Source: Lentisphaera profundi
GTDB lineage: Bacteria; Verrucomicrobiota; Lentisphaeria; Lentisphaerales; Lentisphaeraceae
NCBI RefSeq assembly: GCF_028728065.1
Contig: NZ_CP117812.1
Span: 1,922,001-1,986,000, forward strand
Length of the DNA: 64,000 bases
Reading direction: 5' to 3'
Positions 1-64,000 of the stretch are shown here, one piece after another. The translations under genes were made by a program, and so were the position numbers. The notes under the pieces were generated by a model, which was not told the origin of the DNA, did not search any database, and saw nothing but the letters and a program-made list of their open reading frames with translations. Position 1 is the stretch's first letter, and each line of letters begins with the position of its first letter.

Positions 1-923
1 CTGCCTCAAATGGAACTTTACATCGCGATATCAAACAACAGATCAAGCGTATGATCAAAGATCCACGCAGTTTTAACTTCTCCAAAAACTTCTCAAGTGA
101 GTGGTTAGACGTTGAACGTTTAGAGCGTGTAGTGATCGATAAAAAACACTCTAATGGTTATAATCAAGATATTAAAAATAGTTTTAAAAAAGAAACTTAT
201 TCTTTCTTCCAACATGTCTTACAAAATAATTTTAGCATTATGAATTTTATCGATTCGGATTATGCGATTCTTGACTGGCGTTTAGCTCAATTCTATAATC
301 TCCCACCAGTCGATAGCTTAGGATTCACAGCGACTCCAGTAGAAGCAAAGCATCAACGAGGTGGCATTATCACCAATGGCGGACTACTCACAGCTCTTTC
401 TACGGGAACACATTCTAGCCCCATTAAACGTGGTGTTTGGCTCGCCCGTAAGCTCGTCGATTCACCTCCTCCCAAACCACCACCCAATGTCCCTGCGCTT
501 GATGAAGAAAATGCAGCTTTAGCAAAACTCACAATTAAAGAACAGCTCCAGCTTCACCGCGACAAAGCCGCATGCCGTGACTGTCACATGAAGATTGATC
601 CCTGGGGACTGCCTTTTGAGCATTATGATACGACGGGCCGAATTAAAGCTCCTTCGGAACTCATTTCAGCTGACACAGTCTTTCCTGATGGCACTGAGGT
701 TAATGGTTTAAACGAATTGAAAGCCTATCTCATCAATGAAAAAGCCGATCTCGTTTCACGTTCTCTCGTGCGTCACCTAAGTGCTTATGCTATGGGACGT
801 TCACTATCCTTTGCTGATGACTATGAAATCAAAGCTATTCTCAAAGACGCTAAATCATCCAACTATCAAATACATTCAATAATTGAATCGATTGTGAAGA
901 GCGATCTATTCCTCAAGTTTTAA
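1..923 (+). CDS. DUF1592/DUF1588/DUF1585 cytochrome-like protein, 3' part
   Basis: This is the C-terminal part of a large planctomycete-type secreted protein. The frame is open from base 3, upstream of the first ATG at 51, so the true start lies outside the window. The visible order is the end of a DUF1592-like region (DPRSFNFSKNF), a DUF1588 region (HQRGGIITNGG, then a Pro-rich stretch SPPPKPPPNVPAL) and a DUF1585 C-terminus. A single c-type heme motif, CRDCH, followed by KIDPWGLPFEHYD, is typical of DUF1588. In PVC bacteria such proteins are nearly always encoded next to a DUF1552 protein, which is the case here (10-bp gap). They are predicted to be exported, possibly redox-active proteins; substrate and role are unknown. 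Family assignment is secure, function is not. Confidence 0.88.
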   Translation, partial: ASNGTLHRDIKQQIKRMIKDPRSFNFSKNFSSEWLDVERLERVVIDKKHSNGYNQDIKNSFKKETYSFFQHVLQNNFSIMNFIDSDYAILDWRLAQFYNLPPVDSLGFTATPVEAKHQRGGIITNGGLLTALSTGTHSSPIKRGVWLARKLVDSPPPKPPPNVPALDEENAALAKLTIKEQLQLHRDKAACRDCHMKIDPWGLPFEHYDTTGRIKAPSELISADTVFPDGTEVNGLNELKAYLINEKADLVSRSLVRHLSAYAMGRSLSFADDYEIKAILKDAKSSNYQIHSIIESIVKSDLFLKF

Positions 924-933
924 AGGAATTATT

Positions 934-2271
934 ATGAAAAACTCTAAATGGAAATTACCACGCAGGACTTTTCTCAAAGGCCTTGGCGTATCTCTTGCCC
1001 TACCCTGTCTCGAAGCTATGGGCGAAGAAGCTCAAAAGGAACAAGACAATATTCGTCGCAGTTGCCATATGTATTTCGGCAATGGAGTAAGTCTACCTCC
1101 AGAAAGTAACCCTGCACACAAAGACTGGCATTGGTTCCCTCACGAAACGGGTTCAAACTATACAATGACAGAGCCCCTAAAACCTTTAGCTCCTTTCCGC
1201 AACAAAGTAAGTATCGTCGGTGGCCTTCACCATCCCAATGCAGCCTTAGCAGATGTTCACGTCTGTAGTGATTTTTGGATGACAGGAGCTAATTTAGGCG
1301 GTAGCGAGTATGCCAACACTATATCAGTTGACCAAGTGGCAGCAGCTGAATTCCGTTCAAAAACTCGCTTTCCTCACCTCAACATCTCTTGTGATGGTGG
1401 TGTTGGTTTCAAATCACGTATAGGAACTATTTCTTTCGATCGCAATGGTCGACCTATTCCCTCGGAAAATGATCCTAAAAGAATTTTCGAACGTCTCTTC
1501 AAGCAAGGATCTGGTTCTATTGATGCACAACGAAAAGAACTCAATTACGAGGGTAAACTTGTAGATATGGTTCTTGACAATGCTCGCGAACTCAATAAAA
1601 AACTCGGCAAGAATGATCGTGAAAAAATGGAGCAGTACTTAAGTTCTGTAAGTGAAATAGAAGATAATGTCAATCGTAGTTCCAAATGGCTTGACACCCC
1701 CATAAAAGATGTCGATTCGAGTCATTTAAACTTAGATGTCGATATGACTATCCAGCCAGACAAATACTATGAAACGATGTTTGATCTCATCAGCCTGGCT
1801 TTTGAAGCTGACCTCACACGTACTGCGACCTTTATGATGACTCGTGAAGATGGCATGGGCATTGCTGATACCTTCTCATCAATATTATTAAAAACCGGTG
1901 GTCATCATAGCCTTTCTCATGGAGGTAATCACGAAGGTGGCTATCTAAATTGGTCACGCTATGACCAATTTCTCGTATCACGCCTCGCCTACTTCATGAA
2001 ACGCCTAGATAGCATTAAAGAAGGTCAAAGTACGGCTTTAGATAATACTATATTATTATTTGGCAGTGGTTGTAGCTCGACTCATAATTTCAAGAACCTT
2101 CCGCTCATCCTTGCTGGCGGTAGCAACATGGGCTTAAAGCATGGTTCTTACACCAACTATGAAGATAAGTTACCTATGAATAACATGCACTATTCCGTAC
2201 TGAAAGCTCTTGGGATCAAAACAGATTCCTTCGGTGATAGTACCGGTATATTGAAAGAGATTTTCGCTTAA
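934..2271 (+). CDS. DUF1552 family Tat-exported protein
   Basis: The 445-aa protein begins with a twin-arginine signal (RRTFLKG at residues 10-16, followed by a hydrophobic stretch ending near EAMGEEA), so it is predicted to be exported folded through Tat. The body matches the DUF1552 family: FGNGVSLPPES near the N-terminus, SVVGGLHHPN-like SIVGGLHHPN, a central MMTREDGMG region, and a C-terminal LLFGSGCSSTHNF plus LPLILAGG. It follows the DUF1588/DUF1585 gene after 10 bp with an AAAGGAATT ribosome site, so the two are cotranscribed. The family is common in Planctomycetota, Verrucomicrobiota and Lentisphaerota and has an alkaline-phosphatase/sulfatase-like fold flavour (inference); no reaction can be assigned. 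Confidence 0.9.
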   Translation: MKNSKWKLPRRTFLKGLGVSLALPCLEAMGEEAQKEQDNIRRSCHMYFGNGVSLPPESNPAHKDWHWFPHETGSNYTMTEPLKPLAPFRNKVSIVGGLHHPNAALADVHVCSDFWMTGANLGGSEYANTISVDQVAAAEFRSKTRFPHLNISCDGGVGFKSRIGTISFDRNGRPIPSENDPKRIFERLFKQGSGSIDAQRKELNYEGKLVDMVLDNARELNKKLGKNDREKMEQYLSSVSEIEDNVNRSSKWLDTPIKDVDSSHLNLDVDMTIQPDKYYETMFDLISLAFEADLTRTATFMMTREDGMGIADTFSSILLKTGGHHSLSHGGNHEGGYLNWSRYDQFLVSRLAYFMKRLDSIKEGQSTALDNTILLFGSGCSSTHNFKNLPLILAGGSNMGLKHGSYTNYEDKLPMNNMHYSVLKALGIKTDSFGDSTGILKEIFA

Positions 2272-2282
2272 AGTTATAATAT

Positions 2283-2310
2283 AAAAAGGGCTATATCATT
2301 AGCCCTTTTT
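2283..2310. terminator. Bidirectional terminator between convergent genes
   Basis: Perfect inverted repeat AAAAAGGGCT (2283-2292) / AGCCCTTTTT (2301-2310) with an 8-nt loop. A/T tracts on both sides make it usable in both directions, ending the DUF1552 operon and the bluB operon. Confidence 0.85.
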
Positions 2311-2321
2311 ATTTCTTAACT

Positions 2322-2972
2322 TCACCATGTTTCATATCGAACAAGGTCTTCTAAATCCAAGCGTTTATTCCAGCCTTTAGTTTCAAGTTCTGGACTATCT
2401 TTGAATTCATCTACATAACCAAGACACAAGTAAGCCACAATCTCTACTGAATCCGGTATATCAAGAGTTTTACGAATTTGCATGGGCTCCAATATACTTA
2501 CCCAGCCCATACCCACATCTTCTATTCGGGCTGCAAGCCACATATTTTGTATAGCACATACTGTACTATAGATATCCATTTCACCTTGAGTCGAACGACC
2601 AAGCTGGTTATTGTCATCTCTTTTGCGATCACAGGTCACACATATATTGAGGGGTGCTTCTAAAATTCCTTCGAGCTTTAAGCTCTCATATAAATCTTTT
2701 CGCGCTCCAGAAAATAATTCGGCTTCTGTCTCTTTTGCTTGGAGATAGGCCTCTTTTATTTTCTGTTTTGTCGCCTGCGAACGAATGATAATAAAATTCC
2801 ACGGCTGCAAAAAACCCACTGAAGGAGCTTCATGGGCCGCAGCTAAAATATTTTGCAATACATTATCGGGAACCGCTTTATCCAAAAAACCCGAACGCAC
2901 ATCACGACGTGCATTCAACAATCTATAGAAAGATTCTTTTTCTTGTTCGTTAAATGGCATTGATTCTTTCAT
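2322..2972 (-). CDS. bluB: 5,6-dimethylbenzimidazole synthase (BluB)
   Basis: Nitroreductase-fold flavoprotein that fragments reduced FMN with oxygen to make 5,6-dimethylbenzimidazole, the lower ligand of cobalamin. The N-terminal RRDVRSGF, the segment AAHEAPSVGFLQPWNFIII and the C-terminal GWVSILEP and AYLCLGYVDEF are characteristic of BluB rather than of general nitroreductases. I chose the ATG at 2972; a TTG at 2990 would add six residues, and a further ATG lies four codons downstream. It follows cobO by about 30 bp on the same strand, which fits a cobalamin operon. The need for oxygen suggests an organism that meets aerobic or microaerobic conditions. Confidence 0.9.
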   Translation of the reverse strand: MKESMPFNEQEKESFYRLLNARRDVRSGFLDKAVPDNVLQNILAAAHEAPSVGFLQPWNFIIIRSQATKQKIKEAYLQAKETEAELFSGARKDLYESLKLEGILEAPLNICVTCDRKRDDNNQLGRSTQGEMDIYSTVCAIQNMWLAARIEDVGMGWVSILEPMQIRKTLDIPDSVEIVAYLCLGYVDEFKDSPELETKGWNKRLDLEDLVRYETW

Positions 2973-3002
2973 CGTAATAAGGCTACTCAAAGATTTTAAT
3001 CT

Positions 3003-3611
3003 TTAGTATTCAATACCCCGTTGTGCCTGAATCCCATTATCAAAAGCATGCTTAATAGGTTTCATTTCTGTTACAGTATCTGCAATACTGATAAGCTCTT
3101 CTGGAGCGCCTCTACCGGTCACCATGATATTGAGGTTCTCAGGCTTATCTCTGAGGACATCGACAACTTTTTTTACATCTAAATAGCCGTAAGATAACGC
3201 GATATTAAGTTCGTCTAAAACGATTAAGTGATACTTAGGATTGTCACCACGACATTCTTCAATTAATGCCTCTACCTTTTGCCAGCCACTTTCTGCGGAC
3301 TCGATATCTTTGCTCTTATCCTGAGTATCCCAGGTGAAACCATCTCCTGATACTACATGGGTGATTTCATCAAACTTCTCAAAAATCTTCTGCTCACCAG
3401 TAGACCAATTGCCTTTGATAAATTGTACTACGGCAACTTTATAACCGTGCCCTACTGCTCGCATTGCAGTGCCAAAAGCTGCCGTGGATTTACCTTTGCC
3501 ATCACCGGTATTAACAATAAGAATGCCGCGATCAATCAATTTTGATTTTACTTTTTCTCTTTGCTCTTTTTGGAGCTTTTTCATATCTTCTTTGTGAGGG
3601 GAGTCAGTCAT
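3003..3611 (-). CDS. cobO: Cob(I)yrinic acid a,c-diamide adenosyltransferase (CobO/BtuR type)
   Basis: Transfers the adenosyl group of ATP to cob(I)alamin or corrinoid precursors, giving the Co-C bond of adenosylcobalamin. The 202-aa length is normal. The P-loop GDGKGKST is at residues 36-43, followed by AAFGTAMRAVGHG and VAVVQFIKGNW, which is diagnostic for the CobA/CobO/BtuR family; VLDELNIALSYGYLD and the C-terminal VTGRGAP motif are also present. The start is an ATG preceded by a weak GGA site. It is the first gene before bluB, and queG, whose product uses cobalamin, lies upstream on the same strand after a 261-bp gap. Confidence 0.93.
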   Translation of the reverse strand: MTDSPHKEDMKKLQKEQREKVKSKLIDRGILIVNTGDGKGKSTAAFGTAMRAVGHGYKVAVVQFIKGNWSTGEQKIFEKFDEITHVVSGDGFTWDTQDKSKDIESAESGWQKVEALIEECRGDNPKYHLIVLDELNIALSYGYLDVKKVVDVLRDKPENLNIMVTGRGAPEELISIADTVTEMKPIKHAFDNGIQAQRGIEY

Positions 3612-3872
3612 TATTTATCCAAATTTATACTTTATCAAAAAACATCTAAAATATCTATACCATTAACTACGTCATACAAATACTTTTCAAAGTAAAAGAA
3701 TGAGTCTTGATATATTTTAGATTGTTTGATTTCAGGGAATAAAAACGAGCCACTGACCAAGGAATGATATACGGCTGTGGAACCGGGTCAGCAGCCCATA
3801 CCTAAACATACGTGAACTTACTTTCCAAAGCAACTATCTACACTTCTATTTTCAATGAATTTTTGTGTTTAT
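3612..3872. other. Intergenic region between queG and cobO with an RNA-like island
   Basis: This 261-bp stretch is AT-rich except for a GC-richer island at about 3748-3822. On the plus strand the island reads GAGCCACTG, then GTGGAACCGGGTCAG directly followed by CAGCCC. The latter resembles the two sides of bacterial SRP RNA helix 8 without the GGAAG-containing tip; GCCACTG also recalls the conserved core of cobalamin riboswitches. Neither match is complete, and a riboswitch for cobO should be on the other strand. The minus strand just before cobO is AT-rich and probably carries its promoter. Confidence 0.3.
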
Positions 3873-4898
3873 CTAATCACAATCAATTTGCCCTAAGAGC
3901 AACTCACTCTGCATATTTTCTCGGCACCACTGCAAAAGCTCTTTAGCACGCTCATCTTGCGATTTACGCAAAATCACGATTGCATTCCTACGCAGTTTTT
4001 GCACTCCGGCATATTCCACGGCACTTCCTTTAATGAGGCGACGAATTTCGCCCGCACTTGATTTGAGTAACCAATCCAAATCAACGGGGATACGTTTATC
4101 CTCTTTTTCCTTAGGTGGACAAACAACCGAGCACCAGTCACAGCCAAATAACCACTCTTCCATCAAATCTCGCTGCCCTTTGTCTAACAATCCTTTTTTC
4201 TCTATTGTCAAATAAGAAATACACAGTCGGGAATCAAAAGCTTTGCCTTCTGCTATTGCCCCTGTAGGACAACCTCGTTTCTCGCAGGCACGACAAAAAT
4301 GACATGGGAATGGCATTTCCGGTTTTAATTTTAGTTCGGGTATTTTTACATTGCAGAATAAAGAGCCTATAAAGACGCGAACATCGCGTTCTGGCGTTCT
4401 TAATAAATCGTTTGGCCCTATAATGCCTAAACCTGCATAGGCAGCAAGAAATCGTTCAAATACAGGCTTTGTATCCACTGCAGGAATCGCCTCAAAGTCA
4501 CCTAGCTCTAATTTCAGTTTCTGGTGAATCTCAGTTAAAATCTCATGGCCTGTTCTGTGGTAATCTTGTTCTTTTGCATAGCCAGAAATATATCCCCGTA
4601 AAGCATCGTCTGCGACAGGAGGGAAAGGGTGTTCAGCATCTTCCATCCCCCACTTGTTCGTAAAAGTAATGATAATGACGGATTGAGCTCCAGGAAAAGT
4701 CCCCTGAAGATTCACCTTATCTTCGAGCATGCGCTGCAAATACACCATGTCAGCACCATAGCCCTCATCTAACCACACTTGACTTGATTTTCCCTGGTTC
4801 TTTAGTGCTAGCTGTAGTTCTGGGTCATTTAAGTCGAGGCAAGCCACCGAAATGGCTCCACTAGCTTTTGCTATTGCAGTTAAATCAAAGTTTTTCAT
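3873..4898 (-). CDS. queG: Epoxyqueuosine reductase (QueG)
   Basis: Cobalamin- and Fe-S-dependent enzyme for the last step of queuosine synthesis, reducing epoxyqueuosine to queuosine in tRNA anticodons. Two cysteine clusters are visible: CHFCRACEKRGCP (about residues 198-210) and CDWCSVVCP (about 251-259), linked by RLCISYLTIEKKG, a strong QueG signature. The first cluster has spacing CxxCxxCxxxxCP, one residue longer than the usual CxxCxxCxxxCP. The start is set at the ATG at 4898, preceded by GGGATTAGCT; a TTG at 4910 is also in frame. It overlaps the 3' end of tilS by 14 bp, so two tRNA-modification genes are translationally linked, beside cobalamin genes. Confidence 0.93.
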   Translation of the reverse strand: MKNFDLTAIAKASGAISVACLDLNDPELQLALKNQGKSSQVWLDEGYGADMVYLQRMLEDKVNLQGTFPGAQSVIIITFTNKWGMEDAEHPFPPVADDALRGYISGYAKEQDYHRTGHEILTEIHQKLKLELGDFEAIPAVDTKPVFERFLAAYAGLGIIGPNDLLRTPERDVRVFIGSLFCNVKIPELKLKPEMPFPCHFCRACEKRGCPTGAIAEGKAFDSRLCISYLTIEKKGLLDKGQRDLMEEWLFGCDWCSVVCPPKEKEDKRIPVDLDWLLKSSAGEIRRLIKGSAVEYAGVQKLRRNAIVILRKSQDERAKELLQWCRENMQSELLLGQIDCD

Positions 4899-6138
4899 AG
4901 CTAATCCCAATGTGATCGTGTTCTTTTTTTACAGCAGCAAACTCTGAACGACGAAGGCCAGGCAAATATATAATTTCATCATTAGTACAAAGAAGGGGGA
5001 AAGAGCAACGCTCTTGCTGACTGAGTTTAGCATCTGAAAAAAGCTTACTTAGCAAGGTACTTTTCTTGCGTCCCAAAATTTTCATCTTATCGCCTTTCTG
5101 CGCAGTTCGCAAAACAAATTGTTTCGGCAACTCACTCAGCTTAAAATATTCCGCTGATTTTGATGTACTGAGAAATAATCTATATCCCTCAAACTCAATT
5201 GATTCCTGCTTTCCCCAATCCCATTCAATGCTTTGAGTTCTTGGAGGCAAAGAGATCTCACCATTCTTCCAGATTCGCAATTCTACGCCTTCACCCAGAG
5301 GAATATCCTTATAAGCCTCTGGTAAATTCTCACATTCTTTGGCTAATCTCTGTAAAGACGCTGCCGTGGGCACATAGTGAACTGCTTGTTGTTCCAGAAA
5401 TAGACGTAAAACGCGAGGCTTTAATGCTGAGTGTAAGTTTCGATATCCATCAACACTTAGACCTTCTAATAATTCTTTAGCTGCCTGCTGACGAATAAAG
5501 TCATCATCTTCAGCTATATGTTTAAGAGTATGCTTGAGTCCCTTACCCAATTGAGTTAATTTGGGGATCAAGTCATTGCGCAAATAATTGCGATCACAAT
5601 AGTCGGCATCTTGATTACTGGCATCCTCTCTCCACTGAAGCTCATGCTTGGTGAGATAAGCTCGTAAATCTTCTCGTGAATAAGTAAGTAATGGACGGAT
5701 CAAGTGTAGGCTGCCTAAATCTCTCTGCTTACGAAGAGCGCAAAGACCACTGCTATTGGCCCCTCGCATCGCACGCATGAAAAAACTTTCCTGCACATCA
5801 TCTTGGTGATGCCCCAAATAAATATTCCACGAAGTAAAATGTTCTTCTAAGTACGCCAATCGCAAGCGACGTGCGACTTGTTCATCACCCTCATCTGCTT
5901 GACGTGCGCTCGCTAAGTCTAAACTCACCGATTTGAATGGGAGTTGATGTTTTTTACAAAAATCAGTGCAAAAGAGTTCATCCTTATCGGATTCAGCACC
6001 ACGTAAGTTATGATTAAAGTGAAGTACTAAATCGACTTGTTTTAGATCCTTCATCAGATGCAGCAGTGCCATACTATCCGCACCACCACTGAAGAGGACC
6101 AAACGTTTGTCTATTCTTAAAAATTCACTTTTAATCAT
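4885..6138 (-). CDS. tilS: tRNA(Ile)-lysidine synthase (TilS)
   Basis: ATP-dependent ligase that attaches lysine to C34 of the tRNA-Ile CAU anticodon, changing decoding from AUG to AUA. The PP-loop SGGADS is at residues 17-22 and HFNHNLRG, YLGHHQDDVQESFFMRAMRG and RPLLTYSREDLRAYL follow in the order expected for the N-terminal domain. The C-terminal region (KGDKMKILGRKKSTLLSKLFSDAKL) fits the TilS C-terminal substrate-binding domain. Length 417 aa is typical. The ATG start has GGAA at a suitable distance. It is the first gene of a probable tilS-queG unit. Confidence 0.92.
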   Translation of the reverse strand: MIKSEFLRIDKRLVLFSGGADSMALLHLMKDLKQVDLVLHFNHNLRGAESDKDELFCTDFCKKHQLPFKSVSLDLASARQADEGDEQVARRLRLAYLEEHFTSWNIYLGHHQDDVQESFFMRAMRGANSSGLCALRKQRDLGSLHLIRPLLTYSREDLRAYLTKHELQWREDASNQDADYCDRNYLRNDLIPKLTQLGKGLKHTLKHIAEDDDFIRQQAAKELLEGLSVDGYRNLHSALKPRVLRLFLEQQAVHYVPTAASLQRLAKECENLPEAYKDIPLGEGVELRIWKNGEISLPPRTQSIEWDWGKQESIEFEGYRLFLSTSKSAEYFKLSELPKQFVLRTAQKGDKMKILGRKKSTLLSKLFSDAKLSQQERCSFPLLCTNDEIIYLPGLRRSEFAAVKKEHDHIGISYEKL

Positions 6139-6387
6139 TAATAATATTTCCTTTTATCAAAACTGGCTCAATTTTCAACTTGGTCAAGCCCTGTAAGGAC
6201 TAGAACAACTAAGCTCTCCCCTTAATAGTAAAATAAGTATTTTATTAATGATCTCTTTGTTAATAAATCGACTGGTAAAAATACAGAAATAGGATTTTTT
6301 AATTTTTCGTTAAGTTTATTGTTTTTCTTAGTCAAATGAAAGATTAAGAGCTCAGCTTAAGATCTAGTAGTTAAAAAGTACACATCT

Positions 6388-7809
6388 ATGCCCTATAAAC
6401 ATTTAATCATATGCGTTTTTTTGGTCGCCTGCAATAACATTGAAAGGGATGTAAAACACCGACCTGAATTCATTAGCCCAAAGACCTTCTCCGAAGAAAA
6501 CCTTTCTCCAGTTCTAGACATCACTGAAAAATGGTGGTTAAGCCTCAATGATAGCGAGCTAAATGATTTTATGGACAAAGTCTTTAGTGATAATCTAGAC
6601 CTAGCTCAAAGCTGGGCACGCTTGCGACAGGCGGAAGCACGCCTAGGCATAAGTCGCTCTGATCAAAAATCAAAACTTGATGGAATTGCTGAAGCACAAG
6701 GGAATAAAAGAAAAGTCGATGGCAACGATGGTAAAGAAACTTCTGGTAGCGAAGAATATAAAATCGGATTAAAAGCAAGTTACGAAATTGACCTTTGGGA
6801 TAGAATCAGTGATCAGACTAGCGCTTCTGAAATGGATTATGAATCACAAAAATTAGCCGTGCACAGTACCGCCCTACTCTTATCGGCAGAAGTGGTCGAA
6901 AGTTGGATGGTCTACAAAGCTATTTCAGAACAACTCGACTTACTCAATCAACAAATAAAAACGAACGAACAAAGCTTAGATATTATTGCTCATCGCCAAA
7001 GACGCGGCTTAGCAAATATTGTTGACCTCTTCCAGCAACGCCAACAAGTCGCTCGTGTCAAAAGTTTGATCCCTAACTTAGAAGAGCAAAGAGATCGTCT
7101 AAGATTAAAATTAATTCTACTCTCTGGTCAAAATTTTGATACTCAAATTGACTTAGGCAAGTTGCAACTACCCCAATTAAAGGCTTTGCCCAATAGCGGC
7201 ATTCCTTCAGAGATTCTTAGTCAAAGACCAGATGTCCAGCAATCTTGGTTCCAACTTCAATCCAGTGAGTTTCGTCTCAGTGGTGCCACGAAAGCCAAGC
7301 TCCCACGTTTAACGCTCAGCGCCCAAGCTAATTTCAACAACCAAAAATTCAGTCGTCTTTTTGATAATTGGTTCAGCAATATAATGGCGGGTTTAACGGC
7401 TCCCATTTTAGATGGCGGTTTACTGGAAAGCGAAGAACTTCTTGCGAAAGCGAAAAGCGACGAAAATTACCTCAATTATAAAGAGACCGCACTAAGGGCT
7501 TTAAATGAAGTTGAGCAGGCTTTGAATGCTGAAAAATGGCGTGCTGAAGAAATTTCCAGTGTGAAAACTGAAGTGGATTATGCTAAAAATACTCTTGATG
7601 AAACGAGAAGACGTTATCGCAAAGGATTAAGTGATTACTTACCAGTACTTACGGCATTAGCCACTCACCAACAGGCCCAACGAACTTTAACAGAAGTACG
7701 CGCTCAACTCATTGTCAATCGCATTGAAATCCATCGTAGCTTAGGTGGTTCATGGGATTTAGAAGAAAATATGAAACTTCTTCCAGAAGCCGTAAAAAGG
7801 AATAAATAA
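6388..7809 (+). CDS. Outer-membrane efflux lipoprotein (TolC/NodT family)
   Basis: Outer-membrane channel of the tripartite RND pump encoded by the next two genes. The short signal ends in a lipobox LVAC with Cys15 as the lipid-bearing residue. Two tandem OEP-type repeats are seen, with coiled-coil helices (AQSWARLRQAEARLGISRSDQ and the matching QQRQQVARVKS region) and the characteristic SQRPDVQQSWFQLQSSEFRL segment, then APILDGG. Length 473 aa is normal for the NodT family. The stop is followed by the adaptor ATG after one base. The roughly 250-bp AT-rich region upstream should hold the operon promoter, but I could not identify it with confidence. Confidence 0.9.
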   Translation: MPYKHLIICVFLVACNNIERDVKHRPEFISPKTFSEENLSPVLDITEKWWLSLNDSELNDFMDKVFSDNLDLAQSWARLRQAEARLGISRSDQKSKLDGIAEAQGNKRKVDGNDGKETSGSEEYKIGLKASYEIDLWDRISDQTSASEMDYESQKLAVHSTALLLSAEVVESWMVYKAISEQLDLLNQQIKTNEQSLDIIAHRQRRGLANIVDLFQQRQQVARVKSLIPNLEEQRDRLRLKLILLSGQNFDTQIDLGKLQLPQLKALPNSGIPSEILSQRPDVQQSWFQLQSSEFRLSGATKAKLPRLTLSAQANFNNQKFSRLFDNWFSNIMAGLTAPILDGGLLESEELLAKAKSDENYLNYKETALRALNEVEQALNAEKWRAEEISSVKTEVDYAKNTLDETRRRYRKGLSDYLPVLTALATHQQAQRTLTEVRAQLIVNRIEIHRSLGGSWDLEENMKLLPEAVKRNK

Positions 7810-7810
7810 C

Positions 7811-8986
7811 ATGAAAGTAAAATCTTTTGTAGCTTCAGTAATTCAGGTACTTATCGTAGTTGCCATCATTATCGCCGCGTGGAAATACTACCAGTACTTA
7901 ATGGACACTACACCAAAAAACTCAATTAAGCCCCGCAAGGAAAGAGCCGTCCGCGTACGACTCATGGAACTCAAAAAAACGACCGAGAGCATCGTCCTTT
8001 ACACTAGTGGAAAAGTTATTCCGGAGAGAAAACTCAGCATTAAACCTCGGATTACCGGAGAAATCATCTCAATCCATCCATCACTGCATCCAGGTGGCTC
8101 TATCCTAAAAGGAGAAATTCTTGTTGAAATTGATCCTACTGATTTCGAAATTGCTATTACAAAAGCCCGTAGTGAACTCCGTGAAGCTGAATTTAATTAT
8201 CAGCTTGAGCGGGGGGAGCAAGATGTGGCTAAATACGAATGGAATTTCCTTGAAGATCGCGACAAAATTAGCGATCTAGAAAAACAACTCATTTTGCGTA
8301 TCCCGCATCTCGATAAAGCTCAGGCCGATATCGCCGCGGCAAAAGCTCAGCTTAAACAGGCCGAACTCAACCTTGCCAGAACAAAAATTCGCGCGCCTTA
8401 TAATGTCCAAGTTATCACTCGTAATATAACTGAAGGCTCACAAGTGAATCTTCAAAGCTCCATTGCGGAACTGGTAAATTCTGACACCTTTTGGATTGAA
8501 GCTTCGATTGCCTACGAAAGACTCCCATGGATAAAGACGAAGACAAAAGACTCCCTCGGTGCGAAAGCCTCTATTATCCCCAGTGGCGTTATTTCAAAAG
8601 GCTTTACTTGGGAAGGACGAGTTCTGCGCAAGCTACCCAACATCTCTGAAAATGCACGCAGAGCACGAATCCTCATTGACGTTAAGGCCCCCTTAGAACA
8701 ACACGATACGCCACTTTTACTCAATGCTTATGTGAGAGTTACAATTGCTGGTCCCCAAATTAAAAATATCTATAAAATACCGGCAAACATTGTTCATGAA
8801 GGCAATAAGCTACATTTGATAAACAAAGAGGGTCGACTCGCCATCAAAGAAGTGCAGATCCTTTGGTCAGACGCGCAATACATTTATGTTCAGGAAGGTC
8901 TTGAAGATGGTGATTTACTCGTGACGACTCGCATAGGTTCGGCTGTCCCAGGCTTAAAGCTTGAAGCCATTAGGAATAAAAAATGA
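7811..8986 (+). CDS. RND efflux periplasmic adaptor (membrane fusion protein)
   Basis: HlyD/AcrA-like adaptor linking the inner-membrane pump and the outer-membrane channel. An N-terminal membrane anchor lies at about residues 7-28. A lipoyl half-motif (GEIISIHPSLHPGGSILKGEILVEIDPTDF) is followed by an alpha-helical hairpin (ELREAEFNYQLERGEQ to AAAKAQLKQAELNLARTKI) and the second half (IRAPYNVQVITRNITEGSQV), then beta-barrel and membrane-proximal domains. Length 391 aa is usual. It overlaps the pump start by 4 bp (ATGA), a sign of coupled translation. Confidence 0.92.
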   Translation: MKVKSFVASVIQVLIVVAIIIAAWKYYQYLMDTTPKNSIKPRKERAVRVRLMELKKTTESIVLYTSGKVIPERKLSIKPRITGEIISIHPSLHPGGSILKGEILVEIDPTDFEIAITKARSELREAEFNYQLERGEQDVAKYEWNFLEDRDKISDLEKQLILRIPHLDKAQADIAAAKAQLKQAELNLARTKIRAPYNVQVITRNITEGSQVNLQSSIAELVNSDTFWIEASIAYERLPWIKTKTKDSLGAKASIIPSGVISKGFTWEGRVLRKLPNISENARRARILIDVKAPLEQHDTPLLLNAYVRVTIAGPQIKNIYKIPANIVHEGNKLHLINKEGRLAIKEVQILWSDAQYIYVQEGLEDGDLLVTTRIGSAVPGLKLEAIRNKK

Positions 8987-11900
8987 GCCGAGGCTCAAAT
9001 AAAGATATAGAGAAAGGACCTATCGCATGGATGGTGCTAAACCCCGTTGCATCCAATCTCATTATGATTGCGCTACTTGTTGGCGGACTTTTCACTGCTA
9101 ATAAAATTAAACAAGAAGTTTTCCCTGACTTCGATTTAGATACGGTCTCGGTATCGATTGCTTACCCTGGCGCAAGTCCTGAAGAAGTCGAAAAAAGTAT
9201 TATCCGCGCCATTGAGGAAAATATACAAGGCATTGAAGGGATTAAAGAAGTCAACTCAACTGCATCTGAAGGCAATGCTTCGATAACAATTGAACTGCTT
9301 GAAGGCCATGAACGAATGAAGGTCTATCAAGATATTCAACAAGAAGTCGATCGCATCCGTACCTTTCCCGAAGAGATTGAACGACCTGAAGTCAAATTAC
9401 GCAGTCACCGCAGAGATGTATTTGACATCGCAGTCTATGGAAATGTTAATGAACGACTCTTGGCCGATCAGACAGAAATCTTACGTAGCCGCCTGCTCAG
9501 CAGTGATCAAATTAGCCAAGTCGACATTACTGACATGCGCAATCACCAAATCACTATATCTATCAGTCGAGATACTTTAGATCGTTATAAACTTACACTT
9601 GATCAAGTGGCTACCATCATCCGTAAACAAAGTGTCGAAATCCCTGGCGGAGGAATTCGCACTGAGAATGGCGAACTCCTCTTACGCATGAAAGAAAGGC
9701 GTGATTATGGCGAACAATTTGCAAAAATCCCCATCATTAGTCTAGCCAATGGTGACGTCGTCTTACTCGAGGATCTAGGACGTATAAAAGATGGCTTTAA
9801 CGAAGACCAGGATAAAATCACTTTTTGGAACGGCTTGCCAGCACTCAATATTAGCATCTATCGCGTCGGCGAAGAAACTCCCCTATCAATCTCTTCTGAT
9901 GTTTACGACATTGTTGATGAATTCAATGCTCAAAACAAAACCGTGCAGTCAGTCATTCGCATGGATAAATCAAAGACCTATATGCAAAGAGTGAACCTCC
10001 TTAGCCGTAATGGACTTATAGGTCTCTCTTTAGTTTTACTCTCTCTGGGGCTATTCTTAGAGGCACGCCTGGCCTTTTGGGTGATGATGGGCATCCCAAT
10101 TTCATTCCTTGGTGGCTTTGTTCTATTACCAATGTTTGGCATTTCCATCAATATGATCTCTATGTTTGCCTTCCTCATGGCTTTAGGCATTGTTGTCGAT
10201 GATGCGATTGTTGTAGGTGAAAATGTGTATGAACATCGAGAACGAGGAGAAACATTCGTTCAAGCTGCCATTAATGGCACAAAAGATGTCGCTGTGCCGG
10301 TCACCTTTAGTGTCATCACTAATATTGTTACTTTTCTCCCTCTCATGTATATGCCCGGTACAATCGGCAAAATTTGGTACACAATCCCCATTGTTGTCAT
10401 TAGTGTTTTTGCTATATCTTTATTCGAAAGCCTCTTCATCCTCCCCTCGCACTTAGCCCACTCGGAAAAACGTGAACGACTCTTCATTGGAAAAATCATC
10501 TTTAATATCCAACAAAAGTTCTCCCAGCTCTTCATGCGTGCAGTTAATAAGATTTACGGCCCCATCCTAAAATTAGCCCTCAAAAATCGCTATATTGTAC
10601 TCGCCGTGGCCTGTGCTTTTATGTTTGGGATTATTGGCTTTGTAAACAGTAAACGAATTGGCGTCGTCCCCATGATGTCGGTTGAATCAGATTTTGCTTC
10701 TGTCACTGCCTCACTCCCCTATGGCGCCCCTAAAGAAAAAAGTTTAAAAATACAAGAACAATTACTCGCTAGTGCTAAAGAAGTCGTTGCCGAAAATGGT
10801 GGGGATCAGTTATTAGTTGGCTACTACTCAAAAATTGGCGGAGGTAGTCGTACTGGTCAATCAGGACCCCATGTCACAGAAGTACTTGTCTACCTCAAAG
10901 ATCCTGAAATTCGACCCATTAGCACCGAAAAATTCACGAGTTTATGGCGGGAAAAAAGTCGTGGAATTGAAGATTTAGAATCACTTGTCTTCGAATCAGA
11001 TCGTGGGGGGCCGGGCTCGGGATCTTCACTCAGTATTGGTTTAACCCATCCAGATAATAATATCCTCGAGCAGGCATCTTTAGAATTGTCTGAGGCGCTA
11101 GCCGCTTATCCCATCGTCAAAGATATCGACCCCGGATTTTCTCAAGGCAAACGTCAATTTGATTTCACCATGCGTCCTGACGGACTTGCTTTAGGACTCA
11201 ACTCATCTGAAGTCGCCAAGCAAATCCGTCAAGCTTTTTATGGTGCCGAAGCTCTACGTCAACAACGAGGTCGCAACGAAGTTAAAGTTCTTTTGCGATA
11301 CCCGCAAGAAGAGCGGGCCACCGAACACGATCTGAACTCGATGCTCATTCAAACCAGTAACGGAAAACGCATTCCTATCAAAGAAGTTGTTGAATTCAAA
11401 AGTGGCCGCGCCTACACAAAAATTAATCGCCTTGATGGGAATCGAACGATACAAATCAAAGCCAATGTCACCCCTAAGAGTAAGAGTGAATTTATTTTAA
11501 GTGAAGTCTTAGAAAAGGACTTCCCTAAACTACAAGAAAAATACCCTGGACTCAAACAAGTGTTTAGGGGTAAACAAAAAGATTTACGAGAAGGCGTCAA
11601 CTCACTTAAAGTTAGTTTTTTGATTGCACTCTTCGGGATTTATACTTTGCTAGCTATCCCCTTCAGAAGTTATATTCAACCACTTATTATCATGTTATGT
11701 ATTCCTTTTGGCATAGGTGGAGCCGTTCTTGCTCACTCAATAATGGGCTTTCCTTTAAGCTTAATTAGCTTCATGGGTATCATTGCACTTTCTGGAGTTG
11801 TTATCAATGACTCATTAGTGCTTATCGACTATGCTAACAAGCAAGTAAGAAAAGGTAAGAATGCCGAAGAGGCCATACTCCTTTCAGGAATAAGACGCTT

Positions 11901-12126
11901 CCGTCCTATTTTACTCACCACTATCACTACCTTCTGTGGTTTAGGACCCATGATCCTAGAAACCTCCCGTCAAGCACGTTTTCTAGTACCCATGGCTATA
12001 TCTTTAGGGCTAGGAATCGTTTTCGCCACTGTCGTAATGCTAGTACTTGCTCCTGCTATGTATTTAATCGTTAACGATTTAAGTATTTTAATGAAGTCCA
12101 AAAAAAAGCCTGATTTAAGTAAATAA
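8983..12126 (+). CDS. RND family efflux pump, inner-membrane subunit
   Basis: Proton-driven RND transporter of 1047 aa, the size of AcrB-like pumps. One membrane helix near residue 25 is followed by a large periplasmic loop (FPDFDLDTVSVSIAYPGASPEEVEKSI), then a helix cluster with GIVVDDAIVVGENVYEHRERG; the Asp pair at residues 406-407 matches the proton-relay Asp pair of RND pumps. The second half repeats this layout and ends with helices around GVVINDSLVLIDYANKQ. The gene is third in the operon with the channel and adaptor; substrates cannot be predicted. The downstream TetR gene probably controls the operon. Confidence 0.94.
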   Translation: MSRGSNKDIEKGPIAWMVLNPVASNLIMIALLVGGLFTANKIKQEVFPDFDLDTVSVSIAYPGASPEEVEKSIIRAIEENIQGIEGIKEVNSTASEGNASITIELLEGHERMKVYQDIQQEVDRIRTFPEEIERPEVKLRSHRRDVFDIAVYGNVNERLLADQTEILRSRLLSSDQISQVDITDMRNHQITISISRDTLDRYKLTLDQVATIIRKQSVEIPGGGIRTENGELLLRMKERRDYGEQFAKIPIISLANGDVVLLEDLGRIKDGFNEDQDKITFWNGLPALNISIYRVGEETPLSISSDVYDIVDEFNAQNKTVQSVIRMDKSKTYMQRVNLLSRNGLIGLSLVLLSLGLFLEARLAFWVMMGIPISFLGGFVLLPMFGISINMISMFAFLMALGIVVDDAIVVGENVYEHRERGETFVQAAINGTKDVAVPVTFSVITNIVTFLPLMYMPGTIGKIWYTIPIVVISVFAISLFESLFILPSHLAHSEKRERLFIGKIIFNIQQKFSQLFMRAVNKIYGPILKLALKNRYIVLAVACAFMFGIIGFVNSKRIGVVPMMSVESDFASVTASLPYGAPKEKSLKIQEQLLASAKEVVAENGGDQLLVGYYSKIGGGSRTGQSGPHVTEVLVYLKDPEIRPISTEKFTSLWREKSRGIEDLESLVFESDRGGPGSGSSLSIGLTHPDNNILEQASLELSEALAAYPIVKDIDPGFSQGKRQFDFTMRPDGLALGLNSSEVAKQIRQAFYGAEALRQQRGRNEVKVLLRYPQEERATEHDLNSMLIQTSNGKRIPIKEVVEFKSGRAYTKINRLDGNRTIQIKANVTPKSKSEFILSEVLEKDFPKLQEKYPGLKQVFRGKQKDLREGVNSLKVSFLIALFGIYTLLAIPFRSYIQPLIIMLCIPFGIGGAVLAHSIMGFPLSLISFMGIIALSGVVINDSLVLIDYANKQVRKGKNAEEAILLSGIRRFRPILLTTITTFCGLGPMILETSRQARFLVPMAISLGLGIVFATVVMLVLAPAMYLIVNDLSILMKSKKKPDLSK

Positions 12127-12149
12127 AACAAATTAATTGAAGTATCCAT

Positions 12150-12195
12150 TTGAATACATGCTATTCTATGTTAAGATTTAGTTAATATTAACTAA
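12150..12195 (+). promoter_or_regulatory. tetR promoter and palindromic operator
   Basis: A perfect 18-bp palindrome, TTAGTTAATATTAACTAA at 12178-12195, lies 15 bp before the TetR-family start codon. Just upstream, TTGAAT (12150-12155) and TAAGAT (12172-12177) with a 16-bp spacer form a plausible promoter, so the palindrome would cover the transcription start. Such placement is typical of TetR autorepression. The palindrome is seen directly; the regulatory role is inferred. Confidence 0.55.
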
Positions 12196-12210
12196 TTCGG
12201 AGATTATCAC

Positions 12211-12861
12211 ATGGATCTATCCCACTACTCACGACAAAACACCAAAACGCGAATTTTGATTGCTGCCTCACGAGTTTTTTCTCAGAAAGGTTATGAAAAC
12301 ACCACTGTACAAGACATTTGCACCGCATCCGATGCAAATATTGCCGCTGTTAACTACCATTATAAAAGCAAAGAAAATCTCTACAAAACAGTATGGACTC
12401 ATCTGTATACAATAAATGAGGATGCAAACAATGAAATCTTCCGAGATGACCTCGATCCTGAACTACAACTTCGTCACTTTGTCAGTAATCGCGTGAAATC
12501 TACTTCTGATGAAGGTGAATTAGGCTTTTTGTCAAAGCTTATTTCTTATGAACTCAACAGCCCTAGCCCCAGCTATGACTACTTATATGAAACATATATT
12601 CAACAGCGTTGTAAGTGGATTCTCAACTTAGCCAATCGTCTGTCAAATAAGAGCTTATCTGATTCTACTTTGGCGCAAATATTCTTTTTTATTAATAGCC
12701 CCATTATTCGCTTGAATGATCACCTAAGTGATAAAAAACGAAGTCAAACAAATGACCCCATCAATAATGATGAGATGATTGATAATATGTATAATTATAT
12801 TTTAGGTGGAATTAAACAAATATGCCAAGAACAACAGCAGCAGAAACCACTTATTTCTTAA
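12211..12861 (+). CDS. TetR/AcrR family transcriptional regulator
   Basis: The N-terminal region (TKTRILIAASRVFSQKGYENTTVQDICTASDANIAAVNYHYKSKENLYKTVW, residues about 11-62) is a standard TetR helix-turn-helix; the NYHY-KSKENLY end is typical. The C-terminal ligand domain is similar in layout to CecR/YbiH-type regulators (DUF1956), which often regulate efflux genes. The gene is 84 bp behind the RND pump, has its own palindromic operator, and overlaps the 3' end of the convergent sigma-factor gene by 11 bp. A role as local repressor of the efflux operon is inferred from position. Confidence 0.88.
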   Translation: MDLSHYSRQNTKTRILIAASRVFSQKGYENTTVQDICTASDANIAAVNYHYKSKENLYKTVWTHLYTINEDANNEIFRDDLDPELQLRHFVSNRVKSTSDEGELGFLSKLISYELNSPSPSYDYLYETYIQQRCKWILNLANRLSNKSLSDSTLAQIFFFINSPIIRLNDHLSDKKRSQTNDPINNDEMIDNMYNYILGGIKQICQEQQQQKPLIS

Positions 12862-13675
12862 TCTCATCCAAATGCCGAGAGAGCTTCTTCAAGGCTTTAT
12901 GTTGAATTTGCCTTACCCGCTCTCGAGTTCGTCCGATGAGCTCACTTATTTCGTCTAAAGTATGTTGATCTCCTCCATCGAGGCCATAGCGCATACTGAT
13001 AATAAGCTTCTCTCTTTCTGATAAATGCTTCTCTACACATTCCTCTAGAAGGTTTTTAACATCTCTTTCATCCATTTCCCCACCGGGAATCGATGCCATT
13101 AAATCTGGCAACATATCTTCTAAAACGCCACCCTCGCCATCTTTCAAGCTTGTGCTTAGCGATATAGCAGGAGACGTTGCCGCTACTTTTAAATTGTGTA
13201 CCGATCGCGGGGATATATCTGCGGCTTCCGCAATTTCAGCTTCACTTGGCACTCTACCAAGTTCTTCAGCTAAATGCATGGCAACTCTTTGAATTTTATA
13301 CATTTTAACTGCTGATTGTACGGGGATGCGAATGACACGACTTTGTTCCGCAACACAGCGACGAATAGCTTGCTTAATCCACCAAGCTCCATAAGAAGAA
13401 AATTTCGCCCCCATGCCTGGCTTAAACTTTTCGACCGCTTTCATTAGGCCTATATTGCCCTCAGAAATTAAATCGGCTAAAGGGACTCCCAAAGATTTAA
13501 AATCATGTGCTATCTTGACAACTAAACGCAAATTTCCGACTATTAGTTGTTCCCTTGCGGTCTCTGATCCTCGTTCAATCAATTCTGCTAGTTCTATTTC
13601 ATCATCTCGAGAGATTAATGGTAATTCTGCTATATTATTCATATAACTGCGCACACTCTCGTCAATAAAATACAT
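12851..13675 (-). CDS. RNA polymerase sigma-70 family factor (group 2/3)
   Basis: A 274-aa sigma factor with regions 1.2 to 4.2. Region 1.2/2.1 is DESVRSYMNNIAELPLIS; region 2 contains GNLRLVVKIAHDF, LADLISEGNIGLMKAVEKF and FSSYGAWWIKQAIRR; region 3 holds RVPSEAEIAEAADIS; region 4 has LSEREKLIISMRYGL and TLDEISELIGRTRERVRQIQHKALKKL. It lacks the long region 1.1 of a housekeeping RpoD, so it is an alternative RpoS/RpoH/SigB-like factor. It directly follows the YgfZ-TPR gene (8-bp gap) and overlaps tetR convergently. The regulon cannot be told from this window. Confidence 0.9.
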   Translation of the reverse strand: MYFIDESVRSYMNNIAELPLISRDDEIELAELIERGSETAREQLIVGNLRLVVKIAHDFKSLGVPLADLISEGNIGLMKAVEKFKPGMGAKFSSYGAWWIKQAIRRCVAEQSRVIRIPVQSAVKMYKIQRVAMHLAEELGRVPSEAEIAEAADISPRSVHNLKVAATSPAISLSTSLKDGEGGVLEDMLPDLMASIPGGEMDERDVKNLLEECVEKHLSEREKLIISMRYGLDGGDQHTLDEISELIGRTRERVRQIQHKALKKLSRHLDEIKK

Positions 13676-13683
13676 ACTAAGCC

Positions 13684-15345
13684 CTAGTTTAATTGTTGTA
13701 GAAGCATCTCCATTTCTTGTTTTGGCATTAACTCACCTTTCTCATGTGCAATTACAATGCCTTTTAACAAGAGGGACTTAGCCTCTTCTTCTCTTTTCAC
13801 TAGTATATAGGCTCGAGCTAGCAAAGTACAGCAAACGGAATAATCTCTTTTAAGCTCCAGGCATTTTTCTAAATATTTTATTGCTTCATCTGCCTGCTTA
13901 AGCTCTAAGGCAATTTTTCCTAAGCCAAAATTAGCCGCTAAGTCGTCAACATCTATTTCTAAGACTTCATTAAACATCCCTCGACGTCTTTCACGCTCAG
14001 CATTCGCCGCTGTTTCTAAATCTTTATTATTAATTTTTTGCTTACGTTTAGCAGCCGCTATGCGAAATGTGGTCAATGTCCCTTCTTGCTTCTCTGCTTC
14101 AGCTTCATCTATCATGCCCTTTTTCATATAAAAAACAGAAAGATTGGTGTAGGCCATTACAGTATTGGGGCTGAGCTCCTTAAGTCGTTTCATCAGTTCT
14201 ATTGCTTCATCAAAACGTTCATGCCGTGAAAGCAAGACACCCAAAGCCTCATAGGCATCTTGATAACTAGGATCTAAATACAAGGCCCGCTTCAATAAAG
14301 GCTCCGCGGCAATATCTTGTACTTCATCTGATGTCGCAAATAACTCTAGGGCTTGATAATAACATTCGCGCGCAAGCTCTATTGCATTGCTTTCCGCAAC
14401 AGGAGGCAAAGAACTCACATTCCCTTTATATTCTTGACACTCACTATCAATAAAACTCACACTCATGCCAGGTTCACGAAACTTTTTATTTAGATAGACA
14501 TAAAGAATGAATTTTTTTAAGACTGGTGACCAAGTTTGACTTTTATAAAGTCCAATTTTTTTGCCGTCTATTGTACATAAGAAATCATTTTGCTTGAGTT
14601 CAGCAGGAACTGAATCAACAAGGATGGCACTAAGGTAACGATTCACATTGCCTCTATACTTAACTCTTGCAACGATTTCTTGTCCCGTAAAGCATCCCTT
14701 GGTATAGGATACACAATGCAATTGCAAACCACTTTCTGGCAATAAGGTACTTTGATTATAATCAGCATCTTGAATGGGAAAACCCGCTTCCATTCGCAAA
14801 CTTTTAAATGTCTCATCGCACATTTCTAACTTAAGCGCTGGTGGCGTTTTTTCTGCTGTAATTAAAATCGCACTATCCAGACCTAGGAACCCTGCTGTTA
14901 ATAAATATTGTGAATTATGCTCGTAGATACGTCGAGCTTCTACTTGTTGAATGCCCATCTCTTTCATCATCGATGAACTTGCATCAAGTTTATATAAATG
15001 ATAAAGCTTTAATTCATTTCGCAGAGTTAAGTCTGCGTCTTCCATAATGATGTGCTTCTCTAAGTGTGCCTTCACATCATTCACCACTGATCTTGCACAC
15101 AGAAGATAAAAATTATTCTTATTAATCTTAAGTAAAAAATGATGTGAAATAATCTTTCCCTGCGGAGTCAATAAAGATGATAAATGCATACTTTTATCAT
15201 TTAATTCTTTAACATCATTGGTACTCTGCCCCTGTAGTACAGCCTCAGCATCATCTCCTTTGACCTCAAGCAGACAAAAATCCTTTAATTCATAAAACGA
15301 GCTATCTTTTTGGACATTATTATAGTTATTGAGCCAATTCATCAT
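13684..15345 (-). CDS. YgfZ/GcvT-like folate-binding protein fused to TPR repeats
   Basis: Residues about 1-320 are a YgfZ (folate-binding, Fe-S repair) protein: LKDFCLLEVKGDDAEAVLQGQSTNDV at the start and the diagnostic KGCFTGQE (about residues 215-222) followed by IVARVKYRGNVNRYL. YgfZ usually ends there (about 325 aa). Here about 230 further residues form tetratricopeptide repeats (PLLKRALYLDPSYQDAYEALG, TVMAYTNLSVFYMKKG, EAIKYLEKCLELKRDYSVC). The start codon, ATGATG, overlaps the PhoD-like gene by 20 bp. Members act with tetrahydrofolate in Fe-S protein maintenance; the TPR tail suggests a protein-binding task (inference). Confidence 0.85.
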   Translation of the reverse strand: MMNWLNNYNNVQKDSSFYELKDFCLLEVKGDDAEAVLQGQSTNDVKELNDKSMHLSSLLTPQGKIISHHFLLKINKNNFYLLCARSVVNDVKAHLEKHIIMEDADLTLRNELKLYHLYKLDASSSMMKEMGIQQVEARRIYEHNSQYLLTAGFLGLDSAILITAEKTPPALKLEMCDETFKSLRMEAGFPIQDADYNQSTLLPESGLQLHCVSYTKGCFTGQEIVARVKYRGNVNRYLSAILVDSVPAELKQNDFLCTIDGKKIGLYKSQTWSPVLKKFILYVYLNKKFREPGMSVSFIDSECQEYKGNVSSLPPVAESNAIELARECYYQALELFATSDEVQDIAAEPLLKRALYLDPSYQDAYEALGVLLSRHERFDEAIELMKRLKELSPNTVMAYTNLSVFYMKKGMIDEAEAEKQEGTLTTFRIAAAKRKQKINNKDLETAANAERERRRGMFNEVLEIDVDDLAANFGLGKIALELKQADEAIKYLEKCLELKRDYSVCCTLLARAYILVKREEEAKSLLLKGIVIAHEKGELMPKQEMEMLLQQLN

Positions 15346-16951
15346 TCTCTACATTTGGATTAAATTTATGTTCTATCCCACGACTATACATGCTAATTTT
15401 AATCTCACTCTCTAATTTGAAATAACAGTAATTAGAATAATGTAAAATCTTAGACCCTTGGCAAGAAGTCAGGTATTTACCATTTCGAGAAAAAGAGTTA
15501 TATAGACGAAACCACAAACGGGCGAGTATCGTTACTGGAGGTTTATTCTTTAATGAACTCACCACTAATTGAATAATACTTTTATCATTAAGCTCTAATT
15601 TTCTGGCAAAAGAGTAATGTACATCTCCCGAAAGAATTATGATTTTCCTGTAAGTTGAGTTCAAAATATTTTTTTCTAAGTACCTCAATGAATTCGATTC
15701 ATCACTCACCTGATCAGCAGCATGCCAACCTTCTCGATCAATTAAAGAAACGGATGACGGTAGAAACGCTAATAAACTCTGAAGACGCTCTATCGCCTCA
15801 TAAGCATAAATTGGTGACGGGCTGACAAGAATGCAGTCATTATTCTGATTATCATCTCTTAGTAATTCGTCAATTTTACTCAATTTCAATAATCCTGCGG
15901 GCAACTGAGCTGTCTCACCCCCGTAGCGATGATTACGAGTATCTAGAAAGATAAAATCTCGTGCAGCTATAGATAAGCTAAATGACCAATCAGCTTCGTC
16001 AACAAGACGTGAGGACAAGTCTTTTTGAGAACTTTGAAGCCCTACATATGAATCTATTACTTGATCGTATTCACCATACTCACCGTAATTTCCCATTGAT
16101 TGAAACAAATAGCCTACCGCATAAGCATTTGCCAAAACTTGAAATCCACATTCGTTTATGTTCTCTAACCAAAAATTATTGATTTTAAGGTCATCGCTTA
16201 CATCATGATCATCCATTTGCATATAAACAGGAACATTGGCAAAGAGTTTTCGAACTTTCGTTAAATCACTGCGATTAATGATCTTTTCATTTTTCTCCCA
16301 AAGCTCATCACTCCAAGACAAAAGATATAAGATGATGAATTCACCTAAGGACAATAAATGATTTTTAGATTTTCTACTTGTTAAACCGATAGACTTACAG
16401 AGCTTTTTCCGATTAGTTAAATTTGACACCTTAGTCTGAGGAAATCCATACTGTTTTACTAATTCGGTGATTTTCGCAAACAAGCCATCACTTATATCAT
16501 CACTATAAACTTGATCTCCAGTCAATATCAACATTTGCGGACGCTCACCACCCTGAGTAAACGCGTCTAACATCTTTGGGAGACAATCCTCTTCATGAGA
16601 TGAGAGTTTGCGGCAGGACCCTGTCAAAATACGTTCTGAGCCAAACTCAAAGGATGGATGCAAACTCAATCCATCTAAACTTAGAGATAAGTCACTTATT
16701 ATACTCTCTTGTTTATTTATTATATCGTAATGATAAGTACAGCCTTCGTCTAATTGAAGTGTCGCTCGAAATATATAAAAAAATATTTTATTGGCGAAGG
16801 GAATCTTGCGGACATCGCAACTTAGAGTGAGTGCTTTATCATTTTTAAAGACCTGAAGCGTCAGATCTAGATCTTCTTCAAGGATAATCTGTACCGAAAT
16901 AAAGTCCTTTTCAACACGTCGTAAATGCGGCCCAGATAATACGCGACACAT
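15326..16951 (-). CDS. PhoD-like metallophosphatase
   Basis: The protein has the metal-binding motifs of PhoD-type phosphodiesterases/alkaline phosphatases: LILTGDQVYSDDISDG (about residue 140), QMDDHDVSDD (about 245), FLDTRNHRYGG and a C-terminal ILSGDVHYSFA (about 438). No signal peptide is evident, unlike classical secreted PhoD, so it may act in the cytoplasm; related cytosolic PhoD-like proteins occur in many bacteria and fungi. Length is 541 aa. The ATG has a strong AGGAG site. It is upstream of, and overlaps, the YgfZ-TPR gene. The substrate is unknown. Confidence 0.85.
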   Translation of the reverse strand: MCRVLSGPHLRRVEKDFISVQIILEEDLDLTLQVFKNDKALTLSCDVRKIPFANKIFFYIFRATLQLDEGCTYHYDIINKQESIISDLSLSLDGLSLHPSFEFGSERILTGSCRKLSSHEEDCLPKMLDAFTQGGERPQMLILTGDQVYSDDISDGLFAKITELVKQYGFPQTKVSNLTNRKKLCKSIGLTSRKSKNHLLSLGEFIILYLLSWSDELWEKNEKIINRSDLTKVRKLFANVPVYMQMDDHDVSDDLKINNFWLENINECGFQVLANAYAVGYLFQSMGNYGEYGEYDQVIDSYVGLQSSQKDLSSRLVDEADWSFSLSIAARDFIFLDTRNHRYGGETAQLPAGLLKLSKIDELLRDDNQNNDCILVSPSPIYAYEAIERLQSLLAFLPSSVSLIDREGWHAADQVSDESNSLRYLEKNILNSTYRKIIILSGDVHYSFARKLELNDKSIIQLVVSSLKNKPPVTILARLWFRLYNSFSRNGKYLTSCQGSKILHYSNYCYFKLESEIKISMYSRGIEHKFNPNVENDELAQ

Positions 16952-17023
16952 GATTCTTCTCCTCTTAGATAAACTTTATTAAGGTAATAAAATTTATCAA
17001 AAAATCAATTGATATACAGAGGG

Positions 17024-17100
17024 AAATAAAAAAGACTGTTACTTACGCTAGGAGGAGGATAGGAGGTATGGAGGATAGGAATAAGCATAAGTAACAGTCC
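17024..17100 (-). ncRNA. Hairpin 1: terminator-like RNA with anti-Shine-Dalgarno loop
   Basis: On the plus strand GACTGTTACTTA (17034-17045) and TAAGTAACAGTC (17088-17099) are perfect complements. Inside lies a C/A mismatch and then GCT/AGC. Read on the minus strand the mismatch becomes a G-U wobble, giving an unbroken stem of about 16-17 bp, followed by six U, one A and three more U (17033 to 17024). The 34-nt loop (17050-17083) is almost pure pyrimidine on that strand and contains CCUCC repeatedly, including ACCUCCU at 17067-17061, the anti-SD core of 16S rRNA. It could be the end of a small RNA or an unusual terminator; expression is not shown. Confidence 0.6.
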
Positions 17101-17200
17101 ATACACACACTATGTTCCTTGATGATAATTTAACAAATAGACTTGGTGTTTTTTCTCACAAAAACTATAAATAGTACAAATCTGTATAGATAGCGGTCGC

Positions 17201-17270
17201 AAAAAAAAGCCGTTGCCTATGTAAATGGAGGGGAGGTATGGAGGAAAGGAGGATACATAGACAACGACCT
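17201..17270 (-). ncRNA. Hairpin 2: second terminator-like RNA with anti-Shine-Dalgarno loop
   Basis: Plus-strand arms CGTTG-C-CTATGTA (17211-17223) and TACATAG-A-CAACG (17254-17266) pair. On the minus strand the C/A mismatch again becomes a G-U wobble, and outer pairs (including 17210/17267 as G-U) extend the stem to about 17 bp, running into a tract of eight U (17208-17201). The 30-nt loop (17224-17253) is pyrimidine-rich on the minus strand with several CCUCC copies and shares the 14-nt plus-strand core GGAGGTATGGAGGA (17232-17245) with hairpin 1 (17062-17075). It lies 70 bp after the recO stop and could also terminate that transcript. Confidence 0.6.
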
Positions 17271-17339
17271 ATATGTAAACTACCCACAAGAAAGAAAATT
17301 ACAAGAGTTCATGATTAAAAAATGAAGATTATGTTAATG

Positions 17340-17954
17340 TTAAATCTGAACTCGAACTCCGCTTTCATCCAAAAGTCGTAAGGCCCAGAACTCAAATTCT
17401 AACCACTTTGATTGAGGTAAATCAGGAATGGCTTCTCTTTTTTCTGCTGCCTGTACTAAGCGCTTCAAAAAGCTCTGTTGCTGTGGAGTGAAATTATTAA
17501 GCTCAGGCAAAGCTCCGAAATCTTTTAGGAAATTAATAAAAAGACAAACCCGCCAAGCTAAATAGTTGCCATCATTTAAAAAGTCCTCAAGGGCTTGTAG
17601 GCATGTTTTAAAAGTTAAAGGACAAGCATGGTTTTGACTACTTAACTGTAAAATTGTCTGTGATAACTCACAGGCATTATGGAAATTATCATACGATTCA
17701 GAAAGTATATCATAACTATGTATAAGCTCGATACACTCACCTTTATATAAAGCATTATCATCTAGCTGTAAAGTAGTTTTATTGAGCTGCTTTTCCAAAC
17801 TCACCTTCATGACACGAAAAAGCCCTGGCTCATAAAAATCTTTACTGCGCTTAAACACAAAGACCAAACGACCCAAATCAGGTGATAATGCCCAAACAAG
17901 AAAATCTCTTCCCTTACTTGCATCCACCTTGAGAATTATAATAATAGTTTCCAT
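17340..17954 (-). CDS. recO: Probable RecO-like DNA repair protein
   Basis: About 204 aa from the ATG at 17954 (a TTG six bases upstream is also in frame). The N-terminus (IIIILKVDASKGRDFLVWALSPDLGRLVFVFKRSKDF) looks like a RecO OB-fold, and the rest is alpha-helical with LSQTILQLS and FINFLKDFGALPELN, which fits the RecO C-terminal domain without its zinc-binding cysteines. RecO loads RecA on single-stranded DNA with RecR. The assignment rests on layout and weak motifs, so it is moderate. The start codon follows the rplQ terminator U-tract almost directly and no ribosome site is visible, so expression must come from read-through or a start within the terminator. Confidence 0.5.
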   Translation of the reverse strand: METIIIILKVDASKGRDFLVWALSPDLGRLVFVFKRSKDFYEPGLFRVMKVSLEKQLNKTTLQLDDNALYKGECIELIHSYDILSESYDNFHNACELSQTILQLSSQNHACPLTFKTCLQALEDFLNDGNYLAWRVCLFINFLKDFGALPELNNFTPQQQSFLKRLVQAAEKREAIPDLPQSKWLEFEFWALRLLDESGVRVQI

Positions 17955-17956
17955 AA

Positions 17957-17989
17957 ACAAAAAAACCGCTGGGAATAAACCCAGCGGTT
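17957..17989 (-). terminator. Terminator of the rplQ operon
   Basis: Inverted repeat AACCGCTGGG (17964-17973) / CCCAGCGGTT (17980-17989) with a 6-nt loop. On the minus strand it is followed by seven T and then, within three to four bases, the recO ATG. A typical strong intrinsic terminator. Confidence 0.9.
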
Positions 17990-18013
17990 AAAAAGCTTTA
18001 CGCTAAAAAGCGA

Positions 18014-18460
18014 TTAAGCTTCTTTAGTGCCTTCAGATGTTTCTTCTGCAGCAGCTTCATCAGCTACTACTTCTTCAACTTCTTCTGCAGCTTCAAAGTT
18101 GGCTTCAAAACCAACGAGCTCAACTAGTGCTAGTTCAGCATTATCACCACGACGCTTACCGAGACGGAGCACACGAGTGTAACCACCATTACGATCTTTG
18201 AATGTAGGGGCGATATTGTCGAAAAGCTCTCTTACAGCATCCAAATCACGGATAACTGAAATTGCTTGACGACGTTGGTGAAGATCACCAGCTTTCGCTA
18301 ATGTAATCATTTTAGATGCTTGACGGCCTAATTCTTTGCCTCTTACAATGGTAGTTTTAATACGACCATGTGTAAAGAGACTAGTAAGCATATTAGCCAT
18401 CATACATTTGCGGTGACTTGTCGAACGACCAATCTTGAAAACTTTCTTTCTATGACGCAT
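18014..18460 (-). CDS. rplQ: 50S ribosomal protein L17
   Basis: MRHRKKVFKIGRSTSHRKCMMANM at the start, then LFTHGRIKTT and the C-terminal GYTRVLRLGKRRGDNAELALVELV identify L17. Length 148 aa includes an acidic, Ala/Glu-rich tail of about 25 residues (residues about 124-148) not found in the shortest homologues. It is the last gene of the operon and overlaps the 3' end of rpoA by 11 bp; a strong terminator follows. Confidence 0.97.
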   Translation of the reverse strand: MRHRKKVFKIGRSTSHRKCMMANMLTSLFTHGRIKTTIVRGKELGRQASKMITLAKAGDLHQRRQAISVIRDLDAVRELFDNIAPTFKDRNGGYTRVLRLGKRRGDNAELALVELVGFEANFEAAEEVEEVVADEAAAEETSEGTKEA

Positions 18461-19475
18461 CGGACTTCATCTCCTCTTTTTCGAGTTTCTTGTTGAAAGC
18501 CACACGAACTTCATCTTTGAGTTTCATGTTGAGGGTAATACCCATCTCGAGCATTTTATCTTTAATTTCATCGAGTGACTTTTTACCAAAGTTCCTGTAT
18601 TTAAGCATTTCTGATTCACTTTTCTGAATCAATTCGCCGAGGTACTTTATTTCTGCATTTCTTAAGCAGTTCTGAGCACGTACGCTAAGTTCTACTGAAG
18701 TTACAGGTATGAGCATTTTACTGAGGATCGCTTCGTCTTCAGGAGTCTGAATAAGACTTGCAGTACTATCTTCCGGATTGTCATCTGTGAATACACAGAG
18801 ATGATCACGAAGGATAATTGCAGACTTTCTAAGCGCATCTTCAGGTGAGATACGACCGTCTGTCCAGATTTCCAATTCAACTTTATCATAATCCGTCATT
18901 TGACCAACGCGTGTGTCAGATACATCGTAACTTACACGTTCAATTGGACTGAATAATGAATCGACAGGAATTAAACCGATTGGTGCTTCTGAAGGTTTAT
19001 TATCTTCAGCAGACTTCCAACCGCGACCAGAAGCCACTTCAAATTCTATTCTAAGTGGGGTATCTTTGTCCAAAGTGCAAATATACTGCTCAGGGTTAAC
19101 CACTTGAGTCACACCGTCAGTAACAATATCTGCCGCAGTAACTGGGCCCTTCGTATTAGCGCGAAGTTCAAGTTTGCGAGGAAGGTCACCATCTGCAGTA
19201 AAACGGACATTTTTGAAGTTTAATACAATTTCAGTAACATCTTCCACTACATCTGCTGCTTGAGCATATTCGTGAAGAACGCCGTCAATCTTGATCCACG
19301 TAACTGCTACGCCTTCTAATGAGTGCAATAGTACACGTCTTAGGCCATTGCCTAAAGTGTGACCAAAGCCTTTCTCGAATGGTTCTGCGATAAATTTACC
19401 GTACTTTTCAGTAGCTGTAGCTTCGTCTAAAACCATGTTTTGAGGCATAGCAAATTGTGCTTTTGTAGAGCCCAT
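18450..19475 (-). CDS. rpoA: DNA-directed RNA polymerase subunit alpha
   Basis: Assembles RNA polymerase and contacts upstream promoter DNA and activators. FAEPFEKGFGHTLGNGLRRVLL (with I for F at the start: FIAEPFEKGFG) marks the N-terminal dimerisation domain; the C-terminal domain carries SVELSVRAQNCLRNAEIKYLGELIQKSE and MLKYRNFGKKSLDEIKDKM. The start is placed at the ATG at 19475, preceded by TTGGAG at the proper distance; a TTG at 19487 would add four residues but itself overlaps this ribosome site. It lies between rpsD and rplQ, the common order. Confidence 0.97.
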   Translation of the reverse strand: MGSTKAQFAMPQNMVLDEATATEKYGKFIAEPFEKGFGHTLGNGLRRVLLHSLEGVAVTWIKIDGVLHEYAQAADVVEDVTEIVLNFKNVRFTADGDLPRKLELRANTKGPVTAADIVTDGVTQVVNPEQYICTLDKDTPLRIEFEVASGRGWKSAEDNKPSEAPIGLIPVDSLFSPIERVSYDVSDTRVGQMTDYDKVELEIWTDGRISPEDALRKSAIILRDHLCVFTDDNPEDSTASLIQTPEDEAILSKMLIPVTSVELSVRAQNCLRNAEIKYLGELIQKSESEMLKYRNFGKKSLDEIKDKMLEMGITLNMKLKDEVRVAFNKKLEKEEMKSDAS

Positions 19476-19496
19476 ATAGATCTCCAATTAGTAATA

Positions 19497-20114
19497 TTAT
19501 TTTGAGTAAAGTTCTACGACCATCAATTCGTCTGCAACAGAAGGAATTTCTTCGCGTTCTGGGAGACGTACGATTTCACCTTTTAGTTCGTCCTTAATAA
19601 GACTTACCCATTCAGGAGTTTCGCCACGAGTACCATCAAGGTGTCTTTGAACGAGAGCTTTTGAACGAGAAGAATCTTTAAGAGTCACTACATCACCAGG
19701 GCGAACACTGTATGATGAGATATTACAACGACGACCGTTGATACGAACGTGACCGTGACCAACTAATTGACGAGCAGCTGAACGAGTTGGAGCGAAACCT
19801 AAACGATAAACAACGTTATCAAGACGAGCTTCGAGAAGAATCATCAAGTTGTTACCAGTTACACCACTAAGCTTTGCAGCACGATCGAAAGTAATACGGA
19901 ATTGCTTCTCTCTTAGACCGTAAGTGATTTTAAGTTTTTGCTTTTCAATAAGCTGCTTACCATACTCAGAAAGCTTCTTTCTTGCAGCGTTAGCACCGTG
20001 AACACCAGGAGGATTCGGGCGCTTAGCTAGAACTTTATCATATTTCATGTTACCGAAGAGGTTGACACCAAAACGACGGCAAATTTTACCTTTATTTCCG
20101 GAATACTTACCCAT
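19497..20114 (-). CDS. rpsD: 30S ribosomal protein S4
   Basis: Primary 16S rRNA-binding protein. The 205-aa sequence starts MGKYSGNKGKICRRFGVNLFG, contains LSEYGKQLIEKQKLKITYGLREKQF and an S4 RNA-binding domain (RLDNVVYRLGFAPTRSAARQLVGHGHVRINGRR). The four-cysteine zinc motif of some S4 proteins is absent (C- form). It lies between rpsK and rpoA with short spacers; AGAAGAAGGG precedes the start. In enterobacteria S4 represses this operon; nothing here shows whether that holds. Confidence 0.97.
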   Translation of the reverse strand: MGKYSGNKGKICRRFGVNLFGNMKYDKVLAKRPNPPGVHGANAARKKLSEYGKQLIEKQKLKITYGLREKQFRITFDRAAKLSGVTGNNLMILLEARLDNVVYRLGFAPTRSAARQLVGHGHVRINGRRCNISSYSVRPGDVVTLKDSSRSKALVQRHLDGTRGETPEWVSLIKDELKGEIVRLPEREEIPSVADELMVVELYSK

Positions 20115-20119
20115 GTGGA

Positions 20120-20554
20120 CTAAACCCTTCTTCTCTTAGGTGGACGACAGCCATTGTGTGGGATGGGTGTAACGTCTTTAATTAAACTAATGTCAAGACC
20201 TGCAGCACTAACACCACGAACCGCTGATTCACGACCTGCGCCAGGACCTTTAACTCTTACTTCAACTTCACGCATACCGTAAGTCATTGCACGCTTAGAA
20301 GCTTCAGTTGCTACTAGTTGAGCTGCGTAAGCAGTACTCTTTCTAGAACCTTTGAAGCCCATTTTACCTGCTGATGACCAGGCAAGAACATTACCGTGTA
20401 CGTCAGAAATTGATACTTTAGTATTATTGAATGATGCAACAACGTGGACGATACCATTTGTTACGTTTACAGGAGTGCGACCTTTTGCACCCTTCTTTCT
20501 TGTGACCTGTTTAAGCTGAATAGCGTTTGGGTCGTCTTCTAAAAAATCTGCCAT
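20120..20554 (-). CDS. rpsK: 30S ribosomal protein S11
   Basis: S11 lines the 30S platform near the mRNA exit. [44 protein letters not shown] and the C-terminal [16 protein letters not shown] are fully characteristic. The 144-aa protein has a 30-residue N-terminal extension common in many phyla. It is preceded by AGGA and sits between rpsM (21-bp gap) and rpsD. Confidence 0.97.
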
Positions 20555-20575
20555 AATATATTTTCCTAAAGGAGA

Positions 20576-20968
20576 TTATTTCATTTGGTTACGTGCTGAT
20601 TTGTCACGTACCGCACCGATAGTCTTCTTCTTACCTTTTCTCGTACGAGCATTTGTTTTGGTTCTCTGACCGCGACAAGGAAGACATCTCTTGTGACGGA
20701 TACCGCGATAGCAGTTAACCGCTTGAAGACGACGTACAGAAAGAGCAAGCTGCCTTCTGAGATCACCTTCAACTTCATAAGTTGAATCTAACAACTTAGT
20801 GATAGACGAAATATCGCTATCGCTAAGTTCTGATGCACGTTTATCTGGATTAATTTTTGCTGTATTTAAAATCTCAAGTGCAGTTGCAGCACCGATACCA
20901 TAAAGATACGTAAGAGAGATTTTAATTTTTTTGTTTGTCGGTAAATCGACACCCATAATTCTTGGCAT
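20576..20968 (-). CDS. rpsM: 30S ribosomal protein S13
   Basis: The family start MPRIMGVDLP fixes the ATG at 20968 (130 aa); the frame remains open 19 codons further upstream into rpmJ, which is not coding. SLTYLYGIGAATALEIL, the helix-two-turn-helix, and the C-terminal CYRGIRHKRCLPCRGQRTKTNARTRKG confirm S13, which contacts 23S rRNA/L5 and the P-site tRNA. It starts 4 bp after the rpmJ stop. Confidence 0.97.
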   Translation of the reverse strand: MPRIMGVDLPTNKKIKISLTYLYGIGAATALEILNTAKINPDKRASELSDSDISSITKLLDSTYEVEGDLRRQLALSVRRLQAVNCYRGIRHKRCLPCRGQRTKTNARTRKGKKKTIGAVRDKSARNQMK

Positions 20969-20972
20969 ATAA

Positions 20973-21089
20973 CTACCCTTGTCTCTGTTTGTGTCTAGGG
21001 TTCTTGTTACAGATGATTCTGACAACGCCCTCCCGCTTAATTACGCGGCAATGTTCACACATTTTTTTAACTGAAGCTCTAACTTTCAT
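20973..21089 (-). CDS. rpmJ: 50S ribosomal protein L36
   Basis: A 38-aa gene too short for most ORF filters: [19 protein letters not shown] then [19 protein letters not shown]. The zinc-ribbon ligands C-x2-C and C-x4-H (CEHC and CNKNPRH) are intact, so this is the zinc-binding form. AGGA precedes the ATG at a good distance. It heads the operon directly before rpsM, the widespread order, but secY, map and infA, often found upstream, are absent; lysA begins divergently 267 bp away. Confidence 0.97.
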
Positions 21090-21177
21090 TTTTAAAATCC
21101 TAAAAATTTTACTCTGTTTTGGATTTGTTTACACAAGTCCTAAATTAATACACATAAAACCTAAATAATAAGCGCAT

Positions 21178-21205
21178 ATAATAGCCGAAGCTATGCACTT
21201 GTCAA
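21178..21205 (-). promoter_or_regulatory. Sigma-70 promoter of the rpmJ-rplQ operon
   Basis: Minus-strand TTGACA (21205-21200) and TATTAT (21183-21178) with a 16-bp spacer closely match the sigma-70 consensus. It lies about 90 bp upstream of rpmJ and would give a leader of roughly 80 nt, fitting a strongly expressed ribosomal operon. Confidence 0.75.
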
Positions 21206-21355
21206 AACGAGCTTAGTAAAAAAGTTAGATAGGCTTTTTTTCTGAACTGTAACAACATTTATTATGGCTTTATCTATGTCTAGATCTTGCGGGGAATGGA
21301 ATGGATGCAACATTAGGCGGATTAATTAATTAAACAAGTCATTCAAAATATTTTT

Positions 21356-22615
21356 ATGCAACATTTTACTTTCCTCAACAAAGAACTCATCTCTGCACTC
21401 ACAGCAGAACACAGCACCCCCTTCTATATATATTCACAAAATACTATAGAACAACAGTGTGAAACTATACTTTCTATCCCTGCCCCCTTTGGTCTAACGG
21501 CTCGTTACGCGATCAAAGCTAACCCCAATACTGCTATCTTAAAGGTCATCGAAAATACTGGATTCCATTTTGACGCCTCTAGTGAATATGAAGTCATTCG
21601 TTGCTTAAAGGCTGGTATCTCAGCTGACAAAATACAGTTAACCTCTCAAGAAATGAGCTCTGAACACTTAGAACTCATTATCAAAGAGGGTGTCCGCTTT
21701 AATGCCTGTTCCCTCGAGCAATTACGTCGCTACGCTACTTTAGCACCTCGGGGCAGTGAAATATCTATCCGCATCAATCCGGGCCTCGGCTCTGGATCAA
21801 GTCGTAAAACTAATGTTGGTGGCCCTTCTTCATCTTTTGGAATTTGGTTTGAACAAGTCGATGAAGCAAAACAACTCGCTGCCGATTGCGGACTTCGCAT
21901 CACTCGCCTTCATTCTCATATTGGATCAGGAGCAGACCCAGCTGTCTGGGAACGTGCCGCAAGCCTCACCCTAGCCGTTGCACGCCAACTTCCCGAAGTT
22001 GTAACACTCAATCTTGGCGGAGGATTCAAAGTCGCTAGGCATGCAGGAGAAGTTTCAACTTCAATTGAAGCCGTTGGCAAAGTTGTCGCCGATGTGTTAC
22101 TAAAAGAAGCTCAAGAAACTGGACGTGAATACCACCTAGAATTAGAACCTGGAACTTTCCTCGTTGCTAACGCAGGCTCACTCATCTGCTCAGTTGACGA
22201 CATCACCACTACTGGTGACAATGGCTACACTTTCCTAAAAATCAACGCTGGCATGGATATGCTCACACGCCCTGCCCTCTACGCAGCCCACCACCCTTGT
22301 ATTCCTTTTACTGATTCTACCAATGAAGTAGAATACGTCATTACGGGACACTGCTGTGAAAGCGGCGACCTCTTCTCTGTTTCAGCAGACGACACCTTAG
22401 AACCACGTCTTCTACCCGAAGCTCAGATTGGCGATACCCTTATTATAGAAGGAGCAGGAGCCTACTGCGCCTCGATGTCACTCAAAAACTATAACTCCTT
22501 TCCACAAGTCGCTGAACTAATTTTGGACAATCAAGATAAGGCCCACACCATTCGCCAACGCGAAAGCATGGAGCAAATCTTAATTAATGAAGTTTTACCC
22601 ACTTACCTTACTTAA
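21356..22615 (+). CDS. lysA: Diaminopimelate decarboxylase (group IV PLP decarboxylase)
   Basis: Converts meso-diaminopimelate to lysine using PLP. The PLP lysine is in YAIKANP (Lys54); HSHIGSG (about residue 186), LNLGGGFKV, LELEPGTFLVA (about 262), CCESGD (about 332) and GAYCASMSL follow in family order. Length 419 aa is typical. Close relatives (carboxynorspermidine or ornithine/arginine decarboxylases) share the fold; the CESGD and GAYCASM motifs favour LysA. It stands alone, divergent from the ribosomal operon, and ends at a hairpin. Confidence 0.88.
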   Translation: MQHFTFLNKELISALTAEHSTPFYIYSQNTIEQQCETILSIPAPFGLTARYAIKANPNTAILKVIENTGFHFDASSEYEVIRCLKAGISADKIQLTSQEMSSEHLELIIKEGVRFNACSLEQLRRYATLAPRGSEISIRINPGLGSGSSRKTNVGGPSSSFGIWFEQVDEAKQLAADCGLRITRLHSHIGSGADPAVWERAASLTLAVARQLPEVVTLNLGGGFKVARHAGEVSTSIEAVGKVVADVLLKEAQETGREYHLELEPGTFLVANAGSLICSVDDITTTGDNGYTFLKINAGMDMLTRPALYAAHHPCIPFTDSTNEVEYVITGHCCESGDLFSVSADDTLEPRLLPEAQIGDTLIIEGAGAYCASMSLKNYNSFPQVAELILDNQDKAHTIRQRESMEQILINEVLPTYLT

Positions 22616-22654
22616 CAAAGGTATCTTTACATCTCTGAGAAATGAGAAGATACA

Positions 22655-22688
22655 GACCTCGAGATAATGCTTTCATTATTTCGAGGTC
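22655..22688 (+). terminator. Hairpin after lysA
   Basis: GACCTCGA-G-ATAATG (22655-22669) pairs with CATTAT-T-TCGAGGTC (22674-22688), a 15-bp stem with one G-U pair in RNA and a 4-nt loop. A short AAAATTTT follows instead of a clean U-tract, so it may be a terminator or an mRNA 3' stabiliser. Confidence 0.65.
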
Positions 22689-22796
22689 GAAAATTTTCAT
22701 TAGTAATCTTCACCACAGATTAGGTCAATTACTTCCCTTTGTTAATAAGCATACAACAACACTTTTTTATTTCGTTTCCAAATAATAGGGATACTT

Positions 22797-23867
22797 ATGC
22801 GCTTTTTTCTCGTTCTATTTTTCATCACTGTCCACTTATCTGCAAGCTCGTCCTTAGAAAGTTTACCCAAGCCCATTTTCAATATCAAAGTACCTCAGAC
22901 TCTACCAGAGAAATTTAATGAGCACCATTTAAGAAAGCTCTCCCCGAGCTCTCTTAGACACACAGCGTCACAACATGCTCAATCAGGAAAACTGCAGAGC
23001 GCCTTACAATTCCAGTACTGGGCATGCAACATAGATGAGACCCAAGGACTCTATGACTTAGCTTGTTATTATGCCCTAAACAAAGATATTGATTCCTCTG
23101 TTTACTTCCTACAAAAAGCCGCTCTCAATGAAGGTGTCGATTACTCTTGGGCACTTAAGGATAAAGACCTTATCCCTGTCATGAACTCAAAATATTGGGA
23201 GAAACTCAGACCCTGGCTAAAAAAGTGCTTTTCTAGCTGGCATGAGAGTAAATATTTTCGTTCCCCCATCATTAAACCAAGTACAGGAGAATCTGAGGTA
23301 TTATTAATCGGACTCCATGGCTACGGCTCCGTACCAGAGGACTTCGCGAGTGACGAAGATCAAGGTTTTGCCGATAAACACAAAGTGACCTTCATGGGTA
23401 TCAGTGGCTCAGTTCCTTTAGGCCGAAACTCATTCATGTGGTCAGAGGACATCGATAAAGACTCACAACACATCTTTCAAATTTTAAAGCAGAGTAATAT
23501 TGATCTCAAAAAAGAAAAACGCCCTGTAATATTAATCGGCTTTTCTCAGGGAGCACAATTATCTACTGAATTACTCGCCAGGTACCCTCACCTATTCAAA
23601 GGTATTATCACTCTCTGCCCTGGAGCTCGCTACGACTCTCAATTACCTAAAGTAAAAGAATCCGTAGATTTAAGCAAGAAAAAAGCTGTGATCATCTGTG
23701 GTTCCAATGAACACAAAGGCAACTTAGAACTGAGCAAATCTAACTTCACATGGCTCACTAAACACAAAGCAATTGTACGCTACAGTAAAATCAAAGGCCT
23801 GGGACACTCCTTCCCTCCGAATTTCTACGACAAACTAAATGATTACCTGATCTTCATTCTGAAATAA
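22797..23867 (+). CDS. Secreted alpha/beta hydrolase (carboxylesterase/phospholipase-like)
   Basis: A signal peptide (residues about 1-19, FFLVLFFITVHLSASSS) precedes an N-terminal helical part with a TPR-like repeat (ALQFQYWACNIDETQGLYDLACYYALN; SSVYFLQKAALNE). From about residue 165 an alpha/beta hydrolase begins: GLHGYGSVPEDF with oxyanion region, the nucleophile elbow GFSQGA (Ser250) and the catalytic His in GLGHSFPPNF (His337); the acid may be in the CGSNEHKG segment. The layout fits the PF02230-type carboxylesterase/phospholipase family. It is a single gene between lysA and the sulfatases; the substrate is unknown, though a role in polysaccharide de-esterification would suit its neighbours. 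Confidence 0.75.
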   Translation: MRFFLVLFFITVHLSASSSLESLPKPIFNIKVPQTLPEKFNEHHLRKLSPSSLRHTASQHAQSGKLQSALQFQYWACNIDETQGLYDLACYYALNKDIDSSVYFLQKAALNEGVDYSWALKDKDLIPVMNSKYWEKLRPWLKKCFSSWHESKYFRSPIIKPSTGESEVLLIGLHGYGSVPEDFASDEDQGFADKHKVTFMGISGSVPLGRNSFMWSEDIDKDSQHIFQILKQSNIDLKKEKRPVILIGFSQGAQLSTELLARYPHLFKGIITLCPGARYDSQLPKVKESVDLSKKKAVIICGSNEHKGNLELSKSNFTWLTKHKAIVRYSKIKGLGHSFPPNFYDKLNDYLIFILK

Positions 23868-23955
23868 ATAATAGTAAAAATAATACCTCCAGGTGTAGCA
23901 CATCCACTAATCCTATGTTGTTATAAGTGTAATTACACGATAACTGGAACTCGCT

Positions 23956-25761
23956 ATGTACAAATTATTTATTTTCACGACATTGATTCTAGGATCTATC
24001 TTGGCTCAAGAACAACCAAATATCCTATGGCTCACCAGCGAAGATAACAATATCAATTGGGTAGGCGCTTACGGCAACCCTTATGCTGACACCCCCAATA
24101 TTGATGCTCTCGCCAAAGAAGGTTTCTTATACACCCACGCCTATGCTAACGCCCCCGTCTGCGCCTCCTCCCGTTCCACATGGATTACCGGTATATTAGC
24201 ACTTTCCATGGGCACACATCCCATGCGTAGTCGTTATGATATCCCCCACGACAAAATCCAATATTACCCTGACCTTCTTAAAGAAGCTGGCTACTACTGT
24301 TCAAATGTAGTGAAAACTGATTACAATATAGGAGGTCGTGCAGACAATGATTGCTGGGACTCTACGATACTCGACTGGAATCTTCTCAAGACAAAACAGC
24401 CTTTTTTCCAATTCATTAATAGTGCACAATCTCACGAAGCACATGCTTTTGGCGATATCACCAAATCTAAGCGAGACCCTCAAAATGTAAGGCTCGCTAA
24501 ATATCACCCCGATATTTTAGTCATGCGCCAAAACTATAACCATTACCACGATGCTGTAAAACGCATGGATGATCACATCGGAAAATTACTTAACGCACTC
24601 AAAAGAAACGGCCTAGAAGAAAACACCATTGTCATCTACAACTCGGATCATGGTGGCGTCTTACCCCGTAGTAAACGCTTCCTTTATAATAGTGGCACTC
24701 ACTGTCCTCTAATCATTCGTATCCCAGAAAAATTTAAACATCTGTGGCCTGCCACAAAGACAAACTCCAAAGTAGATCACCTCGTTAGTTTTGTAGATAT
24801 GACAAAAACTTGGCTAAGTATAACAGGTTCAAACACACCCAGTTATCTTCAAGGGAATATTTTCCTCGGACCGAACAAAGAACCGGAACGCCCCTATCAC
24901 TTCAGTTTTCGCACCCGCATGGACGAAAGATGTGACAATGTTCGCGCCATTCGCAATAAACAGTTCCTCTATATACGCAATTATATGCCCTACGCTCCAA
25001 GAGGACAGAAATTATCTTATCTCTGGAAGATGAAAGCCACACAAGCCTGGGAATATCACCACAAAGAAAACAAAACAGATGAAATCACCGGCCGTTTTTT
25101 CCAAACCAAAATCATGGAAGAGCTTTACGATACAAGTAAAGACCCCGACAACATCAACAATTTAATCGATCAAGTTGAATACAAAGAAGTCATCCGAGAA
25201 CTCCGTACGGCTCTTAACAATCAACAAAAAGCTATCTACGATGCTGGCATGCTTCCTGAAAGTGAGGTCGTCGAAAAAGCAAAACAAGCCCAACTCACTA
25301 TTTACGATTATGTCCGTGATCCAAAACTCTATCCACTTAACTCTTATTTAGAGACATCTGAAATCGCTTTACAAAATGATCCCGTAAACCTAAAGATACT
25401 TGTAGATAAACTACAAGATAATGATTCTGGTATCCGTTACTGGGCAACAGTTGGCCTCTTTAATCTACAGGACCAAATAACTATTGATCCAAAGCTCATC
25501 GAGCCTCTGCTCAATGATAAATCTCATCACGTCCGAGTCATGGCCGCTTGGATACTTTACAAGAATGGCAATAAAAACACTGCTAGAAATACTTGGAATC
25601 AATTATTACGAGACAGCTCTTATGCTTCACTGAAAATTTTTAATGTCATCGATTGGATTAAAGACGATCCAAATATCTACTTAGAGTCGATGATAGCCTG
25701 TCGATATCAGCATGGCCACTATATAAACAAGATGAAAGAGCAGTTTGGTATTACGCATTAA
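23956..25761 (+). CDS. Secreted sulfatase, paralogue 1, with altered maturation motif
   Basis: A 601-aa type I sulfatase with a signal peptide (FIFTTLILGSILAQ). ILWLTSEDNNINWVGAYGNP and YNSDHGGVLPRSKRFLYNSGTHCPLIIRIP supply metal- and sulfate-binding residues. The activation site reads C69-A-S-S-R instead of C-x-P-S-R: the proline recognised by formylglycine-generating enzyme is Ser71 (codon TCC at 24166-24168). The tandem paralogue has CCC there. The C-terminal 130 residues look like HEAT-type helical repeats (RYWATVGLFNLQ; HVRVMAAWILYKNG). Probably acts on sulfated polysaccharides in the periplasm or outside, if it can mature. Confidence 0.9.
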   Translation: MYKLFIFTTLILGSILAQEQPNILWLTSEDNNINWVGAYGNPYADTPNIDALAKEGFLYTHAYANAPVCASSRSTWITGILALSMGTHPMRSRYDIPHDKIQYYPDLLKEAGYYCSNVVKTDYNIGGRADNDCWDSTILDWNLLKTKQPFFQFINSAQSHEAHAFGDITKSKRDPQNVRLAKYHPDILVMRQNYNHYHDAVKRMDDHIGKLLNALKRNGLEENTIVIYNSDHGGVLPRSKRFLYNSGTHCPLIIRIPEKFKHLWPATKTNSKVDHLVSFVDMTKTWLSITGSNTPSYLQGNIFLGPNKEPERPYHFSFRTRMDERCDNVRAIRNKQFLYIRNYMPYAPRGQKLSYLWKMKATQAWEYHHKENKTDEITGRFFQTKIMEELYDTSKDPDNINNLIDQVEYKEVIRELRTALNNQQKAIYDAGMLPESEVVEKAKQAQLTIYDYVRDPKLYPLNSYLETSEIALQNDPVNLKILVDKLQDNDSGIRYWATVGLFNLQDQITIDPKLIEPLLNDKSHHVRVMAAWILYKNGNKNTARNTWNQLLRDSSYASLKIFNVIDWIKDDPNIYLESMIACRYQHGHYINKMKEQFGITH

Positions 25762-25910
25762 AACAAAATATCTCTGCCACTTCCCTATTGATTTCTATAC
25801 CCCCTCTGAGTTTACTGCGCAATAAAATTAAAAAAAGACATACAAGTGTATCACTTTCGGCAATTCTGCCGTGTAGTATAAATGTAATCACTCTATTAAC
25901 GGAACCCACT

Positions 25911-27737
25911 ATGTACAAAATATTTATTCTAACCGCCTTACTCTTAGGCTCACTAAATGCTCAAGAGCAGCCCAATATCCTATGGCTTACAAGCGAAGAC
26001 AACAATATCAACTGGGTAGGCGCTTACGGCAACCCTCACGCTGACACACCCAATATAGATGGGCTCGCTAAAGAAGGCTTCTTATATACCCACGCCTATG
26101 CTAATGCCCCCGTTTGTGCTCCCTCCCGCTCTACATGGATTACTGGAGTACTCGCTCTCTCCATGGGAACACACCCCATGCGCAGTCGCTACGAAATACC
26201 CCACGATATAATCAAGTACTATCCAGACCTTCTTAAAGACGCCGGCTACTACTGCTCAAATGTCACAAAAACTGATTATAATATAGGAGGTCGCTCAGAT
26301 AAGGATTGCTGGGACTCAAACAAACTTAACTGGAAGATCCTCAAACAAAAACAGCCTTTTTTCCAAGTTATTAATAGTACAAAATCACATGAATCTAAAG
26401 CCTTTGGTGACGTCACTAAATCCAAGCGAGACCCTCAGAATGTTACGCTTGCTAAATATCATCCAGATATTTTAACGATTCGCCAAAACTACAATCATTA
26501 TCATGATGCTGTAAAATCAATGGATGACGATATCGGAAAGTCACTTGCGGACCTCGAAAGAAATGGCTTAGTAGAAAACACGATAGTAATATATAACTCC
26601 GACCATGGAGGAGTCCTACCACGGAGTAAGCGCTTTCTTTTTAATAGCGGTACTCACTGCCCACTTATCATCCGTATACCTAAAAAATTCAAGCACCTCT
26701 GGCCCGCAGCAAAGACCAATGCAAAAGTAGATCATCTCGTCAGCTTTGTAGACATGACAAAAACTTGGCTCAGCTTAGCAGGCGCCAAAACCCCCAACTA
26801 CCTCCAAGGCAATGTTTTCCTCGGTCCAAAACAAGAAAAAGAACGCCCCTATCACTTCAGCTTTCGCACCCGCATGGATGAACGATGTGATAATATTCGC
26901 GCTATTCGCAATAAGCAATTCCTTTATATCCGCAACTATATGCCCTACGCCCCTTGGGGACAAAAATTAACCTACCTCTGGAAGATGAAAGCCACTCAAG
27001 CATGGGATACTTACAATAAAGAAAATAAGACTAACGACATCACTGGACGTTTCTTTAAAACCAAACCCATGGAAGAACTCTACGACACAAGTAGAGATGC
27101 GGATAACATCAACAACTTAATCAATCAGCCTGAATACAAAGAAATTATCCAAGAACTTCGCACTGCTCTTAATAACCAGCAAAAAGCTATTTATGATGCG
27201 GGGATGCTTCCTGAAAGTGAAATCGTAGAAAAAGCAAAAGAAGCGAAACTCTCTATTTATGAATATGTACGCGAACCCAAACTCTATAAGCTCAATGATT
27301 ATCTAGAAACATCTGACATCGCATTACAAAATGACCCGATAAACCTAAGTATCCTCATAGATAAATCAAAGGACACTGAATCTGGAGTACGTTACTGGGC
27401 AACTATCGGTCTCTTTAACTTACAAGATACAATATCAATCAATCCCGTAATCATAGACTCCTTACTCAATGATGAATCACACCATATTCGCGCCATGGCT
27501 GCTTGGATGGCTTACAAAAATGGCGACAAGGTCACCGCAAGAAACACCTGGAATTCCTTACTGAAAAATAACTCCTACGCATCGCTAAAGATCCTCAATA
27601 TCATTGATTGGATCAAAGACGACCCAAAGCTCTATTTAGATTCAATGAAGGCCTGTAACTACAATCACAACGGCTACGTCAACAGAATGAAAGAACAGTT
27701 TGGTATCAACACCAAGAATAAAGGAAAAACTTTATAG
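25911..27737 (+). CDS. Secreted sulfatase, paralogue 2
   Basis: Tandem copy of the preceding gene with very similar sequence along the whole length, including the signal peptide (FILTALLLGSLNAQ) and the C-terminal helical repeats. The activation motif C69-A-P-S-R is canonical for conversion of Cys to formylglycine. The start is the ATG at 25911, where both protein and upstream bases align with paralogue 1; an ATG at 25788 is in frame but would put 41 non-homologous residues before the signal peptide. Expected to hydrolyse sulfate esters on marine polysaccharides; substrate unknown. A hairpin ends the transcript. Confidence 0.93.
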   Translation: MYKIFILTALLLGSLNAQEQPNILWLTSEDNNINWVGAYGNPHADTPNIDGLAKEGFLYTHAYANAPVCAPSRSTWITGVLALSMGTHPMRSRYEIPHDIIKYYPDLLKDAGYYCSNVTKTDYNIGGRSDKDCWDSNKLNWKILKQKQPFFQVINSTKSHESKAFGDVTKSKRDPQNVTLAKYHPDILTIRQNYNHYHDAVKSMDDDIGKSLADLERNGLVENTIVIYNSDHGGVLPRSKRFLFNSGTHCPLIIRIPKKFKHLWPAAKTNAKVDHLVSFVDMTKTWLSLAGAKTPNYLQGNVFLGPKQEKERPYHFSFRTRMDERCDNIRAIRNKQFLYIRNYMPYAPWGQKLTYLWKMKATQAWDTYNKENKTNDITGRFFKTKPMEELYDTSRDADNINNLINQPEYKEIIQELRTALNNQQKAIYDAGMLPESEIVEKAKEAKLSIYEYVREPKLYKLNDYLETSDIALQNDPINLSILIDKSKDTESGVRYWATIGLFNLQDTISINPVIIDSLLNDESHHIRAMAAWMAYKNGDKVTARNTWNSLLKNNSYASLKILNIIDWIKDDPKLYLDSMKACNYNHNGYVNRMKEQFGINTKNKGKTL

Positions 27738-27749
27738 AATTCCTCTCCT

Positions 27750-27781
27750 AAACCTAAGCTATAAGAGCTAAGCTTAGGTTT
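27750..27781. terminator. Terminator between convergent genes
   Basis: Inverted repeat AAACCTAAGCT (27750-27760) / AGCTTAGGTTT (27771-27781), 10-nt loop. It can serve both the sulfatase pair and the opposing TPR/beta-barrel gene, whose stop codon lies next to it. Confidence 0.7.
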
Positions 27782-27783
27782 GA

Positions 27784-29691
27784 TTACAGACGTATGTACA
27801 AACTACACCCAACATAAAATGCTGAATACTCCCCTGGGTCTTGATACCACAAAGAGTAACCTGCTTGAACTTTAAAAAATACATCCGTCTGGATCCCCAT
27901 TAAAAATTGTCCGCTAATATCTCCTCCTGGTTCAAAACTATTCATATCTTCATCTCGATGTACACCTAAAGCAAAATTAGCATTAAACTGCTTAGTTGCA
28001 TCGATTTCATATTGCCCCCAAAGCATCAATGAATAACGTTGATAAAAGCCAGGATCATAATACCCATTCTCCTCTTCATCGTTATTAAAACCATAGATTA
28101 TAATCATCGGCCCCACATCTAGATCATATTTTAATCTCCTTAATAGTGGCTGACTATGGCTTAAAGCGAAACGGTAGCGACCATTACCATCCGATAAGTC
28201 ATCGTAACCTGCACTAAAACGCACAAAATGCTCAACTTTGTATTGACTAGTAAACCCTGCTTCATAACTATTATTACGAATATTCAAAGAAACACTGCGA
28301 GGTGATACATCAAAGTAACGACGTCTATAACTTGAATACACTGATAACTGATCACTAATTCTCAAATCACCGCGTAAATCCGCTATATACAAATGATCAG
28401 ACTCATGATAACTATAACCTCCTCCAGTAGTTAATTGTAAGTCTCTATCCACTTGATAGACACCTCCTAGTATATAGCGATAAATATCAATACTTTTTTC
28501 ACCATCTTCTCGATCAAATTCGGAACTACGTGATGCCTGTAAGTAGCTATGCTCTTGATCCAAAGTTAAGGTTAAATCTGGCGAAACCACCGTCCTCCAA
28601 CCTACCCGGTCATCAAAACGCACTAATTCATCGCTATCTCTTGCATATTGTGCTTCAAATTCAGGACCGGAAGAATTGTCTATTTTCTCGGCATTTTTCA
28701 AGTATTTGATTTCAACTTGGTGCTCAGGAACAGAAATTCTTTGTAACTCTAAACTCGCATCTGACCTATAACCTGCTTGACGATAAGCAACGATCTTTGA
28801 ATACATAGCTTGAAAAGCATCTTGTTCTTTTGGGTCCAACTGCTCTAATTCTTTTAATGAATGTTCTGCATAAGCTGCCCATGCATAGGTTCTCGCTTTT
28901 TCCAAAATCAACTCAACTTCTCCTTGTTGTGATTGAGGTGCAGAATTCAAAACACTTATAGAAGCGTAATAGGCTCCTACCCATCGCAAATACCGTGAAT
29001 ACTCTAGACGATACTCAAGTTTATCAGGATATCTCTCGAGCAAATCCCTCATTGATTGGATGGCCTCATCTAACCGCCCTTCATTACTTAAATGCTTATA
29101 TAATTTAAACTTCACCTCATCATTATTAGGATCTTTGCTAAGTAATTTTAAATAGCCCTCCCTTGCCTTATCCATATATCCTGCCCAAGCTGCTAATACA
29201 CAATAATCAGTCATTAGGGTTTCATTATCAGGATTTAATTCCAAGGCCTTCTCACAAAAATCAAACGCCATCTTAGCATCATTTAATGCCGAATAAGTTT
29301 GATATGTTTTTTGTAGAACGAGCAAATTGCGACTGTCTTCTCCATGAGCTATCAGAAGAACCTCTAGGGCTTTTTCATGTTTCTTTTGTAAATTGTAAAT
29401 ATCTGACAAACGCAGATACGTTTTTATACCTTGCGGCTTAAGCTTTAAGTAAACATGATAGTTCTCAATCGCTATAGCATAATCTTTCTTAAACTCAGCA
29501 TTCAGAGCTAATTGCAAAATCTCTTGAGCTGTAACTTTCTCTTCATGAACTTGCTGATCCTCAACACTTGAACTCGACGAATCAAAACCTTGAAGTTGGT
29601 AATCAAAAATAGTCTCTTCATTTTTTAATGCCTGAGCATTTATCACACCGATAAACATCATTAAAAAAAAAGTGCCGCATGTAAGTTTCAT
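27784..29691 (-). CDS. TPR protein with C-terminal outer-membrane beta-barrel (PgaA/YaiO-like)
   Basis: A signal peptide (residues about 1-19) is followed by about nine tetratricopeptide units (residues about 50-340; for example AIENYHVYLKLKPQGIKTYLRLSDIYNLQKKHEKAL and AFDFCEKALELNPDNETLMT). From about residue 350 to the end the sequence alternates as amphipathic strands rich in Tyr (YRYILGGVYQVDRDLQLTTGGGYSYH; SLMLWGQYEID) and ends with an aromatic-containing strand ending YIRL, as for an outer-membrane barrel. This TPR-plus-porin layout resembles exopolysaccharide exporters PgaA and BcsC. It overlaps the upstream glycosyltransferase gene by 4 bp, supporting a polysaccharide synthesis/export unit. 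Confidence 0.75.
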   Translation of the reverse strand: MKLTCGTFFLMMFIGVINAQALKNEETIFDYQLQGFDSSSSSVEDQQVHEEKVTAQEILQLALNAEFKKDYAIAIENYHVYLKLKPQGIKTYLRLSDIYNLQKKHEKALEVLLIAHGEDSRNLLVLQKTYQTYSALNDAKMAFDFCEKALELNPDNETLMTDYCVLAAWAGYMDKAREGYLKLLSKDPNNDEVKFKLYKHLSNEGRLDEAIQSMRDLLERYPDKLEYRLEYSRYLRWVGAYYASISVLNSAPQSQQGEVELILEKARTYAWAAYAEHSLKELEQLDPKEQDAFQAMYSKIVAYRQAGYRSDASLELQRISVPEHQVEIKYLKNAEKIDNSSGPEFEAQYARDSDELVRFDDRVGWRTVVSPDLTLTLDQEHSYLQASRSSEFDREDGEKSIDIYRYILGGVYQVDRDLQLTTGGGYSYHESDHLYIADLRGDLRISDQLSVYSSYRRRYFDVSPRSVSLNIRNNSYEAGFTSQYKVEHFVRFSAGYDDLSDGNGRYRFALSHSQPLLRRLKYDLDVGPMIIIYGFNNDEEENGYYDPGFYQRYSLMLWGQYEIDATKQFNANFALGVHRDEDMNSFEPGGDISGQFLMGIQTDVFFKVQAGYSLWYQDPGEYSAFYVGCSLYIRL

Positions 29692-30632
29692 TTGCGCCAG
29701 TGCCTTTCTTTACTAATCCATATATCACGAGCAAAACGAAACATAACAACAATATCAAATAGCATCATTAAATAGCGTATGGGAGTAATCAAGAGTGCTT
29801 CAAAAAACATCTTGACTCTCTTTTTTTTAATACAGAAAACTAAAATTGTTGTACTAATTAAAGCCTCCCCAATCATTGTTAAAATAAGAGGCTCCCACAT
29901 TTGATAAGTAATCAAAAAAACAATAGGAAAAGCAAGCTTTTCGCAAAGTCCCGTGAAAATAATCACGCCAATGTCTCGTCCATATAAGCGTGTATACTCG
30001 TGCCCATCATCACTATGCGAATTTGAACAAATGCCCTCTGCTGAAACTTCATCATGCTTTTTATTGCCTTTTAAAGGGTGACGCTTGGTGAATTTGAAGA
30101 TCGAATAAAGAAGGCTATCAAAATAATAGCAACTTTTAAGAAATGAGGAGGACCACATCATCACCTGCTTGGGTACGTTTTGACACTCTGGCTCAATCGT
30201 TCTTGATTCAACATCAGAAATATGAACATTTCTATAGCCCTCTTCTGCCAGGGCAAAGCCGATAAAAATATCCTCCGAATCCGTCAAATCATCCCCGAGT
30301 ATAGGTTCATATTCATCAAAAATATTCTGTAAATATTTCCTTTTATATCCCACCGCACAACCTATGGGATTAACAATCGAGCCACAATAATTCATTTCAG
30401 CTTTGTAGATAAAGCGCTGCAAAAAGAGATACATTATTTTTCTATAACAATTACTTATAAAGCGACTCATATGATGCCATAACCCCAAGGACATTTCTCC
30501 TTGTACATGATGCTCTAAACTATACCTAGCTACATGCTCCTCACTCAAATACTTTTTTCGCTTGCGAAAACTTTCTGGCAACACCACGCCGCACGCACTA
30601 GCCACATCATCATATTTATATAACTCTTGCAC
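29688..30632 (-). pseudogene. Family 2 glycosyltransferase, C-terminal part after a frameshift
   Basis: This is the downstream half of a membrane glycosyltransferase similar to poly-N-acetylglucosamine synthases. It holds the region after the DxD motif: CGSIVNPIGCAVGYKRKYL, GDDLTDSEDIFIGFAL (acceptor-binding acidic motif), a QVMMWSSSFLKSCYYF element in place of the usual QxxRW-like site, and at least three membrane helices near the C-terminus. In frame before its nominal GTG start, the sequence reads DSSSYLERVV and continues directly from the upstream piece. The two are therefore one gene broken by a one-base shift at about 30660-30663. Confidence 0.75.
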
Positions 30633-30640
30633 AACACGCT

Positions 30641-31039
30641 CTAAATAAGAACTAGAGTCAAAACTGTATCTCCATCTAATACGAACTCTACATCTGCATC
30701 ACTCGATCTAGCCTCAAATTTAAGAGCAGGAGTTTTCCCCACATGCTCACGACGTACTATCACATCCAAATCCATGCCAATATCATCGGCAAAACCCTTC
30801 GCTATCTCCACCGTTCTATCGGTACTGTTATCATCAATTAAAAGCACCTTACGATACTTAAAAATCTGTTCTTTTAAGGATTCCAAACAAAGTAGAATAT
30901 TTCTTTCTTCATTATACGTAGGTATCAAAACATCAACCATTGTATCTACATATTTTGCTTTCTTTAAATAGCCGGCAAGACATATCAGAGTTGTCGGAGT
31001 CACTGTAAACCAAGGCATAAAGGCCATAATAAGCTCCAC
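30641..31039 (-). pseudogene. Family 2 glycosyltransferase, N-terminal part before a frameshift
   Basis: The first 132 codons, from a GTG at 31039, give an N-terminal membrane helix and the GT-A nucleotide-binding half: VDVLIPTYNEERNILLCLESL, VLLIDDNSTDRTVEIAKGF, VGKTPALKFEA and the metal-binding DGDT. Right after DGDTV the frame drifts (LTLVLI, stop). Reading one base back from the TTTT run restores DSSSYLERVV and the rest of the enzyme. Either a recent inactivating deletion or a sequence error; no typical slippery heptamer is present for programmed frameshifting. Confidence 0.75.
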
Positions 31040-31215
31040 ATTTTCAGTAAAAAAAATCTTTCTTTGAACTAAACCTACTAGGGCGAATTTTGAAATACAA
31101 AAAATTCAGACATCCATCCCATATCACATGGGGTTTTTCATGGAAAATTAACTTTTATAACATAAGACACTGATTAGCAACACGTTATTTATTTAACATG
31201 CTCGCTCACCAATAA

Positions 31216-31243
31216 AAAAAGCCGGCAACTAAGCCGGCTTTTT
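31216..31243. terminator. Bidirectional terminator after small lipoprotein gene
   Basis: AAAAAGCCGGC (31216-31226) / GCCGGCTTTTT (31233-31243) with a 6-nt loop, with further A residues before it. It lies 20 bp after the stop of the minus-strand lipoprotein gene. Confidence 0.85.
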
Positions 31244-31263
31244 ATTGCATCTATCGGTAAAAT

Positions 31264-31623
31264 CTACTGATTAAAATGACGCTCTAACTCACTATAAACT
31301 GTATTGACAGAATCTTGAGCACCCACCACTAAGTAACGGCGTGAGGAAACTTTATATTTAGAACTTCTTGCCGTCAATGGCTCAAAATTGATTTTCACAA
31401 CAGTCTCAAAGTACTTCACTTCGAGGCTAAGTTTTGCACTATCATCTGCCACAAGCTTATCATCAAATAATTGCATTGCCTGACTCCACGCTTCTTCAGC
31501 GGAATACGGAGCATAATTATACTTTGACGCTGACATAGAAGAGTACTCACCTGGATCACTTTGACATGATTGTGTCACAAGGGATAGGAAAGATAATACA
31601 ATAAGCAATTTAATTAATTTCAT
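31264..31623 (-). CDS. Small predicted lipoprotein of unknown function
   Basis: About 119 aa from the ATG at 31623 (an ATG four codons upstream is also in frame). The start MKLIKLLIVLSFLSLVTQSC shows a signal peptide and a lipobox ending in Cys. The mature part (SAEEAWSQAMQLFDDKLVADDSAKLSLEVKYFETVVKINFEP) has no motif I recognise. It lies downstream of hemE with about 50 bp between, and may be cotranscribed with it, but no functional link to heme is evident. Confidence 0.75.
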   Translation of the reverse strand: MKLIKLLIVLSFLSLVTQSCQSDPGEYSSMSASKYNYAPYSAEEAWSQAMQLFDDKLVADDSAKLSLEVKYFETVVKINFEPLTARSSKYKVSSRRYLVVGAQDSVNTVYSELERHFNQ

Positions 31624-31673
31624 TTTTTTCTCCAAAAGTTTTAAAAATTTAAGCCTTAGTTGATCAAGATCAA

Positions 31674-32705
31674 CTACCTATTACGCCAAGACTTCACCGT
31701 ATCCACAACAAACTTCACATTTTCTACTGGAGTCTTGGGCATAATGCCATGACCGAGATTAAAAATATGCCCTTTAAGTCCTTTGGCCTGCTCTCTAATG
31801 AGCTCAAGTTTTTCAGCCAAAATCTCTTTATTGGAGAAAAGTGCCGCCGGATCTAAGTTTCCTTGGAGAACCTTTGAGTTCTTACATAAGTCTTTTGCAA
31901 CTGTGAGAGGTAAGGTCCAATCAGTACCTAAAACATCTGCCTGTGATTCTACCACAGAATCAAAATAGGCATTGGCACCTTTAACAAAATGAATCACTGG
32001 CTTACCACCGGTTTCTTTCTTCAAGAAATCAATGATTTTACAGGTATAAGGATGTGAGTACTTCAAGTAATCTTCTCTACTTAATACACCGCCCCATGAA
32101 TCAAAAATCTGAATAATTTGTGCACCTGCACGATATTGCTCTAGCAAGTAATGGCAGGTCATCTCAGCAATTTTATTCATCAATTGATCATATGCCTTAG
32201 GCTGAGTATACATGAAAGTTTTAATTTTGAGATAGGTCTTAGAACTACCACCCTCTATCGCATAAGAAGCCACTGTGAAAGGTGCCCCTGAAAATCCAAT
32301 TAAATCTTTGTCTGCTGGAAGTTTTTTACGAATCATAGAGAGCGCTTCATAGACGTAATCAGATCCTTTCTTAACATCTGGAACGATAATACGATCTACA
32401 TCTTCAGCTGTCTCGACTGGATTGTGGATAACCGGCCCACGACCTTCATAAAATTGTAAATCTAAACCCATTGGAATAAGTGGAGTTAGGATATCTGAAA
32501 AGAGAATTGCCGCATCAACATCGAGGATATCAATAGGCTGCATCGTAACTTCAACTGCATTTTCCGGCTGCATACACATCTCAAGAAATGAGAAATTTTC
32601 ACGTACTGCACGATACTCTGGCATATAACGCCCCGCTTGCCTCATTAGCCAAACTGGTGTTCTCTCACATTTCTTACCTTGTGCTACGTCTAATAATAAA
32701 CCCAT
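31674..32705 (-). CDS. hemE: Uroporphyrinogen decarboxylase
   Basis: Decarboxylates the four acetate side chains of uroporphyrinogen III to give coproporphyrinogen III. PVWLMRQAGRYMPEYR at residues about 18-33, SDILTPLIPMGLDL, FSGAPFTVASYAIEGG, QIFDSWGGVLSREDY and FNLGHGIMPKTPVENV are all canonical. Length 343 aa is normal. Its ATG overlaps the TAA of hemL (TAATG), indicating coupled translation. Confidence 0.97.
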   Translation of the reverse strand: MGLLLDVAQGKKCERTPVWLMRQAGRYMPEYRAVRENFSFLEMCMQPENAVEVTMQPIDILDVDAAILFSDILTPLIPMGLDLQFYEGRGPVIHNPVETAEDVDRIIVPDVKKGSDYVYEALSMIRKKLPADKDLIGFSGAPFTVASYAIEGGSSKTYLKIKTFMYTQPKAYDQLMNKIAEMTCHYLLEQYRAGAQIIQIFDSWGGVLSREDYLKYSHPYTCKIIDFLKKETGGKPVIHFVKGANAYFDSVVESQADVLGTDWTLPLTVAKDLCKNSKVLQGNLDPAALFSNKEILAEKLELIREQAKGLKGHIFNLGHGIMPKTPVENVKFVVDTVKSWRNR

Positions 32706-33976
32706 TATTGATCTTCCTTTAAAAATTGTTCTAATGTGGATAGGTAATGATCCAAATCCTTTTCGGTATGTGCACTTGATAAAAAGTTTGCTTCATACTG
32801 TGACGGAGGAAGTAAAATATGATTCTTCAAAGCAAATTGAAAAAAACGACCAAAGCGATCGAAATCACACTCACCTACTTCATCCATATTCTTAGGTAAG
32901 GATCCTTTGAAAAATAAAGTAAACATCGATCCTAGTTGATTGAAACAAACATCACTACGACCCTCGATGATTTTTTGCACTCTATCATTGAGGTACTGTC
33001 CTAATTGATTCGTCTTTTCCCATACTTTGTCACGGAGGAATACCTCTAAGTTCTTAATCCCTGCAGCCATTGCTAAAGGATTACCTGAAAGTGTTCCTGC
33101 TTGATACACGGGGCCTAAGGGAGCAAGATTTAGCATAATATCTTTTCTACCACCAAAAGCACCTACAGGTAAACCACCACCGATAACTTTACCAAAACAG
33201 AATAAATCGGGAGTCACACCATAAAGATCTGCTGCTGTTTTTTCATGAACGCGAAAAGCACACATAACTTCATCAAATATCAACAATGCTTCATACTGAT
33301 CACATAGTCGGCGCAAACCTAAAATAAAATCTTTATCTCCAGGTATTAAGCCCATGTTACCTGCAACAGGTTCTAAAATAATCGCTGCCGTCTGACCATC
33401 ACGTAAAATAGTTTCTACAGATTCCAAGTCATTATAAATAGCCGTACGAGTTGTCGCGGTATAACCTTCTGGCACTCCAGCTGAACTCGCTGTTCCGAAT
33501 GTAGAAACACCCGAACCTGCTTTGACAAGTAAGCCATCTGAGTGACCGTGATAACAACCTTCAAACTTAATAAATTGATCTTTGCCTGTAGCTCCACGCG
33601 CAAGACGAATTGCACTCATAGTGGCTTCTGTACCAGAACTCACAAAACGCACCATCTCTAAGCCTTTAATAGTCTCAGACATAAGTTTAGCGAGTTCATA
33701 CTCAAGAGGACAACTCATGCCAAAACTAAATGCGGCATCAGCCTGTTTCTTCACGGCTTCAACTACCTCAGGATGAGCATGTCCGAGTACAGCAGGCCCC
33801 CAAGATAAGACAAAATCTAGATACTCGTCACCATCGACACTTGTTAAATAAGCACCTTTGGCTTTTTCAAAAAAAAGTGGATCACCACCTACTGCTCCAA
33901 AAGCTCTCACTGGAGAATCGACTCCACCTGGAATCAAGTCTTTGGCTTTCGTATAAAAATCATTTGATAGAGACAT
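32705..33976 (-). CDS. hemL: Glutamate-1-semialdehyde 2,1-aminomutase
   Basis: PLP enzyme of the C5 route to 5-aminolevulinate. GGVDSPVRAFGAVGG at the start, FVSSGTEATMSAIRLARG, ILEPVAGNMG, LLIFDEVMCAF and the PLP lysine in CFGKVIGGGLPVGAFGG identify it; 423 aa is usual. HemL implies heme from glutamyl-tRNA. It begins one base before the SirB1-like stop and overlaps hemE, so three genes form one unit. Confidence 0.97.
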   Translation of the reverse strand: MSLSNDFYTKAKDLIPGGVDSPVRAFGAVGGDPLFFEKAKGAYLTSVDGDEYLDFVLSWGPAVLGHAHPEVVEAVKKQADAAFSFGMSCPLEYELAKLMSETIKGLEMVRFVSSGTEATMSAIRLARGATGKDQFIKFEGCYHGHSDGLLVKAGSGVSTFGTASSAGVPEGYTATTRTAIYNDLESVETILRDGQTAAIILEPVAGNMGLIPGDKDFILGLRRLCDQYEALLIFDEVMCAFRVHEKTAADLYGVTPDLFCFGKVIGGGLPVGAFGGRKDIMLNLAPLGPVYQAGTLSGNPLAMAAGIKNLEVFLRDKVWEKTNQLGQYLNDRVQKIIEGRSDVCFNQLGSMFTLFFKGSLPKNMDEVGECDFDRFGRFFQFALKNHILLPPSQYEANFLSSAHTEKDLDHYLSTLEQFLKEDQ

Positions 33977-34792
33977 CTATACTCCTTTCATCATTTGTAT
34001 GATACTTCCTGCTGCACGAAACTTTAGACTGCTACTCTGCTTCGCCCAAATACGGTACAAGTTGTTCATAATTCTTATTAAAATATCTGTTTCGCCAACA
34101 GGATCTAGCATCTCGTCCTGCAAGTCATAACCATAGTGATTAGTTAATTGGCGTAATTCACTTTTACTCACTTCATTAAAGCCTTCATTCGATGGATCAT
34201 AATACCGGATGATTCCATCTGTACAGTCCTGCGCCAGAATAAAATATCCTGGTAGGTTAACGCCAAAGAACTTTAGTTTTTTGCGTTTCGCCAACAAGAC
34301 AACTAAAGCACAAATAATAACAGGCATACCTTGCTGTGTCTTTAATAAATTAAATAAAGAGCAATTAGTTGCTAGCTGATAGTTAATCCCTTTAGCACTA
34401 AATTTTTCAAAAACAGTTTTAAAGTCTTCAAAACTCGGATTTTCTCCAAGCTCTAATTCCAAGGCTTTAATCCCTTTTTTAATTGCACTCTGTTGATCTT
34501 TATTACAGATTAAGGTATCAATTAAAATGAGTATACTTTCAAAAGAATCTTCATTTGCTGTTTCAAATGATCCTTGAATCTTTCTACTAATCTCATTCAC
34601 TCGACGTGTATGAAGAAGCTTACTCAAAATTCCTTTAGCAGGTAACTCGAGCTCCTCCATTTTCATGGTCATTTCCTGTAAATCAATGAGATCGCTTTTG
34701 AGCAGGACATTGCATAGATTATCAAAGTCTTCATCACGACGACAAAGAAGATCTGATAATGCGTAAACTTTTCCAGTAAGGTGAGCTGCCAT
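33977..34792 (-). CDS. SirB1/transglutaminase-like protein
   Basis: The central part (SLFNLLKTQQGMPVIICALVVLLAKRKKLKFFGVNLPGYFILA) matches the core of SirB1-family proteins, in which a transglutaminase-like fold is built around a GIP-type turn and a PGH motif; here His is replaced by Tyr (PGYF). The usual following DPFNGG box is present as YDPSNEGF. The N-terminal helical region is as in other members. Function of the family is not established. Located between ilvH and hemL on one strand, spaced by 11 and 0 bp, so probably in a long operon. Confidence 0.7.
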   Translation of the reverse strand: MAAHLTGKVYALSDLLCRRDEDFDNLCNVLLKSDLIDLQEMTMKMEELELPAKGILSKLLHTRRVNEISRKIQGSFETANEDSFESILILIDTLICNKDQQSAIKKGIKALELELGENPSFEDFKTVFEKFSAKGINYQLATNCSLFNLLKTQQGMPVIICALVVLLAKRKKLKFFGVNLPGYFILAQDCTDGIIRYYDPSNEGFNEVSKSELRQLTNHYGYDLQDEMLDPVGETDILIRIMNNLYRIWAKQSSSLKFRAAGSIIQMMKGV

Positions 34793-34803
34793 TGCAATTC
34801 ACC

Positions 34804-35301
34804 CTAAGTGGGTTGATCTCCACGTGCAACTAACATTTGACCACTGCGGACCATTTCAACAATTTCATAGTTCTCTAAAAGGTCAATCATAGCATCTAAC
34901 TTTGATGAGGCACCTGAGCACTCAATCACCAGAGAGTTATCTGTGAAATCGACTGTTTTTCCACCAAAGTGCTTCGTGATCTGCAAAATCTCACCGCGAT
35001 TTGCACTATTCGCAAGAACTTTGATTAAAACCATTTCACGAACGATGGCTTCCGAATTCTTATGCTCGATACAGTGCATAACATCAACTAATTTCTCAAG
35101 CTGAAGTATAATTTGCTTGAGACTTTCAGCCGCACCTTTTGCCGCAATAGTGACACGAGAAAAGCGCCCATCCATTGCAGGTGAAGCTACTAAGGAATCG
35201 ATATTAAATCCGCGACGAGAAAAAATTTGGCACATGCGCATTAATCCGCCAGGATTATTGGTAATGTAAATACTTATTGTATGTGTAGGATATTCTTTCA
35301 T
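34804..35301 (-). CDS. ilvH: Acetolactate synthase small (regulatory) subunit
   Basis: The N-terminal ACT domain begins HTISIYITNNPGGLMRMCQIFSRRGFNIDSLVASP, including the valine-binding region (NNPGGLMR). The C-terminal domain has EMVLIKVLANSANRGEILQITKHFGGKTVDF. Length 165 aa is normal. It activates the catalytic subunit and confers feedback inhibition by valine. Directly downstream of the large-subunit gene (10-bp gap). Confidence 0.95.
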   Translation of the reverse strand: MKEYPTHTISIYITNNPGGLMRMCQIFSRRGFNIDSLVASPAMDGRFSRVTIAAKGAAESLKQIILQLEKLVDVMHCIEHKNSEAIVREMVLIKVLANSANRGEILQITKHFGGKTVDFTDNSLVIECSGASSKLDAMIDLLENYEIVEMVRSGQMLVARGDQPT

Positions 35302-35311
35302 AACTTAATCT

Positions 35312-37021
35312 CTAGGTTGAACCTGTTGGTTTTTCCAATTTTACTGTAGGAGCTTCTAATAACATCTTATCGTAATTAGCTCCTGCAGGGATCATGGGGT
35401 AAACGTTATCAGTTTTATTGCATACGGCCTCAATCAAACAAGGACCCTCATTATAAGCGAGTGCTTCTTTCCAAACTTTTGCAACATCGTCACTAGTTTC
35501 CATCCGGAAGGCTTTAACACCATAGGATTCGGCTAGCTTAACAAAGTCAGGGTTACCTTCCATATCAACGCCGGATAAACGTTCATCAAAGAACAATTCC
35601 TGCCACTGACGAACCATACCTAAGTAACTATTATTAAGTACTAAAATCTTAACTGGCAATTTATTTATTGCTGCGGTCGCAAGCTCACACAAAGTCATCT
35701 GAAAGCCGCCATCACCTGAAACAGAAACAACTAAATCATTCGGACGGCCAAACTGTGCACCAATAGCTGCAGGGAAGCCAAAACCCATTGTTCCAGCTCC
35801 GCCAGAACTCAACCAGTTTTTTCCTTGAGTTGATTTACAAAACTGAGCACACCACATCTGATGTTGTCCAACGTCAGTTGCGATAATAGCTTCGCTATCA
35901 CTCTGTTTATCTAATTCAGCAAGAACCTCCTGCATCGTTAGACCACCTTCTATATTGTCATACTTCAGAGGAAAATCTGTACGCCATCCCTTAACCTGAT
36001 CAACCCATGCTTGTGAATCACAGCGTTTAATATGCAATAATAACTCTTCAATAATTAAACGGGCATCACCAGCACACCAGTAATCAGGCACGATCATTTT
36101 ACCATATTCAGAAGCATCAATATCAATATGGATTTTTACTGCTTCTGCACAAAACTCTTCAAGCTTACCAACGATCCTATCATCCCAACGTGAGCCAATA
36201 GAACAAATCAAGTCACAATCTTTCACGGCGAAGTTAGCATAAGCAGTACCGTGCATCCCAAGCATACCGAGCGATAAATCATGCTTTTCGGAAATCGCAC
36301 CTTTACCTAAAAGAGTCGTCACTACTGGAGCATTTAACTTTTCAGCTAATTGACGTACTTCTTCTTCCGCTTCAGATAAGACACAGCCATGACCAATGAG
36401 GAGCAAGGGTTTACGTGATTTCTTAAAGGCTTTTGCGATAGTTTCAATTTCGCCTTTGTCACCATGGCCTGGTACTTTATAACCAGGAAGATCCATCTTC
36501 GCATCGAGGTCAAAAACCCCTTCAGTCGAACTAATATCTTTGGGAACATCAATAATAACTGGTCCAGGACGACCTGTAGTAGCGATATAAAAGGCTTCAT
36601 TAACGGTCCTAGTCATATCTTCATGTGAGCGCACCAGATAACTATGCTTAACCACAGGTAGTGAAATACCAAAGACATCCGCTTCTTGAAAAGCGTCTTT
36701 GCCTAACATTGGACTTATTGTCTGACCTGTAATAACAATCATTGGCACGGAATCCATCTGCGCCGTGATCAATCCAGTTATTGTGTTTGTAGCACCCGGT
36801 CCACTTGTTACTAATACGACTCCTGGCTTACCCGTTGATCTTGCATAACCATCGGCCATGTGGGTAGCCCCTTGTTCATGACGAACAAGAATGAATTCTA
36901 TCTTAGTGTTAGTTGTAACCAGAGCATCAAAGAAAGGAATTGCGGCACCGCCAGAGTAGCCAAAAATGTACTCTACACCATGCTTTTCCAAACATTTAAT
37001 TACTGCTTCTGCTGCGTTCAT
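35312..37021 (-). CDS. ilvB: Acetolactate synthase large (catalytic) subunit
   Basis: Thiamine-diphosphate and FAD enzyme making acetolactate or acetohydroxybutyrate in branched-chain amino-acid synthesis. The catalytic Glu lies in LVRHEQGATHMADGYAR; GPGATNTITGLITAQMDSVPMI is typical, and the ThDP-binding site is GDGGFQMTLCELATA through LNNSYLGMVRQWQ. Length 569 aa fits. First of the ilvB-ilvH pair, 9 bp after glyA. Confidence 0.95.
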   Translation of the reverse strand: MNAAEAVIKCLEKHGVEYIFGYSGGAAIPFFDALVTTNTKIEFILVRHEQGATHMADGYARSTGKPGVVLVTSGPGATNTITGLITAQMDSVPMIVITGQTISPMLGKDAFQEADVFGISLPVVKHSYLVRSHEDMTRTVNEAFYIATTGRPGPVIIDVPKDISSTEGVFDLDAKMDLPGYKVPGHGDKGEIETIAKAFKKSRKPLLLIGHGCVLSEAEEEVRQLAEKLNAPVVTTLLGKGAISEKHDLSLGMLGMHGTAYANFAVKDCDLICSIGSRWDDRIVGKLEEFCAEAVKIHIDIDASEYGKMIVPDYWCAGDARLIIEELLLHIKRCDSQAWVDQVKGWRTDFPLKYDNIEGGLTMQEVLAELDKQSDSEAIIATDVGQHQMWCAQFCKSTQGKNWLSSGGAGTMGFGFPAAIGAQFGRPNDLVVSVSGDGGFQMTLCELATAAINKLPVKILVLNNSYLGMVRQWQELFFDERLSGVDMEGNPDFVKLAESYGVKAFRMETSDDVAKVWKEALAYNEGPCLIEAVCNKTDNVYPMIPAGANYDKMLLEAPTVKLEKPTGST

Positions 37022-37030
37022 TAACTTAAC

Positions 37031-38545
37031 CTAGTTTAAAACTTGTTTCAAAATTTCCGTGTCGAGCTCTGGGTAAAGAACAAAGCGAGAAAGTAATTTA
37101 CTGATTCTTTCACGGCTATCTGCAATAACGGCGTCATCCACAGTAGCTTTCGCTAGCGATTTCTTACCCGCATTCTTTCCACTTGCAATAGTATTTGCCG
37201 TAGTAGTTTTAAGAATGTTCACGACGATTTCAGCGATCTCTTTCATCTCTTCAGCACCCATACCGAGTGTTGTCAGTGCCGGCGTACCAATTCTTAAGCC
37301 AGAAGTATACCAAGCTCCGTTAGGATCAAATGGGACTGAATTTCTGTTCAGCGTAATACCTGCGGCGCGCACTGCATCTTCCGCTTGACGACCAGTAAGA
37401 CCAAAATTAGTGACATCCAAAACCATTAGATGGTTATCTGTTCCACCAGAAGTTAAAGTCACACCACCTTCGGTAAGTGCACCCGCTAGGGCATGTGAGT
37501 TTTTAATGATATTTTGAGCATATTCACGGAATTCTGGAGTATTCGCTTCTTTAAAAGCAATCGCTTTTGCTGCCATACAATGAGGAAGTGGACCACCGAG
37601 TACCATTGGACAACCCTGATCAATGATTTCGCCAAATTCTTTCTTAGAAAGAATTAAGCCACCACGTGGTCCTCTGAGAGTTTTGTGTGTTGTTGTCGTA
37701 ACAACATCTGCAAATGGGACAGGATCGAAATCACCAGTAAACACTTTACCTGCAACTAAACCTGCGAAGTGAGCCATATCAACCATAAAGACTGCTCCGA
37801 CACTATCAGCGATTTCACGCATGATTCGAAAGTTTACTTTTCTTGGGTATGCAGAATAACCTGCTAAAAGAATCGTTGGCTTAATTTCTTCAGCTTGTTT
37901 GCGAATCTCATCGTAATCTAAAATCTGTGTCTCAGGATTCACATCATATGTATAGGCATCAAACATACGAGCGGAAACATTATGCCTATAACCGTGAGTT
38001 AAGTGACCACCAGAATAGTAATTAAGACCCAATAGTTTTTGATTGCCAAATGCGGCACGAAGTTCCGCCCATTGCTCATCAGATAAATTGTAAAGATTTG
38101 TTTCGCCTAATTTTTCCATGTAAGGCTTCTGTACAACTTTATTTAGGATAGCCCAATAGGCGACCAAATTTGCATCAGCTCCTGAGTGTGCCTGAACATA
38201 AGCATGTTCAGCACCAAAAAGATCACGTGCTTCTTTACAGGCTTGTCCTTCAATATTATCGATGTTATCACATCCCGCATAGTAGCGGTGATTCGGAAAG
38301 CCTTCAGCGTATTTATCTGTAAGCAAATTACCTAAAGTTAGCTGCGTAGAGAGTGAACAATAATTCTCAGACGCAATCATCTTCAAATAAGAACGCTGAT
38401 CTTCAAGCTCTTGAATAATTGCCGCTGGTATAGATTTATCTACTTTAGCTACCTGCTCAAGGTTCGCTAAGTATCCTACCATTGCCGAGTTAGGCTCTTG
38501 GCCTTTTGCTACAATATCTTTAATGTATGTCGCTAATGCGCTCAT
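37031..38545 (-). CDS. glyA: Serine hydroxymethyltransferase, long form
   Basis: Interconverts serine and glycine, charging tetrahydrofolate with a one-carbon unit. SENYCSLSTQLTLGNLLTDKYAEGFPNHRYYAGC, NLVAYWAIL, the PLP lysine in TTTTHKTLRGPRGG and VMVLDVTNFGLTGRQAE are typical. At 504 aa it is about 85 residues longer than E. coli GlyA, with an N-terminal extension of about 40 residues and an insert (about residues 140-175, KPYMEKLGETNLYNLSDEQWAELRAAFG); chlamydial GlyA proteins are similarly long. Promoter or riboswitch features upstream (38546-38700) were not identified. Confidence 0.95.
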   Translation of the reverse strand: MSALATYIKDIVAKGQEPNSAMVGYLANLEQVAKVDKSIPAAIIQELEDQRSYLKMIASENYCSLSTQLTLGNLLTDKYAEGFPNHRYYAGCDNIDNIEGQACKEARDLFGAEHAYVQAHSGADANLVAYWAILNKVVQKPYMEKLGETNLYNLSDEQWAELRAAFGNQKLLGLNYYSGGHLTHGYRHNVSARMFDAYTYDVNPETQILDYDEIRKQAEEIKPTILLAGYSAYPRKVNFRIMREIADSVGAVFMVDMAHFAGLVAGKVFTGDFDPVPFADVVTTTTHKTLRGPRGGLILSKKEFGEIIDQGCPMVLGGPLPHCMAAKAIAFKEANTPEFREYAQNIIKNSHALAGALTEGGVTLTSGGTDNHLMVLDVTNFGLTGRQAEDAVRAAGITLNRNSVPFDPNGAWYTSGLRIGTPALTTLGMGAEEMKEIAEIVVNILKTTTANTIASGKNAGKKSLAKATVDDAVIADSRERISKLLSRFVLYPELDTEILKQVLN

Positions 38546-38696
38546 TTAAATAACCCTTATATACGTTTTACTATTTATAATGACTTGCAATATAAAGCGC
38601 TACCACACACCTGCAAGGCCAATTTTTCATTAATTAAAAACTATGCCAGACACGAGCTGAAGCAAGTAAAAAAAGAGCTTTAAATAAGCAAAAAAA

Positions 38697-38722
38697 AAGA
38701 GCAATCTCACGATTGCTCTTCA
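38697..38722 (-). terminator. Terminator of the Cys-rich protein gene
   Basis: GAGCAATC (about 38699-38706) and GATTGCTC (about 38711-38718) form an 8-bp stem with a 4-nt loop. On the minus strand it is followed by at least eight T, about 20 bp after the Cys-rich gene's stop. Confidence 0.85.
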
Positions 38723-38741
38723 TAACAAAATTTGCTAAGGC

Positions 38742-38939
38742 CTATTTTTTAGTTGGGCACTTATCACATTTTTTAGCATCTTTTTTACATTCAGCTTTTT
38801 TAGTGCAACATTCTTTAGCACATTCTTTTGGGCAAACTTTCTTGTCAGTCTTTTTGTGTGCTGCACAAGTATCACAAGCCAATGCTGTTGAGCCAGCGAA
38901 GAACGCGAAGAAAAATGCGAATACTAATAATTTTTTCAT
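38742..38939 (-). CDS. Secreted Cys/Lys-rich mini-protein
   Basis: A 65-aa protein from the ATG at 38939; the open frame extends 24 codons upstream but the signal peptide (MKKLLVFAFFFAFFAGSTALA) fixes the start. The mature 45 residues hold nine cysteines, including CDTC, CAKECC and CDKC, and many lysines. Paired-cysteine spacing suggests metal binding or disulfide bonding in the periplasm. AGGAA precedes the start and a terminator follows, so it is a self-contained transcript. I do not recognise a family. Confidence 0.75.
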   Translation of the reverse strand: MKKLLVFAFFFAFFAGSTALACDTCAAHKKTDKKVCPKECAKECCTKKAECKKDAKKCDKCPTKK

Positions 38940-39035
38940 AGTTTTATTCCTAATTTTTTGTTTTGTTGGTTGATGCTTAATAAAAGAAATTCTAGTTCTA
39001 CAGAATTCCAAATTTTTTAAAGGATTGATTTATAC

Positions 39036-39596
39036 TTATTCTTCATTACTCGCAATATCGTCCATCATAGTGTTGCGACTACGGTTTTGACCATACACTT
39101 TGAGGAACTCTGAGAATTCAGAATTATCAATAACAACCGTTGCTGTATCTTGAAGCTGCTGAGCTTTAGCCTTGACTTGCTCATCGGAAATAGCCTCCTC
39201 TTTATACAAATCTAAACCTAAGAGGGAATTCGTTGCACCAATAAATTCTTCCGCCGTAAAGCCTTTCTCTAACACGGTTGTGTAACCTTCTGAGGCATTC
39301 ATCATCAATTCTTCATCTCTAGGAAATACCGCTATACCAACAATAGGAATAAAATCACCCGACTGCAAGGCGACATAATCACCGATATCAAAATTCTCTA
39401 AGCCCGGTATCCTGACGTCAGATATTATCAAATCAAACTCGTAGTGAAGGCTCTCAAAAAGAGAAAGTAAATCCTTTCCATTAAACGCACTAAAAACTTC
39501 ATAGCCTTGGCCCTGTAAAATCTTGGTATAACTACTGGAACTGAACATATCGTCAGTACAGATTATAACTCGCTTACTATCTCTCATTCGTGGCAC
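39036..39596 (-). CDS. Single-domain response regulator receiver protein
   Basis: Receiver (CheY-like) domain: acidic pair in IICTDDMFSS, phospho-acceptor Asp in LIISDVRIPG, and the conserved Lys in VLEKGFTAEEFIGA. The remaining about 60 residues are helical/acidic (YKEEAISDEQVKAKAQQLQDTATVVIDNSEFSEFLKVYG) and are not a known DNA-binding output. No kinase gene is adjacent. Probably relays phosphate to, or modulates, a partner by protein contact. Confidence 0.8.
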   Translation of the reverse strand: MPRMRDSKRVIICTDDMFSSSSYTKILQGQGYEVFSAFNGKDLLSLFESLHYEFDLIISDVRIPGLENFDIGDYVALQSGDFIPIVGIAVFPRDEELMMNASEGYTTVLEKGFTAEEFIGATNSLLGLDLYKEEAISDEQVKAKAQQLQDTATVVIDNSEFSEFLKVYGQNRSRNTMMDDIASNEE

Positions 39597-39740
39597 CCAT
39601 TATTAACACTAAAACTATTTAACTCCCTTAAGATAACTCAAAACTTAACAAATTCAAAAAAATGCCCTTTCATTTTCCCAAGCATAAAGTCAATTAAGAC
39701 ATCTTTTGACCATATTTACTATTTTTTAACACATCTCACT

Positions 39741-40883
39741 ATGATTAACACGACTGATCACGAGCCACTTTGTCCGAAATGCGAAAGTAGTGCCAAGAAA
39801 ATCACTCTGTCGCACCAAGCCTTCTGCCCTTCTTGCTTCCATCGTTTTTCGGACTTACTGAAAAAACTTTCCGCGCCCCATAGCCCCCGTGACTATCACA
39901 AGCTAAACCCCAGGCGATTAGCTGAACTTATTTCCGCTGAGCAATACGAATTAGCCGAAGAACTCTGCGACCAAAACAAAATCAAACTACAGCAGCATGG
40001 ATTCCTCTCTTATACCTTAGAATTTCATCGCAACCTAGAAAACTTCACCTTTTTAAACAAAGAAAACCTAAAACTTCCTTTCGCTCTAGTGAACGCACTA
40101 TCAGTCGCACACCCAGACCTAAAAGTCCGTGATCACCTAGCCACAAAAAAGAGCTTTATATATATAGATGATAACGAATACACAAAATTCCTCACTAATC
40201 ATCATATAACTTATGGCCTCACTGACCACAGCGAAGACACCACCAAAATAGAAGATTTCCGTCTGAAAATACAGCAAATTGAAAAACAAACTGCCTTCGC
40301 TTTCCAGGATGAATTTGGCTTCCTGGGCCCAGAACTGAATAGACTAGGCCAAGCATTTAATTTTAACGTCACCCTCGCGCTCCCTCACCTATACTTTGAC
40401 CAGCAAATACCCAAGCTCCAACGTGCTTGCCAAGAAATAGGCTTCACTCTTTCACCCACCCATCCCGATAAAACTACACCCTTGCTTTACACTATCGAGA
40501 ATAACTCTAGCTCATGCACTAGTCTTAGCGAAACACTTGAATCCGCCATAGAACTCAGCCAAGTCATCAATGCCGCAGAAAACCAAGCCCAATTCAACTC
40601 CTTAGAAAAGACCTCCACTCCATACAAATATTTCTCTAGCGCATACTGGTCCTTAGGCAGTAGTCCAAGTCTATCAAAAAGAGAATATAAACACTCTATT
40701 GAAGATCTTTTTTGCGCCAGCCTCTTTGATTATACTGATAACATTGATCATGATAAACTGAGCAAAATTTTCCACGCAAGCTTATACGACAAATCTACTA
40801 GTGAAATTAAATCAGAGCAAAATCAAGACACAGATATAGCTGCTGACACATTTGAACAGCTTTTAAACACGATCCGAACCTGA
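39741..40883 (+). CDS. Unknown protein with N-terminal zinc ribbon
   Basis: Residues about 11-32 hold CPKC and CPSC pairs separated by 17 residues (CPKCESSAKK then FCPSCFHRF), a treble-clef or zinc-ribbon motif. The rest (380 aa in all) is soluble and mixed alpha/beta, with repeated Asn/His/Tyr and no motif I recognise. The gene stands between the divergent receiver gene and clpC, whose promoter begins right after its stop. Codon content is like that of neighbours, so I take it as real, but I cannot name a function. Confidence 0.65.
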   Translation: MINTTDHEPLCPKCESSAKKITLSHQAFCPSCFHRFSDLLKKLSAPHSPRDYHKLNPRRLAELISAEQYELAEELCDQNKIKLQQHGFLSYTLEFHRNLENFTFLNKENLKLPFALVNALSVAHPDLKVRDHLATKKSFIYIDDNEYTKFLTNHHITYGLTDHSEDTTKIEDFRLKIQQIEKQTAFAFQDEFGFLGPELNRLGQAFNFNVTLALPHLYFDQQIPKLQRACQEIGFTLSPTHPDKTTPLLYTIENNSSSCTSLSETLESAIELSQVINAAENQAQFNSLEKTSTPYKYFSSAYWSLGSSPSLSKREYKHSIEDLFCASLFDYTDNIDHDKLSKIFHASLYDKSTSEIKSEQNQDTDIAADTFEQLLNTIRT

Positions 40884-40889
40884 ATCGCA

Positions 40890-40918
40890 TTGGTCTTTCT
40901 TGACCACAGGTGTATAAT
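40890..40918 (+). promoter_or_regulatory. Promoter of clpC
   Basis: TTGGTC (40890-40895), 17-bp spacer, TATAAT (40913-40918); 38 bp before the clpC ATG, which has AGAAGGA as ribosome site. No CtsR- or CIRCE-type operator was seen nearby. Confidence 0.6.
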
Positions 40919-40956
40919 TTGGAAATAATCAAAGAACTTACCAGAAGGACCCTATT

Positions 40957-43452
40957 ATGGATGAGTCAGAATCAGCCCTCAACAACCTTACACCTAGAGC
41001 TCAACAAGCTATTACTCTTGCTAAAAATGAAGCCAAGACCTACAATGCCGATTGTGTCGGTACCGAACACCTATTATTAGGTATTATCGTCCTAGGCAGC
41101 GGCGTCGCTGTAAACGCACTCGTCAACATGGGCGTAGACCTTGAAACAATTAGGACTGCGATAGAGAAACTTTCCCCCTCATCGGACAACCCCCCTGAAC
41201 CCGACACCGAAATACCTTTCACCCCTCGTGTCAAAAAAACATTAGCTCTAGCTCTACGTGAAGCCAAAGCCCTCAACTACCACTACATCGGTACTGAACA
41301 CCTCCTTTTGGGTTTACTAAAAGAAGGCGAAGGTATCGCCGCGCAAGTTCTACGTTCACTCAATGTCGACGTAGAATCTATTCGCAATGAAATCATGAAG
41401 GCTCTTGATCCTAATTACATTCCTGCAGATACACGACCAAATGACAACAGCCCCGTAGCCGGTGCATCAAATGCTCCATCAATGGAAAACCTCAATAACT
41501 TCGGCCGTGATTTAACCGAAATGGCTACAAACGGGGAACTCGATCCTGTCATTGGTAGAGATAACGAAATTGAACGCATTATTCAAATACTCTGTCGCCG
41601 AAATAAAAATAATCCTGTCCTCATAGGCGAAGCCGGTGTAGGCAAAACAGCCATCATTGAAGGCCTAGCTCAATCTATCGTCGACGGCGACGTCCCCGAA
41701 ATACTACGCAATAAAATCATTATCGCTCTCGATCTTCCAGGCATGATTGCCGGCACTAAATACCGCGGTCAATTTGAAGAGCGCATCAAAGCTGTAATGG
41801 CTGAAATCAGACAATGCGGCAATGTTATTTTATTCATCGATGAACTTCACACCATTGTAGGTGCAGGTTCTGCCGAAGGCGCACTTGATGCCTCAAACAT
41901 CCTCAAACCCGCCCTCTCACGTGGAGAAATCCAATGCGTTGGCGCCACAACAATGGATGAATACCGAAAGTATATCGAAAAAGACTCTGCCCTTGAACGC
42001 CGCTTCCAATCCATCGTGGTCAATCCACCAGACATTGAAGACGCAGTCAAAATCCTCCAAGGCATTGTGGGCAAATACGAAGAACATCACAATGTGAGCT
42101 ACACTGATAAGGCCCTACGAGATTCCGTCACTCTATCAAATCGCTACATAACGAGTCGACAACTCCCCGATAAAGCCATCGACGTCATGGACGAAGCTGG
42201 CTCACGAGCACGAATTAGTTCCATGGTTCGCCCTCCTGACCTCAAAGAACTCGAAGATCACGTAGATGAAGTTCAAGTCGAAAAGAAAAACGCTATCGAA
42301 AAACAAAAATTTGAACTCGCCGCCTCCTTGCGTGATAAAGAAAAAGATCTCAAGAAAGAAATTGAAGACATCCTCGAGAATTGGCGCGCAAACAATCATG
42401 AAAAAACCGTCACTGTAGATTCGGATGATATCCATCATATTGTCGCAAAATTAACCGGCATCCCGATTCGTCAACTTGAGGAAGGTGAGATTCAAAAGCT
42501 CCTTCACCTAGAAGAAGAATTAGCAAAAGTTGTCATTGGTCAACCTGAAGCCGCGCACTCGCTAACAAGAGCACTGCGCCGCTCGCGCGCTGACTTAAAA
42601 GATCCCAAGCGCCCTATCGGTAGCTTCATCTTTCTTGGTCCCACTGGCGTTGGCAAAAGTCTTCTTGCCAAAACTATTGCTGAAATGATGTTTGGCGACC
42701 ACGACGCACTTATCCAAGTCGACATGTCTGAATACATGGACAAATTCAACGTCACACGCTTAGTCGGATCCCCTCCTGGCTACATCGGCCACGGCGAAGG
42801 TGGCGAACTTACGGAAAAAGTCCGGAGACGCCCATACTCAGTCGTACTTTTCGATGAAATTGAGAAAGCTCACCCTGACGTAATGAACATACTCCTTCAG
42901 ATACTTGAAGAGGGTTTCGTGACCGATACTAACGGCGTGAAAATTGACTTTCGCAACACCATCATCATCCTCACTTCGAACGTAGGTGCTTCACAAGCCC
43001 ACGGACAAGGCGTCCTTGGCTTCACTAATCCCGACACCGAACTTGCTTATTCACGTCTAGTTGAAAAGCTACAATCTGCCGCGCGTAAGTATTTTAAACC
43101 TGAATTCCTCAATCGCCTGGATGAAATCATTGTCTTCCGCGAGCTCGCCAAACACGACTTGCAAGAGATAATTGACCTCGAAGTTGGGAAAATTGCGCAG
43201 CGTCTTGAGAACCGAGATTGCACTATCCAATACAATCAAGAAGTCAAAGACTACATTATCGAGAAAGGATTTACACCAGAATACGGTGCGCGCCCTCTTA
43301 GAAGAGCTGTGGAACGTCATTTAGAAGATCCTCTCGCTGAAGAAATCCTAAAAGGAAAAATAACTAATTCACAACACATAACTGTGAAGAAAGGTAAAGA
43401 ATCGCTCTTATTTAGCATCCGCAAAATCAAAAAGACCGCAAAAAAGAAATGA
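40957..43452 (+). CDS. clpC: ATP-dependent Clp protease ATPase subunit ClpC
   Basis: Hsp100 unfoldase that feeds substrates to ClpP. Two Clp-N repeats open the protein ([16 protein letters not shown] and [16 protein letters not shown], each followed by GTEHLLLG), then AAA module 1 with Walker [10 protein letters not shown], a UVR-type middle segment ([17 protein letters not shown]) that distinguishes ClpC from ClpA/ClpB, and AAA module 2 with GPTGVGKS and [11 protein letters not shown]. The ClpP-binding loop region lies near GQGVLGF. Length 831 aa is normal. Its stop overlaps the next lipoprotein start (ATGA). Confidence 0.96.
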
Positions 43453-44084
43453 AGCTAGGTAAACTAAGCTTAGTACTACTCCTTAGCTTTACTCTTTTTT
43501 CATGCTTAATCTACAAGCAAGAAATCAATATATTTAGTGATGGCTCAGCATCACTAAATATTTCTTATTCAATCGATAAGAAAACACTCAAAAGCCTTGA
43601 GGATTTCAATAAAGTTGCTAAAAATGCTAGTACTAAGGAGACAATTCAGTACTTCGATGAACTAGCCATCGAAAGCTACCTAGACTCCTTTAAAGAAATC
43701 AAGTCTCATTCCGTTCGAGTCTATGCAGATAAAACTAGGGTATACACTGAAATCAAAGCTGATATCTCCAATTTACGTACCGCTTTAAACGCAGGGCTCA
43801 TCCCCTATGCGCACCTCAGCAAAAACGAAGGTAACTGGCTATTCAGCTATTCGACTCCCTACGACTTCAAAACGATCAAAGATAAAAAAGCGCTAGAGAG
43901 ACTTAGCCAAGTTGAGATTGATTTCACCATCAATACTCCCTCAAAAATAATCACCTCTAGTAACAAAAATTTCACTGACAAAAAGGTGCGCTGGAAATTC
44001 TCTCCGAAGAGCCCACAACAAGCCCACTCCATTCCGCAATCATTTTTTGTAGAGTTTTCTGGAGACAAAATTTCTTTCGACTAA
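43449..44084 (+). CDS. Predicted lipoprotein of unknown function
   Basis: 211 aa with signal peptide and lipobox LFSC (residues about 16-19). The mature part begins with a beta-rich segment ([18 protein letters not shown]) that recalls lipoproteins with a LppM-like or YjbH-unrelated N-terminal ferredoxin-like fold; I cannot name the family safely. It starts within the clpC stop codon, so translation is coupled to clpC, an odd pairing of a cytoplasmic unfoldase and a surface lipoprotein. Confidence 0.7.
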
Positions 44085-44103
44085 AGCTAATTACAATTAT
44101 ATG

Positions 44104-44132
44104 TTGCATTTGTTTACAGCTTCTTGTACAAT
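44104..44132 (+). promoter_or_regulatory. Promoter before small lipoprotein, sigma factor and kinase genes
   Basis: TTGCAT (44104-44109), 17-bp spacer, TACAAT (44127-44132), 30 bp upstream of the small lipoprotein ATG. A good sigma-70-like match that would drive the next three genes. Confidence 0.6.
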
Positions 44133-44162
44133 AGAACTAATAATATAAATAGGACAAAATCC

Positions 44163-44282
44163 ATGAAAAAAATTCTTTACATCTCCATCGCTAGTTTCGC
44201 CGTTTTTGCACTCGCATCCTGCAGTGACAAAAGCCAAGAAAACTTTAATAGTGACATGGATAAAGTATTTAGTTTCGAGTAA
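44163..44282 (+). CDS. 39-aa small lipoprotein
   Basis: Short reading frame MKKILYISIASFAVFALASC followed by SDKSQENFNSDMDKVFSFE. It has a classical lipoprotein signal (lipobox LASC, Cys20), so the mature product is a lipid-anchored peptide of only 20 residues. AGGA at a proper distance precedes the ATG and a promoter match lies 30 bp upstream. It sits 9 bp before the ECF sigma gene. Its small size resembles entericidin-type lipoproteins, but the sequence match is only in layout. Too short for usual gene callers. Confidence 0.75.
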   Translation: MKKILYISIASFAVFALASCSDKSQENFNSDMDKVFSFE

Positions 44283-44291
44283 ACCACTAAG

Positions 44292-44870
44292 ATGTTCACT
44301 ACTCGTCGCACTCTACTCCAAAAGCTTAACGCAGGCAGTCAAGTTGCCTGGGCTGACTTTGATCAAACCTACAGGAAACTCATACTCCTAAGGGGTCGCG
44401 ACCGTGGATTACGGGAAGACGAACTAGACGATCTTATTCAGACTGTCTTAATCAACATCTTCAAACAAAACTCCATATTCAAATACGATGGCACCAAAGG
44501 GCGCTTCAGAGATTACTTAAAAACAATCATTGATCGTAGAAGCTTTGATCTAATCAGAAAAAGAAAAAATGCCCTAGAGAGTTTAAATGATCTCAGTGAC
44601 AAAGGTATCGTACTCAGTTCTGATGATTATGACAATGCGGAAAAGCACTGGGACGAAGAATGGCAAAAACACCTCTTAGAACAAGCTATTCAATACATTA
44701 GCACTGAAGTCCAAGCACAAACTATAACAATCTTCCGACTACTTTCCCAACAGTATTATAGTCCCGAACAAGTTGCGGATGAACTCGATATCAATGTCGA
44801 CGCTGTCTACGTAGCAAAGCACCGTATGCTCAAAAGGATTAAACCTGTTCTCAAACAAATGGATAGCTAA
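44292..44870 (+). CDS. ECF-type RNA polymerase sigma factor
   Basis: 192 aa with region 2 (WADFDQTYRKLILLRGRDRGLREDELDDLIQTVLINIFK, then GRFRDYLKTIIDRRSFDLIRKRK) and region 4 (AQTITIFRLLSQQYYSPEQVADELDINVDAVYVAKHRMLKRI), and no region 3, as in ECF sigma factors. The stop codon abuts the ATG of the Ser/Thr kinase. PVC bacteria are rich in ECF factors associated with Ser/Thr kinases, which suggests control by phosphorylation rather than by an anti-sigma factor; none is encoded nearby. Confidence 0.88.
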   Translation: MFTTRRTLLQKLNAGSQVAWADFDQTYRKLILLRGRDRGLREDELDDLIQTVLINIFKQNSIFKYDGTKGRFRDYLKTIIDRRSFDLIRKRKNALESLNDLSDKGIVLSSDDYDNAEKHWDEEWQKHLLEQAIQYISTEVQAQTITIFRLLSQQYYSPEQVADELDINVDAVYVAKHRMLKRIKPVLKQMDS

Positions 44871-46583
44871 ATGCTCGATACTATCGCGAACTACAAACTA
44901 GAGAAATTACTTGGCCGTGGCGGCATGGGCGCAGTCTACCTCAGCCACCACCCTCTTCTCAATATCCCTTTAGCTATAAAAATATTTGAACCTCACAACT
45001 CGATTGATCAGGAAGAATTCCAACAACGATTTGTACGCGAAGGCTTATTAGCCGCATCTATTGAACATTCAAACTTAGTTCGTATATACGATGCCGGCGC
45101 GGATGGCAGTCGCAATTATATCGCTATGGAATTTATTGATGGCCCCGACCTCGGGGGGCTCTTAAAAAATAGTCCAAACGGATTAGAAGAAGGCTTTGTA
45201 CGAGATACCGCAGTGGGTATTAGCCACGCACTTAAACTCGCCCATAGCAAAGGCATTATCCACCGTGACATAAAGCCTGAAAATATTCTCATGACACCTA
45301 AAGGCCATAGTAAGCTCGCCGATCTTGGCATTGCCAAAGACCAAGAATCCGAACTCAATGTGACCGCAACTGGCATCGCCCTAGGAACTCCACATTATAT
45401 TGCTCCTGAACAAGCCTTAGACGCCGCCACTGCAGACCAACGATCTGATATCTACACTTTAGGGGCTACCCTATTCCACCTTCTATGTGGTTCCACTCCC
45501 TACGAAGGAAGAAGCCCTCTTGAAGTAATGATGAAACACGTTCAAGAACCACTAGAGCACCCCATCATAAGAAAACCCACCATGTCCCCAGACTTCGCAA
45601 ACATCATTTCAAAAATGATGGAAAAGCGCCCTGAAATGCGCTACCAAAACTGCGACGAACTCCTCGAGGATCTCGAGACCCTAAAGACAGGTAAAGGCCT
45701 AAGCTACCTCAAAGAGATCTACGATCACCACCCTGTCACTAGTAAAAATAATCAAAAAAAGAAAAAAGCCTCTACTGACCACCAAGATCCACAAAAAAAC
45801 TTCCCTATAAAAACTCTTATTGGCGGCATACTCACCCTTATTTTACTTGGTGTAATTTCTTTAGCACTCATTCCTTTAGAACCTGAAAAGTTGATTAATG
45901 ATCCTAAAAATGAGCCCGTATTAAACAAGTCAAATAGCGACATTATTGCAATCCACCCCAGTGTAGATAAAACACCAATATCATCCAACATTCTTCCACA
46001 CACGAATGATCAGCTTAGTAATAAGCTCAACAAAGCACTTGAACAACTCTCTAGATTAAATAAAATCACTCAAATCAACACCAATAATTACCAGATAAAA
46101 GATGGACTCATCAACCTGGATTTGTCCGATCAAATCAATTTAAAAGATATTAGCCCTTTGAGCCCCTTCTCTTTCGATGAACTCGACCTAAGTGGAACTT
46201 CTGTCACAAATATTGATGTCGTGAAAAATATTAAGTCTCTTAAAATCGTCAACACCGATATTAAACTTGAGCAGCTTAAAAATATCAATATAAACCGCCT
46301 AGAACTCGGTATCATCAGCGACATTAGCCCACTTGTTGGTAGCTCTGTAAAGGAACTAAAAATACTCCACTATTCAGGATCTAGTAAAGAACCCTTTAGA
46401 GAGCTCAATCTCAATCGTCTCGTTATCACTAATGGTGCGCCCAAATTAACGGCTCGTCGTTATATAGATGTAAACTTGAAGAAGTTACGTGACTTTCTCA
46501 GTCACGAAGGTATGAGAAAAGAATCTTTTTCCTCAGATCCCCAGCGCCGGCTTGGTCCAAAAGGTCAACAAAGAGAGTTTTAG
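44871..46583 (+). CDS. Membrane Ser/Thr protein kinase with C-terminal LRR-like domain
   Basis: Hanks-type kinase: glycine loop GRGGMGAVY (residues 15-23), ATP lysine Lys37 in LAIKIF, catalytic loop HRDIKPENIL (His131, Asp133), DLG in LADLGIAKD and GTPHYIAPEQA. A single membrane helix at about 313-335 separates it from an extracytoplasmic domain of about 230 residues in which beta-strand/Leu repeats (INLKDISPLSPFSFDELDLSGTSV; SLKIVNTDIK; RLELGIISDISPL) look leucine-rich-repeat-like and may sense a ligand. It directly follows the ECF factor. The last 86 bp overlap the convergent metalloprotease gene. Confidence 0.92.
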   Translation: MLDTIANYKLEKLLGRGGMGAVYLSHHPLLNIPLAIKIFEPHNSIDQEEFQQRFVREGLLAASIEHSNLVRIYDAGADGSRNYIAMEFIDGPDLGGLLKNSPNGLEEGFVRDTAVGISHALKLAHSKGIIHRDIKPENILMTPKGHSKLADLGIAKDQESELNVTATGIALGTPHYIAPEQALDAATADQRSDIYTLGATLFHLLCGSTPYEGRSPLEVMMKHVQEPLEHPIIRKPTMSPDFANIISKMMEKRPEMRYQNCDELLEDLETLKTGKGLSYLKEIYDHHPVTSKNNQKKKKASTDHQDPQKNFPIKTLIGGILTLILLGVISLALIPLEPEKLINDPKNEPVLNKSNSDIIAIHPSVDKTPISSNILPHTNDQLSNKLNKALEQLSRLNKITQINTNNYQIKDGLINLDLSDQINLKDISPLSPFSFDELDLSGTSVTNIDVVKNIKSLKIVNTDIKLEQLKNININRLELGIISDISPLVGSSVKELKILHYSGSSKEPFRELNLNRLVITNGAPKLTARRYIDVNLKKLRDFLSHEGMRKESFSSDPQRRLGPKGQQREF

Positions 46584-47427
46584 TTAAAGTTTTCTCCAGT
46601 AGTAAACAATCAATTTCTTTGTCATTTAAACGAAAGGCCAAAGATCGCGGTGCATCCGTTATCTCACTAAACATCTGCAACAAACGCTCATAGCTTTTAT
46701 TTTGTAGATGCTGCCTCATCATCAAAAAGGCAAAATATCCGACCATCAAACTCATAAGAATAAAGACTGGCAAGGGCAAGAAATACGCTCTTTCTACGTA
46801 TTCTTGATTATAAATCCATACTTGTACGCCCATTAATAGGGAGATCAAAGCAATGAGGATATAAGTCTCTTTCGGGCTTCGGACCATGGGACCAAATAAT
46901 TTTCGAAAAGCTGAAGTTGACGTTTGATAAGCAAACATCTCTTCATACTTATCAGCTTCTAATGGAAAACGTACGGCATGACACATCTCATGCGCCATAA
47001 GTTCTTGCCTTCCATAAATATACCATTTATCGCGCTCCCGGAAACTGGGACGTAAAATAAATAAAGTTAGATAATGCGGAGGCATACCCCAGGCACAGCC
47101 ACCAAATAATGCCCCAGGAGAGTAAAAAAAGCCCGGAACCCAATCTAGATCAAAGCCATAAAGCTCGAGGTTACCTTTGCGAGCATCGCAAAACATTTTT
47201 TTAGGAATAAGGTCTTCTTTCTTAAATTTAATTCCTTCTATTTCAATAAAGCCCTGGACTTCCAAGTCATTCTGAAGATCAGCATACGCGCTGCGCAGAT
47301 GCTCCAAGCGCTGGGAAAAATCTTCCAGGCTCTCAGTAGACGAAGGAAAAAAACCAAGCTTATCCAAAGCTAAAACAGCTTCAAAATCACCGGCTTTCGC
47401 CTTTTCTAATAGATCATTTTGAAGCAT
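46498..47427 (-). CDS. Membrane zinc metalloprotease-like protein
   Basis: 309 aa with HEMCH (about residues 146-150) in LMAHEMCHAVRFPLEADKYEEMFAYQTS, an HExxH zincin motif followed by a plausible third ligand Glu in EEMFAY. Two hydrophobic helices at about 195-255 (YILIALISLLMGVQVWIY; VFILMSLMVGYFAFLMM) anchor it. I cannot place it in a named peptidase family. It is encoded after dxs with a 14-bp overlap and converges on the kinase gene with 86 bp of overlap. Function unknown; conservation of HExxH suggests activity. Confidence 0.7.
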   Translation of the reverse strand: MLQNDLLEKAKAGDFEAVLALDKLGFFPSSTESLEDFSQRLEHLRSAYADLQNDLEVQGFIEIEGIKFKKEDLIPKKMFCDARKGNLELYGFDLDWVPGFFYSPGALFGGCAWGMPPHYLTLFILRPSFRERDKWYIYGRQELMAHEMCHAVRFPLEADKYEEMFAYQTSTSAFRKLFGPMVRSPKETYILIALISLLMGVQVWIYNQEYVERAYFLPLPVFILMSLMVGYFAFLMMRQHLQNKSYERLLQMFSEITDAPRSLAFRLNDKEIDCLLLEKTLTKTLFVDLLDQAGAGDLRKKILFSYLRD

Positions 47428-49285
47428 TTAAAAACTGAGGAATTTCTTCTAGTAGTTGACCATAAGTCATCCCGTAAAGCTCACGAAGCGTATCAACTTT
47501 TCCCCAGGTAATAACTTCCGCTTTGGGGTACCCTTTTGCAAGATATGGAGTCCTAATACCATTTTCGATAAAAAGCTCACTCGCAATTGAAGCCAAGCCT
47601 CCTGATTTTACATGATCTTCCAATGTAATGACGGGCATTTTTTTAGCATCTTCTAAAAAAGCTTCTTCATCAAAAGGTTTCAAGAAACGAGCATTAACGA
47701 CCTTAAGAGAGAAATCTTTTTTCTGTAGCTCTTCTGCTAATCGTAGCGCAAGCTCACATTCACGGCCAACTGCCCAAATAACTGCATCACTACCATCGCG
47801 AATAACTTCCGATTTACCTAAGGCCATATCTGCTCTTGGACAAAGTAAATCAGCTGCTGATGACTTAGGATAACGAATCACAGTGGCATGGTCAAGTATA
47901 AGCGCTAAATCCATCATGGCTTTCATTTCGGCATCATCACGCGGCTGCATAATATGAATATGAGGCAACGTTCTCCAAAAACCGAGATCATAAATCCCAT
48001 GATGCGTCGGGCCATCTTCAACTAAACCTGCTCGATCCAAGCAAAAAATAACGGGTAACTCTTGTAGGCACACATCATGATAAACACAGTCCATTGCCCT
48101 TTGCATAAAGGTTGCGTAGATCGCAACAATTGGCCTAAGACCATTCGCCGCCATTCCTGCAGCAAAGACAACCGCATGCTCTTCGGCAATGCCCACATCA
48201 TAAGTTTTATCTGGGAATTTCTCTTGAAAGGTAGTCATCCCTGTACCAGACAACATTCCTGCCGTAATAGAAACAACTCTTGAATCCTTTACCGCTAGTT
48301 GGCAAGCAGCTTCACCAAAGGATTGGGAAAATGACTTGTCTGCTGGTTTTGGTACTGCATCAGGCTCAGCAGGAACTTTTTTCTTAAATCCATGCAAGCG
48401 TTCAGGACAAGATTCAGCTTCATGAAAACCATGCCCTTTTTCAGTCATTACGTGTAGTAACACCGGCTTTTTATCCGCTGCAACGGCTTCGAGAATTGGA
48501 ATTAAAGAATCAAGATTATGGCCATCAACTGGCCCTATGTAATGAAAACCTAATTCTTCGAAGATAGCCCCGGGAACTAATATACTTTTGGCCGCATCTT
48601 CGACTCTCGCCACGCCAGAACGAATTGCATCACCAAAACGAGGAATTTTCGTTAGAAATTGTTTAACATTTTCGCGAACATGACGGTAATTTTTATCGGT
48701 AATAATTCGATTAAGATATTTGGATAAAGCTCCGACATTTGGAGAAATCGACATCTTATTATCATTGAGAATTACAATCATATCTTTAGTCGTTTCGGCA
48801 ATATTATTGAGTGCCTCCAAAGACACACCACAGCCTAAGCCAGCATCACCGACAATGGAAATAACTTTTTCACTACCGTTTCTCTGATCTCTTGCGGCCG
48901 CAAAGCCCAGTCCAGCTGAAAGCGCCGTCCCTGCATGGCCTGCTCCGAAGTGATCATGGGGACTTTCTTCCCTTTGTAAAAAACCACTACATCCTTGGTA
49001 CGATCTTAGGGTATTGAGATAATCTTTACGCCCTGTCAAAATTTTATGCACATAACCTTGGTGGCTTATATCGTACAAAATCTTATCTGTTGGTGAATTA
49101 AAAACCTTATGCAAGGCCACAGTCAATTCAACCACGCCTAAATTGGAACCTAAGTGTCCCCCGTGAGCTGAGCATACATCAACCAAGTATGTTCGAATTT
49201 CTTCACACAGACCTTTTAACTCGTCTATATTATATTCTTTGAGATCTTCTGGTTGCTTAATCTTATCTAAAATGCGCGTTATCAT
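47414..49285 (-). CDS. dxs: 1-deoxy-D-xylulose-5-phosphate synthase
   Basis: First enzyme of the MEP isoprenoid pathway, ThDP-dependent, joining pyruvate and glyceraldehyde 3-phosphate. HLGSNLGVVELTVALHKVF, DISHQGYVHKILTGR (catalytic His region), the ThDP motif GDAGLGCGVSLEALNN with LNDNKMSISPNVG, and DVGIAEEHAVVFAAGMA with DRAGLVEDGPTHHG are all present. Length 623 aa is normal. Its ATG overlaps the stop of tyrA by one base. ispH and ispE are also in this window, so MEP genes are loosely clustered. Confidence 0.96.
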   Translation of the reverse strand: MITRILDKIKQPEDLKEYNIDELKGLCEEIRTYLVDVCSAHGGHLGSNLGVVELTVALHKVFNSPTDKILYDISHQGYVHKILTGRKDYLNTLRSYQGCSGFLQREESPHDHFGAGHAGTALSAGLGFAAARDQRNGSEKVISIVGDAGLGCGVSLEALNNIAETTKDMIVILNDNKMSISPNVGALSKYLNRIITDKNYRHVRENVKQFLTKIPRFGDAIRSGVARVEDAAKSILVPGAIFEELGFHYIGPVDGHNLDSLIPILEAVAADKKPVLLHVMTEKGHGFHEAESCPERLHGFKKKVPAEPDAVPKPADKSFSQSFGEAACQLAVKDSRVVSITAGMLSGTGMTTFQEKFPDKTYDVGIAEEHAVVFAAGMAANGLRPIVAIYATFMQRAMDCVYHDVCLQELPVIFCLDRAGLVEDGPTHHGIYDLGFWRTLPHIHIMQPRDDAEMKAMMDLALILDHATVIRYPKSSAADLLCPRADMALGKSEVIRDGSDAVIWAVGRECELALRLAEELQKKDFSLKVVNARFLKPFDEEAFLEDAKKMPVITLEDHVKSGGLASIASELFIENGIRTPYLAKGYPKAEVITWGKVDTLRELYGMTYGQLLEEIPQFLNASK

Positions 49286-50184
49286 TAATTTTTATCCAAC
49301 TTGTTAAACGAGTCCCACCAGTTATCTCGCAAATCTTTACCTTCTTCTAAAAACTTATAAAGACTATCCCAATCTTCACCTTCAATCCAGCCACGTACAT
49401 GACTCACTTGATCCAAAGTTTCATCCATTGCTTTAAGTATAGCCTGTTTATTATGCTTTGTTACGTTAACCCATAAATCTGGGTTTGAAGAAGATATCCT
49501 TGACGTATCTCTGAAAGCCCCTCCACAGGCCAGCATCGCTAAGTCTTTATTAGGTGCCTGTAAACATACATGTGTCGTTATATTTGAGTTTATATGTAAA
49601 ACATGACTAGATCTCGCCAAAGTCTCATCGTGGTCAACCGCGTCAACCTCAAAAGTATTGCCACCTATTTCGCGCCAAAGCTCTCTCACAATCGTCAAGG
49701 CCGCGGGGTCATCGGTACAGAATGGAGTTAAAAAGATGACTTTATCTCTATACATGTCTGCTTCGCCATTTTCCATACCCGTTTTTTCTGTTCCCGCCAT
49801 CGGGTGCCCACCAATAAAGTGAACCCCGTTCTCACATAATGCAGGGCGAATACCATCGACAATATCGGACTTAACTGAACTTAAGTCAGTAACAATTGAG
49901 CCTTCTTTAAATTCATTTACTTTCTCTAACACAAATTCAATTAATGGTGTAATAGGCATCGCCAACATCACCAGATCAGCTTGGCTGAGGATCTCTTCAC
50001 TATTAACACTCGCTTCATCTACAATACCTAGCGCCAAGGCTTGATCCACTTCTGACTGTTGCGGCGCCCAACCCGTCAACTTCACGCCCGGGATATACTT
50101 CCGTACGGCCATAGCAAAAGAAGCTCCCATCTGACCTAAGCCAGCAATAGCCAATACTTCGGGAATTTTTATGTGGTCACGCAC
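49285..50184 (-). CDS. tyrA: Prephenate dehydrogenase (TyrA)
   Basis: NAD(P)-dependent enzyme of tyrosine synthesis. The Rossmann motif GLGQMGASFA is near the N-terminus, then LVMLAMPITPLIEFV, VTDLSSVKSDIVDGI, GGHPMAGTEKTGMENG and SRISSSNPDLWVNVTKHN, as in TyrA proteins. Length 299 aa; no ACT or chorismate mutase domain. The start is a GTG at 50184. A related arogenate dehydrogenase activity cannot be excluded. Confidence 0.92.
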   Translation of the reverse strand: MRDHIKIPEVLAIAGLGQMGASFAMAVRKYIPGVKLTGWAPQQSEVDQALALGIVDEASVNSEEILSQADLVMLAMPITPLIEFVLEKVNEFKEGSIVTDLSSVKSDIVDGIRPALCENGVHFIGGHPMAGTEKTGMENGEADMYRDKVIFLTPFCTDDPAALTIVRELWREIGGNTFEVDAVDHDETLARSSHVLHINSNITTHVCLQAPNKDLAMLACGGAFRDTSRISSSNPDLWVNVTKHNKQAILKAMDETLDQVSHVRGWIEGEDWDSLYKFLEEGKDLRDNWWDSFNKLDKN

Positions 50185-50297
50185 TAGTCTGACTCCAAAT
50201 TATGAATTGTAAATTATGTGAAATGGCGGTGAATATAGAGGATTCATATTAATTTTAAAGATAGTTGCCATGAATTATATGAGAAATCTTAAAGAAC

Positions 50298-50579
50298 TCA
50301 AGCTTTTAACTTCTTCATCTTCACTTCTAAAACAAAAGTCCCAAAGGGTAAAAGCGACATCACAAAGGCAAATACACCAAAACCAAACGCAAGTTCCTTT
50401 CTTCTTAAAAGCTCTGCTAAGAGTACACAAAATAGTACAAATAATACTCCATGAGCCATGCCTACAATGCGCACGGCTTCTGCGTGACCCGCAACATACT
50501 TCAAAGGCATCGCCACAAAAAGCAGTATGAGATAAGATATTCCTTCCCAAAAAGCCACTTTCCTAAAAAAGTCTATCAT
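50298..50579 (-). CDS. DUF3817 family membrane protein
   Basis: 93 aa with three predicted membrane helices (FWEGISYLILLFVAMPLKYV; IVGMAHGVLFVLFCVLLAELL; LAFGFGVFAFVMSLLPFGTFVL). The E-G-x-S-Y-L-x-L-L and G-x-A-H-G-x-L-F pattern is that of DUF3817 (YdzA-like) integral membrane proteins, of unknown function. Its ATG overlaps the ispH stop by 4 bp, so it is cotranslated with ispH; whether the link is functional is unknown. Confidence 0.85.
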   Translation of the reverse strand: MIDFFRKVAFWEGISYLILLFVAMPLKYVAGHAEAVRIVGMAHGVLFVLFCVLLAELLRRKELAFGFGVFAFVMSLLPFGTFVLEVKMKKLKA

Positions 50580-51502
50580 GCTCGAATCTTGGGCAAGGCA
50601 AAATGCTCGCTCTCTTCGCGAGCAATAAATTCTGAAACTTCATTGACGCCACATTCACTTTTCAAACGATCCACGACCGCGCTGACAACTTTTTCTGGCG
50701 TTGATGCACCCGCACTTAAACCTAGCACTTGTTTCCCGTCGAACCATCTAGGATCTATGCTCTCTGCACAATTCACTAAATAAGCATCCATATCATTCCC
50801 CGCCTGCGCCACTTCACGTAAACGATTTGAGTTAGATGAGTTCGTACTACCCACAATAATAAAAACATCACACTGCTCAGCGATTTTTTTCACGGCCTCT
50901 TGTCGATTCGTCGTAGCATAGCAAATATCGGCTTTCTTGGGCTCTGAAACGTTCGGATAACGCTTTTTCAAGGCTGCTATAATTGCCGCACAATCATCTA
51001 CCGACAAGGTAGTTTGAGTGATGTAAGCAATTTTATCTTCATCGGAAAAAGTCAATTTATCTACATCTTCGGGCGTCTCAACTAAGAAAATCGAATCCGG
51101 CGCCTCTCCCATAACACCAATAACCTCTGAGTGACCTTCGTGACCAATAAGAATGATTTTATAACCCTGCTTAGCATAACGAATGGCTTCGAAGTGAACT
51201 TTGCTAACCAGTGGACAGGTCGCATCCACAACTTTCATGCCACGATCTTTTGAGGCTTTCACTAAGCTTGGAGGCACACCATGAGCATTGAAAATAAAAC
51301 TGGCTCCATCTGGAACAGATTTAATATCCTCTACAAAAACGACTCCTTTCTTTTTGTAATAATCCACAACGTGCGAATTATGAACAATTTCATGATTTAC
51401 ATAGATAGGATGAGGCATTAATTCTAGTGCTTCGTCAACAATTTTTAGCGCTCTTTCTACTCCAGCACAAAAGCCTCGAGGAGCTGCCATGATTAGTTTC
51501 AT
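50576..51502 (-). CDS. ispH: 4-hydroxy-3-methylbut-2-enyl diphosphate reductase
   Basis: Last enzyme of the MEP pathway, an Fe-S protein forming IPP and DMAPP. The three cluster cysteines lie in APRGFCAGVERALKIV, VDATCPLVSKVH and DICYATTNRQEAV; GHEGHSEVIGVMG, TQTTLSVDD and VVGSTNSSNSNRL are conserved. Length 308 aa is normal. First gene of the ispH-DUF3817 pair and divergent from mdh. Confidence 0.97.
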   Translation of the reverse strand: MKLIMAAPRGFCAGVERALKIVDEALELMPHPIYVNHEIVHNSHVVDYYKKKGVVFVEDIKSVPDGASFIFNAHGVPPSLVKASKDRGMKVVDATCPLVSKVHFEAIRYAKQGYKIILIGHEGHSEVIGVMGEAPDSIFLVETPEDVDKLTFSDEDKIAYITQTTLSVDDCAAIIAALKKRYPNVSEPKKADICYATTNRQEAVKKIAEQCDVFIIVGSTNSSNSNRLREVAQAGNDMDAYLVNCAESIDPRWFDGKQVLGLSAGASTPEKVVSAVVDRLKSECGVNEVSEFIAREESEHFALPKIRA

Positions 51503-51646
51503 AAATTTTCCTTAATTTTTGAAGCAAAGATAACTGAAAAGAGATAAAATTCAACAGCCATCCTGTTTGAAGTTTCAGCACTATGGTTTAGCTTTTGACG
51601 CGACTTTACAAACATATCACTTAACCCTAAATAAGGATCACGGATC

Positions 51647-52636
51647 ATGTCAAAAACAATCCGCGTCTGTGTAACCGGCGCTGCCGGCCAAATCGACTAT
51701 AGCCTTCTCTTCCGCATCGCTAGCGGCGAGATGTTCGGCACTGAACAAAAAGTAGCTCTCAACCTCCTAGAAATCACTCCAGCTCTCGACGCTCTTAAAG
51801 GTGTCGCAATGGAATTAGATGATTGCGCATTCCCACTCCTCGAAGAAATCGTTATGACTGACGACGTTAATGTCGCCATGAAAGACGTGAACTGGGCACT
51901 ACTTGTTGGCTCTAAGCCACGTGGCCCAGGTATGGAACGTGGCGATCTCATCAAAGAGAATGGCCCAATCTTCACTAGCACTGGTAAAGCAATCAACGAT
52001 CATGCTGCTGACGATGTACGTGTTGTTGTTGTTGGCAACCCTTGCAATACAAACTGCCTCATCGCGATGCACAATGCTCCTGATATTCCTCGTGATCGCT
52101 TCCACGCTATGACTCGTCTAGACGAAAATCGTGCGAAATCTCAATTAGCTGAAAAAGCTGGTGTTGCTGTAACTGAAGTTAAGAACATGGTCATCTGGGG
52201 TAATCACTCTGCGACTCAAGTTCCTGACTACAAAAATGCGACTATCGCTGGCAAGCCTGCGACTGACGTCATTGGCGATCTTGCTTACCTTCAAAGCGAA
52301 TTCATTTCTACCGTAGCGAAGCGTGGTGCTGCCATTATTGCTGCACGTGGAAAATCTTCAGCGGCTTCTGCTGCTAACGGCCTTATCGATCACGTGAAAA
52401 GCCTATTGACTCCTACTCCTCAGGGCGAAGTATTCTCTAGCTGTGTTTGTTCTGACGGCAACCCTTATGGAATCCCAGAAGGTTTAATCTTCTCATTCCC
52501 ATGTCGCTCAAATGGTGATGGCACTTACGAAATCGTTCCTGGTTTCGAACTCGACCAACACCTTACTGATGGCGTAGCGAAAACTGTTGCAGAATTAGAA
52601 AGCGAACGCGAAGTTATCAAAAACCTACTCGGTTAA
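51647..52636 (+). CDS. mdh: Malate dehydrogenase
   Basis: NAD-dependent TCA-cycle enzyme of the cytosolic-type MDH subgroup. [23 protein letters not shown] is the dinucleotide site, with Asp where relatives have Gly or Ala (GAAGQIGYSLL). [39 protein letters not shown] and the catalytic His in [11 protein letters not shown] are intact. Length 329 aa is normal. ATG preceded by AAGGATCACGG. A strong terminator separates it from ispE. The high share of C-ending codons suggests high expression. Confidence 0.95.
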
Positions 52637-52658
52637 ACTTCATTTAGCTTAAAAATTT

Positions 52659-52693
52659 AAGTGCCTAATTTTTTACGAAATTAGGCACTTTTT
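52659..52693 (+). terminator. Terminator after mdh
   Basis: AAGTGCCTAATTT (52659-52671) / AAATTAGGCACTT (52678-52690), a 13-bp stem with a 6-nt loop, then TTT. Clear intrinsic terminator, 18 bp before the ispE start. Confidence 0.9.
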
Positions 52694-52710
52694 AAATATA
52701 TGGGTTAGCC

Positions 52711-53550
52711 ATGTCAAGCATTACAGTATCATGCCCCGGTAAGGTCAACCTCTTCCTCGACGTTGTCGGAAAAAGAAATGACGGTTACCATTTAATCGAA
52801 TCTATCTTCCTTCCCATCCAGGACATTGCCGACACCCTAACGGTCAGCAAGACAGATAAAGCTAGCATAAGTATCTCTTGCTCACACCCTGGAGTCCCTC
52901 TTGATTCCAAAAACCTCATACACAAAGCCGCCTGCGCTTTTGCGAAATCCGCAAATATCGAAGCTCAATGGCATTTTGATTTAGAGAAAAACATTCCTGT
53001 TGCCGGTGGCATGGGAGGCGGTAGCTCAAATGCAGCCTCAACTTTCATGGCCCTTAATGAACTTTATGATCACCCTCTGAGTACCACGACCATGAAGCAG
53101 CTCGCCATCCAAATCGGCGCGGATATCCCCTTTTTTTTTGAAAAGTCCCCTGCACGAGTCCAAGGCATCGGAGAAGAAATTGAAGCTCTCCATATCCAGC
53201 AAAAATTATACATGCTTTTTGTCCCTTTTGAATTCCCTGTTGCTGCATCCTGGGCATATAAACACCGACAAGCAGGCTTTTCTCTTAGCCCACAAACCTG
53301 TTCAGATTACCTTGCACAGCTCAACAATCATCAACACCCCCTTAGCTATAACGACCTCGCTACTCCACTCACGCGAAAGTTCCCTCTGCTCAAACAATGC
53401 TGTGAGACGCTTATCAATTTAGGCGCCTACACCAGTAACATCTCTGGAAGCGGGCCCACTTGTTTTGCTCTTTTTGAAAATGAACAAAAATTACTTAGCG
53501 CTCAAAGCCAATTAAAACGCCCCTCGATTGTCGCCATTCATTCGGCATAA
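52711..53550 (+). CDS. ispE: 4-diphosphocytidyl-2-C-methyl-D-erythritol kinase
   Basis: GHMP kinase of the MEP pathway. PGKVNLFLDVVGKRNDGYHLIESIF at the start, the ATP-binding PVAGGMGGGSSNAASTFMALN and the C-terminal ISGSGPTCFALF are diagnostic. Length 279 aa is normal. It starts just beyond the mdh terminator, so it needs read-through or an undetected promoter within the short gap. Confidence 0.95.
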   Translation: MSSITVSCPGKVNLFLDVVGKRNDGYHLIESIFLPIQDIADTLTVSKTDKASISISCSHPGVPLDSKNLIHKAACAFAKSANIEAQWHFDLEKNIPVAGGMGGGSSNAASTFMALNELYDHPLSTTTMKQLAIQIGADIPFFFEKSPARVQGIGEEIEALHIQQKLYMLFVPFEFPVAASWAYKHRQAGFSLSPQTCSDYLAQLNNHQHPLSYNDLATPLTRKFPLLKQCCETLINLGAYTSNISGSGPTCFALFENEQKLLSAQSQLKRPSIVAIHSA

Positions 53551-53668
53551 CTTTTATAGAGATATAATCATACTAAAGTATGGCTATGCTCACCGTTTTT
53601 TAAAAAAGCCTTCATTGTTATATAATTTTCTTTCACTATATTGATCGGAATTATAAACGAGGTCAATA

Positions 53669-54628
53669 ATGAAAAAGCAACTAACCATCGCATTAACTCT
53701 ACTTTTAGGCACAACTGCATTCTCACAGCAGACCGCCAGTACAGCAAGAATCACTCAACTTGAACAACAATTCACCGCTAGCCAGGCCAAAGTTCAACGA
53801 CTCGTATCTCATTTGAAAATTGTCGACGGAAAAATTGAACAAGAAATCACTTCGATGGTGACCATGCTCAATAAATTCAAAGATTCACATGACTCCAAAT
53901 CACGCGTCCTTGGCAATAAAGAAAAACTCATCAAAGACCTACGTGCATCCATCAAATTCTACTCTGATCAACGCAAAAAAATTGCCAATGATTTAAAGCT
54001 CACCACGAAACGATTTCGCGCTGAAGACATGCAGAAACTCCTCGCTTTTTTAGACAAAAAAATGCTGACTCGCCTCGATCAAATCGTTGCCATCACAAAA
54101 CACCTAGGCGAATATAAAGAGATATACGACATCTCAGATCGTTTCCGCAGAGACCGAAACAACACTAGAGATGCTGATAAAACTCGCAATAAGCTCATTA
54201 AAGACATCAATACAGGCATCACTAATCTAGAAACTGAGCGAACTAAACTCGATAAATATTTTGATAATCCAAACCCCACAAAAGAACTCAGTCAAATATC
54301 CCACGAAATCAGCGCCATCGATATGAAAATCAAAGTTTTACAAAATAGTATTGCAGAAATCATGTACGGCGGAAAAGATGGTCAAAAAGTAAGCCGGGAT
54401 AAAGCTCGTACAATTAATGATCTTGTTCGAACACAGAATAATAAATTAAGTGCCAATCTACAGACAATGAATCGAGGTCTCAACCAACTCTACATGCTGC
54501 TCCAAAGCACTAAGCGCGCCTCGGATGCTCTTGCTAAAGCCGAGGGATCTACAAGTGCTAAACTACCACAGACCCCTCTTCCTAAGACAGAACAGACTCC
54601 CTCTAAACAAGATATAAAAGTACAGTAA
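53669..54628 (+). CDS. Secreted coiled-coil protein of unknown function
   Basis: 319 aa with a signal peptide (LTIALTLLLGTTAFSQQ) and an almost entirely helical, charged body with coiled-coil heptads (ARITQLEQQFTASQAKVQRLVSHLKIVDGKIEQEI; KLIKDINTGITNLETERTKLDKYF). A low-complexity Pro/Thr/Lys tail ends it. Predicted periplasmic; the layout suggests a structural or scaffold protein. No family recognised. The 118 bp upstream hold no obvious feature. Confidence 0.75.
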   Translation: MKKQLTIALTLLLGTTAFSQQTASTARITQLEQQFTASQAKVQRLVSHLKIVDGKIEQEITSMVTMLNKFKDSHDSKSRVLGNKEKLIKDLRASIKFYSDQRKKIANDLKLTTKRFRAEDMQKLLAFLDKKMLTRLDQIVAITKHLGEYKEIYDISDRFRRDRNNTRDADKTRNKLIKDINTGITNLETERTKLDKYFDNPNPTKELSQISHEISAIDMKIKVLQNSIAEIMYGGKDGQKVSRDKARTINDLVRTQNNKLSANLQTMNRGLNQLYMLLQSTKRASDALAKAEGSTSAKLPQTPLPKTEQTPSKQDIKVQ

Positions 54629-54765
54629 AAGAAGCTTACGACCCATGAGAATTTGAACTTAATCTCTTTCTCTCCTTAATCCTCCCTAGCTTTGCTTATG
54701 CACTGGTACTCTCCTTGCATATTGTTATAGTGTAACTCGTATATTTTGTATTAGGATCATTTAAA

Positions 54766-55686
54766 ATGTCTTCACACCCCAGCCCCGATCAGGAAGTCAC
54801 CATTGGTACACACAATGGCTTTTTTCATGCCGACGACTGTCTTGCTGTGGCCGCATTGACAATGATTTACACGAAACACAAAATCATCCGCTCACGCGAC
54901 AAACAAATCTTAGCAGAATGTGACTTTTTAGTTGATGTCGGAGGCATCTACGACGAGGACTGCAATCGTTTTGATCATCACTTCTCTAATGGACCTGCTT
55001 ATGACGATGGTCTTCTCATGTCATCTTTTGGTTTAGTTTGGCAAAAATTTGGTCTTCAAATCGCGGGCCATCCCGAAATCGTGGTAAACATCAAAAATTC
55101 ACTCGTACGCCCAGTCGACGCCGCTGATAATGGTGTGGCGATTCATTGTCGCCAAAGAGGCGCCCCCGAAGTTAACATGCTCTCTCTCTCGGCAGTTCTT
55201 GCCGTAATGAACCCTTCTTCTATTGATCAAGCCGATGATGTCTTTTTAGAACAAGTCATTTGGTGTCGACGCTTAATTGGTCGATTCATTGACAACTCAA
55301 GACAAAGAATTGAATCGAGAGAAATGGTTCGCCATGCTTTTGCTTATGCAGAAAAGAAAAATACCAACTTCATGGAGTTGCCAGGGTCAATGAAATGGGA
55401 AGAAGCCCTTTACTCACTAGACCGCTCTCATAAAATATTTTTCGTTGTTTTCCCACACAACAATCAATGGTACTTACGTTGCGTAAGTCGCACTCCTCAC
55501 AGCTACACCCCACGCAAACGACTCCCCTCTGAATGGGCAGGTCTAAGAGATGATGAATTCTCCCGTGTTTTAGGAATCAAAGATGGCGTATTCTGCCATC
55601 ATGCTGCCTTTGTCTGCGCTGCAAAATCTCGACAGTCCATTCTTCAGGTAGCTGAAATGGCACTCGCTTACTCTCACGTACACTAG
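54766..55686 (+). CDS. MYG1/UPF0160-like predicted hydrolase
   Basis: 306 aa. The N-terminus IGTHNGFFHADDCLAVAAL and FDHHFSNGP carry the His/Asp metal ligands of the DHH-related MYG1 family, and AADNGVAIHCRQRGAPEVNML and LPGSMKWEEALYSL follow the family order. Eukaryotic MYG1 is an RNA exonuclease; bacterial members are less characterised. Directly upstream of cobQ with 7 bp between stop and start, so cotranscribed. Confidence 0.85.
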   Translation: MSSHPSPDQEVTIGTHNGFFHADDCLAVAALTMIYTKHKIIRSRDKQILAECDFLVDVGGIYDEDCNRFDHHFSNGPAYDDGLLMSSFGLVWQKFGLQIAGHPEIVVNIKNSLVRPVDAADNGVAIHCRQRGAPEVNMLSLSAVLAVMNPSSIDQADDVFLEQVIWCRRLIGRFIDNSRQRIESREMVRHAFAYAEKKNTNFMELPGSMKWEEALYSLDRSHKIFFVVFPHNNQWYLRCVSRTPHSYTPRKRLPSEWAGLRDDEFSRVLGIKDGVFCHHAAFVCAAKSRQSILQVAEMALAYSHVH

Positions 55687-55693
55687 TCATTCA

Positions 55694-57106
55694 TTGAGAA
55701 ATATCGCAATCCTTGGAACCGCATCTGATGTCGGTAAAAGTTTATGCACAGTTGCCTTGTGTCGAATTTTCAAAAGAAAAGGCTTAAACGTTTCCCCCTA
55801 CAAAGCCCAGAATATGTCCAATAATAGCTATGTGACTATTACTGGTGGTGAAATGGGTCGCGCCCAAGTTCTACAAGCAGAAGCTGCGGGTCAAATACCT
55901 TCTGTGCACATGAATCCCGTACTCCTAAAACCTTCATCAGAAATCGCTGCACAGGTCATTTTACAAGGTAAAGTCTTATCCAATCAAAATGCGAGTGAGT
56001 ATTTTAACGATACTTCCGCTATACGCGCTAAAGCTTATCAAAGTTTAGCTCTTATACAACAAAAACATGAAGTCATCATTATTGAAGGCGCAGGCTCATG
56101 TGCCGAAGTGAACCTTCGGGATCGTGACTTTGTCAATTTTGATACCGCTCATGAAGCTGATGCTGATGTTTATATTGTTGCCGATATTAATCGAGGTGGT
56201 GTTTTTGCTCAGATCATTGGCACCATGGCCATCCTCAACAAAAAAGACCGCGCACGAGTAAAAGGCTTTATCATTAATCAATTCCGTGGCGATATAAATC
56301 TTTTCACTGATGGCGTGAAATATATCGAGCAACAAACAAAACTCCCCGTATTAGGTGTTATCCCCTACTTAAATAAACTCGAACTTGATTGCGAAGATGG
56401 CCTGAGCCCCGAAATTAAGATCGAGCCTTCAGAAGATTTAAGCCCTGATAAAGTCACGATTGCGATTCTTCTTTTTCCGCATTTATCTAACTTTAGCGAC
56501 TTTCGAGTCCTCGATAATGATCCTCAAGTTCAAGTCCACTACCTCAGTAAAGTTTGCTCTTTAAAGGACTATGATTTAATCATCCTCCCCGGATCCAAAA
56601 ATGTCCCTCGCGATCTTGTGTATGCTCACGAATGGAGCGCGGAGCTAAAATCCTATCAGGGTAAAATATTTTCCATTTGCGGTGGCATGCAAATATTGGG
56701 TGAAAGCATCGCTGATCCCCATGGAATTGAAGATAAGCCTAGCACTCATAAAGGCTTAGGACTCATCCCACTAAAAACTGAATTACACAGCACAAAAATA
56801 ACTCAGCAGACTTCATTTAACGAAAATATTTTTAATTCAAAAGTTTCAGGCTACGAAATCCATCATGGCCATAGTCAACATACTACAAATGAATCCTCAT
56901 ATTTCTGTGAAGAAATAAAAGATGGCATCATCCATGAAAATATCATTGGGACTTATCTTCATGGGGTTTTCGACTCTAGCGATTTTCGCAAAGCTTTTTT
57001 CCGATCTATTAAGCCAGAGTATCGTACCACTCCTGTGAGCCTTGATCCCATAGATCGCTTAGCAGATCATTTTGAAAAACATCTCGACCTGACAAAGTTC
57101 AGATAG
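55694..57106 (+). CDS. cobQ: Cobyric acid synthase (CobQ/CbiP)
   Basis: Glutamine amidotransferase that amidates adenosylcobyrinic a,c-diamide at four positions to form adenosylcobyric acid. ILGTASDVGKSLCTVALCRI (P-loop-like), the signature SPYKAQNMSNNSYVT, GRAQVLQAEAAG and NPVLLKPSSE, and the class I amidotransferase triad with nucleophile Cys in FSICGGMQILGE and His in GTYLHGVFDS. Length 470 aa. The start is TTG at 55694; no ATG fits. With bluB and cobO it indicates cobalamin synthesis or salvage, though the other pathway genes are not here. Confidence 0.93.
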   Translation: MRNIAILGTASDVGKSLCTVALCRIFKRKGLNVSPYKAQNMSNNSYVTITGGEMGRAQVLQAEAAGQIPSVHMNPVLLKPSSEIAAQVILQGKVLSNQNASEYFNDTSAIRAKAYQSLALIQQKHEVIIIEGAGSCAEVNLRDRDFVNFDTAHEADADVYIVADINRGGVFAQIIGTMAILNKKDRARVKGFIINQFRGDINLFTDGVKYIEQQTKLPVLGVIPYLNKLELDCEDGLSPEIKIEPSEDLSPDKVTIAILLFPHLSNFSDFRVLDNDPQVQVHYLSKVCSLKDYDLIILPGSKNVPRDLVYAHEWSAELKSYQGKIFSICGGMQILGESIADPHGIEDKPSTHKGLGLIPLKTELHSTKITQQTSFNENIFNSKVSGYEIHHGHSQHTTNESSYFCEEIKDGIIHENIIGTYLHGVFDSSDFRKAFFRSIKPEYRTTPVSLDPIDRLADHFEKHLDLTKFR

Positions 57107-57165
57107 ATACTTGTTTTTCTCTGTACAAAAACTAGCTTCATAAAACTAAACCAAGAGATAAAGAA

Positions 57166-57552
57166 ATGAATTTCCCAAAGCCACACCAAGGACTTAAAGA
57201 CTTTCACGTTGGTGATGAAGTGAAGCGCTTAGGCTTCACCCTCCCCGAAGAATCTTTCTATGAAGTTATTGAGCCCGAAAAGCACTTAGTCCGCAGCTTG
57301 GTCACCGGAGAAGAAGTAGAATTGAGCGGAAGTTACTTTCTAAAATTAGAGGAAGCAGAACTCTTGCCAAGTGAGACAGTAGATTTAGAAGACGCTAAAA
57401 TTGGAGAAATTTATTACCATGCCTACACTGGAATTAGCTATCAAGTGGCACAGCTACAATCAAACGCGGATACTGTGACCATGATTAATTTAGAAAGTGG
57501 TGATCACAGCCTCTTTCCACGTTTCGCTAATTCCCAATTCTATAAAATCTAA
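57166..57552 (+). CDS. Small protein of unknown function
   Basis: 128 aa, soluble, acidic and beta-rich. The two halves may be repeats of a small barrel: FHVGDEVKRLGFTLPEESFYEVIEPEKHLVRSLVTGEEVELSGSYFLKL against LEDAKIGEIYYHAYTGISYQVAQLQSNADTVTMINLESGDHSLF. Both keep a G-D/E-x-x...Y-x-V pattern and end in an aromatic residue. AAGAGATAAAG serves as ribosome site. It lies 60 bp after cobQ. I recognise no family. Confidence 0.65.
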   Translation: MNFPKPHQGLKDFHVGDEVKRLGFTLPEESFYEVIEPEKHLVRSLVTGEEVELSGSYFLKLEEAELLPSETVDLEDAKIGEIYYHAYTGISYQVAQLQSNADTVTMINLESGDHSLFPRFANSQFYKI

Positions 57553-57559
57553 ATGGCCT

Positions 57560-58558
57560 TTACTTAACTTGGCAATTATAAAGATAGTTAAGATCTCCAC
57601 CACGATGAAAACCTTCGAGGCGAATTTTGTCACCTTTTGAATAGCGAGCTAATCTTCTCGTCTGCTCTTTGGAAAACTTACAATAAATATACTCGTAACT
57701 TCTTCTAATGGTAACACTTGCTTCACCACTGGCCTCTATACTCATATCATAAATCTCATCTCGAAAAGACAGCTTCTGTTGCTTATATTTATCATCAGCT
57801 TTAATCATATCTTTTTTATAAGCATCAACAACTCTACCCAAATCCACTTTCATAGCTTTTCGATCAGCAAATTTTTCTAAGACCTTTAATTCAGCTACAT
57901 CTAATTGTCTTTCATCATCTGATAATTTTGCTTTAATATTAATTTTATCTCCATGACGTAGGCCCTCAAAATCTTTTAAAGTATCTTTTGCATAATAAAT
58001 ATAAAATGAAGAATCTTTAACTCTAAAATAGGTATAATTTGTCCCACTGAAACTCGAGTAATACGAATAATTATTTTGGAGCGGATAATAACCCGTTAGG
58101 TTCAATATTTTACCTTTATATTTCTCTCTACATTGATGCAGGTTATCAAGCTCTCCGGCAAACTCCTTAAATGACATCTCGGGTGTACTGAGAGCCTTTC
58201 CTGCGAGAGTCTTGTCATCTAACGATTTAAAGACACAGGACCTAAGCATAGAGGAACTACCGTAGACTGAGACTTCAACAGTCACACTATTACCATTCAC
58301 TAGCTCGGGACTTTTTAATTCTTCGGGTTTCAATTGCAGTAAATATGTTTTACCAAATTTTGATCCATCTTTCAAATACACTTTAGTACGGCTCGTCACT
58401 TTCTTATCTGTGAAAAATAGTTTTCCTTGAGTTATAACTCGCTTACCCGAGAACTTAGTTTGATTCGCCTTTAAATCTGCTAGACTGACCATAATAGTCG
58501 CATCAGCCGCCATCACTTTAATGAGACAGAGCATTAGGCTCATAATAATAAATTTCAT
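57560..58558 (-). CDS. Secreted protein with OB-fold (tRNA_anti-like) domains
   Basis: About 332 aa from the ATG at 58558 (another ATG lies four codons upstream), with a signal peptide (FIIMSLMLCLIKVMA). The C-terminal part (VVDAYKKDMIKADDKYKQQKLSFRDEIYDMS through YCKFSKEQTRRLARYSKGDKIRLEGFHRGG) matches the tRNA_anti-like family of secreted OB-folds. Two earlier segments, GKRVITQGKLFFTDKK and GKILNLTGYYPL ending in GDKINIKAKLSDDERQ, look like further OB copies. Function unknown; such proteins are periplasmic. Confidence 0.7.
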   Translation of the reverse strand: MKFIIMSLMLCLIKVMAADATIMVSLADLKANQTKFSGKRVITQGKLFFTDKKVTSRTKVYLKDGSKFGKTYLLQLKPEELKSPELVNGNSVTVEVSVYGSSSMLRSCVFKSLDDKTLAGKALSTPEMSFKEFAGELDNLHQCREKYKGKILNLTGYYPLQNNYSYYSSFSGTNYTYFRVKDSSFYIYYAKDTLKDFEGLRHGDKINIKAKLSDDERQLDVAELKVLEKFADRKAMKVDLGRVVDAYKKDMIKADDKYKQQKLSFRDEIYDMSIEASGEASVTIRRSYEYIYCKFSKEQTRRLARYSKGDKIRLEGFHRGGDLNYLYNCQVK

Positions 58559-58669
58559 CTCTTTCCTCACTTAAATTTGAAATATCAAAGCCACATTACT
58601 TAGCATATCAAAACTGACAACTAGCTCTGTGTGAAAAAGATGTAAACTCTATTTATTTACGTAAGTAAA

Positions 58670-61600
58670 TTATAGATTACGTCTGAGGAGGCCTTGAGAA
58701 GGCTTACAAATTATCAATAATCCTGCTATAAAGCCTAGTAATAAGACCATGATTTTTAAGAATCCATAAGGCTTCTCAAGTTCTTTACTTTCAAACTGAG
58801 CATGGAGTTTAATGATTAAAGGTTTATTTTTTTCAACCATCATTTCTCGCTTAAATTCTAACTGACTTCCATGCATCGGTAAACTTAGCTCTAAAGGCTG
58901 TACACGCTTACGCGCGGCTTTCTGCCTAGAAAATATTTTTTCTCCGATAACTCCCAAGGCAGCAGAATCATTATCCTGTAGCTCATGAACTGTTTTCGAT
59001 ACATCCGCTGCCGTATAATTTTTATTAAATTTCAGATCCTTACCAGTCAATACCAAATTGCTCCTCCTGTTAGCAATCGCCATTTGAGCTTGATTACGCC
59101 ATAATTTATTCAGCTGCATACGTGCATCTTCCTGCTTGCCCTTATCACCTAAACTTTCCTCTACTGCTTTTTCAAGTTGCGCTCGCGCCTCTACATTGAG
59201 TCCTTTTTTACTCAAAACTAATCCCTCTCTGATCCTACTCCCCGCCTGAATCTGTGATCTCCCTAGAAAACTATTCTGTTTCACAAGCTCGGCCGCACTT
59301 ACCAAGTTTGTTAACTTGTAAGAGCTCAAATACTTCATGTTTCCGGAGAATTCCGTATAATCCCCGTGCTCAGGTAGATATAAATTCCAAGCAATATTAT
59401 TTAATGGCAAGTCAAAGGCTGGCCCCTTAAACTCTTCAAAATTCATTTTTTCTTCGGGCTCAGTAATGTACAAAACCTTCAATTCGATCTCTGCTTGAAG
59501 CAAACTGTCTGGTCGTCCTTTGAGAGGAATTAAAATTTGCTGATCTCGCAAAACAGGCCTTACCGCGACGCCATTAATAATCACATTCATTAAACGCGAC
59601 TTCTTCGGCAAGACCATTTTTAAATACGGCTTTGTTCCCGTATCCATTTTCATAATAAGCTGAGAAACCTGTGAAGCATCTACGCCCACCTGTGTCGTTA
59701 AATTCACACTTTTGACTTCCGCAGGCAAACTATCCGCCAAGGACTTCTCATCAAACTCTATCGCCATCTGTCTCTTCTGAGAAAAAACTCTAAAACAAGC
59801 TCTCGAGCTCGCTAAATCTGCTGGTGAGCGCACACTATCAAACTCCCGAAAATCAATCTGTTTAAAGCCTTGTAAGCCTTCATATTTCAAGGCCACATTT
59901 GAGGGCGCAAACAAAACTAAATGGCCCGATTGACGCGAGGCTCCGTCGAGATAAACTGATGACATTTCTAAAGAGCTATCCTTAACAGAAACTTGCCAAG
60001 TAATTTCAAAACTCAGTTTTCCTATTTGCGGACTTAGCAAATCGAGTTCCCAATGCTTTTTATCGATTTCTCTTAACTGAGCAATATTTTTACCGCGAAT
60101 ATTCAAATTCTCTAGATTTTGATCACTCGTGAACTTAAGTACTTTAATCGGTGCGTGCTCCACCACCAAGTCGACCCCCATCATCCCTTTCAACAAATCA
60201 TCTTCCAGCCTCATAGTTTGCATAAAAGTGAGCTCTGTACTGGCACTAAGTTTTCGAGTTTTAAGGCCGAGTTCCCAATTTGACTTTAAGAGACGCACCA
60301 ACTGACTTCCATCTTCCTGCATAGAGCTGGTCGACGTGCTCTCACTACTGACAATATCAAGACCAAATCCTTTCTCTGCAGACAGTCTCAAAACCCCCGA
60401 ATGACGATTTTCGTCTAATAGTACTACGCGAGGCACTTCTGCTAGTGAAGGTATTTCAGCAACAATTTTCACTAAGCGTAATTGCACTTGAACTTGTCCG
60501 AAAATCTTCTGATCAAAATACAGACTTAATAACTGATCTTGAACCCCTTTTTCCGCATCCCAATAAGATAAATTTTTGCATTGAACGTTCTCAACTTCAT
60601 AATCTTTTGGAAGCTTAAAATCTAATTGAAACACCCCTCGACGCTTAACTTTTACCTGCAAGGTCGAATTCAGACTCAAGCGAGAAGAAGATAAATGAAA
60701 ATGATGATCTCCATAAAGGTCAAGCTCCGCTTCTACTTTGGCTAATTGTAAATTCATGCTGAGCCCTTTTGAACTGAATTGCCATGCAGATAACTCTGAC
60801 TCATTTTCAGTGGGGATATCGATCAGTGGTCGACCTGCTAATTTTCGACAATTGCTGAAGTCTGCAACTCGCATCGCAACTCCTGGCTGAGAAGCCACTA
60901 AGATACGCCCCCTAACTGAGCGCGCCCCTTCAAGTCGTGCTAATTCAACTTTCACTTTTTGCGGAAGTCGCAAATCCGTTCGTCGACTAATGATTTTGAA
61001 TTTTAGATTTTTATCACTTTCGCTATTGAGAAAGATAACTTTAAGCTTCCTTGTCTTTGCATCGTAATCCCAAGTGATTTTTTTATTACTCGTCAAACTT
61101 TCAACTGATTCTAAATGCCAATCTTGGGGCATACTCAAGAATACCGAGGGTAAAATACCCGCTGTTAAACGCAGGCTTATCTCTTGTTCAACACTCAGCA
61201 AGCCTTCCTCGGCCATGAGCAAAACTTCTTGCTCCACATAAAAATCTGGTTTCGTTAATTCCTTATCCAGCCTTTCTCTTTGAAAAGTTGTCGGAAAGAT
61301 CCCTGGCAAAGTAAAGACACTCAGCCCCTCTTTATTTTCCGATGGAATCGCGTATGAACTCTTCGCACTCCAGTCAGCCCCCGCTAAGCTAAGCGTCACT
61401 CGACGAACAGATGCTCGCGGTAAAAATCCCCAATTAAAATTAATCAATTCTGTGAAATAGGCTTTCTCATTCTTTAAACGCGCCTTTGATTCCTTGCTAT
61501 AATGCGCCGCTTTTATTCGGTAGGAATAACGAAATTCTAATTTTTTCACGTCCTTTTTAAGTAGTAATACCATGGCTCCTGAAGCATTGAGTTTGATCTC

Positions 61601-64000
61601 GGCTAAGCTTTTATCATAGGACAAATCTTCAATCGTTGGTGAACTCACGGCACGATCTATAGATAAATGACTTGGGAATACTGGGATCAAATCAAATCTA
61701 TCCCCTTGAAGTCCTCGAAGTTGAGCTTTCACATCCACTTTCATCTCCGCTTCCAAATTTTTAAGTTCGACATCAACCTCAACATCGGAGAATATTTTAC
61801 TTTGGACAATAGGGATAAGGCATTCGCTTCTGAGTTCCTTACTCACATGAGTTTTTGCTTCTAGGCCTTGACCTACAGAGCAAAATAATAATAGCAACAG
61901 CGCATTAACAACTTTTCTCAGCCTGAAATACTTAGCCCAACGCCCCATAAACATCGCCACCCCCATACATAAAATCAGTGGTAAACTTATGAGAAAAACA
62001 AATTCTCCTACTTGCCAATTTTGAACTCCCAAACCAAAACAAACAAATGAAAATCCTAGGCAAATGCCCCAACGCTTGATGAAGGCTAGTACCAAAGCTG
62101 TCAAAGCAAGTAATAGGTAGATATAGTTCTTCAACGTAGCTTTTCCGGCCACAGGCTGATCATTAACATTACTAATACTTGATTTGATATAAGGACTCGC
62201 CATTTCTTTGAGCGACGTTCCTCTAAATGTATACACTTCTTGAGCAATGGCCATGCCTCGCTGAGGCATTATTTTTACTGATGAAAAATACGCCAAGGAG
62301 ATGAAAAAAACTGTCAGCACTAATACCACGCGCAAGAATGATAAACGTCCTTTCAAAGCGGGCAATGCATTGAGCGCAAAACACAGCAAGCTGACGACTA
62401 ATAAACTTAAATAATTGATCCTGCTTAAAACCATTTTACACTTGCCTAAAAAATCCAAGCCTCCACCTCGCTCATAATGTCCCTGAGGTAGAATATTACT
62501 ATCGATATCACTCAGCAAATACGATTGGGGCAAACTCAGCTCCCACTCAGAATGCAAGCTTACGGCATCCAAACTCGGCCCCTGTAGTGAAAGCTCCAAA
62601 TCTTTTGTCAAAGGATTTTTCTTTTCAGTCCAATTCATTTCAACTTTCAAAGGTTTATTCGGATCCGTATTGCGCTTCAAAGGAATCATTAAGAACTCAC
62701 CATCCGCAATGGGACGCACCTGCACGCCTTCCACTTTGCATCTACCCAAGTTACTCTCCTTAGGCAAGCGTACCGACAAAAACTGCTTATTGCGATTGCG
62801 AAGCATAAAAATGGCTTTGTGACTAATCGACCCATCTTCTGTAAGCGCACTTTTGATGGCACTACTAGATACTACATTGCCCATCAATTCGGAATCTTCC
62901 AAAGTCTGTACCTTCACTTTCACACGGTGCGGTGCCGCTGTATAGCGAAAGAGGCGAATCAATGGGTTTGAATGAAGAATCCTATAAGCCTCGGGAAGTT
63001 GATTTTCTTCGATCTCAAAAACAGAATCTAGGGATTCAAATGCACCACTACGAATCGTATTGGCACCACTTAAAGTAATGTAGCCGTTCTCACTCTCTGC
63101 ATTGAGTATACTTACTTCACCGCAGTCTAAATCTAGACCTTTTAATGTCGCCGGAAAATCATAACTAAGCAGAAGGTTATAATCCCCCATAATCCTTTTA
63201 TTTAAGCTGACTTCGTACTCCTCATCGGCAATCTTTTTTAATTGCGGGCGATGATCCCCGGTAATTTCAGGATTTTTAATTGTAGCAGGAATATATAAGC
63301 GAATACTATTGCTTGGAGCCGCTGAAATCTTCATTGTAAATAAGGCACTGACATAGACGGTATTTTCGCCTATGGAGTACATATGCAGTGCCTCTGCGCT
63401 AATTCTTGGCTTGAGTTTTTCTACTTTAAACTTCGTCTCCCAGCCACTTTTTCTAAACCTCCATGTCGAGAGTTGCCCCTTAAGCCTTTGTGCAAGAGCA
63501 TCTTTCGGGAGTCTCAAGAGTCCTTTACTTTCGATGAAATCTATAGAAAAACCCTTTGTCGCCGCGGTACTAATCACTCCTCGCTCAGATCGAACATTCA
63601 AACAAGTCACACTTGGATAAACAAGGCTCTCTTCCCACGAAGATACCGCGCGCTCCTGTTCGATACTTATGTTATGACTTCCTTTCACTTCTGCCAAGCG
63701 AGCATGTAACACCTTATGTGTACCCATATTTTCAATTTCGTAGGACGTCACTCCTTTCACCACAACGGGAATAAAATCACCCTTAATTAAAAATTTTATT
63801 TCACTTAAGGCTGCCTCACGTATATCTAACTTAAAACTAGATAAATGGCGTACTTCATTTTCATTAACCACTAAATCATGGAAAGTATTAACATCGACAA
63901 TGGGGCTTATTTCTTTCAGTTTCAGGTCCAATTTTACGGGTAAAGATGGATAAGAATAAAGATACGTGCCTTTGTTTTGCTTATGCTCAACACGAATCAG
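58670..64000 (-). CDS. Giant membrane protein of unknown function, 5' end missing
   Basis: At least 1776 residues; the frame is open to the window edge, 23 codons beyond the first TTG at 63931, so the start lies outside. The N-terminal about 500 residues are beta-rich and probably extracytoplasmic. A block of five or six membrane helices spans about residues 500-690 (SLLVVSLLCFALNALPAL; VVLVLTVFFISLAYFSS; YIYLLLALTALVLAFI; FVFLISLPLILCMGVAMFM; VVNALLLLLFCSVG). Then about 1000 beta-sandwich-rich residues follow and a final helix (FLKIMVLLLGFIAGLLIIC). Repeated terms such as LLRLSAEKGFGLDIV and VIINGVAVRPV / CKVEGVQVRPI suggest duplicated domains. No family recognised. Confidence 0.8.
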   Translation of the reverse strand: MIRVEHKQNKGTYLYSYPSLPVKLDLKLKEISPIVDVNTFHDLVVNENEVRHLSSFKLDIREAALSEIKFLIKGDFIPVVVKGVTSYEIENMGTHKVLHARLAEVKGSHNISIEQERAVSSWEESLVYPSVTCLNVRSERGVISTAATKGFSIDFIESKGLLRLPKDALAQRLKGQLSTWRFRKSGWETKFKVEKLKPRISAEALHMYSIGENTVYVSALFTMKISAAPSNSIRLYIPATIKNPEITGDHRPQLKKIADEEYEVSLNKRIMGDYNLLLSYDFPATLKGLDLDCGEVSILNAESENGYITLSGANTIRSGAFESLDSVFEIEENQLPEAYRILHSNPLIRLFRYTAAPHRVKVKVQTLEDSELMGNVVSSSAIKSALTEDGSISHKAIFMLRNRNKQFLSVRLPKESNLGRCKVEGVQVRPIADGEFLMIPLKRNTDPNKPLKVEMNWTEKKNPLTKDLELSLQGPSLDAVSLHSEWELSLPQSYLLSDIDSNILPQGHYERGGGLDFLGKCKMVLSRINYLSLLVVSLLCFALNALPALKGRLSFLRVVLVLTVFFISLAYFSSVKIMPQRGMAIAQEVYTFRGTSLKEMASPYIKSSISNVNDQPVAGKATLKNYIYLLLALTALVLAFIKRWGICLGFSFVCFGLGVQNWQVGEFVFLISLPLILCMGVAMFMGRWAKYFRLRKVVNALLLLLFCSVGQGLEAKTHVSKELRSECLIPIVQSKIFSDVEVDVELKNLEAEMKVDVKAQLRGLQGDRFDLIPVFPSHLSIDRAVSSPTIEDLSYDKSLAEIKLNASGAMVLLLKKDVKKLEFRYSYRIKAAHYSKESKARLKNEKAYFTELINFNWGFLPRASVRRVTLSLAGADWSAKSSYAIPSENKEGLSVFTLPGIFPTTFQRERLDKELTKPDFYVEQEVLLMAEEGLLSVEQEISLRLTAGILPSVFLSMPQDWHLESVESLTSNKKITWDYDAKTRKLKVIFLNSESDKNLKFKIISRRTDLRLPQKVKVELARLEGARSVRGRILVASQPGVAMRVADFSNCRKLAGRPLIDIPTENESELSAWQFSSKGLSMNLQLAKVEAELDLYGDHHFHLSSSRLSLNSTLQVKVKRRGVFQLDFKLPKDYEVENVQCKNLSYWDAEKGVQDQLLSLYFDQKIFGQVQVQLRLVKIVAEIPSLAEVPRVVLLDENRHSGVLRLSAEKGFGLDIVSSESTSTSSMQEDGSQLVRLLKSNWELGLKTRKLSASTELTFMQTMRLEDDLLKGMMGVDLVVEHAPIKVLKFTSDQNLENLNIRGKNIAQLREIDKKHWELDLLSPQIGKLSFEITWQVSVKDSSLEMSSVYLDGASRQSGHLVLFAPSNVALKYEGLQGFKQIDFREFDSVRSPADLASSRACFRVFSQKRQMAIEFDEKSLADSLPAEVKSVNLTTQVGVDASQVSQLIMKMDTGTKPYLKMVLPKKSRLMNVIINGVAVRPVLRDQQILIPLKGRPDSLLQAEIELKVLYITEPEEKMNFEEFKGPAFDLPLNNIAWNLYLPEHGDYTEFSGNMKYLSSYKLTNLVSAAELVKQNSFLGRSQIQAGSRIREGLVLSKKGLNVEARAQLEKAVEESLGDKGKQEDARMQLNKLWRNQAQMAIANRRSNLVLTGKDLKFNKNYTAADVSKTVHELQDNDSAALGVIGEKIFSRQKAARKRVQPLELSLPMHGSQLEFKREMMVEKNKPLIIKLHAQFESKELEKPYGFLKIMVLLLGFIAGLLIICKPSQGLLRRNL

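Follow-up and report, generated by a model that had tools for sequence, protein, structure and literature searches.

The 64,000-nucleotide stretch of Lentisphaera profundi DNA analysed here (the window) carries two minus-strand hairpins that appear to represent a previously undescribed family of tiny RNA genes of Lentisphaera. Our favoured reading, to which we assign a probability of roughly 0.57, is that they are short autonomous small RNAs of a small paralogous family, with the loop as an antisense seed for purine-rich mRNA. The candidate family is compact: its RNAs would have 65-75 nt, each genome carries three or four copies of the gene, the ends can be predicted and the core of the loop does not vary. 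The loop is near-constant while the stem changes with compensation, which suggests a small regulatory RNA whose loop grips either purine-rich RNA or a protein. On the minus strand, HP2 (17207-17270) precedes HP1 (17033-17100) in the direction of transcription:

17201-17270, minus strand: HP2, predicted small-RNA gene of about 70 nt, a single hairpin, based on sequence, fold, conservation and covariation
17254-17270, minus strand: HP2, 5' arm
17224-17253, minus strand: HP2, loop (UCCUCCUUUCCUCCAUACCUCCCCUCCAUU)
17207-17223, minus strand: HP2, 3' arm
17201-17208, minus strand: HP2, U-tract
17028-17100, minus strand: HP1, predicted small-RNA gene of about 73 nt, a single hairpin, based on sequence, fold, conservation and covariation
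17084-17100, minus strand: HP1, 5' arm
17050-17083, minus strand: HP1, loop (UAUUCCUAUCCUCCAUACCUCCUAUCCUCCUCCU)
17033-17049, minus strand: HP1, 3' arm
17028-17033, minus strand: HP1, U-tract

Both stems have 17 bp when G-U pairs are counted, and both have C/U loops (34 nt in HP1 and 30 nt in HP2), with a U-tract directly 3' of each stem; usual terminator loops have 3-8 nt. Sequence, folding and a stem scan agreed on this architecture and bore out the original prediction, which had described two stems of about 17 bp, C/U loops of these sizes and U-tracts. The span it had given (17024-17270) contains both hairpins, but begins some bases beyond the end of the HP1 U-tract. As isolated hairpins, HP1 and HP2 fold on the minus strand with z-scores of -9.6 and -6.5. 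When 1.94 Mb of the genome was scanned on both strands for stems of at least 13 bp enclosing loops of at least 78% C/U, only these two hairpins and a third, HP3, were found. Because the fold energies are far below those of shuffled sequences and such structures are so rare in 1.94 Mb, the feature is genuine and not a product of chance. The two stems are 106 nt apart, and the intervening DNA is poorly conserved except for a promoter-like block of HP1.

A 14-mer, GGAGGTATGGAGGA, is present in both window hairpins, confirming the shared loop core that had been noticed at the outset. The 5.46-Mb genome contains exactly three copies of it, every one inside such a hairpin. The third copy, HP3, lies on another contig and combines a 13-bp stem unlike that of HP2 with the same 30-nt loop. 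A covariance model built from HP1, HP2 and HP3 was searched in other Lentisphaera genomes and in genomes of the family and phylum. It recovered HP1-HP3 at the corresponding loci in both other Lentisphaera genomes, as well as HP4 in L. marina, yielding ten members over three species (HP1, HP2 and HP3 in each). The idea of a pair of small-RNA genes was supported at the level of predicted genes; only two copies are visible in the window, and there are four hairpin types across the three species. Throughout the family the C/U loops are unpaired and 22-34 nt long, and the core CCUCCAUACCUCC is surrounded by two to four CCUCC words. These words are spaced 8 nt apart, with an AUA spacer that is invariant in 10/10 members. 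A U-tract follows every stem, that of HP3 in the window's genome having four U only.

The genomic setting of the pair is stable. In all three species HP1 and HP2 are flanked by a gene for a 206-aa protein, which follows rplQ, and by a PhoD-like gene. The cluster ahead of the 206-aa gene is one that we take, by recognition of its sequences, to be rpsM-rpsK-rpsD-rpoA-rplQ. Two genes past the hairpins lies a gene for a sigma-70-family-like factor of 274 aa (12851-13675), which is also syntenic in all three species. HP3 is found downstream of secG/tpiA-like genes, directly in two species and separated from them by other genes over about 4 kb in the window's genome. HP4 (L068 8189-8245; G198:C1:1291182) has its own stem and is carried by an integrated element with genes for a tyrosine integrase, an AAA ATPase and a CobT-like VWA protein; a dnaA-like gene adjoins it. 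HP4 is a possible mimic of the host RNAs, and its presence on a mobile element suggests that the loop is important enough to be imitated.

Of the findings that the original prediction had named as speaking against it, two were looked for, namely loss of the CCUCC loops in relatives and stem variation without compensation, and neither was observed. All ten members in the three species carry the CCUCCAUACCUCC core unchanged. Loop identity across the three species amounts to 30/30 columns for HP2, 30/30 for HP3 and 31/35 for HP1 (100%, 100% and 89%), whereas the flanking DNA of the same species has 24-52% identical columns. Among the eight distinct sequences of HP1-HP3, stem positions form standard pairs on the minus strand in 100% of cases, and 8/15 stem pairs have changed on both sides; when the partner was slid as a control, pairing fell to 25-51%. 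The two arms do not evolve alike. The 5' arms (17084-17100 and 17254-17270) are nearly frozen between species, with 31/32 identical columns, and the 3' arms (17033-17049 and 17207-17223) have 24/32, their drift mostly keeping the pairing via G-U. The 5' arm behaves as if it carried a second role.

Several known regulatory RNAs share parts of this design. Cuckoo RNAs of alphaproteobacteria (alpha-r14/NfeR1, CcsR1-4 and the CIN1 locus) have highly variable stems, a conserved C/U anti-SD-like loop and several copies (PMC10746234, PMC3927594, PMC4504443). The Lentisphaera hairpins are likewise present in several copies and combine freely varying stems with a conserved loop, as seen in the covariation and in the identical loops of HP2 and HP3 on different stems. 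However, Cuckoo transcripts contain 2-4 hairpins with a nine-base CCUCCUCCC loop, a sequence found in 0/10 of the Lentisphaera loops, which are longer and have the CCUCCAUACCUCC core. HP1 and HP2 stand in tandem, but in the three species each comes with a promoter-like block and a U-tract of its own; HP3 and HP4 are solitary. In addition, a DUF1127 gene shares the transcript of the CcsR group, whereas DUF1127 (PF06568) had no match in the three Lentisphaera genomes. The resemblance to Cuckoo RNAs that had been proposed therefore appears to be one of design and not of membership, a conclusion with which the lack of an Rfam match agrees.

RepG of Helicobacter pylori has a C/U-rich loop on its terminator hairpin, and regulation requires no more than this stem-loop (PMC8295292). 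The Lentisphaera hairpins similarly display a C/U-rich loop on a terminator-like hairpin, but RepG targets a homopolymeric G-repeat, and a relationship in sequence was not detected, Rfam giving no match. RepG is single-copy and has a second stem-loop, and H. pylori is not known to encode Hfq. In Listeria monocytogenes, LhrC1-5 are several homologous RNAs that bind the ribosome-binding site of mRNA through redundant CU-rich motifs, of which one lies in the terminator loop, and that do not need Hfq (PMC4132741). Several homologous copies per genome and a CU-rich motif in a terminator loop are shared with Lentisphaera; LhrC RNAs, however, are near-identical throughout and contain two stem-loops as well as UCCC motifs, whereas the Lentisphaera hairpins have only the loop in common and differ in their stems. 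NfeR1 provides a further proven antisense precedent for the design (PMC10746234). From these comparisons, the Lentisphaera hairpins appear Cuckoo-like and RepG-like in design and members of neither family.

We rank an antisense RNA first because the design matches that of RepG, LhrC and NfeR1, whose action is proven. Each RNA of about 70 nt would be one hairpin that doubles as intrinsic terminator and loop display. The loop is most likely the working part, an exposed antisense seed for mRNA stretches of the GGAG, GAGG or AGGA type. Pairing would often occur at ribosome-binding sites, so that translation may be repressed or otherwise altered, and several equivalent loops per cell could provide dose or redundancy. 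Hfq was not detected by its Pfam model in the three Lentisphaera genomes, with positive controls working; the usual small-RNA chaperone is seemingly missing in these species. CsrA (PF02599) was also absent from the three genomes in a search that was positive in E. coli, B. subtilis and T. maritima. Since neither protein was found, pairing by the loop alone or some other binder would be needed.

A function in anti-Shine-Dalgarno pairing or ribosome competition had been suggested from ACCUCCU in the loop of HP1. The sequence identity holds: the 16S 3' end reads ...GGATCACCTCCTTT and its tail contains CCUCCUUU. The suggested function is supported only in part. Common Shine-Dalgarno words in this genome are AAGGA, AGGAG and GGAGA, and GGAGG precedes the start codon in just 16 of 1,442 predicted genes. 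Over the 1,442 start regions, duplex energies with the loops equalled those of shuffled C/U loops; enrichment over shuffles was seen for HP1 words only (p ~0.001). Conserved loop pairing showed no excess in 98 ortholog pairs. Outside the hairpins, no genome sites were found that match the loop core well or offer long complements, multi-GGAGG sites being mostly GGAGGnGGnGGAGG-type strings, which by appearance we presume to be coding repeats. Few copies of GGAGNATGGA were found ahead of start codons in a broader search. The start region GAGGAGTATGGAATG of a comM-like gene is kept in both species compared and, with a single bulge, can pair with the loop core; we do not claim it as a target, as shuffled loops reach equally good conserved sites. 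Any C/U loop is in principle anti-SD, but because pairing at start regions and in ortholog pairs was no better than that of shuffled loops, anti-SD complementarity leaves the specific, invariant arrangement unexplained. GGAGG rarity, duplex energies, ortholog pairs and the poor core matches outside the hairpins all count against the antisense reading, as does the constancy of AUA, for which an anti-SD seed has no need.

The main rival is a protein sponge, in which the loop would be a multivalent dock that titrates a protein binding C-rich single-stranded RNA (KH-domain, cold-shock, S1-like or Rho), much as CsrB/RsmZ do with CsrA. The place of GGA would be taken by CCUCC words at 8-nt intervals. 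The regular spacing and invariant spacers fit such a dock well, the loop is kept base by base, more than generic SD pairing requires, and no long complementary target was found; with CsrA and Hfq not found, another global binder may serve. On the other hand, no candidate for such a protein emerged from the analysis, loop lengths differ between paralogs, and a base-pairing seed explains a C/U loop equally. We regard this explanation as distinctly less probable than antisense action. CsrB/RsmZ also carry a short repeated motif in their loops, but their GGA and the CCUCC of Lentisphaera are opposite in base composition and CsrA was not found here. A narrower form, in which a Lentisphaera-specific, single-hairpin CsrB-like sponge of opposite alphabet has been copied by the HP4 element, which may interfere with the host circuit, is more speculative still.

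Features expected of autonomous genes were found next to the hairpins, as putative elements on the minus strand:

17277-17304, minus strand: HP2 promoter-like block, TTGTAA (17299-17304), 16-nt spacer, TAGTTT (17277-17282)
17109-17136, minus strand: HP1 promoter-like block, TTGTTA (17131-17136), 16-nt spacer, CATAGT (17109-17114)
16981-17008, minus strand: separate promoter-like block downstream of HP1, TTGATT-N16-TACCTT, conserved in three species

In the HP2 block, TTGTAA is kept in the three species with TAGTTT or TAATTT at the same distance, and both hexamers of the HP1 block are unchanged in surroundings that have diverged. The pattern TTGnnn-N16-(C/T)AnnnT occurs upstream of 10/10 copies, 31-37 nt ahead of the stem, a nearly constant distance. 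These blocks place the predicted start at the foot of the stem, so every element resembles an autonomous gene whose RNA would have about 70 nt (65-75). We treat the promoters as putative since a generic consensus promoter scan listed none of these weak hexamers, a weakness that also counts against the antisense reading. Because the third block would supply the next gene (15326-16951) with its own start, HP1 probably does not act as a leader or attenuator of that gene.

The tandem arrangement with conserved promoter-like blocks just upstream also bears on the notion that these are plain intrinsic terminators of upstream genes, with odd loops that have no function. Both hairpins do have the make-up of an intrinsic terminator, a GC-containing stem with a U-tract directly after it, and lie downstream of minus-strand genes. 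However, few bases in the region are as well conserved as those of the 30-34-nt loops, HP2 and HP3 have the same loop at unrelated loci, and rplQ already has an ordinary terminator-like repeat (17961-17991). We consider mere terminators improbable.

All 15 of the distinct non-Watson-Crick pairs over HP1-HP4 are G-U on the minus strand and none is A-C, an outcome with a chance of about 3e-5, by our reckoning, if either mismatch were equally likely. Therefore the minus strand is the RNA strand, as the original prediction had argued from G-U versus C/A and as the stronger minus-strand fold agrees. This G-U bias, with the promoter-like blocks and U-tracts, is an RNA feature, and it makes a DNA-level element (a protein-binding palindrome, a mobile repeat, or a G-quadruplex- or triplex-forming site) slightly less credible than terminators. 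The polypyrimidine core is mirror-symmetric and one copy sits on an integrase-bearing element, but copies are few and syntenic in all three species, and mobility genes were not seen beside HP1-HP2. A plus-strand RNA whose loops, abundant in GGA/GGAGG, sequester CsrA or the 16S anti-Shine-Dalgarno is highly implausible, given C-A mismatches wherever the minus strand has G-U, weaker folds (z -5.8 for HP1 and -0.5 for HP2), no U-tract after the stem, and CsrA not found in the three genomes with positive controls.

The family appears to be confined to the genus. With the covariance model, real members were absent from three genomes of other sampled genera of the family and from 195 genomes of the phylum. 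Matches at class or phylum level were long perfect stems whose 3' arm is C-rich and which lack a loop of this kind (L011, L012 and L015) or ordinary terminators (L013 and L014). A loop scan of 84,980 species genomes found hairpins of this kind in Lentisphaera only; loop-pattern matches in other phyla, and two on viral contigs, lay outside matching hairpins. Rfam 15 covariance models gave no match at E up to 2 for the HP3, HP4 and L. marina pair loci, and near HP1/HP2 only unrelated sub-threshold matches, with none in the window at gathering scores. No Lentisphaera small RNA was found in a literature search or among Rfam matches.

If the loop acts by pairing, as we favour, the family would be a convergent Cuckoo/RepG-type design pared to a single hairpin, and this in bacteria where Hfq was not detected. 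Should it bind protein instead, it would point to an as yet unrecognised global RNA-binding regulator. In addition, the U-tracts of HP1 and HP3 are followed in all three species (for example, L001 1462-1472) by a run of C on the RNA strand that varies in length, up to 12 nt, and resembles a variable simple repeat.
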